Origin: an uncultured Prevotellaceae bacterium | GTDB lineage: Bacteria > Bacteroidota > Bacteroidia > Bacteroidales > Muribaculaceae | NCBI GenBank assembly: GCA_900320245.1 | Contig: ONRP01000020.1 | Coordinates: forward strand, 18,758 to 62,945 | Length of the DNA stretch: 44,188 nt | Direction: 5' to 3' | Part shown: in pieces, positions 1 through 44,188 of the stretch | Layout: each line of letters starts with the position of its first letter | How positions within the stretch are numbered: the first letter of the stretch is position 1 | Notes under the pieces: generated by a model | Told to the model about the DNA's origin: nothing | Database searches by the model: none | The model's input: only the letters and a program-made list of their open reading frames with translations | Program-made: the position numbers and the translations under genes

Positions 1-714
1 CAAACGGCGCCAGACAAAGCGCGGCACGCGCCGCCACAAGGCTGTCAGTATTCTGTATTTCCAATCAATCACTACCACATGCCGCTTGCCCTTGACTGCA
101 CGCACAATCTGGCGGGCCACCTTGTCGGGCTTCAGCATCATGGGATAATGGAAATCGCCTTTCAGCAAGTCGGTATCGACAAATCCGGGACGAATGTCAG
201 TGAAACGGATTTTTAAGCCACGCGCATTGGCCTGTTGTTCCAGGGCCTGCAGATACACGTTCTGCATCGCCTTGGTGGCCGAATAGGACGGTGCCGGGCC
301 GAGCCCTTTGGTACCAGCGATGCTCGAGATGGCTGCGATATGTCCGTGTCCTTGTTCGGCAAAGAAACGGTAGGCCTCCCCTATCATGCGCGTGAACCCC
401 AGCCCATTGGTGTTGACGGTATTGAGTTCGATTTCAGGTGTGAGATCACGGTTTTGATGACCGATTCCTGCGGCATAGAAAAACAGGTCCATTCCGCCAA
501 CCTCTTCAATCAGTTGGCGCAGCCGAGTTGCTGCATCGTCAGCGGTAACGTCGATGGATGCGGTCACTACCCTATCTGGAGCCTCCTCACTCAGGGCCTG
601 CAAGCGGTCCTCGCGGCGTGCAGCCACACCGAGCATGTAGCCCTCGGCCAGCAGTAATCGAGCCACTTCCATTCCCATGCCCGATGAGGCACCGATGATG
701 ATTGCTTTTTTCAT
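1..714 (-). CDS. SDR family NAD(P)-dependent oxidoreductase (3' end cut by window edge)
   Basis: This is a classical short-chain dehydrogenase/reductase, probably cytosolic; the substrate cannot be read from sequence. Reading from the ATG at 714, the protein begins MKKAIIIGASSGMG, where GASSGMG (about residues 8-14) is the glycine-rich cofactor loop. The catalytic motif YSATK lies at about residues 144-148, preceded by a serine in AAISSIAG at about residue 131. The frame stays open to base 1 (238 codons) and ends in an Arg/Trp-rich stretch (ALWRRVPRFVWRRL) typical of the C-terminus of this SDR subgroup, so only a few residues should be missing. The start lies 4 bases after the stop of the upstream DAHP synthase gene, so it is the third gene of the nadC operon. 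The family is secure; the role in this operon is unknown. Confidence 0.88.
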   Translation of the reverse strand, partial: MKKAIIIGASSGMGMEVARLLLAEGYMLGVAARREDRLQALSEEAPDRVVTASIDVTADDAATRLRQLIEEVGGMDLFFYAAGIGHQNRDLTPEIELNTVNTNGLGFTRMIGEAYRFFAEQGHGHIAAISSIAGTKGLGPAPSYSATKAMQNVYLQALEQQANARGLKIRFTDIRPGFVDTDLLKGDFHYPMMLKPDKVARQIVRAVKGKRHVVVIDWKYRILTALWRRVPRFVWRRL

Positions 715-718
715 AACG

Positions 719-1807
719 TTATGATTGGTTGTCGGGCAAGTCCAATTGCTGTTGCACACTCTCCTCATGAATGGCCTGCATGATGCGCTGTGTGAATTCC
801 TGTGAAAGGCCTAGTGTGCGGGCCTCGTCGAGTCGGGCCTTGATGAGTGCTTGATAACGTGCGGGCTGTACCACGCGCAGGTTATGCGACTTCTTGTAGC
901 AGCCAATCTCGCGTGACACGCTCATGCGACGAGCAAGCACGGCGAGCAGTTCGTGGTCACAGTCATCGATTTGCTGCCGCAACAGGCTCAACTCGTCCTC
1001 GATGGGAGCGCCAGAGCGCACGACCAGTTTGCCGAGAATCGATTTCAGTGTCTCGGGCAATATCTGCTGGGCACTATCGCTGAGGGCGTTGTCAGGGTCA
1101 CAATGGCTCTCGATCATCAAGCCGTCAAAACCCGCATCAAGTGCCAGTTGTGACAACGGCTCGACAAATTCACGTTTGCCGCCAATGTGGGAGGGATCAC
1201 ACAGGATGGTCATACCTGGTGCATGACGGCGCAATTCAAAGGGGATGTGCCACTGGGGATCGTTGCGGTAAAGGTGTGCCCCTGCCGAACTGAAACCTCG
1301 ATGCACAGCACCCAGGCGCTTGATTCCAGCGCCTGCCATGCGTTGTAACGCTCCCAGCCACAGGTCCAAATCGGGATTGAGCGGATTTTTGACAAGAACT
1401 GTCACTTCATCATGGCCCATCAGCATGTCGGCAATCTCTTGCACCGCAAACGGGTTGGCCGTTGTCCGCGCCCCCACCCAAAGGATGTCGATGCAGGCAT
1501 CAAGTGCGGCTTTCACGTGGGCTTCGGTAGCCACTTCGGTAGCCACCAGCATACCCGTTTCATGCTTGACTTTCTGCAGCCACGCCAGTGCCTGGTCGCC
1601 CATGCCCTCAAAACTGCCGGGCATGGTGCGCGGTTTCCACACTCCGGCTCTGAAGGCTGTCACACCGATGTCTTTCAGCGCACGAGCCGTGGCAAGCGTC
1701 TGTTGCTCGGTTTCGGCGCTGCAGGGACCGGCAATAATGACAGGCGACCCGCTCTCGCTGTTGGCGAAAGCGAGAGGCCCGATATCCTTGAGTGTGCCTG
1801 TGCTCAT
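719..1807 (-). CDS. Bifunctional 3-deoxy-7-phosphoheptulonate synthase / chorismate mutase
   Basis: Fusion enzyme of the shikimate pathway. The N-terminal domain condenses phosphoenolpyruvate with erythrose 4-phosphate to DAHP. The C-terminal AroQ-type helical domain converts chorismate to prephenate. The KDO8P-synthase-like (type I beta) DAHP synthase core shows VIIAGPCSAETE near residue 23, AGVWKPRT, and CDPSHIGGKR with a metal-binding Cys and His. The chorismate mutase domain starts at about residue 268 (IEDELSLLRQQIDDCDHELL) and keeps SREIGCYKK. The open frame extends 26 codons upstream, but those residues lie inside nadC. I chose the ATG at 1807, which overlaps the nadC stop by one base (TGATG), suggesting translational coupling, and gives 362 residues, close to Bacteroides homologues. 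Fusion of the mutase usually makes the synthase sensitive to prephenate or chorismate (family knowledge). Confidence 0.95.
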   Translation of the reverse strand: MSTGTLKDIGPLAFANSESGSPVIIAGPCSAETEQQTLATARALKDIGVTAFRAGVWKPRTMPGSFEGMGDQALAWLQKVKHETGMLVATEVATEAHVKAALDACIDILWVGARTTANPFAVQEIADMLMGHDEVTVLVKNPLNPDLDLWLGALQRMAGAGIKRLGAVHRGFSSAGAHLYRNDPQWHIPFELRRHAPGMTILCDPSHIGGKREFVEPLSQLALDAGFDGLMIESHCDPDNALSDSAQQILPETLKSILGKLVVRSGAPIEDELSLLRQQIDDCDHELLAVLARRMSVSREIGCYKKSHNLRVVQPARYQALIKARLDEARTLGLSQEFTQRIMQAIHEESVQQQLDLPDNQS

Positions 1808-2655
1808 CAGCAAGCCTTGAAACTCATGTCGAGCGACTTGATGGAGTGCGTGAGAGCACCCACCGAGATGTAGTCCACACCACACTCGCCATAGGCACGC
1901 AGGGTGTCGATGGTGATGCCACCGCTTGACTCGGTCTCTACCCTGCCATTGATGATTTCCACAGCCTTGCGGGTATTCTCTACGGTAAAGTTGTCGAGCA
2001 TCACGCGGTCTACCCCGCCATGGTCAAGCACCTGCTGCAACTCGTCGAAGTTGCGCACCTCGATTTCGATTTTGAGGTTCTTGCCATTCTCGCGGCACCA
2101 TTTGTGGGCATTCTCGATGGCCGGAACGATGCCTCCAGCGAAGTCCACATGGTTGTCCTTGAGCAGAATCATATCAAACAGGCCGATACGGTGGTTGCAG
2201 CCGCCACCTATCTTGACCGCCTCTTTCTCAAGCATGCGCATTCCAGGCGTTGTCTTGCGGGTGTCCAGCACGCGGGTTTTAAGGCCCTCGAGGCACTTGG
2301 CATAACGTGCTGTGGTGGTAGCCACACCGCTCATGCGCTGCATGATGTTGAGCATCAACCGCTCGGTCTGCAGCAGCGAGCGCACCTTGCCGGTTACGAC
2401 AAAGGCGATGTCACCGGGCTTGACATGGGCTCCGTCGTCAATCATCACCTCCATCTGCAACTCAGGGTCAAATTTCTCGAACACGCGCCGTGCGACCTCA
2501 ACGCCGGCGAGGATGCCTTCTTCCTTGACAATCAGGCGTTGGCGTCCCATCTCGTCCTCGGGAATGCAGCACAATGTGGTGGCGTCGCCGTCACCGATAT
2601 CCTCGGCAAATGCCAAGTCGATTAACTCATCGATCAGTTCTTCTCTTGTTTTCAT
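1807..2655 (-). CDS. nadC: Nicotinate-nucleotide diphosphorylase (carboxylating), quinolinate phosphoribosyltransferase
   Basis: NadC converts quinolinate and PRPP to nicotinate mononucleotide, CO2 and pyrophosphate in de novo NAD synthesis in the cytosol. The 282-residue product has the family's full length. Recognisable segments are AFAEDIGDGDATT near the N-terminus, the catalytic/PRPP-binding DTRKTTPGMRMLEKEAVKIGG with the following CNHRIGLFDMILLKDNH, and the C-terminal ESSGGITIDTLRAY plus DYISVGALTHS segments of the alpha/beta barrel. It is the first gene of a minus-strand operon with DAHP synthase/chorismate mutase (overlapping by one base) and an SDR. The usual partners nadA and nadB are not in the window. 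A -7 element (TAACTTTG, minus strand) lies about 37 bases upstream of the ATG. Confidence 0.97.
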   Translation of the reverse strand: MKTREELIDELIDLAFAEDIGDGDATTLCCIPEDEMGRQRLIVKEEGILAGVEVARRVFEKFDPELQMEVMIDDGAHVKPGDIAFVVTGKVRSLLQTERLMLNIMQRMSGVATTTARYAKCLEGLKTRVLDTRKTTPGMRMLEKEAVKIGGGCNHRIGLFDMILLKDNHVDFAGGIVPAIENAHKWCRENGKNLKIEIEVRNFDELQQVLDHGGVDRVMLDNFTVENTRKAVEIINGRVETESSGGITIDTLRAYGECGVDYISVGALTHSIKSLDMSFKAC

Positions 2656-2691
2656 AATAAAAACGCTCTTAATTTAATGATTTTGTGACCA

Positions 2692-2699
2692 CAAAGTTA
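2692..2699 (-). promoter_or_regulatory. -7 element of the nadC operon promoter
   Basis: Minus-strand TAACTTTG matches the Bacteroidota TAnnTTTG -7 consensus, giving a leader of about 30 bases. No good TTTG is seen at the -33 position. It lies back to back with the rlmH promoter. Confidence 0.55.
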
Positions 2700-2720
2700 G
2701 GGAGTTTTTGGCGGAATTGC

Positions 2721-2728
2721 TAATTTTG
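2721..2728 (+). promoter_or_regulatory. -7 element of the rlmH promoter
   Basis: TAATTTTG matches the TAnnTTTG consensus and is 29 bases before the rlmH ATG. The -33 region (GTTAGG near 2696) is a poor match. Confidence 0.55.
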
Positions 2729-2757
2729 TAGATGTTTTTACTCAAAACAATCTGAAT

Positions 2758-3231
2758 ATGAAGATTACACTGGCCGTAATAGGTAAGACCGAGGTCGCAT
2801 TTGTCAGGCAGGGCATCGAGGAATATGTGAAGCGCCTGCAGCACTATGTGACGTTCAACATCCAGTATATCGGCGATGTCAAGGCCACCCGCAACATGAG
2901 CGAGGCCCAGCAGAAGGTGGCCGAGGGACGGAGCCTGCTTGCCACGCTCGAGAACAGCGACCACGTGGTGCTGCTCGACGAGCACGGCAGCGAGCGCACG
3001 TCGGTCGATTTCAGCCAGTGGCTTGAACGGCGCATGGCCAGTGGCTGCAAGCGCTTGGTGTTCGTGGTCGGAGGCCCCTACGGCTTCTCGCCGGCGGTCT
3101 ATGACCGTGCCAATGAAAAAATCTCCTTGAGCAAGATGACTTTTCCCCACGAGTTGGTGCGTCTCGTATTTGTCGAGCAACTCTACCGGGCATTCACTAT
3201 CCTGCGCCACGAGCCTTATCATCATGAGTAG
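2758..3231 (+). CDS. rlmH: 23S rRNA (pseudouridine1915-N3)-methyltransferase RlmH
   Basis: RlmH is a small SPOUT-class methyltransferase that uses S-adenosylmethionine to methylate pseudouridine 1915 in helix 69 of 23S rRNA on assembled ribosomes. The 157-residue product has the usual length. Diagnostic segments are LLDEHGSERTSVDFSQWL in the middle, the SAM-binding trefoil-knot loop FVVGGPYGFSPAVYDRA, and the conserved end LSKMTFPHELVRLVFVEQLYRAFTILRHEPYHH. It has its own promoter, divergent from nadC, and is followed 26 bases later by a secreted protein of unknown function that may be co-transcribed. Confidence 0.97.
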   Translation: MKITLAVIGKTEVAFVRQGIEEYVKRLQHYVTFNIQYIGDVKATRNMSEAQQKVAEGRSLLATLENSDHVVLLDEHGSERTSVDFSQWLERRMASGCKRLVFVVGGPYGFSPAVYDRANEKISLSKMTFPHELVRLVFVEQLYRAFTILRHEPYHHE

Positions 3232-3257
3232 TGATTAAATTATTGATTTATTAGGAT

Positions 3258-4409
3258 ATGAAACAGAGGACAATATTGGTGGCACTGATGGTGGGGCTGA
3301 TGGCATTGAGCACTCTCTTTGCCGATGGTCGTACCCATACCTACTATAATCAGGCGAGAAACAATTTCGGCGGGTTATACCCGGCCCCCGGAATGCGTAT
3401 GGCAGGCCGTTACAAGGCTATCGAGGATGATTTGCTTATCGAGGAGAATGCCACGATGGCGACGGCCATCACCCTCGACACGATGAATATCGCCAGTCGT
3501 TCTTATAACTACGTGTTGCGTATCGCCAACCTGAACAACAAGCAGGGCAAGACCTATAGCATCAAGAATCCCATGACGGGGTCAAAAACCACGTTGACCA
3601 GCACCAGTTGGGGATTGGTGTTCAATTACGACGAACAGGGCAACTACTATGCAGTCGTGCTTGAGTGTGACAACAGCACCCCCTATGACGATATCACCGA
3701 CAAGCGCACCATGAAGGTGATGCTCATCGAGCACACTCCCGAGCAATCACGCGTTGTGGCTCAAACAACCCTTGAAAGGGGCATTTCGCTTGAGGACGGC
3801 ATGAACACCTTGTCAATTGACGTTGACGAGCATGGTGTGACAGTGGCAATCGGGAGGAATGACACGTTGGAGGGTGTTTTGGAAACGACATCGCTACGGC
3901 AACCTGACGGGGCTGTTGCTGTCGGATATCTGGTCGGTCCGGGTGCCAGGGTTGCCATTGAGTGCGCCGCCCTCACCGTCTACAATGACAACCAGGTGGC
4001 CGACCTGCAAACCGAATGGACTCGCGAGGCCCTGGACGAGTATTTTGCCCAGAGCGCTGACCCCGTTGAGGGTTACTGGCAATACCTGGACCGTGATATG
4101 GACGACGAGTGGCTACGCCTGGGCGGACGTTACACCCTTGCCACTGTCCAGTCCGTTAACGGCTACGAAATCATCTACATTGACGGAGCCAAGGTCAAGA
4201 AATCGCTGTGGAACTTGGGTATGCTCAAGGGGCATATTTTCAAGACCATCTTCACTGGCAACTATGACCTGTTCTGGATTGATGCTACCATGGAGCCTAT
4301 TGACGACGAGGCCTATGCCACCATCGAAAACGGTGTTATTCTAACTTTGAATTTTCCTACTTACAAAAGTCAGGTCCGGCTATCAAAAATATTGAAAATT
4401 GATGACTAA
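3258..4409 (+). CDS. Secreted protein of unknown function, lectin-like N-terminal half
   Basis: I do not recognise this 383-residue protein. It starts with a Sec signal peptide (MKQRTILVALMVGLMALSTLFA, cleavage likely near residue 22) with no lipobox cysteine, so the mature protein is probably periplasmic or exported. Residues about 60-245 alternate in a beta-sandwich-like pattern; SWGLVFNYDEQGNYYAVVLEC and later GYLVGPGARVAIECAALTVY resemble DUF1080/concanavalin-type jelly-roll domains (weak, by eye). The last 130 residues (EGYWQYLDRDMDDEWLRLGG, then FKTIFTGNYDLFWIDATMEP) look like a separate lipocalin-like or beta-rich domain. It follows rlmH by 26 bases and precedes a separate promoter at 4420. 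No catalytic motif is apparent. Confidence 0.75.
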   Translation: MKQRTILVALMVGLMALSTLFADGRTHTYYNQARNNFGGLYPAPGMRMAGRYKAIEDDLLIEENATMATAITLDTMNIASRSYNYVLRIANLNNKQGKTYSIKNPMTGSKTTLTSTSWGLVFNYDEQGNYYAVVLECDNSTPYDDITDKRTMKVMLIEHTPEQSRVVAQTTLERGISLEDGMNTLSIDVDEHGVTVAIGRNDTLEGVLETTSLRQPDGAVAVGYLVGPGARVAIECAALTVYNDNQVADLQTEWTREALDEYFAQSADPVEGYWQYLDRDMDDEWLRLGGRYTLATVQSVNGYEIIYIDGAKVKKSLWNLGMLKGHIFKTIFTGNYDLFWIDATMEPIDDEAYATIENGVILTLNFPTYKSQVRLSKILKIDD

Positions 4410-4419
4410 AAATCATTTT

Positions 4420-4451
4420 TTTGTCCATATCAATAAAAATGACTAATTTTG
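4420..4451 (+). promoter_or_regulatory. Promoter of the first outer-membrane barrel gene
   Basis: TTTG at 4420-4423, exactly 20 bases of spacer, then TAATTTTG at 4444-4451. This is a textbook Bacteroidota housekeeping promoter. The ATG is 37 bases downstream of the -7 element. Confidence 0.8.
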
Positions 4452-4488
4452 CGCCCGATTTTTAACTATCCCTTTTTATTGATAAAAT

Positions 4489-5256
4489 ATGAAGAAGATT
4501 GCTTTGATTTTTGCTGCCATGTTTGCTATGGCACAGATGAATGCAGCCCCCGCTGATGCTGCTGTTAACGCTCTTGAGAATGCTGAGGCTCCCGCCGTCG
4601 CTGTACCTGACGAAGACGGCCCTGTCTATGAACACCCCTTTAAAGATGATGAAGAAAGCACCAGGCACTGGTCAATCACCAGCAACGGTATCTATGTTGG
4701 TCTGGGTGTTAAGCACAGTTATGACCTTATCAACAACAGTGTTGAGGCTGGTATGCTCAACATCGCCGCAGTGAACTATAACAGCCTGCACGGCCAGAAC
4801 CTGTCGCTGGGTGTTGGTATCCACCATCGCTCCTACAGCATCAAGCGCCCCCATATGCTCAAGCGCGACGATAACAGCGTTGTAACTGCCAGTGAGTATC
4901 CCTCGCTGAATGTAGAAGAGATTAAGGACCGCTCATCCAATCTGAACATGTGGACTGTGCAGTTCCCGCTGATGTTCACCCAGAAGATTTACAAGAAACT
5001 CGACATCACCGTTGCCGGTATCATGAACTGGAATACCTATGCACGCGTTGACAACCACTACGAGTTAAACAAGATTGAGCATGAAACCCGCTACAAGAAC
5101 CTGAAGCAAGAGAAGATCAACTTTGACTTCATGGGTGCCCTGTCTTGCGGTGCGGTCGGTATCTACTGCCGCTACAGCCCCGGCAAGTTCTTCAAGGATG
5201 GCTACGGCCCCGAAGTCAAGAATACCTGGACCCTGGGCCTTGTGCTTGGTCTCTAA
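4489..5256 (+). CDS. Outer-membrane beta-barrel protein, paralogue of the barrel at 6825
   Basis: 255-residue protein with a signal peptide (MKKIALIFAAMFAMAQMNAA) and an acidic Ala/Pro-rich linker, followed by alternating amphipathic strands ending in an aromatic/hydrophobic terminus (NTWTLGLVLGL), as expected for a small outer-membrane barrel. The last 185 or so residues align well by eye with the product of 6825-7682: both contain NYNxLHGQxxSxGVG, the segment QFPL, MNWNxYA, the tract FDxxGALS, GIYCRYSP and GYGPExKNTW. The two paralogues bracket an ECF sigma operon. This copy has its own housekeeping promoter and a terminator, so it is transcribed apart from that operon. No transport substrate or enzymatic role can be deduced. 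Confidence 0.8.
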   Translation: MKKIALIFAAMFAMAQMNAAPADAAVNALENAEAPAVAVPDEDGPVYEHPFKDDEESTRHWSITSNGIYVGLGVKHSYDLINNSVEAGMLNIAAVNYNSLHGQNLSLGVGIHHRSYSIKRPHMLKRDDNSVVTASEYPSLNVEEIKDRSSNLNMWTVQFPLMFTQKIYKKLDITVAGIMNWNTYARVDNHYELNKIEHETRYKNLKQEKINFDFMGALSCGAVGIYCRYSPGKFFKDGYGPEVKNTWTLGLVLGL

Positions 5257-5280
5257 TTGATCACCGATAAGATATTAAGA

Positions 5281-5312
5281 AAGTTCCTGAGCATGCCTTA
5301 GGAACTTTTTTT
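5281..5312 (+). terminator. Rho-independent terminator after the first barrel gene
   Basis: AAGTTCCT (5281-5288) pairs with AGGAACTT (5300-5307) around an 11-base loop, running into a T tract to 5312. It separates the barrel gene from the ECF sigma operon. Confidence 0.85.
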
Positions 5313-5322
5313 GTGATGTATT

Positions 5323-5361
5323 GTTACAAATGAGAGGTTTCTGCGTTTTATAGATAGAAAC
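5323..5361 (+). promoter_or_regulatory. Possible ECF-type promoter/operator before the sigma operon
   Basis: No TAnnTTTG element lies between the terminator and the sigma ATG. Instead there is GTTACA (5323-5328), 15 bases, then CGTTTTA (5344-5350), which has the shape of an ECF -35/-10 pair. An inverted repeat GTTTCT (5337-5342) / AGAAAC (5356-5361) overlaps it. Autoregulation by the encoded sigma factor is inferred only. Confidence 0.3.
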
Positions 5362-5372
5362 GACAGTCGATT

Positions 5373-5879
5373 ATGAAGCATCAAGACCGCATCACCGGCG
5401 CATTCACTACACTGAGGGAGCAGATGCTCTCGCTAGCAGAACGCATTACCGGCAACCGCGACGATGCCGCCGATGCGGTTCAGGACGCTTTCGTCAGGCT
5501 GTGGCAACAACGAGACCGGTACGATAGCCGAAGGCATGCCCGGGGAGCGGGAATGATCAGCGTGCGCAACGCGAGCATTGACCTGGTGCGCCGCAATAAC
5601 CAGCACGGCGATGTCCCGATAGAACAGGTCGCCGACACCATCGAGGAAGTGAATGACAATGAGCGCAGCCTTGCCTACCAGCAAGTGCGCCATATTATCG
5701 ACAACGAACTTTCCCGTAATCAGCAGATGATTATCGACCTGCGGGAAATTCAGGGACTGGAATTTGACGCTATTGCTGAAACTATGAACATGACAGCCGC
5801 CAATGTGCGGGTGGAACTGAGCCGGGCGCGTAAACGAGTGCGTGAGATTTATCGTCAACGTAAAGAACAGAAATCATGA
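5373..5879 (+). CDS. ECF-subfamily RNA polymerase sigma factor
   Basis: 168-residue sigma-70 family protein of the extracytoplasmic function type. Region 2 is about residues 13-80 (LSLAERITGNRDDAADAVQD, then FVRLWQQRD, the core-binding and -10 recognition helices). Region 4 is about residues 105-162 (QMIIDLREIQGLEFDAIAET, then MNMTAANVRVELSRARKRVR, the -35-binding helix-turn-helix). Regions 1 and 3 are absent, as usual for ECFs. Its TGA overlaps the ATG of a one-TM protein (ATGA), indicating coupling with a probable anti-sigma factor. A small secreted protein and an outer-membrane barrel follow, the arrangement expected for an envelope-responsive regulon. Confidence 0.93.
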   Translation: MKHQDRITGAFTTLREQMLSLAERITGNRDDAADAVQDAFVRLWQQRDRYDSRRHARGAGMISVRNASIDLVRRNNQHGDVPIEQVADTIEEVNDNERSLAYQQVRHIIDNELSRNQQMIIDLREIQGLEFDAIAETMNMTAANVRVELSRARKRVREIYRQRKEQKS

Positions 5880-6343
5880 ATAAACCAGAACAAATAATGA
5901 CCCAGACCGAACTGGAACGGCTCATCGAATGCTACTTTGACGGCATGACCACCGTCGAGCAAGAAGCCGCCTTGCGTGAGGCACTTGCACAATGCCCTTG
6001 GCAGAGCGAGACCATCAACGAGGCAAAGGCGGTCATGGGATATTTCGTTGCCCATAGCCAACAGCGCCGTCGCACCACCACACATTTTTCCCGTCTGCGC
6101 ATTGCGGGCATCGCGGCAACTATCGCCTTGCTTATCGCAATCGGCGGATATCATCTGTGGCATACTCATGGGCAGACGACAGATGACGTATGTATCGCCT
6201 ATGTCAACGGTAAAGTGCTTGACAACAGCGATGAGGTGATGGCGCTGATAGAACAGGATTTGAACAGCATCAATGCGGCATCACAGGGCATGGCAGCGCA
6301 ACTGTCGAGCCTGGGCGAAGCCATTGAACTTGATAACGAATAA
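5876..6343 (+). CDS. Single-TM protein, probable anti-sigma factor
   Basis: 155 residues with a soluble N-terminal part of about 80 residues (LERLIECYFDGMTTVEQEAA then LREALAQCP, resembling the short helical N-terminus seen in proteins encoded after Bacteroidota ECF factors), an Arg-rich flank, one membrane helix at about residues 84-100 (IAGIAATIALLIAIGGYHLW), and a short acidic C-terminal part presumably in the periplasm (VCIAYVNGKVLDNSDEVMAL). It overlaps the sigma gene by 4 bases. There is no FecR domain and no zinc-binding HxxxCxxC motif, so if it is an anti-sigma factor it is not of the ZAS class. The function is inferred from position and topology only. Confidence 0.7.
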   Translation: MNKPEQIMTQTELERLIECYFDGMTTVEQEAALREALAQCPWQSETINEAKAVMGYFVAHSQQRRRTTTHFSRLRIAGIAATIALLIAIGGYHLWHTHGQTTDDVCIAYVNGKVLDNSDEVMALIEQDLNSINAASQGMAAQLSSLGEAIELDNE

Positions 6344-6355
6344 AACCTACTGAAT

Positions 6356-6802
6356 ATGAAACGGATTACAATCATCATTTTGACCTGCTTGCTGACCTCG
6401 ATGGCAGCCATGGCTCAGAAAGGGTTGAATATCAACCGCCTGTTTGACGGCCGATACAAGAAAGCGACAGGTGCTACCGAGATTATCGTCACCGGCTATC
6501 AAGCCCGTGAAATCGGTTTGACCGTTTACCACAGCCTGAGCGTTACCGACAAGGGGCAAGCAGAACTTGTTGAAGGTCTTGTGGTGAAGGACGGCTCACA
6601 GGCCATTGACAAGGAAGTGGAATATCGCAACGGCCAGTTATACTATGGTTTCTACACACTGAAGAAGAACAAGGGCGAGAACCGTTACATATTCTACTTG
6701 AATCAGAACCTGGCACGCAAGTCACCTAAAGCCGTTGTCACCCTCATCTATATGGAAGGGAGTGCCAACTCTGAACAGATCAAGAAACTCATCCGTAAAT
6801 AA
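6356..6802 (+). CDS. Small secreted protein in the ECF sigma operon (possibly DUF6108-like)
   Basis: 148 residues with a Sec signal peptide (MKRITIIILTCLLTSMAAMAQ, cleavage likely after MAQ) and no lipobox. The mature part is a compact domain containing LFDGRYKKATGATEIIVTGY, the tract GLTVYHSLSV and GQLYYGFYTLKKNKGENRYI, ending in a basic tail (IKKLIRK). I recall similar short secreted proteins (DUF6108 or DUF4252-like) encoded next to ECF sigma factors in Bacteroides, but cannot confirm the match. It lies 12 bases after the putative anti-sigma gene and 22 bases before the second barrel gene, so it belongs to the operon. A role in sensing or in the regulon's envelope response is possible. Confidence 0.7.
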   Translation: MKRITIIILTCLLTSMAAMAQKGLNINRLFDGRYKKATGATEIIVTGYQAREIGLTVYHSLSVTDKGQAELVEGLVVKDGSQAIDKEVEYRNGQLYYGFYTLKKNKGENRYIFYLNQNLARKSPKAVVTLIYMEGSANSEQIKKLIRK

Positions 6803-6824
6803 TCACTAAACAAAACATAAGGAA

Positions 6825-7682
6825 ATGAAAAAGATTGTACTTTTATTCGCAACAATGCTTGCCATAGCACAAGCACAGGCCGCTGCCCCCGATACAGTGA
6901 CCGTCATCGAACATCCTAACCAGGTCATCATCACCGAGACACCGACAGGCTCATTGGTAAAGGTGATCGGGTCAAAAGAAAAAGATGACTATAGTTACAC
7001 CTATACGATGCAACACTCGGGAAACGATACGGTTCACACTTCGCAGTCTACAGACTGGGAACTGAATCTGCCGTTCATGAAGAGCAGTAACAAGGAGTAC
7101 CACTGGAGCATCGTTTCTTCTGGATTATACTTCGGAGCAGGACTCAGCACGTCCTATGATATGGTCAATAACTGCTTCAACTGGGGTCTCCTTAACATCG
7201 CCAGCCTCAATTACAACACACTACATGGGCAGCAATTCTCAATTGGCGTGGGCTATGACAACCAGCGTTTCTCGCTCAAGCGCCCCAACTGCTTTGTCAT
7301 GGACGAAGCGACCAACATTGTGGGCATCGACTCTTATCCCGAGGGCACCGTCGACCGTTCATCGGTCCTCTCGGTCAGAGCCATCCAATTTCCGCTCCAA
7401 TTCCAGCAGTTCATAGGGAAAAATTTCCACATCACATTGGGCGGAACCATGAACTGGAATGTGTATGCCAAGTGCAACACCCATTATAAGGTCAACAAGA
7501 CCCACTACGATGTGTCTTATCGCGGAATCAAGCAGAACAAGTTGACCTTTGATGTATATGGCGCTTTGTCCTATAACCGCTTTGGCATTTACTGCCGCTA
7601 TAGCCCCTGTAACGTGTTCAAGAAGGGCTACGGTCCCGAAATCAAGAACACCTGGATGCTGGGCGTTGCCATCGCCTTGTAA
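6825..7682 (+). CDS. Outer-membrane beta-barrel protein of the ECF operon, paralogue of 4489-5256
   Basis: 285 residues: signal peptide (MKKIVLLFATMLAIAQAQAA), then about 65 residues of Thr/Val-rich linker (residues 22-85) not shared with its paralogue, then a barrel domain very similar to that of the 4489 gene. Shared landmarks are LLNIASLNYNTLHGQQFSIG, the segment SLKRPNC, the strand IQFPLQFQQFIGKNFHITLG, MNWNVYAKCNTHYKVNK, GIYCRYSPCNVFKKGYGPEI and a final NTWMLGVAIAL. The signal peptides are also alike. It is the last gene of the sigma operon and ends before a convergent terminator. Substrate and function are unknown; it may be a sensor partner or target of the sigma factor. Confidence 0.8.
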   Translation: MKKIVLLFATMLAIAQAQAAAPDTVTVIEHPNQVIITETPTGSLVKVIGSKEKDDYSYTYTMQHSGNDTVHTSQSTDWELNLPFMKSSNKEYHWSIVSSGLYFGAGLSTSYDMVNNCFNWGLLNIASLNYNTLHGQQFSIGVGYDNQRFSLKRPNCFVMDEATNIVGIDSYPEGTVDRSSVLSVRAIQFPLQFQQFIGKNFHITLGGTMNWNVYAKCNTHYKVNKTHYDVSYRGIKQNKLTFDVYGALSYNRFGIYCRYSPCNVFKKGYGPEIKNTWMLGVAIAL

Positions 7683-7735
7683 ACGACAACAGTCGATACG
7701 TCAGCCTCATTTTAGGGCTGTAATCAATAATCATC

Positions 7736-7775
7736 AACAAAAAGAGTTAGGAAACCGCAATGTCTCCTAACTCTT
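7736..7775. terminator. Bidirectional terminator between convergent genes
   Basis: AAGAGTTAGGA (7742-7752) pairs perfectly with TCCTAACTCTT (7765-7775) around a 12-base loop. On the minus strand it is followed by TTTTTG; on the plus strand by the T-rich ATCTTTTATC. It serves the barrel gene (plus) and the hydrolase gene (minus). Confidence 0.85.
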
Positions 7776-7791
7776 ATCTTTTATCTATTAT

Positions 7792-8433
7792 CTACAAAAA
7801 GGGGTTGCACCGTTTCTCGTCGGCGATGGTGGTCGTGGGTCCGTGGCCCGACGCGATGACCGTCTCATCGGGTAACGGCAGAATCTTCTCGTGGATGCTA
7901 TTGATGAGTTGCGCCATGTCACCGCCCATGAGGTCGGTGCGCCCCACACTGCCGTTGAAGATGGTGTCACCGCTGATGAGCAACCCGCTTTGTGACAGAT
8001 AAAAGGCGAGACCGCCTGGTGAGTGCCCGGGCACATGCAGCACCTGAATCATCTCGTCGCCCAGGGGAATAGTATCGCCATCGGCAAGGTTGCGGTCAAG
8101 TTCCAGCGGTTGGGTTTCTATATTGATATGGAATTGAGCCACTTGTTCGGGCAGTTCACGGCCCAACTGAGCGTCCAAGGCACTGCCGCACACGTCGGCC
8201 CCAGTCTGGTCGGCCAGCCATCGTGCTCCGGTGATATGGTCAATGTGCAAGTGGGTGAGCAGGATGTGTTTAACGTTCAACTCTTGACCTTTTATGAATT
8301 TGTCCACCATCTCGCGCTCGGCATCACGCATCATGCCCGGGTCAACGACCACGGCATCATGTGTCGCTTCGTCCCACAGGATATACATATTCTCGCCAAA
8401 CATGTTGACGGTCATCATTGTCGCATTAATCAT
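7792..8433 (-). CDS. Metallo-beta-lactamase-fold hydrolase (glyoxalase II-like)
   Basis: 213-residue cytosolic hydrolase of the MBL fold. Metal ligands are visible in THLHIDH (about residue 60-66), HVPGHSPGG, SGDTIF and the late histidine in SGHGPTT. The HxHxDH plus GHSPGG pattern and the length are typical of YcbL/glyoxalase II-like enzymes, which hydrolyse thioesters such as S-lactoylglutathione analogues; the substrate here is not determinable. It overlaps the rsmG stop codon (ATGA), which supports the first ATG at 8433 although two further Met codons follow within six residues. It is the last gene of a three-gene minus-strand operon. Confidence 0.92.
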   Translation of the reverse strand: MINATMMTVNMFGENMYILWDEATHDAVVVDPGMMRDAEREMVDKFIKGQELNVKHILLTHLHIDHITGARWLADQTGADVCGSALDAQLGRELPEQVAQFHINIETQPLELDRNLADGDTIPLGDEMIQVLHVPGHSPGGLAFYLSQSGLLISGDTIFNGSVGRTDLMGGDMAQLINSIHEKILPLPDETVIASGHGPTTTIADEKRCNPFL

Positions 8434-9050
8434 AACGGCAAATAAATGATTTTTTTGGTTTTGAAAAAGTCTTCCTTGAAATAACTCGACAGTTCGTCGA
8501 TGAGCACCTGGTTTTTGTATTTTGCCACTTCGGCACTCAGGTCACCACCTTTGAGGCAGATGAGTCCGTTGGGCACAGCATTGCGGTCCTCGCCATCGAT
8601 GAGGCGTTTGACCAGCGGCACAATGTCGCCAAGGTCCATCACGGCACGGCTCACCACGAAGTCGAACTTGCCTTTCACTTCTTTCACATCGCCATGCTGG
8701 AAAGTGACATTCTGGAGGCCGATGCGCTCGGCTATATCGGCTGCCACCCGCAATTTCTTGCCGATACGGTCCACCAGGTGGAACGAGACCTCAGGGTAAT
8801 AGATGGCTAAGGGCAGACCTGGCAGTCCCCCACCCGTCCCCAGATCCATCACCCGTGAGCCTGGCGTGAACTTGACGAACTTCACGATACCGAGTGAATG
8901 CAGCAGGTGGTTCACCTCCAGGTTGTCGATGTCCTTGCGCGAGATGACGTTAATCTTGGCGTTCCACTCGGGGTATAACGTCTCGAGTTGCGCCATCTGA
9001 TTGCGCTGCGCATCGGTAAGTTCAGGGAAATATTTCAGTATGAGTTCCAC
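8430..9050 (-). CDS. rsmG: 16S rRNA (guanine527-N7)-methyltransferase RsmG
   Basis: RsmG (GidB) methylates N7 of G527 in 16S rRNA using S-adenosylmethionine. The 206-residue protein has the family's length and the Rossmann motif VMDLGTGGGLPGLPLAIYYP at about residues 67-86, followed by VDRIGKKLRV and FDFVVSRAVMDL. The start codon is GTG (9048-9050); the reading ELILKYFPELTDAQ after it matches the N-terminus expected for Bacteroidales homologues, so this start is preferred to any internal ATG. Its stop overlaps the ATG of the downstream hydrolase. The upstream DUF3298 lipoprotein gene ends 39 bases before, probably in the same transcript. Confidence 0.95.
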   Translation of the reverse strand: MELILKYFPELTDAQRNQMAQLETLYPEWNAKINVISRKDIDNLEVNHLLHSLGIVKFVKFTPGSRVMDLGTGGGLPGLPLAIYYPEVSFHLVDRIGKKLRVAADIAERIGLQNVTFQHGDVKEVKGKFDFVVSRAVMDLGDIVPLVKRLIDGEDRNAVPNGLICLKGGDLSAEVAKYKNQVLIDELSSYFKEDFFKTKKIIYLPL

Positions 9051-9089
9051 TACAGCAGTCGTTTATTGGAGTGTAGAAAAATCACTTGA

Positions 9090-9932
9090 TTAAAAACGCT
9101 CGAGAATGCTGCCTTCACACATGCAGGCTTCCAGGTCATCGTAGGAGATGGTGATTTTGGGCTCGCCGACGGCTTCTACAGCCAGTTCGTTGGGCAGATA
9201 ACTCCAGGTGACACCTTTGTCGTCAAAGTAGAAGTTGCGTGTCACAGTGATGTTCTCGACATTGAAGTAGCCCAAATCGTTGAGTTGCTCATTGCCGGTC
9301 GCGTTGTTCTGGGCCATGAGTTGCTGGCGCAGCAGTTGGCACACATCGGCAACAGCATCGTCACGGAAGAGGTTATTGACATCGATGTAGGTCTGAGTCT
9401 TCACATCAAAACTGTAGTAACGATGGGTGACCGAGGCTACTTTGTCATTCTTCTTCACCACATCGACACGCTCAAACGTCACCACGCCGTTCTGGTTGTA
9501 GATGGGAGTGACACGCGTGGTGGTCACATACTTGAGGACCGTAGCGTCATCGCTCTCGTCACCCTCCTTGTCAGCGGGTTCGCGCATGAAATCGTATTGG
9601 TGCAGGCTGTTAGCCACTACCTGTCGCATGGCATCGTTCAGCGAGAGCGTGTCGCCCGACTCGAGAACGTAGGAGGCAAAGAGGCGTTGAAGGCTGTCGA
9701 CAGCAGCACCCTCGCCGGTGCTGACGGGATAGTCGATGGTGGCCTCGCTGCTGATGGTGCATCGTTCGCCATTGCTCATCGTGAAACCCGATTCGTCACT
9801 CAACTGCTGGGTTTTGACCTTGACGGCAAGTTTGCCGTCGCCGCCATGCACCTTCCCTGTCTTGGTGCAGGAGAAGAGCAATCCCGTGATTGACAGCAAT
9901 ATAAACAGGGAGATAACCTTCGTTTTCATCAT
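9090..9932 (-). CDS. DUF3298 domain lipoprotein
   Basis: Probable outer-envelope lipoprotein of 280 residues from the ATG at 9932 (a second ATG follows directly). The signal sequence MMKTKVISLFILLSITGLLF is followed by SC, giving a lipobox with Cys at residue 22. The open frame runs further upstream to 10001, but that part (PSCFSPNLYYL) crosses the promoter and is unlikely to be translated. The C-terminal 90 residues carry the DUF3298/RsiV-like signature: THRYYSFDVKTQTYIDVNNL, then VTRNFYFDDKGVTWSYLPNE and a final ITISYDDLEAC. In other bacteria this domain binds lysozyme in the anti-sigma factor RsiV, but here there is no TM anti-sigma part, so function is unknown. It is the first gene of an operon with rsmG. 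Confidence 0.85.
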   Translation of the reverse strand: MMKTKVISLFILLSITGLLFSCTKTGKVHGGDGKLAVKVKTQQLSDESGFTMSNGERCTISSEATIDYPVSTGEGAAVDSLQRLFASYVLESGDTLSLNDAMRQVVANSLHQYDFMREPADKEGDESDDATVLKYVTTTRVTPIYNQNGVVTFERVDVVKKNDKVASVTHRYYSFDVKTQTYIDVNNLFRDDAVADVCQLLRQQLMAQNNATGNEQLNDLGYFNVENITVTRNFYFDDKGVTWSYLPNELAVEAVGEPKITISYDDLEACMCEGSILERF

Positions 9933-9962
9933 CTTTTGGCTTTGTGTGTAGTTATTAATTTT

Positions 9963-9994
9963 GCTAAGGTAGTATAAATTTGGCGAAAAGCAAC
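9963..9994 (-). promoter_or_regulatory. Promoter of the DUF3298-rsmG-hydrolase operon
   Basis: On the minus strand GTTG (9991-9994) is followed after 20 bases by TACCTTAG (9963-9970), a one-mismatch fit to TAnnTTTG. Transcription would start about 25 bases before the ATG at 9932. Confidence 0.5.
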
Positions 9995-10028
9995 TTGGCA
10001 AAAGGATTTTTTTGCCGAATTTTTTAAG

Positions 10029-10090
10029 AAATCAGGCTGCGCCTCAACAAAACTCAAATAAATTTGGTTTTGTATTCGGCTTGCACTAAT
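10029..10090 (+). repeat. Promoter-bearing palindromic repeat, copy 1 of tandem pair
   Basis: 62-base unit identical to 10098-10159. It contains the left box CTGCGCCTCAA (10037-10047), an imperfect palindrome with arms CAAAAC-T-CAAAT (10048-10059) and ATTTG-GTTTTG (10062-10072) with one bulged T at 10054, and the right box TTCGGCTTGCACT (10075-10087). TTTG at 10063-10066 and TAATGTTG at 10087-10094, 20 bases apart, form a promoter with one mismatch in the -7 element. A diverged relative is at 33460-33528. Confidence 0.9.
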
Positions 10091-10097
10091 GTTGGAT

Positions 10098-10159
10098 AAA
10101 TCAGGCTGCGCCTCAACAAAACTCAAATAAATTTGGTTTTGTATTCGGCTTGCACTAAT
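10098..10159 (+). repeat. Promoter-bearing palindromic repeat, copy 2 of tandem pair
   Basis: Exact 62-base copy of 10029-10090, offset by 69 bases. Sequence identity stops right after ACTAAT: copy 1 continues GTTGG, copy 2 continues TTTGC, so only copy 2 has a perfect -7 element. Confidence 0.9.
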
Positions 10160-10163
10160 TTTG
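10132..10163 (+). promoter_or_regulatory. Promoter of the S1-fucosidase-YwqG operon inside the repeat
   Basis: TTTG (10132-10135), 20 bases, TAATTTTG (10156-10163): perfect consensus. The -33 element lies in the right arm of the repeat palindrome and the spacer holds the right box TTCGGCTTGCAC. The ATG is 21 bases downstream of the -7 element. Confidence 0.75.
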
Positions 10164-10184
10164 CAAAAAAAGTAAAGAAAAGCA

Positions 10185-11018
10185 ATGAAGATAGGAGAAT
10201 ACAACGAGTTGCGCATCAACCGAATGGTCGATTTTGGCGCATACCTCATCGACGAAGACACCCACGAGGTGTTGCTGCCCAAGCGCTACCTTACACCCGA
10301 TATGCAGGTGGGCAACAACATACGTGTGTTTGTTTATAACGACAGTGAGAACCGCCCAGTTGCTACTACCGAGCAACCCCACGCCGTTGTGGGCGACTTC
10401 GCCCTGATGCGTGTCAAGGCGGTGAACCAGGTGGGCGCCTTTCTGGACTGGGGCCTTGTGGCCAAAGACCTGCTGGTGCCCTTCGGTGAGCAGCGCGTTG
10501 ACATGAAAGTGGGCCGCAGTTACGTCGTACGTGTTTATCTCGACGAGGCCAGCCACCGCATTGTCGCGAGTGCCAAACTTGCCAAGTTCCTTAACCGCAC
10601 CGACCCCGATTACTACCATCGCCAGAAGGTGGAGGTGCTCGTCGTGCAGCGCAGTGATCTGGGCTACCGTGTCATAGTAGATAATGCCCATTGGGGCCAG
10701 ATTTACCAGAACGAGACCTATCAGGATGTGAATGTCGGTGACCGCCTGACGGCATTTGTCAAGCAGGTGCGTCCCGATGGCAAGATAGACCTTACCCTTG
10801 CCAAGATTGAAAAAATGCGTGTCGACGACCTGGCTGATCGCATCTTGGACTACCTTGAGAGTCACGGCGGCGAGATGAAACTCACCGACAAGAGCGATCC
10901 CGACGCCATCAATCAGGCTTTCAACTGCAGCAAGAAAGACTTCAAGAAAGCCCTTGGCCTGTTGTACAAACAACAGAGAGTCACACTGGGCGACACCGTC
11001 AAATTAGCGAAATTATAA
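10185..11018 (+). CDS. S1-domain RNA-binding protein, CvfB/YitL family
   Basis: 277 residues, matching the CvfB-like family of RNA-binding proteins with several S1-like OB domains and a C-terminal winged helix. The first OB segment is MKIGEYNELRINRMVDFGAY with LIDEDTHEVLLPKRY; the second is FALMRVKAVNQVGAFLDWGL with KDLLVPFGEQ; the third is GYRVIVDNAHWGQIYQNETY to LTAFVKQVRPDGKIDLTL. The winged helix is from about residue 215 (RILDYLESHGGEMKLTDKSD, then FNCSKKDFKKALGLLYKQ). In Staphylococcus CvfB affects virulence gene expression; the role in Bacteroidales is not known to me. It is the first gene after the duplicated repeat promoter and lies 11 bases before a fucosidase gene. Confidence 0.92.
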   Translation: MKIGEYNELRINRMVDFGAYLIDEDTHEVLLPKRYLTPDMQVGNNIRVFVYNDSENRPVATTEQPHAVVGDFALMRVKAVNQVGAFLDWGLVAKDLLVPFGEQRVDMKVGRSYVVRVYLDEASHRIVASAKLAKFLNRTDPDYYHRQKVEVLVVQRSDLGYRVIVDNAHWGQIYQNETYQDVNVGDRLTAFVKQVRPDGKIDLTLAKIEKMRVDDLADRILDYLESHGGEMKLTDKSDPDAINQAFNCSKKDFKKALGLLYKQQRVTLGDTVKLAKL

Positions 11019-11029
11019 ACAGAGACATC

Positions 11030-12490
11030 ATGCGATACAGACTATTGTTGATAATAGCGGCCTGTGTGGTTGGCATGGGAGCAATGGCCGATAACAGCGA
11101 TGCCCCCGAACCCTGTGGCCCCCTGCCAACACCACAGCAGGTGGCCTGGCAACGTCTCGAGACCTACGCATTTATCCACTTCGGCCCCAACACGTTTACT
11201 GACAAGGAATGGGGCTACGGTGACACGCCGGCCGAGACATTCAACCCCACCCGACTCGACTGTGAACAATGGGTGCAGACCATTGTCAAGGCGGGCATGA
11301 AGGGCGTGATTCTCACCTGCAAGCATCATGACGGTTTCTGCTTGTGGCCCTCACGCTACACCGACTACAGTGTGGCTTCGTCGACGTGGCGTGATGGTCG
11401 TGGCGATGTGGTCAGGGAATTGTCGGACGCCTGCAAGAAGTACGGCATCCGTTTCGGTGTCTATCTGTCACCATGGGACCGCCATCAGGCAAGTTACGGC
11501 ACCGCCGAGTATGTAACCTACTACTATAACCAGTTGGAAGAACTGATGACGCAGTATGGCGACGTGTTCGAGGTGTGGTTTGACGGTGCCAACGGTGGTG
11601 ACGGTTGGTATGGCGGAGCATGCGAAACGCGGCAGATTGACCGCAGCACCTATTACAACTATCCCAAAGCCTGGGGTATCGTGAACCGCCTTCAGCCCAA
11701 TGCCATCATCTTCTCGGACGGCGGCCCCGGCTGTCGCTGGGTGGGCAACGAGAAAGGCTATGCCAACGCCACCAACTGGGCGTTCCTGCGCGGCAAGGAG
11801 GTCTATCCCGGCTATCCTCAATATGAGGAACTGCAGTCGGGCCATGCCGACGGCGACATGTGGTGCGCCAGCGAGTGCAACACCAGCATCCGACCGGGAT
11901 GGTTCTACCACGAGAGCGAGGACGACAAGGTCAAGACCGTCGAGGAATTGACCGACCTGTATTACCGCAGCGTGGGCCATGGCGGCACATTCCTGCTCAA
12001 CTTCCCTGTGGACCGTGAAGGCCTGATTCACCCCATTGACTCGGTGACCGCCGTGCAGTGGCATGAACGCATCAGCCAGGAAATGGAGGTCAACCTGCTC
12101 GATGGTGCCAAGTTCAGCGCCAGCGACACCCGCAACGAGCGATACAGTGCAGCCATGATGGGTGATGACAACTGGGATACCTATTGGGCCGCAAGCGACG
12201 GCGTGACCGCTGCCGACATTGTCATCAAGACCAAGAAGGATGTGACGCTCAACCGCATCCTGCTGCAGGAATACATTCCGCTGGGCCAACGCGTCAAGGC
12301 CTTTGTCATCGAGTACAAGACCTGTTGTGGCAAGTGGGTGCCCGTAATCGTTGACGAGGAGACGACGACCATCGGCTACAAACGCATCGTTCGTTTCCAC
12401 GAGAAAACCGCCAAGGAGTGGCGCATCCGCATCGTTGACAGCCGTGCGTGCCCGTGTATCAACAACATCGAAGGCTATTATGCTAAATAG
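11030..12490 (+). CDS. GH29 alpha-L-fucosidase with C-terminal F5/8-type carbohydrate-binding domain
   Basis: Secreted exo-glycosidase of 486 residues that should remove terminal alpha-L-fucose from host or plant glycans. A signal peptide (MRYRLLLIIAACVVGMGAMA) precedes the (beta/alpha)8 catalytic domain: AFIHFGPNTFTDKEWGYG, the substrate-binding HHDGFCLWPS, SPWDRHQASYG, and the nucleophile Asp185 in VWFDGANGG. The length of loops and the EVWFDGANGG context fit the GH29-B (1,3/1,4-linkage) type, by inference. From about residue 355 a discoidin/F5/8-like domain follows (AAMMGDDNWDTYWAASDG to EWRIRIVDSRACPCINNIEG). There is no lipobox. It sits 11 bases after the S1-domain gene, an unusual partner, and no SusCD pair is nearby. 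Confidence 0.95.
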   Translation: MRYRLLLIIAACVVGMGAMADNSDAPEPCGPLPTPQQVAWQRLETYAFIHFGPNTFTDKEWGYGDTPAETFNPTRLDCEQWVQTIVKAGMKGVILTCKHHDGFCLWPSRYTDYSVASSTWRDGRGDVVRELSDACKKYGIRFGVYLSPWDRHQASYGTAEYVTYYYNQLEELMTQYGDVFEVWFDGANGGDGWYGGACETRQIDRSTYYNYPKAWGIVNRLQPNAIIFSDGGPGCRWVGNEKGYANATNWAFLRGKEVYPGYPQYEELQSGHADGDMWCASECNTSIRPGWFYHESEDDKVKTVEELTDLYYRSVGHGGTFLLNFPVDREGLIHPIDSVTAVQWHERISQEMEVNLLDGAKFSASDTRNERYSAAMMGDDNWDTYWAASDGVTAADIVIKTKKDVTLNRILLQEYIPLGQRVKAFVIEYKTCCGKWVPVIVDEETTTIGYKRIVRFHEKTAKEWRIRIVDSRACPCINNIEGYYAK

Positions 12491-12520
12491 TTAGGAGTTA
12501 GAAGTTAGGAGTTAGAAGTT
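12490..12520 (+). repeat. Short tandem repeat between fucosidase and YwqG-like genes
   Basis: Unit GTTAGGAGTTAGAA occurs at 12490-12503 and 12504-12517, followed by GTT. It starts inside the fucosidase stop codon and ends 3 bases before the next ATG. It contains AGGAG-like stretches that may resemble ribosome binding sites but are more likely slippage products. Confidence 0.75.
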
Positions 12521-12523
12521 ATT

Positions 12524-13360
12524 ATGGAACAAGTGAGTGAACGCGCATTGCGCATTGCTGAGGAAATCAGGCGCAGAACGGAATGTGAACACTACCGACT
12601 CATGCTCAACGAGGAGCATGTGCCGACCATCACCGATAGCAAAATCGGGGGTCTCCCCTACTGGCCTGCCAACAAAGAATACCCTGTCGACCAGCAGGGC
12701 AAACCCATGTTGATGCTTATGCAGGTCAACTGTGCCCAGTCAGGGCTGCAGGCACCCCTCCCCGACCACGGAATGCTGCAATGGTTCATCAGCCTTAACC
12801 CCGAGTTGATGTATGGCTGCCGTGGCAACTATGATGACCAAGGGACGGGCTTCCACATCGTCTATCATGATGAGATCGGCGAGAGTGCCACTCCAGCCGG
12901 GGTGCCCACCCATGACACAGTAGATGATATGCTCACTCCCGTCAAGCGCGAAACGGCCATCGACGTCGTTATCGAGCAAACGGTCATGGGCGTGAGTGAC
13001 GGCAGGTTTAATCAACTGTTCTTTGATCTCGTCAAAGAAATCACAGGCGCTGAGCCCAGTGACAAGCGGTGGTATCAATACCTGGATAACGACGATTGCC
13101 TATATTATGAGAAAGAACTGGGAATGAAGCGTCCCTCCCACCAGATATTAGGATACCCCCATTACACCCAAGAAGAGGCGCGTCGCAGCATCGAAGTTCA
13201 CGACTCGTTGCTATTCCAACTCGATTCCCAGTTCTCCACCATCGACCGCAAAGCCCTGGTGATGTGGGGCGACATGGGCAGCGGCTTTATCTTCATCAAT
13301 CGTGATGACCTTGCTGCCCGTGACTTCACACGCACCTACTACTGCTGGGATTGCGGCTGA
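12524..13360 (+). CDS. YwqG-like protein (DUF1963)
   Basis: 278-residue cytosolic protein of the YwqG/DUF1963 family. Family landmarks are the early SKIGGLPYWPANKEYPVDQQ followed by LMQVNC, the central GMLQWFIS, GYPHYTQEE near residue 210, and the C-terminal LLFQLDSQF with MWGDMGSGFIFINRDDLAA and a final ARDFTRTYYCWDCG. The biochemical role of the family is unknown. It follows the fucosidase by 33 bases of tandem repeat and is probably the last gene of the operon starting at 10185. No signal peptide is present, so it does not act with the secreted fucosidase directly. Confidence 0.9.
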   Translation: MEQVSERALRIAEEIRRRTECEHYRLMLNEEHVPTITDSKIGGLPYWPANKEYPVDQQGKPMLMLMQVNCAQSGLQAPLPDHGMLQWFISLNPELMYGCRGNYDDQGTGFHIVYHDEIGESATPAGVPTHDTVDDMLTPVKRETAIDVVIEQTVMGVSDGRFNQLFFDLVKEITGAEPSDKRWYQYLDNDDCLYYEKELGMKRPSHQILGYPHYTQEEARRSIEVHDSLLFQLDSQFSTIDRKALVMWGDMGSGFIFINRDDLAARDFTRTYYCWDCG

Positions 13361-13410
13361 TGCAATCTGAATATCAGAAAATAACGGATATTACCGATGC
13401 TTGTCGGTTG

Positions 13411-13446
13411 AAAACAAAAATAGGCGTGCCCATCAGAGCACGCCTA
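13411..13446 (-). terminator. Rho-independent terminator of nrdJ
   Basis: TAGGCGTGC (13421-13429) pairs perfectly with GCACGCCTA (13438-13446); on the minus strand it is followed by TTTTTGTTTT. It may also stop plus-strand transcripts from the YwqG operon less efficiently. Confidence 0.85.
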
Positions 13447-13491
13447 ACTTGAATGTGACTTTTGCTTTACATTAATTGATGTGTCTATACC

Positions 13492-16065
13492 TTATCCGCA
13501 GCGCGAAGTGCCGCAGTTGGTGCAGATGAGGCAGCCCTCCTGATAGACCAGCGTGTTCTGGCCGCAGTTGGGGCACTTCTCGGCAGCCGACTCGCCATTG
13601 TGGATGTAGCGTTTGAGGGCTCGCTCAACGCCCATCTTCCATGTGTTGATGGACTTGCTGTCGAGTTCCAGGCTGCTGACGAGTTTGAGCACCTGAGGAA
13701 TGGGCATACCATAGCGAAGCACGCCCGAAATCAGTTTGGCGTAGTTCCAGAACTCCGGATTGAATTTCTCGCTCAGGCCCTCGATGGTGGTCTTGAAACC
13801 GCGTTTGTTGATGAACTGGAAGTCGTAACGCTTCACGCCATCCTCGCCCACGGCCTTGATAATCTTGCCCTTGGTCACCGACTTGGGGCAGAAGATGCCC
13901 TCGTCATCGTCGGCGATACCGGTGAAGATTTCGTAGGGACGACCGTCAATCAAGCCGATAAAGGCAATCCACTTCTCTTTCTTGTTCTGGAAACGCACCA
14001 CATCAGCCTCGAGTTCCACGGGGCGCTTGAGGATGTGTTCCTCCTCGGCGATGTAGCGTTCGGCTTGTCGTTCGTTGGTGCCGTTCTCCTTTTCTTTCTC
14101 CTTCTTCTTGTCGTTGTCGCTCAAAGCCACGAGTACGCCGGTGCGTGAGCCGTCACGGTAGACCGTGCAGCCCTTGCAGCCGCTGCGCCATGCCTCGACA
14201 TAGAGTTTGCCGACCATCTCCTCGCTGATGTCGTTGGGCAGGTTGATGGTCACGCTGATGCTGTGGTCGACCCACTTCTGCACCTCGCCCTGCATGCGCA
14301 CCTTGTTGACCCAGTCAACATCGTTGGCCGTAGCCTTGTAATAAGGTGACTTCTCAACGATGGCATTAAGTTCCTCCTGGGTGTAGTCGCGTCGCACAGG
14401 AATGTTGTTGATGTTCATCCAGGTCACCAGTTTGTGGTGGTAGACGATGAACTCCTCGAACGAATCACCGTTCTCGTCGACCAGGTCGACATGGACGTCC
14501 TTGTCGCTGGGGTTGACCTTGCGGCGACGCTTGTAGACCGGCATGAATACCGGCTCGATGCCCGAGGTGGTCTGGGTCAACAGGCTCGTTGTTCCGGTGG
14601 GAGCAATGGTGAGGCAAGCGATGTTGCGGCGGCCATACTTCACCATTTCATCATAGAGTTTCGGATCGGCTTCACGCAGGCGGTTGATATAGGGATTGTT
14701 CTCCTCGCGCTTAGCATCATAAATCTCAAATGCACCACGCTCCTTAGCCATCTGTACCGATGAGCCATAGGCAGCGAGAGCCAGTGCACGGTGTACGCTA
14801 ACCGAGAATTCGGTGGCTTCGGGGGTGCCGTAGCGCAAGCCCATAGCAGCAATCATGTCGCCTTCGCCCGTGGTGCCCACACCGGTACGGCGACCCTTGA
14901 GGGTCTTGGTGCGGATCTTGTTCCACAGGTTGGTCTCGGTGGTCTTCACCTCAGGAGTTTCGGGGTCAGACTTGATCTTGTCGAGAATTTTCTCGATTTT
15001 CTCCATCTCCAGGTCGATGATGTCGTCCATCATGCGCTGTGCGCAAGCCACGTGCTCGGCAAACAACTCATAGTCGAAACTGGCCTGGGGCGTGAACGGG
15101 TTCTTCACGTAACTGTACAGGTTGATGGCGATGAGGCGGCAACTGTCGTAGGGGCACAAGGGAATCTCGCCGCAGGGGTTGGTCGAGATGGTCTTGAATC
15201 CCAGATCGGCATAGCAATCGGGCACCGATTCACGGGTGATGGTGTCCCAGAAGAGGATGCCGGGCTCTGCGCTGCGCCATGCATTGTGCACAATCTTGGC
15301 CCAAAGGCGGGCAGCGTCGGTCTCTTTCTCATAGACGGGCTTGTCGCTGTCGACAGGATACTGCTGCTTGTAGGGCTTGCCATCGACGGCTGCCTGCATG
15401 AAGGCGTCATCGATGCGCACCGACACGTTGGCACCTGTCACTTTGCCCTCTTCCATCTTGGCGTCGATAAACGACTCGGCGTCGGGGTGCTTGATGCTGA
15501 CGGTAAGCATCAGGGCGCCACGGCGTCCGTCCTGTGCCACCTCACGCGTGCTGTTGCTGTAACGCACCATGAATGGCACCAGGCCAGTCGACGTCAGGGC
15601 GCTGTTCTTGACGGGAGAGCCCTTGGGGCGGATGTGAGACAGATCGTGTCCTACACCACCACGGCGTTTCATCAGTTGCACCTGTTCCTCGTCAATCTTG
15701 AGGATGCCGCCGTAACTGTCAGGCTCACCGTCGAGACCCACAACGAAGCAGTTGCTCAACGAGCCCACCTGGAAATTATTGCCGATGCCGGCCATGGGAC
15801 TACCCTGGGGAACGATGTAGCGGAAGTGGCTCATCAGTTCAAACAGGCGATCCTCGGTCAGTGGGTTGGGATACTTATTCTCGATACGGGCAATTTCGCG
15901 TGCAATGCGACGGTGCATATCGTCGGGCGTCAATTCATACAGGTTGCCGAATGAGTCCTTCAGAGCATATTTCGTTGCCCATACCCTGGCGGCGAGTTCA
16001 TCACCATCAAAGTACTTCAGTGAGGCCTCATAGGCTTGCTGGTAATTGTAGGTTTTTGGTTCCAT
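13492..16065 (-). CDS. nrdJ: Adenosylcobalamin-dependent (class II) ribonucleoside-diphosphate reductase
   Basis: NrdJ reduces ribonucleotides to deoxyribonucleotides using a 5'-deoxyadenosyl radical from coenzyme B12, independently of oxygen. The 857-residue protein has the full class II architecture: GSLSNCFVVGL (first active-site Cys, near residue 110), a glycyl-free (beta/alpha)10 barrel with STNPCGEIPLCPYDSCRL at about 294-311 (the N-x-C-x-E catalytic triad), IAPTGTTSLLTQTTSGIEP in the later barrel, and a long C-terminal extension ending in two CxxC pairs (CPNCGQN and CTNCGTSRC), a zinc-ribbon/redox tail. It has its own promoter and terminator, so it is monocistronic. No cobalamin riboswitch was recognisable in the leader. 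Confidence 0.97.
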   Translation of the reverse strand: MEPKTYNYQQAYEASLKYFDGDELAARVWATKYALKDSFGNLYELTPDDMHRRIAREIARIENKYPNPLTEDRLFELMSHFRYIVPQGSPMAGIGNNFQVGSLSNCFVVGLDGEPDSYGGILKIDEEQVQLMKRRGGVGHDLSHIRPKGSPVKNSALTSTGLVPFMVRYSNSTREVAQDGRRGALMLTVSIKHPDAESFIDAKMEEGKVTGANVSVRIDDAFMQAAVDGKPYKQQYPVDSDKPVYEKETDAARLWAKIVHNAWRSAEPGILFWDTITRESVPDCYADLGFKTISTNPCGEIPLCPYDSCRLIAINLYSYVKNPFTPQASFDYELFAEHVACAQRMMDDIIDLEMEKIEKILDKIKSDPETPEVKTTETNLWNKIRTKTLKGRRTGVGTTGEGDMIAAMGLRYGTPEATEFSVSVHRALALAAYGSSVQMAKERGAFEIYDAKREENNPYINRLREADPKLYDEMVKYGRRNIACLTIAPTGTTSLLTQTTSGIEPVFMPVYKRRRKVNPSDKDVHVDLVDENGDSFEEFIVYHHKLVTWMNINNIPVRRDYTQEELNAIVEKSPYYKATANDVDWVNKVRMQGEVQKWVDHSISVTINLPNDISEEMVGKLYVEAWRSGCKGCTVYRDGSRTGVLVALSDNDKKKEKEKENGTNERQAERYIAEEEHILKRPVELEADVVRFQNKKEKWIAFIGLIDGRPYEIFTGIADDDEGIFCPKSVTKGKIIKAVGEDGVKRYDFQFINKRGFKTTIEGLSEKFNPEFWNYAKLISGVLRYGMPIPQVLKLVSSLELDSKSINTWKMGVERALKRYIHNGESAAEKCPNCGQNTLVYQEGCLICTNCGTSRCG

Positions 16066-16141
16066 TGCTATCTTGTTGAAATACTGTAGTTTTTAAGGAT
16101 TAAATAAAATGATGTGTTTCACCATAACGGCAAAAACCTCG

Positions 16142-16172
16142 CAAAGGTAATAAGTTTGTTTTGAATAACAAA
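16142..16172 (-). promoter_or_regulatory. Promoter of nrdJ
   Basis: Minus-strand TTTG (16169-16172), 19 bases, TACCTTTG (16142-16149). The leader would be about 70 bases long. The rest of the 307-base gap (16066-16372) is AT-rich with the OmpA-gene terminator at its far end; nothing else was seen. Confidence 0.75.
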
Positions 16173-16314
16173 ATAAATCAAGAAATTTCTAAAGTTTTTC
16201 AAAAATTTTTCTAATTATTTGGTTTTCAGGTGTTTGATTTTTCAAGTAAAGCAAAAAGTTTTCCAAAACATCAGCAGTCCAATTAGCAAAGTATCTCAAA
16301 ATAAACAATTTGCG

Positions 16315-16350
16315 CAAAAACAACGGGCACCCCTAAAAGAGATGCCCGCT
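16315..16350 (-). terminator. Rho-independent terminator of the OmpA-like lipoprotein gene
   Basis: On the minus strand AGCGGGCA (16350-16343) pairs with TGCCCGTT (16329-16322, one G-T wobble) and a TTTTTG tract follows at 16320-16315. Confidence 0.8.
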
Positions 16351-16372
16351 GATGAAAACTTACCGCAATCGG

Positions 16373-17062
16373 TTACTTGAGCGTACCGTCTTGAGCGGCC
16401 TTGATCATGTCCTCGTTAGCGGTGATGTAGATTTCTACGCGACGGTTCTGAGCACGTCCTGCCTCGGTGTCGTTGCTGGCCACGGGATAGTCATAGGCCA
16501 GACCCTGGCTGGAGAGACGGCCACCGGGAACACCCGAGTTAACCAGGTAACTCTTTACCTCGTTGGCACGTGCGGTGGAAACCTTATCGTTGGCAGCGCG
16601 AGTGCCCACATTGTCGGTGTGGCCATAAATCTGAACATCAGTCTGCGGGTTGTTGATGAGCGAGGTGGCAAACTTGCTCAGTGATGCCTTGGCATCTTCG
16701 CTCAACTTAGAACTGTTGAAACCGAAGAGGATACCGCTGTCGAAGGTCACCCTAATGGCCTCAAAGCCGTTAACGTCGGTGCAGGTGTCAACCTGAGCGC
16801 CCGAGATACGGGCGAGTTCCTCGCGCTGCTTGTCCATCTTCTTGCCGATGAGCGTGCCGGCAACACCGCCAGCCACTGCACCAATAGCACCACCGATGGC
16901 AGCACCCTTGCCCTTACCGATGAGGGCACCGATGCCAGCACCGATAGCAGCGCCGCCGCCACCACCGATGAGACCGCCCTTAGCGGCATTGTTCAATGAA
17001 CCACAGCCCGAGAATCCGAGCACGAGCATTGCACTCAATAATACGCATAAATACTTTTTCAT
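16373..17062 (-). CDS. OmpA-family lipoprotein with glycine-zipper segment
   Basis: 229-residue lipoprotein: signal sequence MKKYLCVLLSAMLVLGFSGC with the lipid-modified Cys at residue 20, then a glycine-zipper region (GGLIGGGGGAAIGAGIGALI to VAGGVAGTLIGKKMD, about residues 29-75) that may insert in or span the membrane, then an OmpA C-terminal peptidoglycan-binding domain. The latter shows FGFNSSKLSEDAKASLSKFA, the peptidoglycan-binding QIYGHTDNVGTRAAND with its conserved Asp, and LSSQGLAYDYPVASNDTEAG then RAQNRRVEIYI. It should tether the outer membrane to peptidoglycan. Flanked by its own promoter and terminator. Confidence 0.95.
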   Translation of the reverse strand: MKKYLCVLLSAMLVLGFSGCGSLNNAAKGGLIGGGGGAAIGAGIGALIGKGKGAAIGGAIGAVAGGVAGTLIGKKMDKQREELARISGAQVDTCTDVNGFEAIRVTFDSGILFGFNSSKLSEDAKASLSKFATSLINNPQTDVQIYGHTDNVGTRAANDKVSTARANEVKSYLVNSGVPGGRLSSQGLAYDYPVASNDTEAGRAQNRRVEIYITANEDMIKAAQDGTLK

Positions 17063-17113
17063 TTTCTGTAATATTTAAGTGAATAATGTGAATTGTCTAC
17101 ACTTTACAACGTG

Positions 17114-17121
17114 CAAATATA
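17114..17121 (-). promoter_or_regulatory. -7 element of the OmpA-like lipoprotein gene
   Basis: Minus-strand TATATTTG fits TAnnTTTG, 51 bases before the ATG. No clear TTTG is seen at -33. Confidence 0.5.
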
Positions 17122-17152
17122 GTAAAAATTTAAATCCACCCTGTTTTTTTAT

Positions 17153-17199
17153 CAAAAAAATCAATGTAGGGCATGGCCCAAGTGAGCCATACCCTACAT
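17153..17199 (-). terminator. Rho-independent terminator of fbp
   Basis: ATGTAGGG (17164-17171) pairs with CCCTACAT (17192-17199) and, past a single C/A mismatch, ATGGC (17173-17177) pairs with GCCAT (17186-17190). Minus-strand TTTTTTTG follows at 17160-17153. Confidence 0.85.
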
Positions 17200-17229
17200 A
17201 AAATGATATGTTTGACCGTTAGGTCAGGA

Positions 17230-19239
17230 TTATCGTTTGTTGGTGATAGGACGCAAGTTGCGCTCCTTGAGGTCGCCCGAACGGTAAGCATCGAGCAGTT
17301 CCTTCAAGTCGGCGATTTGCGACTGGAGTTCGATACCGATGTCAGTATCCTTGACATGCATGCGGTGGTTGGTCAGTTCGACGAGGCTGCGGGTGGACTT
17401 GATGTCCTGTCCCAGGCTGACAGCCTCCTCGATCGACGAGAACGGCTCGTGCTGCACGAGTTCGAATCCGCGTGAATGGTAAACCAGCGTGTAGCCGGCT
17501 ATACCGGTTTCAGGCTGATAAGCCTTGGAGAAGCCACCGTCGATTACCATGAGTTTTCCGCCCGCCTTGATGGGGTTTTCGCCCTTGATGGTCTTGACGG
17601 GCACATGTCCGTTGATGATGTGGCGGTGCTCGCCCTCAACGCCAAACTCGTCGAGAATCATGTCCACCACCTCGGGATTGTCGCGCATAGTGTAGTAGGC
17701 ACCCTTGACCTCCTTGTGGGTCTCCTTGTCGGCAATGAAGTAGCGCTCAAAGGTTGCCATCTTGCTCTTGTCGAACGCGGGAGAATCCTTACCGCACCAC
17801 AGGTACCACAGATAGTCGAGTGCGAAAGCCTGCTCCTCGGGGTCGTCGCAGCCGAAGTAGGCCGAGCGGATGAGGTTGCCGGCGCGCTTGAGCAGGGCCT
17901 TGCCATGGAACTTCTCGCCACGGATCACGACATCCTTCAATGAACCGTCCTCGTTCAGGGGGATGGAAGCATGATAGAGCAGGTTGCCGTTGGCGATGGT
18001 ATAGAGGCAGCCGTTGCGGAAGAGACACTTCATGTGCTTGCGCAACTTCTCGCTCTCGGTGAACGACTGGTGGAGTTTCTTGACGATGGATTCCTCCTCA
18101 GGTGTGAGTTTATAGGGGTGTTTCGGGTCTACCGTCGGGAAATTGGTGTCAAGCAGTTCATACTCCTTGCCCTTGATTTTGATGATTCCCTTCTTGAGGT
18201 CCATCTTGTCCATCAACAGACGGTCCTTCATCTCAAACTCGGGACGACGCTTGATGGCAGCGGCCTCGAGTTTGAACTGGATGATGCTGATGGCCTTGTG
18301 CATCTGTGCTACGAGTTGTGCAGTGCGTGCACGCTCGGGATCCTTGGCGCTGCCGTCCTTAGGCAGGAAGCGCTCGCAGGGGTCGTCGGCGTAGGTGTCC
18401 ATAGCGAAGGTTGCCAGCGGCAGCAGGTTGATGCCGTAGCCATCCTCGAGGACGCCATGGTTGCCGTAGCGCAGGGCGATGCGCAGCACGTTGGCAATGC
18501 TGCAGTCGTTGCCTGCGGCGGCACCCATCCACAGGATGTCGTGGTTACCCCATTGGATATCGAAGTTGTGGAATCCGCACAGGATGTCCATGATTTTGTC
18601 GGGGCTGGGACCGCGGTCATAGACGTCGCCCAGCAGGTGCAGCATATCGATGGTGAGTTGCTGAATGAGGTTGCACATCGCAATGATGAACTCGTCGGCA
18701 CGGTGGGTCGAGATGATGGTCTTGATGATCACATCGACATAGGCCTGCTTGTTCTGGTCGCTGCTACGCTCATGCAGCAACTCCTGGATGATGTAGGAGA
18801 AATCCTCGGGCAGAGCCTTCTGTACCTTGGAGCGGCTGTACTTTGACGACACGTTGCGTCCCACCTTGACCAGGCGGTTGATGGTGATAAAATACCAGTC
18901 ATTCAGTTCATCCTGATCGGTAATCGCATCCTTGACGAGTTCAAGTTTCTCGGCAGGATAATAGATGAGGGTGCACAGGTCCTTCTGCTCTTTGGAACCG
19001 AGCGAATCGTTGAAGATCTCACCCACCTTGCGCTTGATGGTACCGCTGGCATTGCGCAGCACGTGCTGGAAAGCCAGGAACTCGCCGTGAAGGTCGGCCA
19101 GGAAATGCTCAGTTCCCTTGGGCAGGTTCAGGATTGCCTCAAGGTTGATGATCTCGGTGCTTGCAGTCGCCACGTTAGGGAAACTGCGTGAGAGCAACTT
19201 CAGGAAATACAGGTCACGTTTTCTTTTTTTGGGTTTCAT
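17230..19239 (-). CDS. fbp: Fructose-1,6-bisphosphatase class III
   Basis: Gluconeogenic phosphatase converting fructose 1,6-bisphosphate to fructose 6-phosphate in the cytosol. The 669-residue protein has the class III (Firmicute/Bacteroidota) sequence with a metallophosphatase core: FLADLHGEFLAFQHVL near residue 46, LLGDVYDRGPSPDKIMDIL near 208, and the GNHD motif in IQWGNHDILWMGAAAGNDCS near 232. Later IINGHVPVKTIKGENPIKAG and MVIDGGFSKAYQPETGIAGY supply the remaining histidine and phosphate contacts. It has a strong terminator. No clear promoter was found in the 75 bases between it and the upstream helicase gene, so it may be read from the helicase promoter. Confidence 0.97.
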   Translation of the reverse strand: MKPKKRKRDLYFLKLLSRSFPNVATASTEIINLEAILNLPKGTEHFLADLHGEFLAFQHVLRNASGTIKRKVGEIFNDSLGSKEQKDLCTLIYYPAEKLELVKDAITDQDELNDWYFITINRLVKVGRNVSSKYSRSKVQKALPEDFSYIIQELLHERSSDQNKQAYVDVIIKTIISTHRADEFIIAMCNLIQQLTIDMLHLLGDVYDRGPSPDKIMDILCGFHNFDIQWGNHDILWMGAAAGNDCSIANVLRIALRYGNHGVLEDGYGINLLPLATFAMDTYADDPCERFLPKDGSAKDPERARTAQLVAQMHKAISIIQFKLEAAAIKRRPEFEMKDRLLMDKMDLKKGIIKIKGKEYELLDTNFPTVDPKHPYKLTPEEESIVKKLHQSFTESEKLRKHMKCLFRNGCLYTIANGNLLYHASIPLNEDGSLKDVVIRGEKFHGKALLKRAGNLIRSAYFGCDDPEEQAFALDYLWYLWCGKDSPAFDKSKMATFERYFIADKETHKEVKGAYYTMRDNPEVVDMILDEFGVEGEHRHIINGHVPVKTIKGENPIKAGGKLMVIDGGFSKAYQPETGIAGYTLVYHSRGFELVQHEPFSSIEEAVSLGQDIKSTRSLVELTNHRMHVKDTDIGIELQSQIADLKELLDAYRSGDLKERNLRPITNKR

Positions 19240-19314
19240 AGTTGTTGCTTAAGCCTTGATTTAAGTTAGTTTTGAAGGTTCTAATATATTAATAACGTAG
19301 AATATCGGTGGATA

Positions 19315-20637
19315 TTACTTGAGCAGTGAAATTCTCACTTTGCGGCCTTTGATTTTAGCCGACTGGAGCAGTCGCAGGACCTGTGTGGCGTGCTGCCGCG
19401 GTACTGCCGCCAGCGCATAATGGTCGCGCACATCGATACGTCCGATGTCGCCGGCGGGAATGCCGCCGTTGTTGGCAATATAGCCCATGATGTCGCCACG
19501 GGACAGTTTTTCCTTCTTGCCTGCCTGGAAATAGAGCGTTGCCATGGCCGGAGCAGGCATCCGCCGTGCGGGCTCAGGCAGCATCGTGCCGTTGGTTTCA
19601 ATCCACTGGGGTAAATCCTCGCCAGGTGCCGTGATGACATAAGCCTGGCCCGTGGCATCGACGCGAGCGGTGCGACCGTTGCGGTGGATATAGACCTGTT
19701 CGGTCAACGGCAGGTGGTAATGCACGATGTGCTCCACGGTGTCGATGTCCAACCCTCGCGAGGCCAGGTCAGTAGCAACCAGCACATTGATGCTGCCGTT
19801 GTTGAGCATAGCGACAGCACGCTCACGGTCCTGTTGTTCCAATGCCCCGTGATAGATTCCCGAAACCATACCACATCCAGTCAATGCCTGGTGGATGCGT
19901 TCCACACTCTCGCGGAAACCCACAAACACAATAGTCTTGCCGCCGCCCAGGCTGAGCAGCAGTCGCTTTAAGGTCTCGAGTTTATCCTTGCCGTCGGCCA
20001 TCACTTGCCAAACGCTGATGCGCTCGACAGGTTGTTCGACCTCTTCCAGGACATTGAGTGTGAAGGGATTGTGAAGCCGCACATAGTCAGGTACCGCCTC
20101 GAGGACAGTGGCCGAAGCCAAGATGCGCCGATTCAGGCGAGGCATCTGTTTGAGCAGTTGCCTCATCTCCTCCTCAAAGCCCAATTCCAGGGATTTATCC
20201 ATCTCATCGAGTACCAGCAGCCGCGTGCCGCCAAGGTCGATGTGACCACGCTTGTGGTGGTCCAGCAAGCGGCCCGGGGTCGCGACGATGATATCGGGCG
20301 TGACTGCCAGCGAAGCCTTTTCGTCGGCAACGGCGTGTCCGCCATAGCAGGGCGTCACCTTGTAGCCATCGGCAAGTCGGCGCAAGATTTCGGCCGTCTG
20401 CATCACCAATTCGCGTGACGGTGCCACGACCACAGCCTGCAGCAGCCCCATGGGCGGCTTGAGGGATTGCAGGACGCACAGGGCAAAGGCCAGCGTCTTG
20501 CCTGTGCCCGTGGGCGAATAGAGCACCAGGTCTCCCCCGCCCGACTTCCACTTTTCCAGCGCCTTACGTTGCATGTCGTTGAGCGTGTCGATGCCCATGC
20601 GCTCCTTGACAATCTGCAATAGTTCTTTCTCCTTCAT
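19315..20637 (-). CDS. DEAD-box-type RNA helicase with DEMD motif and DbpA-like C-terminal domain
   Basis: 440-residue ATP-dependent RNA helicase. Motifs in order: Q-motif-like LNDMQRKAL, Walker A SPTGTGKT (about residues 41-48), PSREL, ATPGRLL, motif II as LDEMDKSLELGF (DEMD rather than DEAD), SAT, then helicase-C motifs IVFVGFRESVE, VATDLASRGLDI and HRNGRTARV. The last 75 or so residues (LSRGDIMGYIANNGGIPAGD to IKGRKVRISLL) form a DbpA-type RNA-binding domain, which in E. coli DbpA recognises 23S rRNA hairpin 92. A role in ribosome assembly is inferred. Related Bacteroidota proteins often carry DEFD here, so the motif change alone need not impair activity. Confidence 0.93.
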   Translation of the reverse strand: MKEKELLQIVKERMGIDTLNDMQRKALEKWKSGGGDLVLYSPTGTGKTLAFALCVLQSLKPPMGLLQAVVVAPSRELVMQTAEILRRLADGYKVTPCYGGHAVADEKASLAVTPDIIVATPGRLLDHHKRGHIDLGGTRLLVLDEMDKSLELGFEEEMRQLLKQMPRLNRRILASATVLEAVPDYVRLHNPFTLNVLEEVEQPVERISVWQVMADGKDKLETLKRLLLSLGGGKTIVFVGFRESVERIHQALTGCGMVSGIYHGALEQQDRERAVAMLNNGSINVLVATDLASRGLDIDTVEHIVHYHLPLTEQVYIHRNGRTARVDATGQAYVITAPGEDLPQWIETNGTMLPEPARRMPAPAMATLYFQAGKKEKLSRGDIMGYIANNGGIPAGDIGRIDVRDHYALAAVPRQHATQVLRLLQSAKIKGRKVRISLLK

Positions 20638-20658
20638 CGGTTACGGCGATTTATGCTA

Positions 20659-20666
20659 CAAAATTA
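20659..20666 (-). promoter_or_regulatory. -7 element of the helicase gene
   Basis: Minus-strand TAATTTTG, 22 bases before the ATG. The -33 position has no clear TTTG. Confidence 0.5.
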
Positions 20667-20708
20667 GTTAATAATCCCGCATCAACCACCAATTGTGCGT
20701 TTTTTTAG

Positions 20709-20716
20709 TATTTTTG
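20709..20716 (+). promoter_or_regulatory. -7 element of the metallophosphoesterase gene
   Basis: TATTTTTG, 19 bases before the ATG, divergent from the helicase promoter. No -33 match at normal spacing. Confidence 0.45.
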
Positions 20717-20735
20717 CGCTCAAAAAAGAGAAAAC

Positions 20736-21827
20736 ATGGCAAAATTCATTGTTGTGGCGCTGACCGTGATGTTGGTCATGCAGGGTTATGTGTCCTGGCA
20801 TGTGTGGCGCGTGCTGTCGCTGTCCACGCCGCTCAAGATCGTGACAATCGTGCTCATGCTGCTGGCCTTGGCTTGCATGGTGTTGCAGTTCACGAGCGAC
20901 AAGTTGCCGTTGGGCATGGCAACAGCGATGTATGAAATCGGCAATTCATGGCTGATCATCATGTTCTATCTGCTGATGGCCTTCCTGCTGCTTGACATCG
21001 GCCGACTGGTTCACCTTGTTCCTGCCTCATGGCTGCGTGACAATGCCGTCACCACCGTCGTGTTGGCCGGGGTGATGCTCACCGTCTTCGTCGCCGGCAA
21101 CATCCATTACCGTGACAAGCAGCGACAGGAAATCCATCTCACGACCAATAAGCCCCTCGAACGTCCCATGAAGATCGTCATGCTGAGTGACCTGCATGCC
21201 GGATTCCACAACCCGCGTGCCGAGGTGGGCCGTTGGGTGGATATGGTCAATGCCGAGCAGCCCGACCTGGTCCTCATTGCTGGCGACATCATCGACGGCA
21301 ACGTGCGACCGCTGCGTGAGCAAGGCACAGCCGAGGAGTTAAAGCGCCTGAACTGCCCTGTCGTTGCATGCCTGGGCAACCACGAATACATTACCGGCAT
21401 CGATGAGGCACTCAGTCTGCTGCAGCAGACGGGGATACAAGTGCTGCGTGACGGCACCTTCGATTACGAAGGCTTGACCATCGTGGGGCGTGACGACCGG
21501 AGCAACCGCAAGCGCAAGAGCGTCGGACAACTGATGCAGGGCATCGACTCCACACGCTATATCATTCTGCTTGACCATCAGCCCTATCACCTCGAGGAGG
21601 CTGAGCAAAGCGGTGTGGACCTGCAGTTGAGCGGCCACACCCACCGTGGCCAGGTATGGCCATTGAACTGGGTGACCAGGGCGATGTATGAGTGTGACTA
21701 TGGTGACTACAAGCGCGGCAAGACCGACTATTACGTGAGTTCAGGCATAGGAATCTGGGGCGGCAAGTTCCGTATCGGCACCGACTCGGAGTATGCTGTC
21801 ATCACCCTCACGCCTGGCGCACAGTGA
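20736..21827 (+). CDS. Membrane-anchored metallophosphoesterase (YaeI-like)
   Basis: 363 residues. The first 125 contain about four membrane helices (FIVVALTVMLVMQGYVSW; IVTIVLMLLALACMVL; WLIIMFYLLMAFLLLDI; VTTVVLAGVMLTVFVAG). The rest is a calcineurin-like phosphoesterase with the dimetal motifs SDLHAGF, AGDIIDG, LGNHEY, LDHQP and SGHTHRGQ in correct order. YaeI-type relatives act on phospholipid headgroups such as UDP-diacylglucosamine-like substrates; the substrate here is unknown. It ends 38 bases before the convergent AraC-family gene, with no obvious strong terminator in between. Confidence 0.93.
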   Translation: MAKFIVVALTVMLVMQGYVSWHVWRVLSLSTPLKIVTIVLMLLALACMVLQFTSDKLPLGMATAMYEIGNSWLIIMFYLLMAFLLLDIGRLVHLVPASWLRDNAVTTVVLAGVMLTVFVAGNIHYRDKQRQEIHLTTNKPLERPMKIVMLSDLHAGFHNPRAEVGRWVDMVNAEQPDLVLIAGDIIDGNVRPLREQGTAEELKRLNCPVVACLGNHEYITGIDEALSLLQQTGIQVLRDGTFDYEGLTIVGRDDRSNRKRKSVGQLMQGIDSTRYIILLDHQPYHLEEAEQSGVDLQLSGHTHRGQVWPLNWVTRAMYECDYGDYKRGKTDYYVSSGIGIWGGKFRIGTDSEYAVITLTPGAQ

Positions 21828-21865
21828 CGCATGGCCGTAGCAAAACTACGGCACAGGTGATCCTG

Positions 21866-22777
21866 TCACCTGTCATCTTGTTTGATCCATTTCTTGGGCG
21901 AGATGCCTACGGCTTCCTTGAAGTACTTGCCAAAGAAAGACTGGTTGGGGAAATTCAGTTCCTCGGCGACTTGCTGCACGCTGTACCGCCCGCTGCGCAG
22001 CATCGTCTTGGCATCCAGAATGACGTAATCCTTAATCCACTGTGAGGGGTGCCGCCCCGTCTGACCATACACGACATGGGACATATACTTGAGTGACAAG
22101 CCAAGTTGGTCGGCATAGAAACCGAGTTCGCGGTGGCTGCGGTAGTTATCGGCCACACACTGCACAAAACGCGCAACGATTTCGTCTTGACGTGAAACCT
22201 TGGTCAATGACTCAGAGTGGTTGTCGGTCGCCTGCATGATGATGCCCTCTATCACGCCCAGGCAAGCGCCGGCTGTCGCCTTGCGGTTGGACTCAAAGGA
22301 TGGGTCGCTCAAGATGGTGAACAGCATGTGGTAGGCGGTCTTTATCATTGCCATGTATTGCGGTTGCAACTGCAGCATAGCGACCTGCATAGTATCAAGG
22401 CGATTTAAGCCATGCTGTTCGAGGGACCCGAAAATCACATCTCGGGAGAACATCATCAAGATGAATCGGGATTCCTGTTCAAGGGTCACGCCTTCGATAA
22501 TCGTCCCATCGCGGGCGATGACACAAGAGCCACCGGATACCACCAGTTCACGAAAATTTGCATTGAGCCTGACAGCCCCCTCGACGACGATGATGATACA
22601 GGTCGATGACAGGCGCATGGGATAACGCACACGGTCATTAACTATTGAGTCTATTTGAGCGCTTACAGTTGTCACATCAAGGTTATCGGCCACCAGCAGG
22701 TCGCAGCCCATTGCTGCCGTCCTTCCATTCGGGCAGACAACGGGTGAATCCATTTTTTGCTTTGCGTCCATATTCAT
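21866..22777 (-). CDS. AraC-family transcriptional regulator
   Basis: 303 residues. The N-terminal 190 residues form a presumed effector/dimerisation domain (SSTCIIIVVEGAVRLNANFR then LVVSGGSCVIARDGTII resembles a cupin-like ligand domain). The C-terminal 100 residues hold two helix-turn-helix units: ELGFYADQLGLSLKYMSHVV, then SVQQVAEELNFPNQSFFGKY with FKEAVGISPKKWIKQ. Bacteroidales regulators of this kind often control a neighbouring gene; the divergent DUF486 gene, whose promoter contains a perfect inverted repeat, is a candidate target (inference). The start at 22777 has an alternative Met two codons later. Confidence 0.93.
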   Translation of the reverse strand: MNMDAKQKMDSPVVCPNGRTAAMGCDLLVADNLDVTTVSAQIDSIVNDRVRYPMRLSSTCIIIVVEGAVRLNANFRELVVSGGSCVIARDGTIIEGVTLEQESRFILMMFSRDVIFGSLEQHGLNRLDTMQVAMLQLQPQYMAMIKTAYHMLFTILSDPSFESNRKATAGACLGVIEGIIMQATDNHSESLTKVSRQDEIVARFVQCVADNYRSHRELGFYADQLGLSLKYMSHVVYGQTGRHPSQWIKDYVILDAKTMLRSGRYSVQQVAEELNFPNQSFFGKYFKEAVGISPKKWIKQDDR

Positions 22778-22800
22778 CTTGTTGAATGTTGTTTATGATG

Positions 22801-22832
22801 CAAAGATAGCATTTATTGACCAAAAATTCAAT
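22801..22832 (-). promoter_or_regulatory. Promoter of the AraC-family gene
   Basis: Minus-strand ATTG (22829-22832), 20 bases, TATCTTTG (22801-22808): close to full consensus. The ATG is 23 bases downstream of the -7 element. Confidence 0.75.
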
Positions 22833-22949
22833 GGATATTACCTAAAAATGACAGAAAAAGTGATGTTTACACCAATACCGTGTCGATGCGCCTTTTCATG
22901 GGTTTAATATCGGTTGCAGCACAATTTTGGAGAAAAACGGCCTGTCATG

Positions 22950-22981
22950 CTTGTACTGCACAGGGATTTGCAGTACTTTTG
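22950..22981 (+). promoter_or_regulatory. Promoter of the DUF486 gene with embedded inverted repeat (candidate operator)
   Basis: CTTG (22950-22953), 20 bases, TACTTTTG (22974-22981). A perfect inverted repeat GTACTGCA (22953-22960) / TGCAGTAC (22969-22976) fills the spacer and touches both promoter elements, so a bound dimer would block polymerase. The regulator is unknown. Confidence 0.65.
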
Positions 22982-23012
22982 CAGGCTCGATAATGATAAT
23001 GGTTGACAGAAT

Positions 23013-23384
23013 ATGAAACTTTTTTACACGATAGGGCTGCTGATTGTGTCCAACATCTTCATGACATTTGCATGGTATGGCCACCTGAAACTGCAGCAAC
23101 TCAAGATATTTTCGGACCACACGCCGCTCTATGTCATCATCTTCCTCTCGTGGATGTTGGCACTGCCAGAATATACCTGTCAGGTGCCTGCCAACCGTAT
23201 CGGTTATGACGGCAACGGGGGACCTTTCAACATCATGCAGTTGAAAGTGATTCAGGAAGTGATTTCACTTACCGTGTTCACGGTCTTTGTCACCGTATTC
23301 TTCAACGGCGAGACACTCAGGTGGAACCACCTGGCAGCAGCGGTCTGCCTTGTCCTGGCCGTTTACTTCGTCTTCTATAAATAA
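23013..23384 (+). CDS. DMT-superfamily small membrane protein (DUF486)
   Basis: 123-residue protein with four predicted membrane helices (LFYTIGLLIVSNIFMTFAWY; PLYVIIFLSWMLALPEY; VISLTVFTVFVTVFF; LAAAVCLVLAVYFVFY). The segment YTCQVPANRIGYDGNGGPFN followed by MQLKVIQEVI is the hallmark of the DUF486 family, distantly related to small multidrug-resistance transporters; the transported substrate is not known. It has a promoter with an overlapping palindrome, implying regulated expression. Divergent from the AraC-family gene; convergent with the DUF2284 gene. Confidence 0.9.
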   Translation: MKLFYTIGLLIVSNIFMTFAWYGHLKLQQLKIFSDHTPLYVIIFLSWMLALPEYTCQVPANRIGYDGNGGPFNIMQLKVIQEVISLTVFTVFVTVFFNGETLRWNHLAAAVCLVLAVYFVFYK

Positions 23385-23391
23385 TCCCGGC

Positions 23392-23481
23392 TCAGTCTAT
23401 CGGCTCCTCCTCTATTATCGCCTCTTCGCTGTCTGGTGGAAAAAGCGTTGAATAAATCCGGTCTGACTCCTCCACTGTCAT
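23392..23481 (-). CDS. Possible 29-residue acidic ORF
   Basis: ATG at 23481 to TGA at 23392, reading MTVEESDRIYSTLFPPDSEE then AIIEEEPID. The frame is open further upstream without an ATG (GAGLDERK precedes the Met) and overlaps the end of the DUF2284 gene in another frame. The composition looks protein-like, with charged and hydrophobic residues alternating, but I recognise no family. It could be a small protein, a frameshifted remnant or chance. Confidence 0.25.
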   Translation of the reverse strand: MTVEESDRIYSTLFPPDSEEAIIEEEPID

Positions 23482-23513
23482 TTTGCGTTCATCTAAACCG
23501 GCTCCGGCACTCT

Positions 23514-24068
23514 TTATGGGTAGAAAACTGCTGTGAGCAGGGTGATGGTCTTACTCAAGGAACCATCGGCACTCCAGTCGAGGTTGATGTCGAGCAAGTC
23601 GCGCGCTGCCGCTGTGATGTCGAAGCCGACGGACTCCAGCGAGTGACGCATCTTGTCGGGCTGTCGGCAAGGCTTGCCCTCGGGACGGGTGCAGCCTTCG
23701 GGACACAACGAGCATCGGAAAGTGAAGCAGCGGCTCCCCGGTACTTGATTTTCCATCTCATACAAGCGTGGCAAGAGCGTTTGCCACACCTCTTCCATCG
23801 CTTGGCGCCCGACGCTGACAGCCTCCTCGGGTGACTTGCAGGCCTGTCGCGTGGGCTCATCGAACTCGATGACGGTGCCCATAAACCTCACAGTCTTGAA
23901 GCCGTCGCTGCAAGAGCATGGGTCAAAATCAAACGGAGGACAACTCCACACCTTGCCATAACCGGGACATTGCAGGCAAAACTGCCTGATGCGCTCCACG
24001 TCACGAAAGCGGCTGATGAACTCGTCGGCAGCAACGGTCACCTCTCTACTGGTCACAGTGTAACTCAT
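23514..24068 (-). CDS. DUF2284 cysteine-rich protein
   Basis: 184 residues from the ATG at 24068. The open frame begins at 24125, but that extra part would be translated from inside a long hairpin (24088-24150), and MSYTVTSREVTVAADEFISR is a natural N-terminus. Family landmarks are CLQCPGYGKVWSCPPFDFDP near residue 32 and the later CSLCPEGCTRPEGKPCRQPD, whose cysteines suggest a metal or Fe-S site; then MRHSLESVGFDI. DUF2284 proteins are putative metal-binding proteins of unknown function found in anaerobes. The gene lies downstream of the S9 peptidase in the same direction, separated by the hairpin. Confidence 0.9.
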   Translation of the reverse strand: MSYTVTSREVTVAADEFISRFRDVERIRQFCLQCPGYGKVWSCPPFDFDPCSCSDGFKTVRFMGTVIEFDEPTRQACKSPEEAVSVGRQAMEEVWQTLLPRLYEMENQVPGSRCFTFRCSLCPEGCTRPEGKPCRQPDKMRHSLESVGFDITAAARDLLDINLDWSADGSLSKTITLLTAVFYP

Positions 24069-24087
24069 GTCACTCAAGTATTTAAAA

Positions 24088-24150
24088 GACGAATTACGCG
24101 AATTATACTCATCGTGCAGAAGCAAATCAGTGTAACTCGCGTAATTCGTC
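24088..24150 (-). repeat. Long inverted repeat (hairpin) between S9 peptidase and DUF2284 genes
   Basis: Arms 24088-24108 and 24130-24150 are 21 bases each; in minus-strand RNA all 21 positions pair, two of them as G-U. The core is GACGAATTACGCGA. The loop is 21 bases. A short TTTT follows on the minus strand, so it could act as a weak terminator/attenuator for the S9 peptidase transcript or as an extragenic palindrome. Confidence 0.75.
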
Positions 24151-24164
24151 GTTAGGTTAGCAGG

Positions 24165-26375
24165 TTATTTCTTCTCGGTCGCAGGGGCCGCAGGTGCTGC
24201 GGCAGCCTTGGCAGCGTTGATGGAGTCCTGCTCGGCCTTGTAAGCCTTGGCAGCCTCGCTGTCGGGCTTCAGCCAAGTGTCGAGCCACCTGAAGAACTCG
24301 CGCTGCCACAGGATGCTGTTTTGGGGCTTGAGAATCCAGTGGTTCTCATCGGGGAAGAGCAGCAGTCGGGCGGGCAGCCCCTTGATCTTAGCAGCATTAA
24401 AGGCCTGGCAAGCCTGGGTGAAGACGATGCGGTAGTCAAGTTCACCGGCAGTGCACATGATGGGAGTATCCCAGTTCTGCACGTAGTTCTTGGGGTTGGC
24501 CTGAGTATAGGAGCGCTGTGCGGTAGCATTGCTCTTGTCCCAGAACGGACCACCCAGATCCCACTGTACGAACCACATCTCCTCGGTCTCGAGATATTGT
24601 GCCTCGAGGTTGAAGATACCGGCATGAGCCAGGAAGCAAGCGAAGCGCTTGTTGTGGTTGCCAGCGAGGAAGTAAACCGAATAGCCACCATAACTTGCAC
24701 CCACGGCACCGATGTGTTCACCATCGATGTAAGGCTCCTTCTTCATGTAATCGACAGCACTGAGGTAGTCACGCATGTTCTGGCCGCCATAATCGCCGCT
24801 GATCTGTGCATTCCACTCGGTACCGAAGCCGGGCAGACCACGGCGGTTGGGCAGAATCACGATGTAACCATTGCTGGCCATGATGCGCATGTTCCAGCGA
24901 TAACTCCAGAACTGGCTCACAGGCGACTGTGGACCACCCTCACAGAAGAGGATAGCGGGATACTTCTTGTTGGGGTCGAAGTTGGGCGGGTAGCATACCC
25001 AAGTGGTCATCAGTTTGCCGTCGGTAGTGGGAATCATCTTCTTCTCGATACCGATGGGATCTACCTGTGCGAGCATTTCGTCGTTGACGTGGGTCAGTTG
25101 CACGGGCTCCTTGCCCATCTGCACGCTGAAGATCTCGTTAGGCGTCTGATAACTGTGGCGGCAGGTGATGACGGTGTCGTTGCCGGCAAATGCCAAGCCA
25201 TCGAAGTCGCACACGCCCATGGCGATGGTGTCAACCTTCATCGTGGCAACATCCATGCGGAAGATGGGCTGCACGCCCTGGAACGGGCAGATGAAATAGA
25301 TGGCCTTCTCGTCGGGCGACCAAGCGATAGCATCAACGCTGTAGTCCCATTCGGCAGTGAGGTCTACCTTGTTGCCGTCGGCACCCATAAAGAAGATGCG
25401 GTTCTTGTCGGCCTCATAGCCATCGTGCTCCATCGAGAGCCAAGCCATCTCGCCCTTGCTGTTGATGATGGGATAGGTGTCATAACCCATCATGCCCTGC
25501 GTCAGGTTCTCGGTTTTTCCGGTCTCGAGGTTGTACATATACAGGTCACTGTTGGTCGAGAAAGCATAGTCCTTGCCGGTCTTCTTGCGGCAGACGTACA
25601 CGAGGTTCTTGCTGTCGGGCGTCCAAGCCAGCGACTCGATGCCGCCCCAGGGCTTCATGGGCGACTCGTAGGGCTGTCCTTCGAGAACGTCCTTGAGGTT
25701 ACCGGCCTTGCTGCCATCGAAGTCAGCAACAATGGGATGAGGAACGGTCGTTACCCATTCGTCCCAATGCTTGTACATCATGTCGTCATAGAGTTTGCCG
25801 GTCGTCTTGTCGAGATCAGGATAGACATCCTGGACCGTCTTGCCATACTTCACCTGGGTAATCATGACCACACGCTTCTCGTCGGGCGAGAATACAAAGC
25901 CCTCGATGCCGTTCTCCACGTTGCTCACGCAGTTGCGGCCACCGCCGTCGGCATTCATGGTCCACAACTGGGGCGTCTTGGCCTCGCCGTCCTCGGTATA
26001 GATGAAGGCAATCTTCTTGCCGCCATCGATCCATACATAGTTGCTTTCGCTCTTGGGCGTATTGGTAATCTGACGGGCATTCTGTCCGTCAATGTCCATT
26101 ACCCAGAGGTCGCAGTTGCCCTTGTTGGTGGCGATGTCATAATAGGTCACGCCATAGAGGATTTTCTTGCCGTCGGGCGATACTTGCGGACCGCCCACGC
26201 GTCCCAACTGATTCAGGAATTCGGGGGTGAATTGTTGCTTTTCCATCTTCCCGTCGGTTTTCTCGGAAGTGGACTTTTGCCCTGGAGTGGAGCCGGAATC
26301 CTGATTACCACAGGACGAAACGCACAGCAGAGCCAATGCCACAACCGACATTGCTGTAAACTTGAATAATTTCAT
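24165..26375 (-). CDS. S9-family prolyl oligopeptidase-type peptidase, lipoprotein
   Basis: 736 residues. The signal sequence MKLFKFTAMSVVALALLCVS is followed by SCG, giving a lipobox with Cys at residue 22, so the enzyme is membrane-anchored in the envelope. A beta-propeller built from WD40-like/TolB-type repeats (VGGPQVSPDGKKILYGV, VFSPDEKRVVMIT, AWTPDSKNLVYVC, AWSPDEKAIYFIC) precedes an alpha/beta hydrolase domain with nucleophile Ser561 in GASYGGYS, Asp647 in GELDYRIVF and His679 in DENHWI. This is the acylaminoacyl/dipeptidyl-peptidase (S9C-like) arrangement, expected to release di- or short peptides for uptake. The C-terminus is an unusual Ala/Pro-rich lysine-ending tail (AAKAAAAPAAPATEKK). 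Divergent from the GH92 genes. Confidence 0.95.
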   Translation of the reverse strand: MKLFKFTAMSVVALALLCVSSCGNQDSGSTPGQKSTSEKTDGKMEKQQFTPEFLNQLGRVGGPQVSPDGKKILYGVTYYDIATNKGNCDLWVMDIDGQNARQITNTPKSESNYVWIDGGKKIAFIYTEDGEAKTPQLWTMNADGGGRNCVSNVENGIEGFVFSPDEKRVVMITQVKYGKTVQDVYPDLDKTTGKLYDDMMYKHWDEWVTTVPHPIVADFDGSKAGNLKDVLEGQPYESPMKPWGGIESLAWTPDSKNLVYVCRKKTGKDYAFSTNSDLYMYNLETGKTENLTQGMMGYDTYPIINSKGEMAWLSMEHDGYEADKNRIFFMGADGNKVDLTAEWDYSVDAIAWSPDEKAIYFICPFQGVQPIFRMDVATMKVDTIAMGVCDFDGLAFAGNDTVITCRHSYQTPNEIFSVQMGKEPVQLTHVNDEMLAQVDPIGIEKKMIPTTDGKLMTTWVCYPPNFDPNKKYPAILFCEGGPQSPVSQFWSYRWNMRIMASNGYIVILPNRRGLPGFGTEWNAQISGDYGGQNMRDYLSAVDYMKKEPYIDGEHIGAVGASYGGYSVYFLAGNHNKRFACFLAHAGIFNLEAQYLETEEMWFVQWDLGGPFWDKSNATAQRSYTQANPKNYVQNWDTPIMCTAGELDYRIVFTQACQAFNAAKIKGLPARLLLFPDENHWILKPQNSILWQREFFRWLDTWLKPDSEAAKAYKAEQDSINAAKAAAAPAAPATEKK

Positions 26376-26434
26376 AATAATAGAACTGTTAATGTATTAT
26401 AGTTAAAATTTGGTTTTCGCGATGTTTCAACCCG

Positions 26435-26468
26435 CAAATTTAATCAATTATTGACAACAAGTGGCAAA
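26435..26468 (-). promoter_or_regulatory. Promoter of the S9 peptidase gene
   Basis: Minus-strand TTTG (26465-26468), 22 bases, TAAATTTG (26435-26442). The spacer is slightly long; the -7 match is perfect. Leader about 55 bases. Confidence 0.55.
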
Positions 26469-26496
26469 CAATGCAAGTTTTTTAGCAAGAAAACAC

Positions 26497-26504
26497 TATA
26501 TTTG
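26497..26504 (+). promoter_or_regulatory. -7 element of the GH92 operon promoter
   Basis: TATATTTG, 28 bases before the first GH92 ATG. No clear TTTG at -33, suggesting dependence on an activator (inference). Confidence 0.55.
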
Positions 26505-26532
26505 CAACCACAAACCAATATAGACAAATAAA

Positions 26533-28701
26533 ATGAGAAGATTATTATCTGTCCTCATCACTCTGTGTGCAGTATTGGCTGTACTGGCAGGTGACAACGC
26601 CACCACGTTTTATGTGAACCCGCGCATCGGCACCGGTGGGCATGGACATGTCTTTCTTGGCGCCAATGTGCCTTTTGGCTACGTGCAACTGGGACCGACT
26701 GAGCCCACACGCGGCTGGGACTGGTGTTCGGGCTACCATGACAGCGACAGTGTGCTCATCGGCTTCGGCCACCAGCACCTGAGCGGCACGGGCATCGGCG
26801 ACCTGGGTGACATCGCACTGCTGCCTGTTATCCATCGGAATCAGCAGGAAGTCATCTTCAGCCACGATGATGAAACCTACAGGCCCGGATATTACGAGGC
26901 AACCTTGCGAAACGGCGGCAGCCCTTATGTCACCGTAGAACTGACGGCTACCCAGCGAACGGGAATGCACCGTTATACCTTTGACCCCGAACAAGCAACC
27001 TGCCTGTTGCGGCTCGACCTGGGTCAGGGCATCGGTTGGGATACGCCTAAACAGATGATGATGCAACAGAGGTCACCGCGGCAGATTGTCGGTTACCGTT
27101 ATTCATCGGGTTGGGCAAGAGACCAGAAGGTCTTTTTTGTCATGGATTTCCAGCAGGATGTCACTCTGGAGAAACTGAATGGTGATACCACTGGACTCAT
27201 CACTACACCCAATACCGGCGAACCGCTGTTGGTCAAGACGGGCCTTTCGGCGGTGAGCATCGAGAATGCCATTGCCAATTTGCAGGCCGAGAACCCCGAC
27301 TGGGACTTTGACGCTATCGCCAAGAGGGCTGATGATGCATGGTGTGACGAATTGGGAAAAATCAAGATTAGCACCTATCGTCCAGATGATGCCACGGTGT
27401 TCTATACCGCTTTATATCACACGATGGTTGCCCCGTCGGTCTTCTGTGACGTGAACGGGCAGTACCGAGGCGCTGACGGCACAGTGCATCAGGGTGATTT
27501 CACCAACTACACTACCCTATCGCTTTGGGATACCTACCGTGCCGCCCACCCGTTGCAGACGCTCATCCACCGCGAGAAACAGCAGGATATCGCTCAGACA
27601 TTCCTGCACATCTTTGAGCAGCAAGGCAAACTGCCCGTTTGGCACTTGATGGGCAACGAGACCGACTGTATGGTGGGCAATCCCGGTGTGCCCGTGCTGG
27701 CCGACCTGGTGCTGAAAGGCTTTGATGTAGACCCACAGGCTGCTCTCAAAGCAATGACCACCAGCGCAATGCTCGATGAACGGTCGATGGGCCTGTTGAA
27801 GCAGTACGGATACATCCCCTATGATCTGGAGCCCGACAAAGAGACCGTGGCTCGTGGCCTCGAATATGCCCTAGCCGACTGGTGCATCGCCCGTGTGGCA
27901 CAAACTGTCGGCGACAAGGAAAACTACAACTATTTCAATGAGCGCAGCAAATCCTATCGCCACTATTTTGATAAACAGACACACTTCATGCGGGGCAAGG
28001 ACTCGAAAGGAAATTTCCGTGACCTGGCAGAGTTTGATCCGCTGTCGACCAAGCACCGCAACGATGACTACTGCGAGGGCAACGCCTGGCAATATACCTG
28101 GCTTGTGCCTCACGACGTTCACGGACTTGTCGACCTGTTCGGTAGTGAGAAGGCTTTTATCGCGAAACTAGACTCGTTGTTCATTGTCGAGGGAGACCTG
28201 GGTGAAGAAGCATCGCCCGATGTGTCAGGCCTCATCGGCCAGTATGCCCACGGCAATGAGCCCAGCCACCACATCATTTATATGTACAACTATGTTGGAC
28301 AGCCGTGGAAAACCGCCCAACTCGTCCGTCGTGTGCTGCGAGAGCAGTACCGCAACGGGCTGGACGGACTGAGCGGTAACGAGGATGTTGGCCAGATGTC
28401 GGCATGGTATGTCTTGTCGGCCATCGGTCTCTATCAGGAGGAACCCGCCGGTGGCAAATACATCATCGGCTCACCGTTGTTCGACGAAGCCACCCTTACC
28501 GTAGGTGACGGCAAGACATTCACCGTCAAGACTGTGAACAACAGCGACGAGAACATCTATGTGCAGAGCGCCACGCTCAACGGCAAGCGCTACGACAAGA
28601 GTTACATCGACTACCGCGACATCATCGCCGGCGGCACCCTTGAACTCGTCATGGGTCCCAAACCCAGCAAATGGGGTACAGCGAAGAAAAACAGGCCCTA
28701 A
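26533..28701 (+). CDS. GH92 alpha-mannosidase, first of tandem pair
   Basis: 722-residue secreted exo-alpha-mannosidase candidate of family GH92 (calcium-dependent, inverting). A signal peptide (MRRLLSVLITLCAVLAVLAG) precedes VNPRIGTGGHGHVFLGANVP and GHQHLSGTGIGDLGDIALLP of the N-terminal beta-sandwich. The (alpha/alpha)6 domain shows LSLWDTYRAAHPLQTL, then HLMGNETDCMVGNPGVPVLA with Glu376 in the position of the family's probable general acid, CEGNAWQYTWLVPHDVHGL, NEPSHHIIYMYNYVGQPWK and GNEDVGQMSAWYVLSAIGLY, which holds the catalytic base region. Targets are probably N-glycan high-mannose or fungal mannan; the linkage is not deducible. It lies 67 bases before a second GH92, with a hairpin between. 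Confidence 0.95.
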   Translation: MRRLLSVLITLCAVLAVLAGDNATTFYVNPRIGTGGHGHVFLGANVPFGYVQLGPTEPTRGWDWCSGYHDSDSVLIGFGHQHLSGTGIGDLGDIALLPVIHRNQQEVIFSHDDETYRPGYYEATLRNGGSPYVTVELTATQRTGMHRYTFDPEQATCLLRLDLGQGIGWDTPKQMMMQQRSPRQIVGYRYSSGWARDQKVFFVMDFQQDVTLEKLNGDTTGLITTPNTGEPLLVKTGLSAVSIENAIANLQAENPDWDFDAIAKRADDAWCDELGKIKISTYRPDDATVFYTALYHTMVAPSVFCDVNGQYRGADGTVHQGDFTNYTTLSLWDTYRAAHPLQTLIHREKQQDIAQTFLHIFEQQGKLPVWHLMGNETDCMVGNPGVPVLADLVLKGFDVDPQAALKAMTTSAMLDERSMGLLKQYGYIPYDLEPDKETVARGLEYALADWCIARVAQTVGDKENYNYFNERSKSYRHYFDKQTHFMRGKDSKGNFRDLAEFDPLSTKHRNDDYCEGNAWQYTWLVPHDVHGLVDLFGSEKAFIAKLDSLFIVEGDLGEEASPDVSGLIGQYAHGNEPSHHIIYMYNYVGQPWKTAQLVRRVLREQYRNGLDGLSGNEDVGQMSAWYVLSAIGLYQEEPAGGKYIIGSPLFDEATLTVGDGKTFTVKTVNNSDENIYVQSATLNGKRYDKSYIDYRDIIAGGTLELVMGPKPSKWGTAKKNRP

Positions 28702-28721
28702 ACGCCTACCGTTCAACCCAC

Positions 28722-28740
28722 TGCAAGCCATAGGCTTGCA
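28722..28740 (+). repeat. Intercistronic hairpin between the two GH92 genes
   Basis: TGCAAGCC (28722-28729), loop ATA, GGCTTGCA (28733-28740): a perfect 8-bp stem. No T tract follows, so it is more likely an RNA-processing or stability element than a terminator. Confidence 0.65.
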
Positions 28741-28768
28741 ATACACAGACACTCAACAACTGAGAAAA

Positions 28769-31036
28769 ATGAAGAAAATAACAATCACAATAGCGGCTAT
28801 GATGGCATGGTGGAGCATTGCTGCTCTTGCAGCCAATGCGGAGCCGGTGGATTATGTGAACCCGCTGGTGGGGACCCAGTCGAGTTTCCAACTGTCGACG
28901 GGCAATACCTACCCTGCCATCGCCATGCCGTGGGGCATGAACTTTTGGGTACCCCAAACGGGCAAAAATGGCGACGGCTGGCAATATACCTACAATGCCA
29001 CAAAAATCCGAGGCTTCAAGCAGACGCATCAACCCAGCCCCTGGATCAACGACTACGGCCAGTTCTCGCTGATGCCTACCGTGGGCGAGCCTGTGTGGGA
29101 CGAGAATGAGCGTGCCAGTTGGTTCTCGCACAAAGCCGAGACAGCCACACCTTATTATTATAAAGTCTATCTAGCCGACTATGATGTGACAGCCGAGGTG
29201 GCACCCACCGAACGGGCCGCCATCCTGCGGTTTACCTTCCCCGAGACCGATCATGCCAACGTCGTGATAGACGCTTTTGACAAGGGTTCGGAAATAACAA
29301 TTCTGCCTGACAAGCATCGCATCATTGGCTATACCACCCGCAACAGCGGCGGTGTGCCCGAGAACTTCAAGAACTGGTTTGTTATCGAGTTTGACAAGCC
29401 GATCACCGCCTATTACACGGTTGAAGACAGCACGCTGCATCAAGGGCAGGCCAGAGTAACCTGCAACCATGCGGGGGCTATTTTAACCTTCAACACACAC
29501 CGCAGCGAGCAGGTCAACGCACGCATCGCTTCGTCGTTCATCAGTCCCGAGCAGGCAATGCTCAACCTTGAAGAACTTGGTAAGGACGACCTTGAAACCG
29601 TCAAAGAGAAAGGGCGCCAACGCTGGAACGAAGTGCTTGGGCGCATCGAGGTAGAAGACAGTAATGTGGACCATCTGCGCACATTTTACTCGTGCCTGTA
29701 CCGCTCAGTGTTGTTTCCCCGCAGTTTCTATGAAATCGACGCTCAAGGCAAACCCCATCACTACAGCCCCTACAACGGCCAAGTGCTGCCTGGACGACTG
29801 TTTACCGACACCGGGTTCTGGGACACCTTCCGCGCCCTGATGCCTTTTGTCGACCTGATGTATCCCACAATGGGAAGTTGGATGCAGGAAGGTCTGGTAA
29901 ACACCTGGCTTGAGAGCGGTTTCCTGCCCGAATGGGCCAGTCCCGGTCACCGCAACTGCATGATCGGCAACAACAGTGCCTCGGTCGTCGCCGATGCCTA
30001 CCTCAAAGGCCTGCGCGGCTATGACATAGAACAATTGTGGGCCGCGCTCATGCATGGCATCGGAGCAGTCCACCCTGATATCCAGTCTACAGGGCGTTTG
30101 GGATATGAATTTTACGATGACATGGGTTATATCCCTTACGATGTCGGTATCAATGAGAGCGTGGCCAGGACGCTGGAGTATGCCTACGATGACTGGTGCA
30201 TCTACCGTCTGGGGCAAGCATTAGGCAAGCCCCAAGACGAGATTGAGGTTTTCGCTGACCGTGCGATGTACTACCGCAACGTGTTCGACCCCGAGACCAA
30301 ACTGATGCGTGGCCGCCTGTATGACGGATACTTTCAGGAGCCCTTCAGCCCGCTCAAGTGGGGAGACGCCTTCACCGAAGGCAACAGTTGGCACTACACG
30401 TGGAGCGTGTTTCATGACCCACAGGGTCTCATTGACCTGATGGGCGGCAAGAATGTGTTCTGCCAGATGCTGGACTCGGTATTTGCTGTACCGCCGGTGT
30501 TTGACGACAGTTACTATGGCTTCACCATCCACGAGATACGCGAGATGCAGATCATGAACATGAGCAACTACGCCCACGGCAACCAGCCTATCCAGCACAT
30601 GATCTACCTGTACAACTATGGCGGACAGCCGTGGAAGGCACAGTACTGGGTGCACCAAGTGATGGACCGCCTCTATAGCGCCACACCCGACGGTTACTGC
30701 GGTGACGAGGACAACGGGCAGACCTCGGCCTGGTATGTGTTCTCGGGCCTGGGATTCTATCCCGTGTGCCCCGGCAGCAACCAGTATGTCATCGGATCCC
30801 CCTATTTTGACAAGGTGACGCTCAATCTCGAGAACGGCAAGAAGGTGACTATCGGCCGTAAGGGCCAAGGTTGCTACATCCAACGAATGACCATCAATGG
30901 CCGTGAATACACCCGCAACTACCTGGAACACGAGCAGTTGACACGGGGATGCGACATCAGGTTTGACGTGGGAGAAAGCCCCAACCACAAACGTGGGACC
31001 AGGCAGGATGATGCCCCCTACTCCTTCACACACTAA
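28769..31036 (+). CDS. GH92 family glycosidase, second of tandem pair
   Basis: 755 residues from the ATG at 28769; the frame is open 70 codons further upstream but that part overlaps the end of the first GH92 gene and lacks a signal peptide, while MKKITITIAAMMAWWSIAAL from the chosen start is a signal peptide. GH92 landmarks are VDYVNPLVGTQSSFQLSTGN, FWDTFRALMPFVDL, TEGNSWHYTWSVFHDPQGL, GNQPIQHMIYLYNYGGQPWK and GDEDNGQTSAWYVFSGLGFY. At the site where the first enzyme has GNETDCMVGN this one has PGHRNCMIGN, so His394 replaces Glu376. This indicates a different GH92 subgroup and perhaps a different leaving group or linkage. It follows the first GH92 in the same operon. Confidence 0.94.
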   Translation: MKKITITIAAMMAWWSIAALAANAEPVDYVNPLVGTQSSFQLSTGNTYPAIAMPWGMNFWVPQTGKNGDGWQYTYNATKIRGFKQTHQPSPWINDYGQFSLMPTVGEPVWDENERASWFSHKAETATPYYYKVYLADYDVTAEVAPTERAAILRFTFPETDHANVVIDAFDKGSEITILPDKHRIIGYTTRNSGGVPENFKNWFVIEFDKPITAYYTVEDSTLHQGQARVTCNHAGAILTFNTHRSEQVNARIASSFISPEQAMLNLEELGKDDLETVKEKGRQRWNEVLGRIEVEDSNVDHLRTFYSCLYRSVLFPRSFYEIDAQGKPHHYSPYNGQVLPGRLFTDTGFWDTFRALMPFVDLMYPTMGSWMQEGLVNTWLESGFLPEWASPGHRNCMIGNNSASVVADAYLKGLRGYDIEQLWAALMHGIGAVHPDIQSTGRLGYEFYDDMGYIPYDVGINESVARTLEYAYDDWCIYRLGQALGKPQDEIEVFADRAMYYRNVFDPETKLMRGRLYDGYFQEPFSPLKWGDAFTEGNSWHYTWSVFHDPQGLIDLMGGKNVFCQMLDSVFAVPPVFDDSYYGFTIHEIREMQIMNMSNYAHGNQPIQHMIYLYNYGGQPWKAQYWVHQVMDRLYSATPDGYCGDEDNGQTSAWYVFSGLGFYPVCPGSNQYVIGSPYFDKVTLNLENGKKVTIGRKGQGCYIQRMTINGREYTRNYLEHEQLTRGCDIRFDVGESPNHKRGTRQDDAPYSFTH

Positions 31037-31053
31037 ACACCATCCATCTCAAC

Positions 31054-31222
31054 AAAAAAAGAGTCGCTGCGCTCACGCGTGGCGGCTCTCGTTGCAAATA
31101 ACATTTCTCCAAATTTATTAACTTTTAACTTGAATAGAATTGATGTAAGTTGGAATTATGATAATTATGAAAAGAGTTCACATATACCTTAATACTATGA
31201 AACATACCACTCTTGATATGTG
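31054..31222 (-). ncRNA. Candidate orphan small RNA (about 169 nt)
   Basis: Minus-strand promoter TTTG (31254-31257), 18 bases, TAATTTTG (31228-31235) has no gene after it. The predicted transcript would open with a hairpin TCACATAT (31223-31216) / ATATGTGA (31185-31178) and end at a stem AGAGCCGC (31089-31082) / GCGACTCT (31067-31060, one C-A mismatch) followed by a seven-T tract (31060-31054). A 26-codon ORF inside (MFHSIKVYVNSFHNYHNSNL and six more) looks non-protein-like. No RNA family was recognised. Confidence 0.35.
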
Positions 31223-31261
31223 ACCTGCAAAATTAGGTATTTTTTTTATTCAGCAAAAATT

Positions 31262-31552
31262 TTTGGGGGTTTATTTCAATGAAATAGTGAGAAATTATTC
31301 TAAAGAGTGTTAATTATCGGGTTAAAACAGCCGAAATGGGCCTTTAATGCCATTTTTATGTCATACTTGAGCCCTATTGATGGACAACATTGTACCGAGG
31401 GTATCATTCATGATATCAGCCTCACATTCTGATTCTCAACCAATTGATGACCAGCCCCATAATTATTTTAGAAAACTGCAAAGCAACATTGGTGATAATG
31501 CGTCCCTTTGATTATTTTTTTCAAAAAACAATGATGTTATTAAAAAATATTA
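31262..31552. other. AT-rich intergenic stretch without recognisable gene
   Basis: Part of the 607-base gap between the GH92 operon and the C10 protease. Only short palindromes were seen (for example ATTTCAATGAAAT near 31274 and AATGG/CCATT near 31337). No convincing ORF or RNA gene on either strand. Confidence 0.5.
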
Positions 31553-31553
31553 C

Positions 31554-31561
31554 TAATTTTG
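31554..31561 (+). promoter_or_regulatory. -7 element of the C10 protease promoter
   Basis: TAATTTTG with AATG at the -33 position 20 bases upstream (weak). The leader would be about 75 bases. Confidence 0.5.
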
Positions 31562-31643
31562 GCACCAAAGTGTCAACGATGAGATCACCGACGGCACCAG
31601 AACATTAATTCAACCATCAACTTATAACTTAAAAACTACGCTA

Positions 31644-33293
31644 ATGAACATCAAAAAATCTCTGAGTTCAATCGTGCTGGCAGCATTTGCGATGCTATCG
31701 CTCAATGCCAGCGCAGGCAACATTGATGCCAATGCAGCACGCGCTGCTGCCAACAACTTCATCAAACAACAGGCTACTGTCATGCCGGGCACCTTCCGCG
31801 CTACCGCAATGACTGACCTGAAACTGACCCATGCCGAACAGTCGAGTGCCGTGCAAGGTGCAGTAGACTACTACGTGTTCAACATCAAGGGCGGCGGCTT
31901 TGTCATTGTTTCTGGCGAAGACCGTGCTGCCCAGGTCATTGGCTACAGCGACAAGGGCCATCTTGATGTCAATAACCTGCCCTATGGTCTCCAGGGCCTG
32001 CTGAATTGCTACAAGGAGGAAATCGAGTTCCTGCAGACCTACAAGGGCGACGACCTTGTAACTGTCACCCCCACCTTCAACGCCACATCGGGTGTAGAGC
32101 CTCTCATCAAGACCACTTGGGGCCAGGAGATGCCCTATTACCTGCAGTGCCCCTTGGAGAATGGCGAATACTGCGTTGTGGGCTGTGTTGCCACTGCCAT
32201 GGCTCAGGTGATGTATTACTGGAAATTCCCGACCAGCAGTGCTGCCATTAGCGGATACGGCGGCGGATGGTGGGGCGGCGTGACTGTGCCGGCCTTGCCT
32301 GCCACCACATTTGACTACAGCCTGATGCTCCCCTCCTACTGCCACTGGGATTACGACCTCGGTGAACTCATCCAGGACACTTACACCGATGAGCAGGCTC
32401 AAGAGGTAGCAAAATTGGGCCGTTACTGCGGCCAGGCCGTGGAGATGGACTACAGCCCGGAAGGCAGCGGCGCCTATACCTCCGATCAATTAGCAGCCAT
32501 GAAGAGTTTCGGCTACAGCAGCAGTGCCCAACTTAAATCGAAATATGGCAATACCACACAGTGGGAAACCATGATCAGGACCGAACTCGATGCCGGCAGG
32601 CCTATCCTTTACTCGGCCAGCGACCCGAGCGCCGGCGGCCACGCCTTTATCTGCGATGGCTATAACAGCAGTAATTACTACCACTTCAACTACGGCTGGT
32701 ATGGCACCTGCGATGGCTGGTACCTGACCACTGCGTTGAACATGATACACCGCGATGGCGAAGAACTGCACTTCAATTCTAACCATCAGATGCTTACCGG
32801 CGTTGAGCCTCCCACCTATTGCTTGATTGATGCTGAAGGCCTGAGCGCATCTTCTGGACTGATGGTACTCGGCCAGGACATCAATACCGAAGCCCAGGGT
32901 GTCACTTTCAAGACCACCTATAGCACCGTCAACCTGATGTTCTCGTTCGTTGACCAGGACGGCACCCGTGTATGCACTAGCAGCACCATCCCCCTCAACA
33001 AGTCAACTTTCACTCAAGGCAGCAACGTGGAAGGAGCCATCACCCTGCCCACTACCCTGGCCGAAGGCAAATATGACCTGCAACTCCTCTACTCCGTTAC
33101 AGGCAATACCAGGCCCAACACGATTGACTGTGAAGGTGGCCAACTGACCGTTGTCGGCAGGCTTGCCAAGTATGGAGAGCCCTTCGACATCAATGATATT
33201 ACCTTCGTCATCGAAGATGTCCTCAAAACGGGTACACTCGGACTGAACATCAACGACATCACCCATCTGATTGACTACGTTCTGCGTCATTGA
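31644..33293 (+). CDS. C10-family (streptopain-like) secreted cysteine protease
   Basis: 549 residues. A signal peptide (MNIKKSLSSIVLAAFAMLSL then NASA) is followed by a Spi-like inhibitory propeptide (about residues 25-150; YYVFNIKGGGFVIVSGEDRA is typical). The catalytic domain has TTWGQEMPYY, Cys181 in VVGCVATAMAQVMYYWKFPT and His333 in GGHAFICDGYNSSNYYHFNY with the following GWYG. After a beta-rich region (about 390-510) the protein ends in two similar segments, FDINDITFVIEDVL and LNINDITHLIDYVL, which look like dockerin-type helices lacking the DxNxDG calcium loop. The enzyme should be exported as a zymogen and cleave host or dietary proteins; related proteases occur in Bacteroides and Prevotella. 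A very strong terminator follows. Confidence 0.95.
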   Translation: MNIKKSLSSIVLAAFAMLSLNASAGNIDANAARAAANNFIKQQATVMPGTFRATAMTDLKLTHAEQSSAVQGAVDYYVFNIKGGGFVIVSGEDRAAQVIGYSDKGHLDVNNLPYGLQGLLNCYKEEIEFLQTYKGDDLVTVTPTFNATSGVEPLIKTTWGQEMPYYLQCPLENGEYCVVGCVATAMAQVMYYWKFPTSSAAISGYGGGWWGGVTVPALPATTFDYSLMLPSYCHWDYDLGELIQDTYTDEQAQEVAKLGRYCGQAVEMDYSPEGSGAYTSDQLAAMKSFGYSSSAQLKSKYGNTTQWETMIRTELDAGRPILYSASDPSAGGHAFICDGYNSSNYYHFNYGWYGTCDGWYLTTALNMIHRDGEELHFNSNHQMLTGVEPPTYCLIDAEGLSASSGLMVLGQDINTEAQGVTFKTTYSTVNLMFSFVDQDGTRVCTSSTIPLNKSTFTQGSNVEGAITLPTTLAEGKYDLQLLYSVTGNTRPNTIDCEGGQLTVVGRLAKYGEPFDINDITFVIEDVLKTGTLGLNINDITHLIDYVLRH

Positions 33294-33349
33294 TATGACG
33301 TGATGACCACGGTTTTTTGAGTCTTCAAACTAGTGTAGACTCAATCCAT

Positions 33350-33404
33350 AAACCAGAGCGCACGCATGGGAATCGATCCCGTGTCGTGCGCTCTGGTTTT
33401 TATG
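33350..33404 (+). terminator. Strong rho-independent terminator of the C10 protease gene
   Basis: A 15-bp perfect stem, AAACCAGAGCGCACG (33350-33364) with CGTGCGCTCTGGTTT (33385-33399), has a further inner stem (GGGA/TCCC) and is followed by a T run. It isolates the protease gene from the downstream repeat promoter. Confidence 0.92.
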
Positions 33405-33423
33405 TTTCCCGTTTTGTTCTTCA

Positions 33424-33436
33424 CTCGGCTTGCACT
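33424..33436 (+). repeat. Right-box remnant of the promoter repeat
   Basis: CTCGGCTTGCACT, followed by TCGTTGG, matches the right box and flank of repeat copy 1 at 10075-10095 (TTCGGCTTGCACT, AATGTTGG). It lies 24 bases upstream of the full copy, echoing the tandem arrangement at 10029-10159; the left half is missing or eroded. Confidence 0.6.
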
Positions 33437-33459
33437 TCGTTGGCTTTGCCGAAGATAGT

Positions 33460-33528
33460 CTGCGCCTCAACAATGCTCAAGAAAAAACCTATTTTTCTTG
33501 GCATTGTGTTCGGCTTGCACTATCTTTG
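33460..33528 (+). repeat. Promoter-bearing palindromic repeat, diverged copy
   Basis: Left box CTGCGCCTCAA (33460-33470), identical to that at 10037-10047. The palindrome has arms CAATGC-T-CAAGAAAAA (33471-33486) and TTTTTCTTG-GCATTG (33492-33506), 15 bp with one bulged T at 33477. The right box is TTCGGCTTGCACTA (33509-33522). The arm sequences differ from the 10 kb copies but remain complementary, and the bulged T is kept. Confidence 0.85.
33497..33528 (+). promoter_or_regulatory. Promoter of the small membrane protein-dxs-trkA-trkH operon
   Basis: CTTG (33497-33500), 20 bases, TATCTTTG (33521-33528). As at 10132-10163, the -33 element sits in the right arm of the repeat and the spacer carries TTCGGCTTGCAC. 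Confidence 0.75.
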
Positions 33529-33553
33529 CAGATTGAACCAAACAATTTTGAAG

Positions 33554-33730
33554 ATGACTGCCGGTAACCTCATACGGTTTGTGTGCATACTGTTGTTGTG
33601 GCTCTTTTTGTGCTACATCCTGATCACACGTGCTGCACGCATTGATTTCATGGTGATATTTACCATCGTGGCATCAGGCATCATCGTGTTTGTTCCTCTC
33701 TATAAGAAATATGTGAGAAAGAAGAATTGA
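33554..33730 (+). CDS. Small two-TM membrane protein upstream of dxs (58 residues)
   Basis: Starts at the ATG at 33554, 25 bases after the -7 element; an upstream extension of the frame to 33317 would cross a strong terminator and the promoter and is rejected. The product MTAGNLIRFVCILLLWLFLC then YILITRAARIDF and MVIFTIVASGIIVFVPLYKK has two hydrophobic helices (about residues 6-25 and 33-50) and a basic end (YVRKKN). It ends 2 bases before the dxs ATG, so the two are translationally linked. I do not recognise a family; a small inner-membrane protein is the most that can be said. Confidence 0.75.
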   Translation: MTAGNLIRFVCILLLWLFLCYILITRAARIDFMVIFTIVASGIIVFVPLYKKYVRKKN

Positions 33731-33732
33731 CA

Positions 33733-35652
33733 ATGACGACAAAGCCATATATACAAGAACACTGTCCGCTGCTCTCCCAGATAGACTGCCCAGCCGACCT
33801 GCGCCATCTGCCCCTCGACGAATTGCCGCAGGTGTGTGACGAGTTGCGACAATATATGATCCATGAACTCTCGAGCAACCCCGGGCATTTTGCCTCCAGT
33901 ATGGGTGCCGTGGAAATCATTGTGGCTCTGCACTACGTGTTCAACACTCCCGACGACCGTCTCGTGTGGGATGTTGGCCACCAGGCCTATGCCCACAAGA
34001 TTCTTACCGGCAGGCGGGACCAGTTCGATGATAACCGCAAACTTGACGGCTTGAGCGGATTTCCCAATCCCGATGAGAGCCCTTACGATACCTTTACCGC
34101 TGGCCATGCTTCCAACTCCATCTCGGCAGCACTCGGCATGGCCATTGCCGCCGAACTCCAGGACAACAAGGACCGCAAGGTGGTTGCCGTCATCGGTGAC
34201 GCGAGCATCAGCGGCGGACTGGCCTTTGAGGGCATCAATAATGCCACGACCAACCCCAACAACCTGATAATCGTGCTCAATGACAATGACATGGCCATCG
34301 ACGCCAATGTCGGCGCCCTGAGTTCGTACATGAACGCGTTGCACACCTCTCACCGCTACAACAAACTCAGGTATAAGATCTATCAATTCCTGCGCCGCCA
34401 TGGTGTCATCAACGACAACCGTAAGGGACTCATTATGCGTTTCAGCAACGCGATGAAGTCGCTGTTGTCGGGCCAGCAGAACATCTTTGAAGGTCTTAAC
34501 ATCAGGTACTTCGGCCTTTATGACGGCCATGACGTGAAGCGGCTGGTGAGGGTGTTCAGCGAAATCAAGGATATGACCGGCCCCAAACTGGTGCATGTGC
34601 GCACCATCAAGGGCAAGGGATTTGCTGCCGCCGAGGCTGACCCCGCCACATGGCATGCGCCAGGCAAGTTTGACGAGCAGACCGGAGAGCGCTCCAAGGG
34701 CGGCAAGGGCGGCCCTATCAAGTATCAAGACGTGTTTGGCAAGACGCTTGTGGAACTCGCCGAGAAGAACGACAAGATTGTCGGTATCACGGCCGCCATG
34801 CCCAGCGGCACCTCGATGTCGATGATGCTGGATGCCATGCCTCGACGCGCCTTTGACGTCGGCATCAGCGAGGGGCATGCAGTGACCTTTGCCGGCGGTC
34901 TGGCCAAGGATGGTATGCATCCCTACTGCGCCATCTACAGCACCTTCCTGCAACGCGGCTATGACTCCATCATCCACGATGTGGCCATTCAAGGGTTGCC
35001 CGTCACCTTCTGTATCGACCGCGGAGGCATTGTCGGCGAGGACGGTGTCACGCATCACGGCCTGTTTGACCTGGCCTACCTGCGCTGCATCCCCGGAATG
35101 ACTGTCGCTTCGCCCCTCAACGAGCATGACTTGCGCAACCTCATGTTCACGGCACAGCAGGACGGTATGGGTCCATTCGCCATCCGCTATCCTCGCGGCA
35201 AAGGTGTCATTGAGGACTGGCACAACGAGATGCAGTCGTTGCCCATCGGGCGCGGACGCCGCTTGAGTGAGGGCGACGGCGTGGCAGTGCTCAGCATCGG
35301 CCACATCGGCAATGAAGTCATTGAGGTGGTCAACAGCCTCGCACAACGGGGTATCAAAGTGGGCCACTACGATATGATATTCCTGAAACCCATCGATGAG
35401 GAACTGCTTGAGGAAGTCACCTCACGCTATCACAGCCTTATCACGATCGAGGACGGCACCGTAGTGGGCGGCTTGGGTTCGGCAGTGGCCGAATGGATCA
35501 CCCGCAAGTGCTGTAACACCCGATTGCGCATGCTGGGTGTGCAGGACGAATTTGTACATCAAGGTACGGTCAAGGAACTCTATGAGCGCTGCGGCATGGA
35601 TGCCCAATCGCTCGAGAAGGCCATCCTGGAAATGCTTGAAAAGTCAGAATGA
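33733..35652 (+). CDS. dxs: 1-deoxy-D-xylulose-5-phosphate synthase
   Basis: Dxs condenses pyruvate and glyceraldehyde 3-phosphate with thiamine diphosphate, the first step of the MEP isoprenoid pathway; the product also feeds thiamine and pyridoxal synthesis. 639 residues from the ATG at 33733 (an in-frame TTG lies two codons before). Landmarks: NPGHFASSMGAVEIIVALHY and VWDVGHQAYAHKILTGRRDQ in the N-terminal domain; the TPP site GDASISGGLAFEGINNATTN with LIIVLNDNDMAID; RTIKGKGFAAAEADPATWHA; the transketolase core DVGISEGHAVTFAGGLAKDG; DRGGIVGEDGVTHHGLFDLA; and the C-terminal TIEDGTVVGGLGSAVAEW. The order dxs-trkA-trkH is, as I recall, conserved in Bacteroidales. Confidence 0.97.
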   Translation: MTTKPYIQEHCPLLSQIDCPADLRHLPLDELPQVCDELRQYMIHELSSNPGHFASSMGAVEIIVALHYVFNTPDDRLVWDVGHQAYAHKILTGRRDQFDDNRKLDGLSGFPNPDESPYDTFTAGHASNSISAALGMAIAAELQDNKDRKVVAVIGDASISGGLAFEGINNATTNPNNLIIVLNDNDMAIDANVGALSSYMNALHTSHRYNKLRYKIYQFLRRHGVINDNRKGLIMRFSNAMKSLLSGQQNIFEGLNIRYFGLYDGHDVKRLVRVFSEIKDMTGPKLVHVRTIKGKGFAAAEADPATWHAPGKFDEQTGERSKGGKGGPIKYQDVFGKTLVELAEKNDKIVGITAAMPSGTSMSMMLDAMPRRAFDVGISEGHAVTFAGGLAKDGMHPYCAIYSTFLQRGYDSIIHDVAIQGLPVTFCIDRGGIVGEDGVTHHGLFDLAYLRCIPGMTVASPLNEHDLRNLMFTAQQDGMGPFAIRYPRGKGVIEDWHNEMQSLPIGRGRRLSEGDGVAVLSIGHIGNEVIEVVNSLAQRGIKVGHYDMIFLKPIDEELLEEVTSRYHSLITIEDGTVVGGLGSAVAEWITRKCCNTRLRMLGVQDEFVHQGTVKELYERCGMDAQSLEKAILEMLEKSE

Positions 35653-35677
35653 CAACAACACAAAATAGTCAAGAACA

Positions 35678-37009
35678 ATGAGAATCGTTATTGCCGGCGC
35701 TGGAGAAGTCGGGACACATCTGGCCAAAATGCTCAGCAACGAGGAGCAGGATATCATCGTCATGGACGTTGATAACAAGAAACTTGAGCCCCTCGAGAAC
35801 TACAACCTGCTAACGCATCAGGGAAGCGCCATCTCGTTCAGTGACCTCAACGCCATCAAGACGGGCCAGTGCGACCTGTTCATCGCTGTCACTAAGAGCG
35901 AGGCCCGCAACATCCTGTCGTGCTCGATGGCTAAAAAACTGGGCGCACGCAAGACGGTGGCACGCATCGACAATGACGAGTTCTTCAACCAAAACTGGCG
36001 CGCGCACTTCACGACCCTGGGTATCGACCACCTCATCTATCCCGAGATGCTTGCCGCCAAGGAAATCTCGAGCGCGCTGAAACGCACCTGGGCACGAAAC
36101 TGGTTTGAACTGTTCGACGGCGAACTCATCGTGGTCGGCGTCAAGATACGTGCCAACGCGCGCATCGTCAACCAGATGCTCAAAGACGTGTCCCAAATCA
36201 GCCACTTCCTGCACGTGTCGGCCATCAAGCGCAACCGCGAGATCATCATCCCGCGTGGTGATGACCGTGTGCTGGAGAACGACATCGTCTACATCGCCAC
36301 GACGCACGACCACATCGAAGAAGTGCGGGAAGTGTGCGGCAAGCAGCAGACCGTTGTCGACAACGTGCTCATCGTGGGTGGCAACGACATCGCCGAACAA
36401 CTCATCAAGCGCTTGGGCAAGAGCGTTGACATCAAAATCATCGAGGAGAGCGAGGCCCGTTGCGAAGAACTGGCCCAACGCTACCCCAACTGCAAACTGG
36501 TGCAGGGCAACTTCAGCGACTCGGAACTCAACGAGGAGGAGAGCGTGAGTTACTATGACGCTTTCATCGCCCTGGGTGAAAACAGCGCCGTGAACATGAT
36601 GGCGTGCATGATTGCCAAAACAAATTATGTGCAGAAGACCATTGCACAGGTCGAGGACATCCAGTTCATCAACGAGGCCGAGGCCTTGAACATCGGCACC
36701 ATCGTCAACAAGAAACTGCTTGCCTCGAGCCGCATCTACCAGATCATGATTGATGCCGACGAGGACAATGCTCGCTGCCTGGCACTCTCGGACGCCGAGG
36801 TTGCCGAGGTTATTGTTCAAGAGGGCGACCGTGTCACCCGCGCCGACGTCAAGGACTTGAAACTGAGCCGCGATTTCACCATCGCCGGACTGGTGCGTGA
36901 CGGGCAGGGGCAACTGGTGGACGGCAATACGCGCATCCAGGCCGGCGACCACGTCGTGGTGTTCTGCCTGCAGGGCGCTATTCACAAACTGGATAAATAC
37001 TTCTCATGA
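35678..37009 (+). CDS. trkA: Trk system potassium uptake regulatory protein TrkA
   Basis: 443-residue peripheral membrane protein that gates the TrkH potassium channel in response to nucleotides. It has two RCK modules, each a Rossmann (TrkA-N) plus TrkA-C domain. The first begins MRIVIAGAGEVGTHLAKMLS with the acidic ribose-binding MDVD; the second begins VLIVGGNDIAEQLIKRLG at about residue 230. TrkA-C segments are FDGELIVVGVKIRANARIVN and, at the end, GDRVTRADVKDLKLSRDFTI with GDHVVVFCLQGAI. It lies 25 bases after dxs and one base before trkH. Confidence 0.96.
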   Translation: MRIVIAGAGEVGTHLAKMLSNEEQDIIVMDVDNKKLEPLENYNLLTHQGSAISFSDLNAIKTGQCDLFIAVTKSEARNILSCSMAKKLGARKTVARIDNDEFFNQNWRAHFTTLGIDHLIYPEMLAAKEISSALKRTWARNWFELFDGELIVVGVKIRANARIVNQMLKDVSQISHFLHVSAIKRNREIIIPRGDDRVLENDIVYIATTHDHIEEVREVCGKQQTVVDNVLIVGGNDIAEQLIKRLGKSVDIKIIEESEARCEELAQRYPNCKLVQGNFSDSELNEEESVSYYDAFIALGENSAVNMMACMIAKTNYVQKTIAQVEDIQFINEAEALNIGTIVNKKLLASSRIYQIMIDADEDNARCLALSDAEVAEVIVQEGDRVTRADVKDLKLSRDFTIAGLVRDGQGQLVDGNTRIQAGDHVVVFCLQGAIHKLDKYFS

Positions 37010-37010
37010 T

Positions 37011-38492
37011 ATGGCCAAGCGTTCCAATCAGCATATCAATTTTGCCATAGTGCTCAGGATGCAGGGCTGGCTGCTGCTTATCGAGGCGGCTTTCATGCTC
37101 TTGCCGCTGATTGTGTCCTGGTTGTATGACGAGACAACTGCATTGTGGTCATTCATCTACAGCACTGCCATCACCGCCGGAGCCGGCGCGCTCATGGCGT
37201 TCGGTATCAGACCCCGAAACAAATCGATGCTCAAGCGCGAGGGCCTCATGCTGACGGCCATCATCTGGGTGTTCTTCTCGGTGTTCGGCATGCTACCCTA
37301 CTTGTTCAGTGACACCTTCAACAACGTGACCGATGCCTTCTTTGAAACCATGGCAGGCTTCACGACAACGGGCTCGAGCGTGATACGCTATGTGGAGGAA
37401 ATCCCGCACGGCGTGCTCTTCTGGCGCTCGATGACCCAGTGGATTGGCGGCATGGGAATCATTCTGTTCACGCTTGCCGTCATACCGATGCTGAACCAGA
37501 AAGGCGGCATCGCGCTGTTCAATGCCGAGGTGACCGGCATCACCCACGAGCGTCTGCGTCCGCGCGTGAGCCAAACGGCCAAGGACCTGTGGCTCATCTA
37601 TATCGGCCTGACCGCTGTGCTCACCCTCCTGCTCTACTTCGGTCCCATGGACTGGTTCGATGCGGTGTGCCACGCGATGACCACCACCTCGACCGGCGGT
37701 TACTCGACCAAGAATATCGGTGTTGACTACTGGCAGTCGAGTTATGTATTTATCGTGGTGATCATCTTCATGTTCATCGGCGGCATCAGTTTCTCGCTCA
37801 TTGCTGCCGTGGGCCGTGGCAACTTCAAGCGCCTGCTTAACAACAACACACTCAGGTGGTACTGCATGACCGCACTGGTCACCACGGTGGCCATTATGGC
37901 CTACATGGCCTACAAAGGCTTCCTGAACAGTAATGGAGACCGCTTCATCTACAGCGCATTCGACACGTTGTCGGCTCTTACTTCGACGGGATTCTCGACC
38001 TTCGACTATGAAGACAGCGGTGAGTTTGTGACCGTGGTGCTGATGGTGATGATGTTCTTCGGCGGCATGGCAGGCTCGACCTCGGGCGGTGCCAAACTGG
38101 ACCGCCTTATCGTGCTGTTGAAAAATATGGCCAACGAGTTCTACCGCGTGCTGCACACCAACTCGGTGCGTGCCGTCCACATCGACGGCAAGCCCGTACC
38201 CAACCATGCCGTCAATAAGGTGAACACCTTTTTTGCCGTCTATATCCTGATTATCATGATTGTCGCGCTGTACCTGACATTCTACGGAATCCCGGTATTT
38301 GACGCGATGTACACCTCGATGTCGGCCATCAGCAATGTGGGTATCGGACATGGTGTAACGGGCGCCAACGGGTCGTGGGTATCGCTTCATCCCGGCGCCA
38401 AATGGGTGCTTGCCTTCGAGATGATGGTAGGCCGTCTGGAACTGTTCACCGTGCTGGTAATCTTTACCCGTTCATTCTGGAAAAAAGACTGA
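37011..38492 (+). CDS. trkH: Trk-type potassium transporter TrkH
   Basis: 493-residue integral membrane channel subunit for K+ uptake. The start is the ATG at 37011, one base after the trkA stop; an open frame further upstream overlaps trkA and is not used. Four pore-loop repeats can be read: FETMAGFTTTGSSVI, ATTTSTGGYSTKNIG (written here from AMTTTSTGGYSTK), ALTSTGFSTFDYE and AISNVGIGHG, each with a filter glycine. About ten membrane helices alternate with these, including MFFGGMAGSTSGGAKLDRLI near residue 345, typical of TrkH rather than KtrB. Co-translated with trkA. Confidence 0.96.
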   Translation: MAKRSNQHINFAIVLRMQGWLLLIEAAFMLLPLIVSWLYDETTALWSFIYSTAITAGAGALMAFGIRPRNKSMLKREGLMLTAIIWVFFSVFGMLPYLFSDTFNNVTDAFFETMAGFTTTGSSVIRYVEEIPHGVLFWRSMTQWIGGMGIILFTLAVIPMLNQKGGIALFNAEVTGITHERLRPRVSQTAKDLWLIYIGLTAVLTLLLYFGPMDWFDAVCHAMTTTSTGGYSTKNIGVDYWQSSYVFIVVIIFMFIGGISFSLIAAVGRGNFKRLLNNNTLRWYCMTALVTTVAIMAYMAYKGFLNSNGDRFIYSAFDTLSALTSTGFSTFDYEDSGEFVTVVLMVMMFFGGMAGSTSGGAKLDRLIVLLKNMANEFYRVLHTNSVRAVHIDGKPVPNHAVNKVNTFFAVYILIIMIVALYLTFYGIPVFDAMYTSMSAISNVGIGHGVTGANGSWVSLHPGAKWVLAFEMMVGRLELFTVLVIFTRSFWKKD

Positions 38493-38548
38493 TTCCGGAC
38501 CGTTTCCAAGTCAAATATTAAATATTGCAAAAAAAATGTGGATTTACG

Positions 38549-38578
38549 TTTGTAAACCAATTTTATTTTGTAATTTTA
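38549..38578 (+). promoter_or_regulatory. Possible ftsK promoter
   Basis: TTTG (38549-38552), 18 bases, TAATTTTA (38571-38578): one mismatch at the -7 element and a slightly short spacer. The ATG follows 25 bases later. Confidence 0.4.
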
Positions 38579-38603
38579 CACCCCCAAATTTATCGATAGC
38601 AAT

Positions 38604-41138
38604 ATGAGCAAGAATCAAGGCAACAAGAATAAGAATTTGAGTGAACACACAGGTTACTTTGGTCCCGATATCAGTGGTGTTAAGAAATCGGACGACTATC
38701 GCAGGTCGCAGGAAGTAGAAGAAGCCATCGACAAGGACAAGATGACCAAGTGGCAGCGTTTCATGGCGTTTTTCCAGAACGGACGCCTGCGTTTTGCTAC
38801 GGGCATAATCCTGCTGTTGACGGGCATCTACCTGCTGATATCGTTCCTGTCCTACTTTTTGTCGGCAGGAATGAGTGACCAGAACCGCATCACCAACTAC
38901 AGCGTCATCGAGAACGCCCAAGCACAGGACCAGATACGCAATGCCGGTGCTGCCGTAGGTGCATCGCTGAGCGACTTTTTCATCTCGGGCGGTGTCGGCG
39001 TGGCCGCATTCATCATTGTGGTGTGGCTGCTCACGCTGGGCCTGCGCCTGGTGCGCAAGGGCAAGAAAGCCCATTTCTTCTCCTACACGTTTGTTTGCCT
39101 GTTCAGCATTTTTGCCTGCTCGATGATTGTGGGGGCTGCAACCTATCACCTGCAACCCTTCACCTTCTTCCCGCTCGGCGGTAACTTCGGTTATTATGCC
39201 AACCAATGGCTCGAAGGCCTGTTTGGATTGTATGGCATGATAGCAATCAACCTGGTTATCGGTATGCTGTGGATTTTCTTGACCTACCAGACCCTCACAG
39301 CACTTTATCGCCGGATGCAACAAGGTCTTGAGCGCAAGCGCAGCCAAAACAAGGAGGAGGCCGAAAAAGTGGTGAGCGAACCGGGTCAGTCCACCTTCCT
39401 GGGCGGCGAGCAGAAACCCGCTGATAAGTCCAAGGAAGATGTGGACGACGAGCCTCAGGACGAAGCCGAACCCAAATCGGCGCCCATAAGGAGTTACCTG
39501 CCCAAGGAGCGCCGCAAACGCAAGGCTGAGAAACCTGCCGAAACCGGCGGCGACGAGGAGGCTGCCCGTCTGAAGCCCATCACCGCAAGCACCGAGGTGA
39601 GCAACCCGCACGATCCCACGGGCGAGTATCGCCATTACCGCTTCCCCACCCTGGACCTGTTGCAGGACATCCGCATGAATCCCAACAGCGTGGACAAGCA
39701 GGAGCAGGAAGAGAACAAAGAACGCATCCGCGAGACGCTGTACAAGTACGGTATCGAAATCAAGGAAATCATGGTGCATGTGGGTCCCACGGTCACCCTG
39801 TTTGAGATTGTGCCGCAAGATGGCGTCAGGGTGAACAAGATACGCAACCTTGAAGACGACATAGCACTGAGCCTGGCAGCACTGGGCATCCGCATCATCG
39901 CGCCCATGCCCGGCCGTGGTACCATCGGCATCGAGGTGCCCAACCGTGACCCTCAAGTCGTTCCCATGCGCGAGGTGCTGGGATCCAAAGCCTTCCAGGA
40001 CAGCCGTGCCAAGTTGCCGATGTGCCTGGGTTGTACCGTCAGCAACGAAGTGTTTATCGCCGACCTGACCAAGATGCCGCACCTGTTGGTTGCCGGTGCT
40101 ACCGGTAAAGGTAAATCGGTGGGCTTGAATGCTATCATCACTTCGCTGCTGTACAAGAAAGGACCGTCGGAACTGAAGTTGGTCCTCGTTGACCCCAAGC
40201 GCGTGGAATTCAGCGTGTATGCCGACCTTGAGCAATACTTCTTTGCCAAGGCTCCAGGCGAGGAAAAAGCCATCATCACCGACACCGACCGCGTGATCAA
40301 GACACTAAACTGCCTGGTACAGGAGATGGAAGACCGCTACAAGGTGTTCGAGGAAGTGCGCGTGCGCACCGTGGCCGACTACAATGACATGTGGCGCCGC
40401 AAGTTGCGTGAGGAGCGCGACGAACACGGCGAGAAGAAATACCAGTATATGCCCTATATCGTGGGTATCATCGACGAGTTCAGCGATATGATCATGACCG
40501 CCGGCAAGGAGGTGGAAACGCCGCTGGTACGCATCGCCCAGAAAGCACGTGCGGTGGGTATCCACATGATTATCGCCACCCAGCGTCCGTCGTCCAAGGT
40601 AATCACGGGTCTGATCAAGGGTAATTTCCCTGGCCGCATCGCCTTTGCCGTGGCCCAGCGTGTCGACAGTCAAATCATCATTGACCGCTCGGGTGCCCAG
40701 CAACTCATCGGCCGTGGCGACATGCTGTTCCAGATTGACGGCGAGTTGACGAGATTGCAGTGCCCGTTTGTAGACACGCCGGATATTGTGCGCATCTGCG
40801 ACTACATCAAGGAACAGGAGGACAACGACCGTGACATCAGCCACGAGGTGCCCTACATGCTGCCTGAGTATGTCGGTAAGGACGATGGCGGTGGCAGCGA
40901 GGCCAATGTGGGCAATGTCAAGGACCGCGACCCCCTGTTTGAAGAAGCCGTCAGGTTCGTTGTGTCGAGTAACACCGCCAGCACGTCATCGTTGCAACGT
41001 CGCTATGAGATCGGCTACAACCGTGCAGGCCGACTGATGGACCAGATGGAAGATGCCGGTATCGTAGGGCCCGCACAGGGCAGCAAACCGCGCCAAGTGC
41101 TCGTCAGCCCGATGGATATCGACCAACTGTTCAACTGA
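38604..41138 (+). CDS. ftsK: DNA translocase FtsK
   Basis: 844-residue divisome ATPase that pumps DNA at the septum and helps resolve chromosome dimers. The N-terminus has four membrane helices (about residues 65-225; GIILLLTGIYLLISFLSYFL and FIIVVWLLTLGLRLV among them), followed by a charged linker (about 230-350). The motor has Walker A GATGKGKSVGLN near residue 497, VLVDPKRVEFSVY, and Walker B as VGIIDEFSDMIM; RPSSKVITGLIKGNFPGRIA is the conserved post-Walker region. The winged-helix gamma domain that reads orienting sequences is at the end (ASTSSLQRRYEIGYNRAGRL then MDQMEDAGIVGPAQGSKPRQ). A terminator follows within 20 bases. Confidence 0.97.
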   Translation: MSKNQGNKNKNLSEHTGYFGPDISGVKKSDDYRRSQEVEEAIDKDKMTKWQRFMAFFQNGRLRFATGIILLLTGIYLLISFLSYFLSAGMSDQNRITNYSVIENAQAQDQIRNAGAAVGASLSDFFISGGVGVAAFIIVVWLLTLGLRLVRKGKKAHFFSYTFVCLFSIFACSMIVGAATYHLQPFTFFPLGGNFGYYANQWLEGLFGLYGMIAINLVIGMLWIFLTYQTLTALYRRMQQGLERKRSQNKEEAEKVVSEPGQSTFLGGEQKPADKSKEDVDDEPQDEAEPKSAPIRSYLPKERRKRKAEKPAETGGDEEAARLKPITASTEVSNPHDPTGEYRHYRFPTLDLLQDIRMNPNSVDKQEQEENKERIRETLYKYGIEIKEIMVHVGPTVTLFEIVPQDGVRVNKIRNLEDDIALSLAALGIRIIAPMPGRGTIGIEVPNRDPQVVPMREVLGSKAFQDSRAKLPMCLGCTVSNEVFIADLTKMPHLLVAGATGKGKSVGLNAIITSLLYKKGPSELKLVLVDPKRVEFSVYADLEQYFFAKAPGEEKAIITDTDRVIKTLNCLVQEMEDRYKVFEEVRVRTVADYNDMWRRKLREERDEHGEKKYQYMPYIVGIIDEFSDMIMTAGKEVETPLVRIAQKARAVGIHMIIATQRPSSKVITGLIKGNFPGRIAFAVAQRVDSQIIIDRSGAQQLIGRGDMLFQIDGELTRLQCPFVDTPDIVRICDYIKEQEDNDRDISHEVPYMLPEYVGKDDGGGSEANVGNVKDRDPLFEEAVRFVVSSNTASTSSLQRRYEIGYNRAGRLMDQMEDAGIVGPAQGSKPRQVLVSPMDIDQLFN

Positions 41139-41154
41139 ATAACGTAAACCACAG

Positions 41155-41191
41155 GAGTGTCAACCCGCTACAATCGGTTGGCACTCTTTTT
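41155..41191 (+). terminator. Rho-independent terminator after ftsK
   Basis: GAGTGTCAACC (41155-41165) pairs with GGTTGGCACTC (41176-41186, one T-G wobble), then TTTTT. It may be partial, because the LolA-like gene 48 bases downstream has no clear promoter of its own. Confidence 0.85.
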
Positions 41192-41238
41192 GCAGAAACA
41201 CCATTAAACAAATTCGACTTCCAAGTGTCAATAAGAAT

Positions 41239-41844
41239 ATGAAAAGATCAATTATAGTCCTACTCACCTGCCTGGCAGCCATTGCCGTCATGGCACAAAG
41301 TCCTGCCCAGATGCTTGATAAATGTGTCTCGGCCATCAATGCCAGTGGAGGTGTCACCGCCAACTACAGCATCAGTTCATCACAGGGAACAAGTACGGGA
41401 ACCATATCCATGCAGGGTAACAAATTCCGTGTGGTATCGCCTGACGCCAAATGCTGGTATGACGGCACGACCCAATGGTCGTGGTCGCCCCTCACCGGTG
41501 AGGTCAACATCACCACGCCAACTGCCGAAGACCTGCAGATGACCAATCCCATTGCTGCCGTGCGACACTTCAAGGCCAACTTCAACATGAAGAAAGCCAA
41601 GGCCCAGACCAGCAAGACGTATGCCATCAAACTCACTCCCAAGAAGAAAGACAGCATCAAGACGCTGTGGCTCTACTTTGACGAGACGACCTCGCTGTTG
41701 CGCACGGCACGCTTTGAGATGAGTGACAAATCGGTCTACATCATCAAAATCACCGGTTACAAACATAAGTCGCTGCCGGCATCGACTTTCAAGTTCGACA
41801 AGTCGCAGGTTCCCGCCGGCACCGAGGTTGTTGACTTGAGGTAA
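41239..41844 (+). CDS. LolA-like periplasmic lipoprotein carrier
   Basis: 201 residues with a signal peptide (MKRSIIVLLTCLAAIAVMAQ) and a LolA-type open-barrel domain expected to ferry lipoproteins or lipids across the periplasm. Landmarks are AQMLDKCVSAINASGGVTAN, the barrel strand TISMQGNKFRVVSPDAKCWY with DGTTQWSW, TTPTAEDLQMTNPIAAVRHF, LWLYFDETTSLLRTARFEMS and a C-terminal ASTFKFDKSQVPAGTEVVDL. The position after ftsK is, as I recall, common in Bacteroidales. A LolA partner such as LolCDE is not in the window. Confidence 0.88.
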   Translation: MKRSIIVLLTCLAAIAVMAQSPAQMLDKCVSAINASGGVTANYSISSSQGTSTGTISMQGNKFRVVSPDAKCWYDGTTQWSWSPLTGEVNITTPTAEDLQMTNPIAAVRHFKANFNMKKAKAQTSKTYAIKLTPKKKDSIKTLWLYFDETTSLLRTARFEMSDKSVYIIKITGYKHKSLPASTFKFDKSQVPAGTEVVDLR

Positions 41845-41905
41845 ACCGTTATCAGCAGGGAACAATTTTGCAGTTGATTCCTGCCCACATTTCCAGATAA
41901 TTATC

Positions 41906-42811
41906 ATGCTGAATTTCCTTATTGGTCCCGTTGTGGGCGCCGTGATCGGTTATTTCACTAACGACATAGCCATCCGCATGCTGTTCAAGCCCCATCATGC
42001 CAAATATATCTTAGGGGTGCATGTGCCTTTCACTCCCGGTATCATCCCTAAGGAAAAGAACCGCATCTCGGGGGCTATCGGCAAAGCGGTGAGCGAGAAC
42101 CTGATGAACCGCGAAGTGCTCGAAAAGAGCCTGCTGAGTGATGAGATGATAGAAAAAATCGGCAGTGCTTTTGATGAGTTTGTCGCCACTCAAAGCGCCA
42201 ACGAAGAAACCATCGAGCAGTTTGCCGGACACTACCTGTCGGAAGAAGACCTGTCGACCATGCGCCGCAATGTCACCGACGGCATCGTCAAAATGCTGAC
42301 CGATAAACTGCAGGACAGCCGCCTGGGCGACAATATAGCCCACATGGCCACCGAACACGCCCTTGAAAAGACACGCAACTCGCTGGCAGGCCGTCTGGGC
42401 GCCGAAGTGATTGTTCAGGCGCTCGCCCAGCCTATCGAAAAAGTCCTTGCCAAGCACATCAACGACATCCTGAAGAACAACTCAGGGCAGATGGTCAAGG
42501 GACTGGTCAAGGAAGAGTCGGCCAAATTGATGAACATGAGCATGAGCAGCCTCGCAAGCGGTCATGACGAGCAGGTGGCGCAAATCAAGAGCGGCCTGCT
42601 GAATGCCTATCGCGTAATCATCACCGAGCACCTGCCGCGCATCCTGCAGGATATCGACATCAGCGGCATCATCGAGCAACGCATCAATGATATGGACATG
42701 AACGAGGCCGAGGCCATCATCCTTGATGTGATGAAGAAGGAACTGCGTGCCATTGTGTGGTTCGGAGCCCTTTTAGGAAGCATCATGGGAACAGTGACGT
42801 CGCTGTTCTAA
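41906..42811 (+). CDS. DUF445 family membrane protein
   Basis: 301 residues. The N-terminal hydrophobic segment MLNFLIGPVVGAVIGYFTND and the following IAIRMLFKPHHAKYILGVHV plus PFTPGIIPKEKNRISGAIG are the DUF445 (YheB-like) signature. A long helical middle follows, and the C-terminus ends in a second membrane helix (IVWFGALLGSIMGTVTSLF). The family includes proteins of unknown role at the membrane. It lies 61 bases after the LolA-like gene in the same direction; CAATTTTG near 41863 is a poor promoter match, so co-transcription is possible. Confidence 0.9.
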   Translation: MLNFLIGPVVGAVIGYFTNDIAIRMLFKPHHAKYILGVHVPFTPGIIPKEKNRISGAIGKAVSENLMNREVLEKSLLSDEMIEKIGSAFDEFVATQSANEETIEQFAGHYLSEEDLSTMRRNVTDGIVKMLTDKLQDSRLGDNIAHMATEHALEKTRNSLAGRLGAEVIVQALAQPIEKVLAKHINDILKNNSGQMVKGLVKEESAKLMNMSMSSLASGHDEQVAQIKSGLLNAYRVIITEHLPRILQDIDISGIIEQRINDMDMNEAEAIILDVMKKELRAIVWFGALLGSIMGTVTSLF

Positions 42812-42827
42812 CCAATCAACACAATAC

Positions 42828-42863
42828 AAACAAGAGACGGCCCACTCGGGTCGTCTCTTGTTT
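42828..42863. terminator. Bidirectional terminator between DUF445 gene and korB
   Basis: AAACAAGAGACG (42828-42839) pairs perfectly with CGTCTCTTGTTT (42852-42863), with a further CCC/GGG in the loop. The gene pair is convergent. Confidence 0.85.
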
Positions 42864-42906
42864 GGTTAGCATGTGGTCAAGGCAAGTGCCTCGACAGCAT
42901 GTGCTA

Positions 42907-43938
42907 TTAGTCCACTTGCCAGGTGTCACCAGCCATGATCACATCGTTCAGGCAGGTGAAGCCATGCATAGCCTTTGCCTGCTCAACTTGCTCGGCAACA
43001 GCAGTCTCGTAGGTGGGAGCCTCGACAGCACGGATAACGCCAAGAGCAACAGGCAGATCGGTGCCGTCCATCATGGCCAGCATCTGGTGCAGGAACGAAC
43101 TCTGGCAATGTGCATCGTGAACCAGCACGTCATCAATCGTGTAGCCATCCTCGCCGATGGTTACCGCCTTGAGGCCGAAACCATCCTGAACGAGGCCACG
43201 GTTCTTGTCCTTACCGAAAATCATCTTCTCGCCATGCACGAGATGAATGGTGCGGTCAGGACGATTCTCGCGGTCGGTGATGTAGTTGTGGATACCGTTG
43301 TTGAAAATCATACAGTTCTGCAGAATCTCAACTACTGCGCAGCCCTTGTGCTGTGCAGCGGCAATCATCACCTCCTGGCTGATGTCAAGCGCCACATCCA
43401 GGCTGCGGGCAAAGAAAGTGCCGCGCGCGCCAAAGGTCAACTCGGCGGGAACGAACGGGTCCTCGACCGTGCCATAGGGCGACGATTTGGACTTGAATCC
43501 GCGAGCGCTCGTGGGTGAGAACTGTCCCTTGGTCAAACCGTAGATACGGTTGTTGAGCAGCAGCAGGTTGACGTCGATATTGCGGCGCACCTCGTGAATA
43601 AAGTGGTTGCCACCGATGGCGAGGCAGTCACCATCGCCCGAAATCTGCCACACCGTCATGTCGGGGTTAGCGGTCTTGAAGCCGGTAGCCACCGCACCGC
43701 CACGTCCGTGGATGGAATGGAAAGCATAGGTGCGGGTGTAATAAGGCAGACGCGAACTGCAACCGATACCTGAAATGACTGCCGTCTTCTCGGGCGGAAT
43801 GTTCAATTGAGCCATCGCCTTGAGCAAGACGTTGAGCACTGCGTGGTCACCGCAACCGGGACACCAGCGCACGGGCTGGTTGTTCTTGAAATCGAGAGGC
43901 TTGTGGGCCAAAGGTTGATTATTATTGTTCTGTTCCAT
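42907..43938 (-). CDS. korB: 2-oxoglutarate:ferredoxin oxidoreductase subunit beta
   Basis: Thiamine-diphosphate-binding beta subunit (343 residues) of a 2-oxoacid:ferredoxin oxidoreductase, which interconverts 2-oxoglutarate, CoA and oxidised ferredoxin with succinyl-CoA, CO2 and reduced ferredoxin. It shows the CPGCGDHAVLNVL motif at residue 26, GIGCSSRLPYY, FHSIHGRGGAVATGFK, and the TPP/Mg motif GDGDCLAIGGNHFIHEVRRN with LLLLNN and IYGLTKGQFSPT, the last typical of 2-oxoglutarate- rather than pyruvate-specific enzymes. It overlaps the stop of the alpha subunit gene by one base (TAATG). Assignment of the 2-oxoglutarate substrate is by family resemblance. Confidence 0.93.
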   Translation of the reverse strand: MEQNNNNQPLAHKPLDFKNNQPVRWCPGCGDHAVLNVLLKAMAQLNIPPEKTAVISGIGCSSRLPYYTRTYAFHSIHGRGGAVATGFKTANPDMTVWQISGDGDCLAIGGNHFIHEVRRNIDVNLLLLNNRIYGLTKGQFSPTSARGFKSKSSPYGTVEDPFVPAELTFGARGTFFARSLDVALDISQEVMIAAAQHKGCAVVEILQNCMIFNNGIHNYITDRENRPDRTIHLVHGEKMIFGKDKNRGLVQDGFGLKAVTIGEDGYTIDDVLVHDAHCQSSFLHQMLAMMDGTDLPVALGVIRAVEAPTYETAVAEQVEQAKAMHGFTCLNDVIMAGDTWQVD

Positions 43939-44188
43939 TACAATTCCTCCTCCATCATGATGTTTTTAACTCCGTCAACAATCTCCTGAACCAGGAACGG
44001 CTGTCCCTGTACCTTATTTATATGGCAGATGTTCAGGTTAGGTATCTTGCTCTGCAGATAAGCGGCCAATTGACCCGTGTTGAGTTCGGCGACAATCACC
44101 GTCTTGAAGCGACTGAGCAGTTCGGCCGTGTTCTTGGGCAACGGGTTGATATAGCGGATGTGGGTCATCGCGATGCGGTATCCGTCCT
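43938..44188 (-). CDS. korA: 2-oxoglutarate:ferredoxin oxidoreductase subunit alpha (C-terminal fragment)
   Basis: Only the last 83 codons lie in the window; the frame is open to the right edge, so the Met at 44168 is internal. The sequence DGYRIAMTHIRYINPLPKNT followed by VIVAELNTGQLAAYLQSKIP and QPFLVQEIVDGVKNIM is the C-terminal domain of KorA-type alpha (fused gamma-alpha) subunits, with the conserved HIRYINPLP and ELNTGQL segments. The stop overlaps the korB ATG by one base, so the two subunits are translationally coupled. Confidence 0.9.
   Translation of the reverse strand, partial: DGYRIAMTHIRYINPLPKNTAELLSRFKTVIVAELNTGQLAAYLQSKIPNLNICHINKVQGQPFLVQEIVDGVKNIMMEEEL

Follow-up and report, generated by a model that had tools for sequence, protein, structure and literature searches.

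The window analyzed here is a stretch of 44,188 nucleotides from an uncultured Prevotellaceae bacterium, and its feature at positions 33460-33528 is probably one copy of a small mobile, promoter-carrying palindromic repeat of a REPIN- or MITE-like kind. Genome comparison shows the repeat to be dispersed, covarying and promoter-associated, and its copies and arrays to have been gained, lost or altered among congeners; in most compared cases, the element stands where congeners have a plain -7 box. Its right end (a -33 element in the right hairpin arm, a spacer of 19-20 bases and a -7 box) has putative promoter activity, as judged from these motifs and the selective retention of the -7 box.

Organization and covariation of the repeat

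In the window, the left-box query CTGCGCCTCAA (at most one mismatch) matches solely at 10037, 10106 and 33460, each time exactly, and the right box TTCGGCTTGCACTA is found exactly at 10075, 10144 and 33509. Because a degraded copy of the latter (two mismatches) lies at 33424, the 33 kb locus, too, is a tandem arrangement, with one unit and a truncated upstream one that consists of the right part alone; the 10 kb locus comprises two units. The unit period is 85 bases at the 33 kb locus and 69 at the 10 kb locus. With up to two mismatches, four right boxes are seen in the window versus a mean of 0.34 in shuffled sequences, none of 100 shuffles reaching four. The left box by itself is a weak signal there (13 of 100 shuffles reach three matches at one mismatch or fewer). 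The first-pass annotation had described two boxes, a bulged hairpin between them and a following TAnnTTTG at both loci. The box matches are exact and the hairpins are as described; TAnnTTTG, however, is present in the gene-proximal unit of each locus only, and the first 10 kb copy carries TAATGTTG in its place.

At the 10 kb locus (all features here are on the forward strand), AATTTT at 10018-10023, left of the array, is the probable remnant of a native -7 box, as indicated by congeners with a single copy there (gccgaactttgcaaa and similar); it recurs past the array at 10157-10162. Copy A consists of a left box (AAATCAGGCTGCGCCTCAA, 10029-10047), a variable hairpin with the bulged T (10046-10074), a right box (10075-10088) and the dead -7 box (10087-10094). 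Copy B has a left box at 10098-10116, a variable hairpin at 10115-10143 with the -33 TTTG in its right arm (10132-10135), a right box at 10144-10157 and the intact -7 box TAATTTTG at 10156-10163. The gene downstream (10185-11018) encodes a CvfB-like protein of 277 residues (Pfam S1_2 and CvfB_WH). At the 33 kb locus, the degraded right box of the 5'-truncated upstream copy, which has lost its -7 box, occupies 33424-33437; it is followed by the left box AAGATAGTCTGCGCCTCAA (33452-33470), the variable hairpin (33469-33508), whose right arm gives the -33 TTGG at 33498-33501, the right box (33509-33522) and the intact -7 box TATCTTTG (33521-33528). A small ORF (33554-33730) is nearest downstream, followed by the gene of 1-deoxy-D-xylulose-5-phosphate synthase (dxs, ORF from 33727). 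The Bacteroides promoter consensus given in PMC7366714 has TTTG near -33 and TAnnTTTG at -7, and the live units of both loci fit it, with TTTG 20 bases and TTGG 19 bases upstream of the respective -7 boxes.

Lined up by eye, a unit begins with AAnnTAGGCNNCGCCTC, GG or AA and a variable hairpin, often with a bulged T, and ends with CnC or TnT, TCGGCTTGCAC and TAnnTTTG. Read in reverse complement, the right end resembles the left box: the two have AAnnTAG and GCC in common and differ in two short stretches. The element extends further left than first noted: AAnnTAG, which precedes the left box, is able to pair with CTAnnTT in the -7 box, and the fold predicted for the 33 kb unit joins AAGATAG to CTATCTT. 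The foot of the hairpin is nnTAG, where nn is mostly GA, then AT and GG. The left arm in L008 comes close to a complete inverted right end, with a divergent ORF beginning 10 bases behind it; with right-type ends on both sides between two divergent ORFs, this copy may act as a bidirectional promoter. Folded as single-stranded DNA, the region 33448-33532 scores far better than shuffled sequences (z = -6.03, 0 of 200 shuffles). Scores are weaker for both copies at 10 kb (z = -1.93 and -1.85), and folding at the junction 33424-33470 is no better than in shuffles (z = 0.02).

The covariation proposed in the first-pass annotation was tested on 160 distinct intact right boxes (L001-L180), 92 of which have a left box by pattern; the other 68 were left out. 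In 77 of the 92, the nn preceding TAG and that of TAnnTTTG are reverse complements of each other (28.0 ± 3.5 in 5000 shuffles, maximum 40), and in 85 of the 92 complementarity holds for the two pairs flanking the bulge of the right arm (40.1 ± 3.9 in shuffles, maximum 53). The latter occur in six combinations: GG-CnC (53), AA-TnT (24), AG-CnT (4), GA-TnC (2), AC-GnT (1) and GC-GnC (1). Hairpin arms pair at a mean of -11.3 kcal/mol with their own partner (DNA parameters) versus -6.2 with swapped partners in 88 elements (2000 permutations, minimum mean -6.9; 4 of the 92 elements left out), and the own partner is the best one in 42 of the 88. Among 30 non-redundant elements, the values are -11.3 and -6.1 (minimum -7.75), the own arm being best in 20. 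The shuffle controls leave shared ancestry in; given the six pair combinations and the non-redundant arms, common descent alone is a poor account of the covariation.

Selection on a cruciform, a protein site or a transcript structure had been put forward to explain such a pattern. The covariation is real; as for its function, a fixed regulatory site fits badly with the presence and absence of the element among congeners (see below). A leader or terminator hairpin of an upstream transcript would agree with the upstream junction stems, which are often GC-rich, some with TTCG-like loops or T runs after them (by eye). Yet, since the hairpin lies 5' of the live -7 box, the expected main transcript would not contain it, and no Rfam family matches the window at its gathering score; an RNA structure is therefore very improbable.

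Distribution and turnover between congeners

The repeat had been described as dispersed, and it is: in the genome of the window (3.02 Mb, 73 contigs), TTCGGCTTGCACTA with at most one mismatch occurs 38 times versus 3 in the reversed sequence, which served as the control. Exact CGGCTTGCACTAnnTTTG / CGGCTTGCACTANNTTTG is found 23 times and CTTGCACTANNTTTG 34 times, both versus 0 in the control. The left box ANNYAGGCNNCGCCTC, searched without the right box, also has 23 matches versus 0, and a right-box-like sequence lies downstream of 21 of these (20 detected by pattern, L410 by eye); the remaining two are L420, with a degenerate right box, and L421, without any. Among 31 genomes (that of the window and 30 relatives), CGGCTTGCACTANNTTTG is present in 15, namely in 15 of the 19 within the genus and in none of the 12 beyond it.

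At least 116 stretches in public genomes match, and 79 of the 80 public matches listed have titles of the Bacteroidales group (for example Prevotella, Tannerella, Alistipes, Barnesiella and Muribaculaceae); Leyella stercorea DSM 18206 and Barnesiella sp. An55 are examples of cultured carriers. The left box is recognizable by pattern at about half of the right boxes in other genomes (60 of 120). A search of Bacteroidales genomes, as suggested in the first-pass annotation, found the strict two-box pattern in 3 of 393 genomes of the order, and a looser right-box pattern in 14 of 159, with more than two copies only in G000 (34) and G039 (6). The element is thus patchy and abundant only in some lineages. 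Some right-box matches (among them L069, L077, L117, L142, L167 and L169) stand in another context and probably do not belong to this element. A search for phage or plasmid carriers gave no match; four viral contigs contain a right-box match, with no left box within the 80 bases inspected in any of them. In the open-licence literature searched, no description of this repeat was found, and the three box strings turn up in 6 papers, none of them on Bacteroidales by its title.

Comparison by eye of 30 orthologous promoters with the congener G016 revealed the element in both species at 16, a half element in G016 at one, and presence in one species only at 13 (6 only in the genome of the window, 7 only in G016). 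These promoters represent a subset of the copies of each genome. On the side of the window's genome, 18 elements were considered, 16 of which have a G016 ortholog (L014 has no match and L019, with a weak match of 71%, was left out): 9 are present in both, one is a half element in G016 (L007) and 6 are absent there (L004, L018, L020, L030 and both window loci). On the G016 side, 14 of 15 elements have an ortholog (L327 does not); 7 of them are present in the window's genome (the pair L330/L351 being of mixed kind) and 7 are absent (L318-L321, L328, L329 and L332). The 13 plain sites carry an exact TAnnTTTG at the aligned place in 9 cases, one displaced by tens of bases in 2 and an imperfect one in 2. 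Further plain sites exist in G002, G006 and G008, and shared sites often differ in hairpin type or copy number (e.g., L001, L003, L005 and L017). In L005 (1530-1628), an element copy is immediately followed by a TPP riboswitch (Rfam RF00059, 64 bits), and congeners have different elements or a plain promoter there.

The cleanest insertion is the 10 kb locus. Twelve congeners have no right box (at most three mismatches) in the 400 bases 5' of the gene, and the element is absent from G016 by eye. Congeners read gccgaa(c)tttgcaaa and the genome of the window gccgaatttt-[array]-aattttgcaaaa, with both native flanks kept and AATTTT on either side. At the dxs promoter, no right box with up to three mismatches is seen in the congeners compared over the stretch examined, which is just 218 bases in L216; G016 has a plain TATCTTTG, and in G005 (L225) a degenerate half copy with four mismatches may be present. 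A constant target duplication was not apparent: only the 10 kb locus is clean, the other empty sites being ambiguous or replacement-like, and left-flank alignments at 70-85% identity are mostly too diverged for exact ends. Agreement of the -7 nn between an element and its plain ortholog, considered as a test of the origin of the box, amounts to only 6 of 11 and is uninformative because TC is the commonest.

Some events appear to be other than simple insertion. The left flank of L018 is 96% identical to G016 (L296) over 330 bases and is followed by an apparent replacement of 65 bases by 65; half elements, composed of the right arm and the right box, also occur. A spread by recombination over short homologies or by template switching could produce such cases without any transposase: promoter segments would be copied between sites, anchored in the -33, -7 and box sequences, and a folded strand would let one arm correct the other. 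The equal-length replacement in L018, half elements that start at a native -33-like sequence, the hairpin of L001, in which two hairpin types seem to be joined as a chimera, and the lack of a mobilizer at the Y1 transposase loci examined all agree with it. Against it stand the clean insertion at 10 kb, where both native flanks are retained, and the right-box-like partner of 21 of the 23 left boxes. This route is considered rather unlikely.

Tandem arrays and downstream genes

Loss of the -7 box depends on the position within the array. For this count, right boxes were taken regardless of their -7 box. In the genome of the window, whose search did not demand TTTG, 18 of 20 gene-proximal copies retain an intact -7 box, versus 2 of 17 upstream copies. 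The corresponding figures in G016 are 20 of 22 and 0 of 16, the former being biased upward because part of the loci came from a search demanding an intact -7 box. Each set includes one upstream copy (in L337 and L324) that probably does not represent an element, and 7 right boxes of the first genome and 6 of the second (5 and 4 intact) were set apart as lacking element context. The recurrent losses are changes of TAnnTTTG to TAnnGTTG (or GTTC) and one-base deletions. Such a pattern is what would be left by selection for a single start point. The junctions between copies (e.g., L042, L108, L127 and L176) often form a GC-rich hairpin with varied complementary stems, and some of these hairpins look terminator-like (both by eye).

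A co-directional ORF starts at most 250 bases downstream of each of the 28 gene-proximal copies with an intact -7 box in the genome of the window. Of these copies, 21 overlap no ATG-initiated ORF of 150 or more residues; 7 do, and several of the overlapping ORFs are upstream extensions of the downstream frame. In three copies (L029, L334 and L335), the -7 box ends 5-6 bases ahead of the predicted start codon, so their mRNAs may be nearly leaderless.

The genes behind the element are diverse. When 20 downstream proteins from the genome of the window were compared with Pfam, 19 matched families and no family was common to two of them; the families include glutamine synthetase, uridine kinase, DXP synthase, RelA/SpoT, sigma-54, LptF/LptG, enolase and methionine sulfoxide reductase. 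A comparison of 93 downstream proteins from public genomes with one another gave 8 similar pairs: four are 86-95% identical and apparently come from close relatives, one is a generic ABC-domain match and the other three represent two more distant recurrences, the expectation being 2-3 pairs for 1500-2000 equally likely families. The gene sets downstream speak against a regulon. A regulatory site, bound by a dimeric protein or extruded as a cruciform and governing a regulon, would explain the hairpin covariation, which is strong, as well as the overlap of the element with the -33 region and spacer and the retention of hairpins in upstream copies, where most -7 boxes are dead. Its arm sequence is free, though, unlike that of most protein sites, and a fixed site is a poor fit to presence in only one species at 13 of 30 promoters, to hairpin types that differ at the same site and to unrelated downstream genes, which renders this explanation quite unlikely.

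Possible mode of spread and related systems

If the repeat is mobile, it would insert at a -7 box or overwrite the sequence up to it, and such an event would be tolerated since it restores the promoter. Tandem arrays would build up as insertion or duplication recurs at the -7 box, and within them mainly the gene-proximal -7 box would remain under continued selection. The hairpin would serve spreading: as has been suggested for REPINs, copying would need a folded strand and in this way preserve the near-palindrome, and site choice may be aided by AAnnTAG pairing with the -7 box. A bolder version is a doubtful proposition: the repeat would be a new type of mobile DNA that recognizes active promoters, its folded single strand pairing through the guide AAnnTAG with TAnnTTTG of the -7 box, perhaps when the open complex of RNA polymerase leaves that strand accessible, and its insertion would provide the gene with an entire new promoter. 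The complementarity of the left-box and -7 nn in 77 of 92 elements could also arise inside a co-moving palindrome. Mobility has its own difficulties. Two upstream copies in the genome of the window retain an intact -7 box, a constant target duplication was not apparent at the empty sites, no enzyme was found among the Y1 loci examined, and the L018 replacement, the half elements and the 68 of 160 right boxes without a left box fit recombination better than classic transposition.

RAYTs would be the obvious candidates for a mobilizer. Y1 transposases match in 18 of the 19 genomes searched; paired boxes flank none of the 30 loci examined in these genomes, and a single box match occurs at 4. Y1/RAYT enzymes were not supported as flanking mobilizers at these loci. 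The RAYT-like genes L253, L254 and L267 have other repeats alongside, not this element (by eye), such as ggggtcggttcctttttcctc at L253 and gtgacacggggacggttcttttgtcac at L267. An autonomous copy with a gene between left and right boxes was also considered, and none was seen among the left boxes of the window's genome. A second family of promoter-embedded palindromes, ...TAAATTCCTCACGCTCGACAATG-hairpin-CATTGTTCTCGCTTAATCGGAATTTTGCACTACCTTTG, was noticed at L420/L351 (contig C52 of the window's genome, ~69.8 kb), L281, L330, L425 and L426; its exact right part occurs in 2 of 19 genomes (3 places), with variants elsewhere.

By analogy, the element would work like a promoter-carrying REPIN or MITE. 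Mobile promoters, reportedly described by Matus-Garcia in 2012 ('Promoter propagation in prokaryotes'), are said to place similar promoters before unrelated genes. The element likewise represents a similar promoter sequence ahead of unrelated genes that varies between relatives; unlike mobile promoters, the unit that moves would here be a structured near-palindrome, which covaries and forms tandem arrays. Correia elements of Neisseria are also short repeats with promoters, whose sequence, ends and target would differ from those of this element.

REP sequences and REPINs are associated with RAYT transposases (PMC3116915, PMC8049555, PMC6006769 and PMC3733652). As outlined in these papers, they are small intergenic inverted pairs that form hairpins, with many copies per genome and tandem clusters, and the element resembles them in these respects. 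Related inverted repeats that fold, the hallmark of a REPIN doublet, are present here, most clearly at 33 kb (z = -6.03) and less so at 10 kb (about -1.9). The element is set apart from REPINs because neither a RAYT gene flanked by the same repeat (0 of 30 Y1 loci) nor a fixed GTAG/CGTC tag at the hairpin foot was found, the foot being nnTAG; moreover, unlike REPINs, it lies within promoters and has a -7 box at its end. No match between this repeat and the Bacteroidetes Y1 subclass with atypical flanking structures, as characterized in PMC6006769, has been made, and the subclass remains a lead. The same source describes a short guide 5' of the hairpin in IS200/IS605 ends that interacts with the flanking target, and AAnnTAG could act in this way on TAnnTTT; unlike in IS200/IS605 as presented there, the putative guide varies along with the target, and no transposase was found at the loci examined. 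The BrickBuilt MITE of Porphyromonas gingivalis, segments of which have promoter activity in E. coli assays according to PMC4596501, is a short intergenic repeat, as the element mostly appears to be (21 of 28 copies overlap no long ORF). The ends of the element are only partly inverted (by eye), and no perfect terminal inverted repeat, constant target duplication or parent IS was seen; the element also differs in coinciding with the -7 box.

The Bacteroidales promoter (TTTG / TAnnTTTG) is unusual, and the repeat sits exactly on it and differs among close relatives. If the mobile-repeat explanation is true, the element, rebuilding the promoter wherever it lands, would give Bacteroidales a general means of promoter turnover before metabolic and other basic genes, and would offer a countable system for how short palindromes move without a visible transposase.
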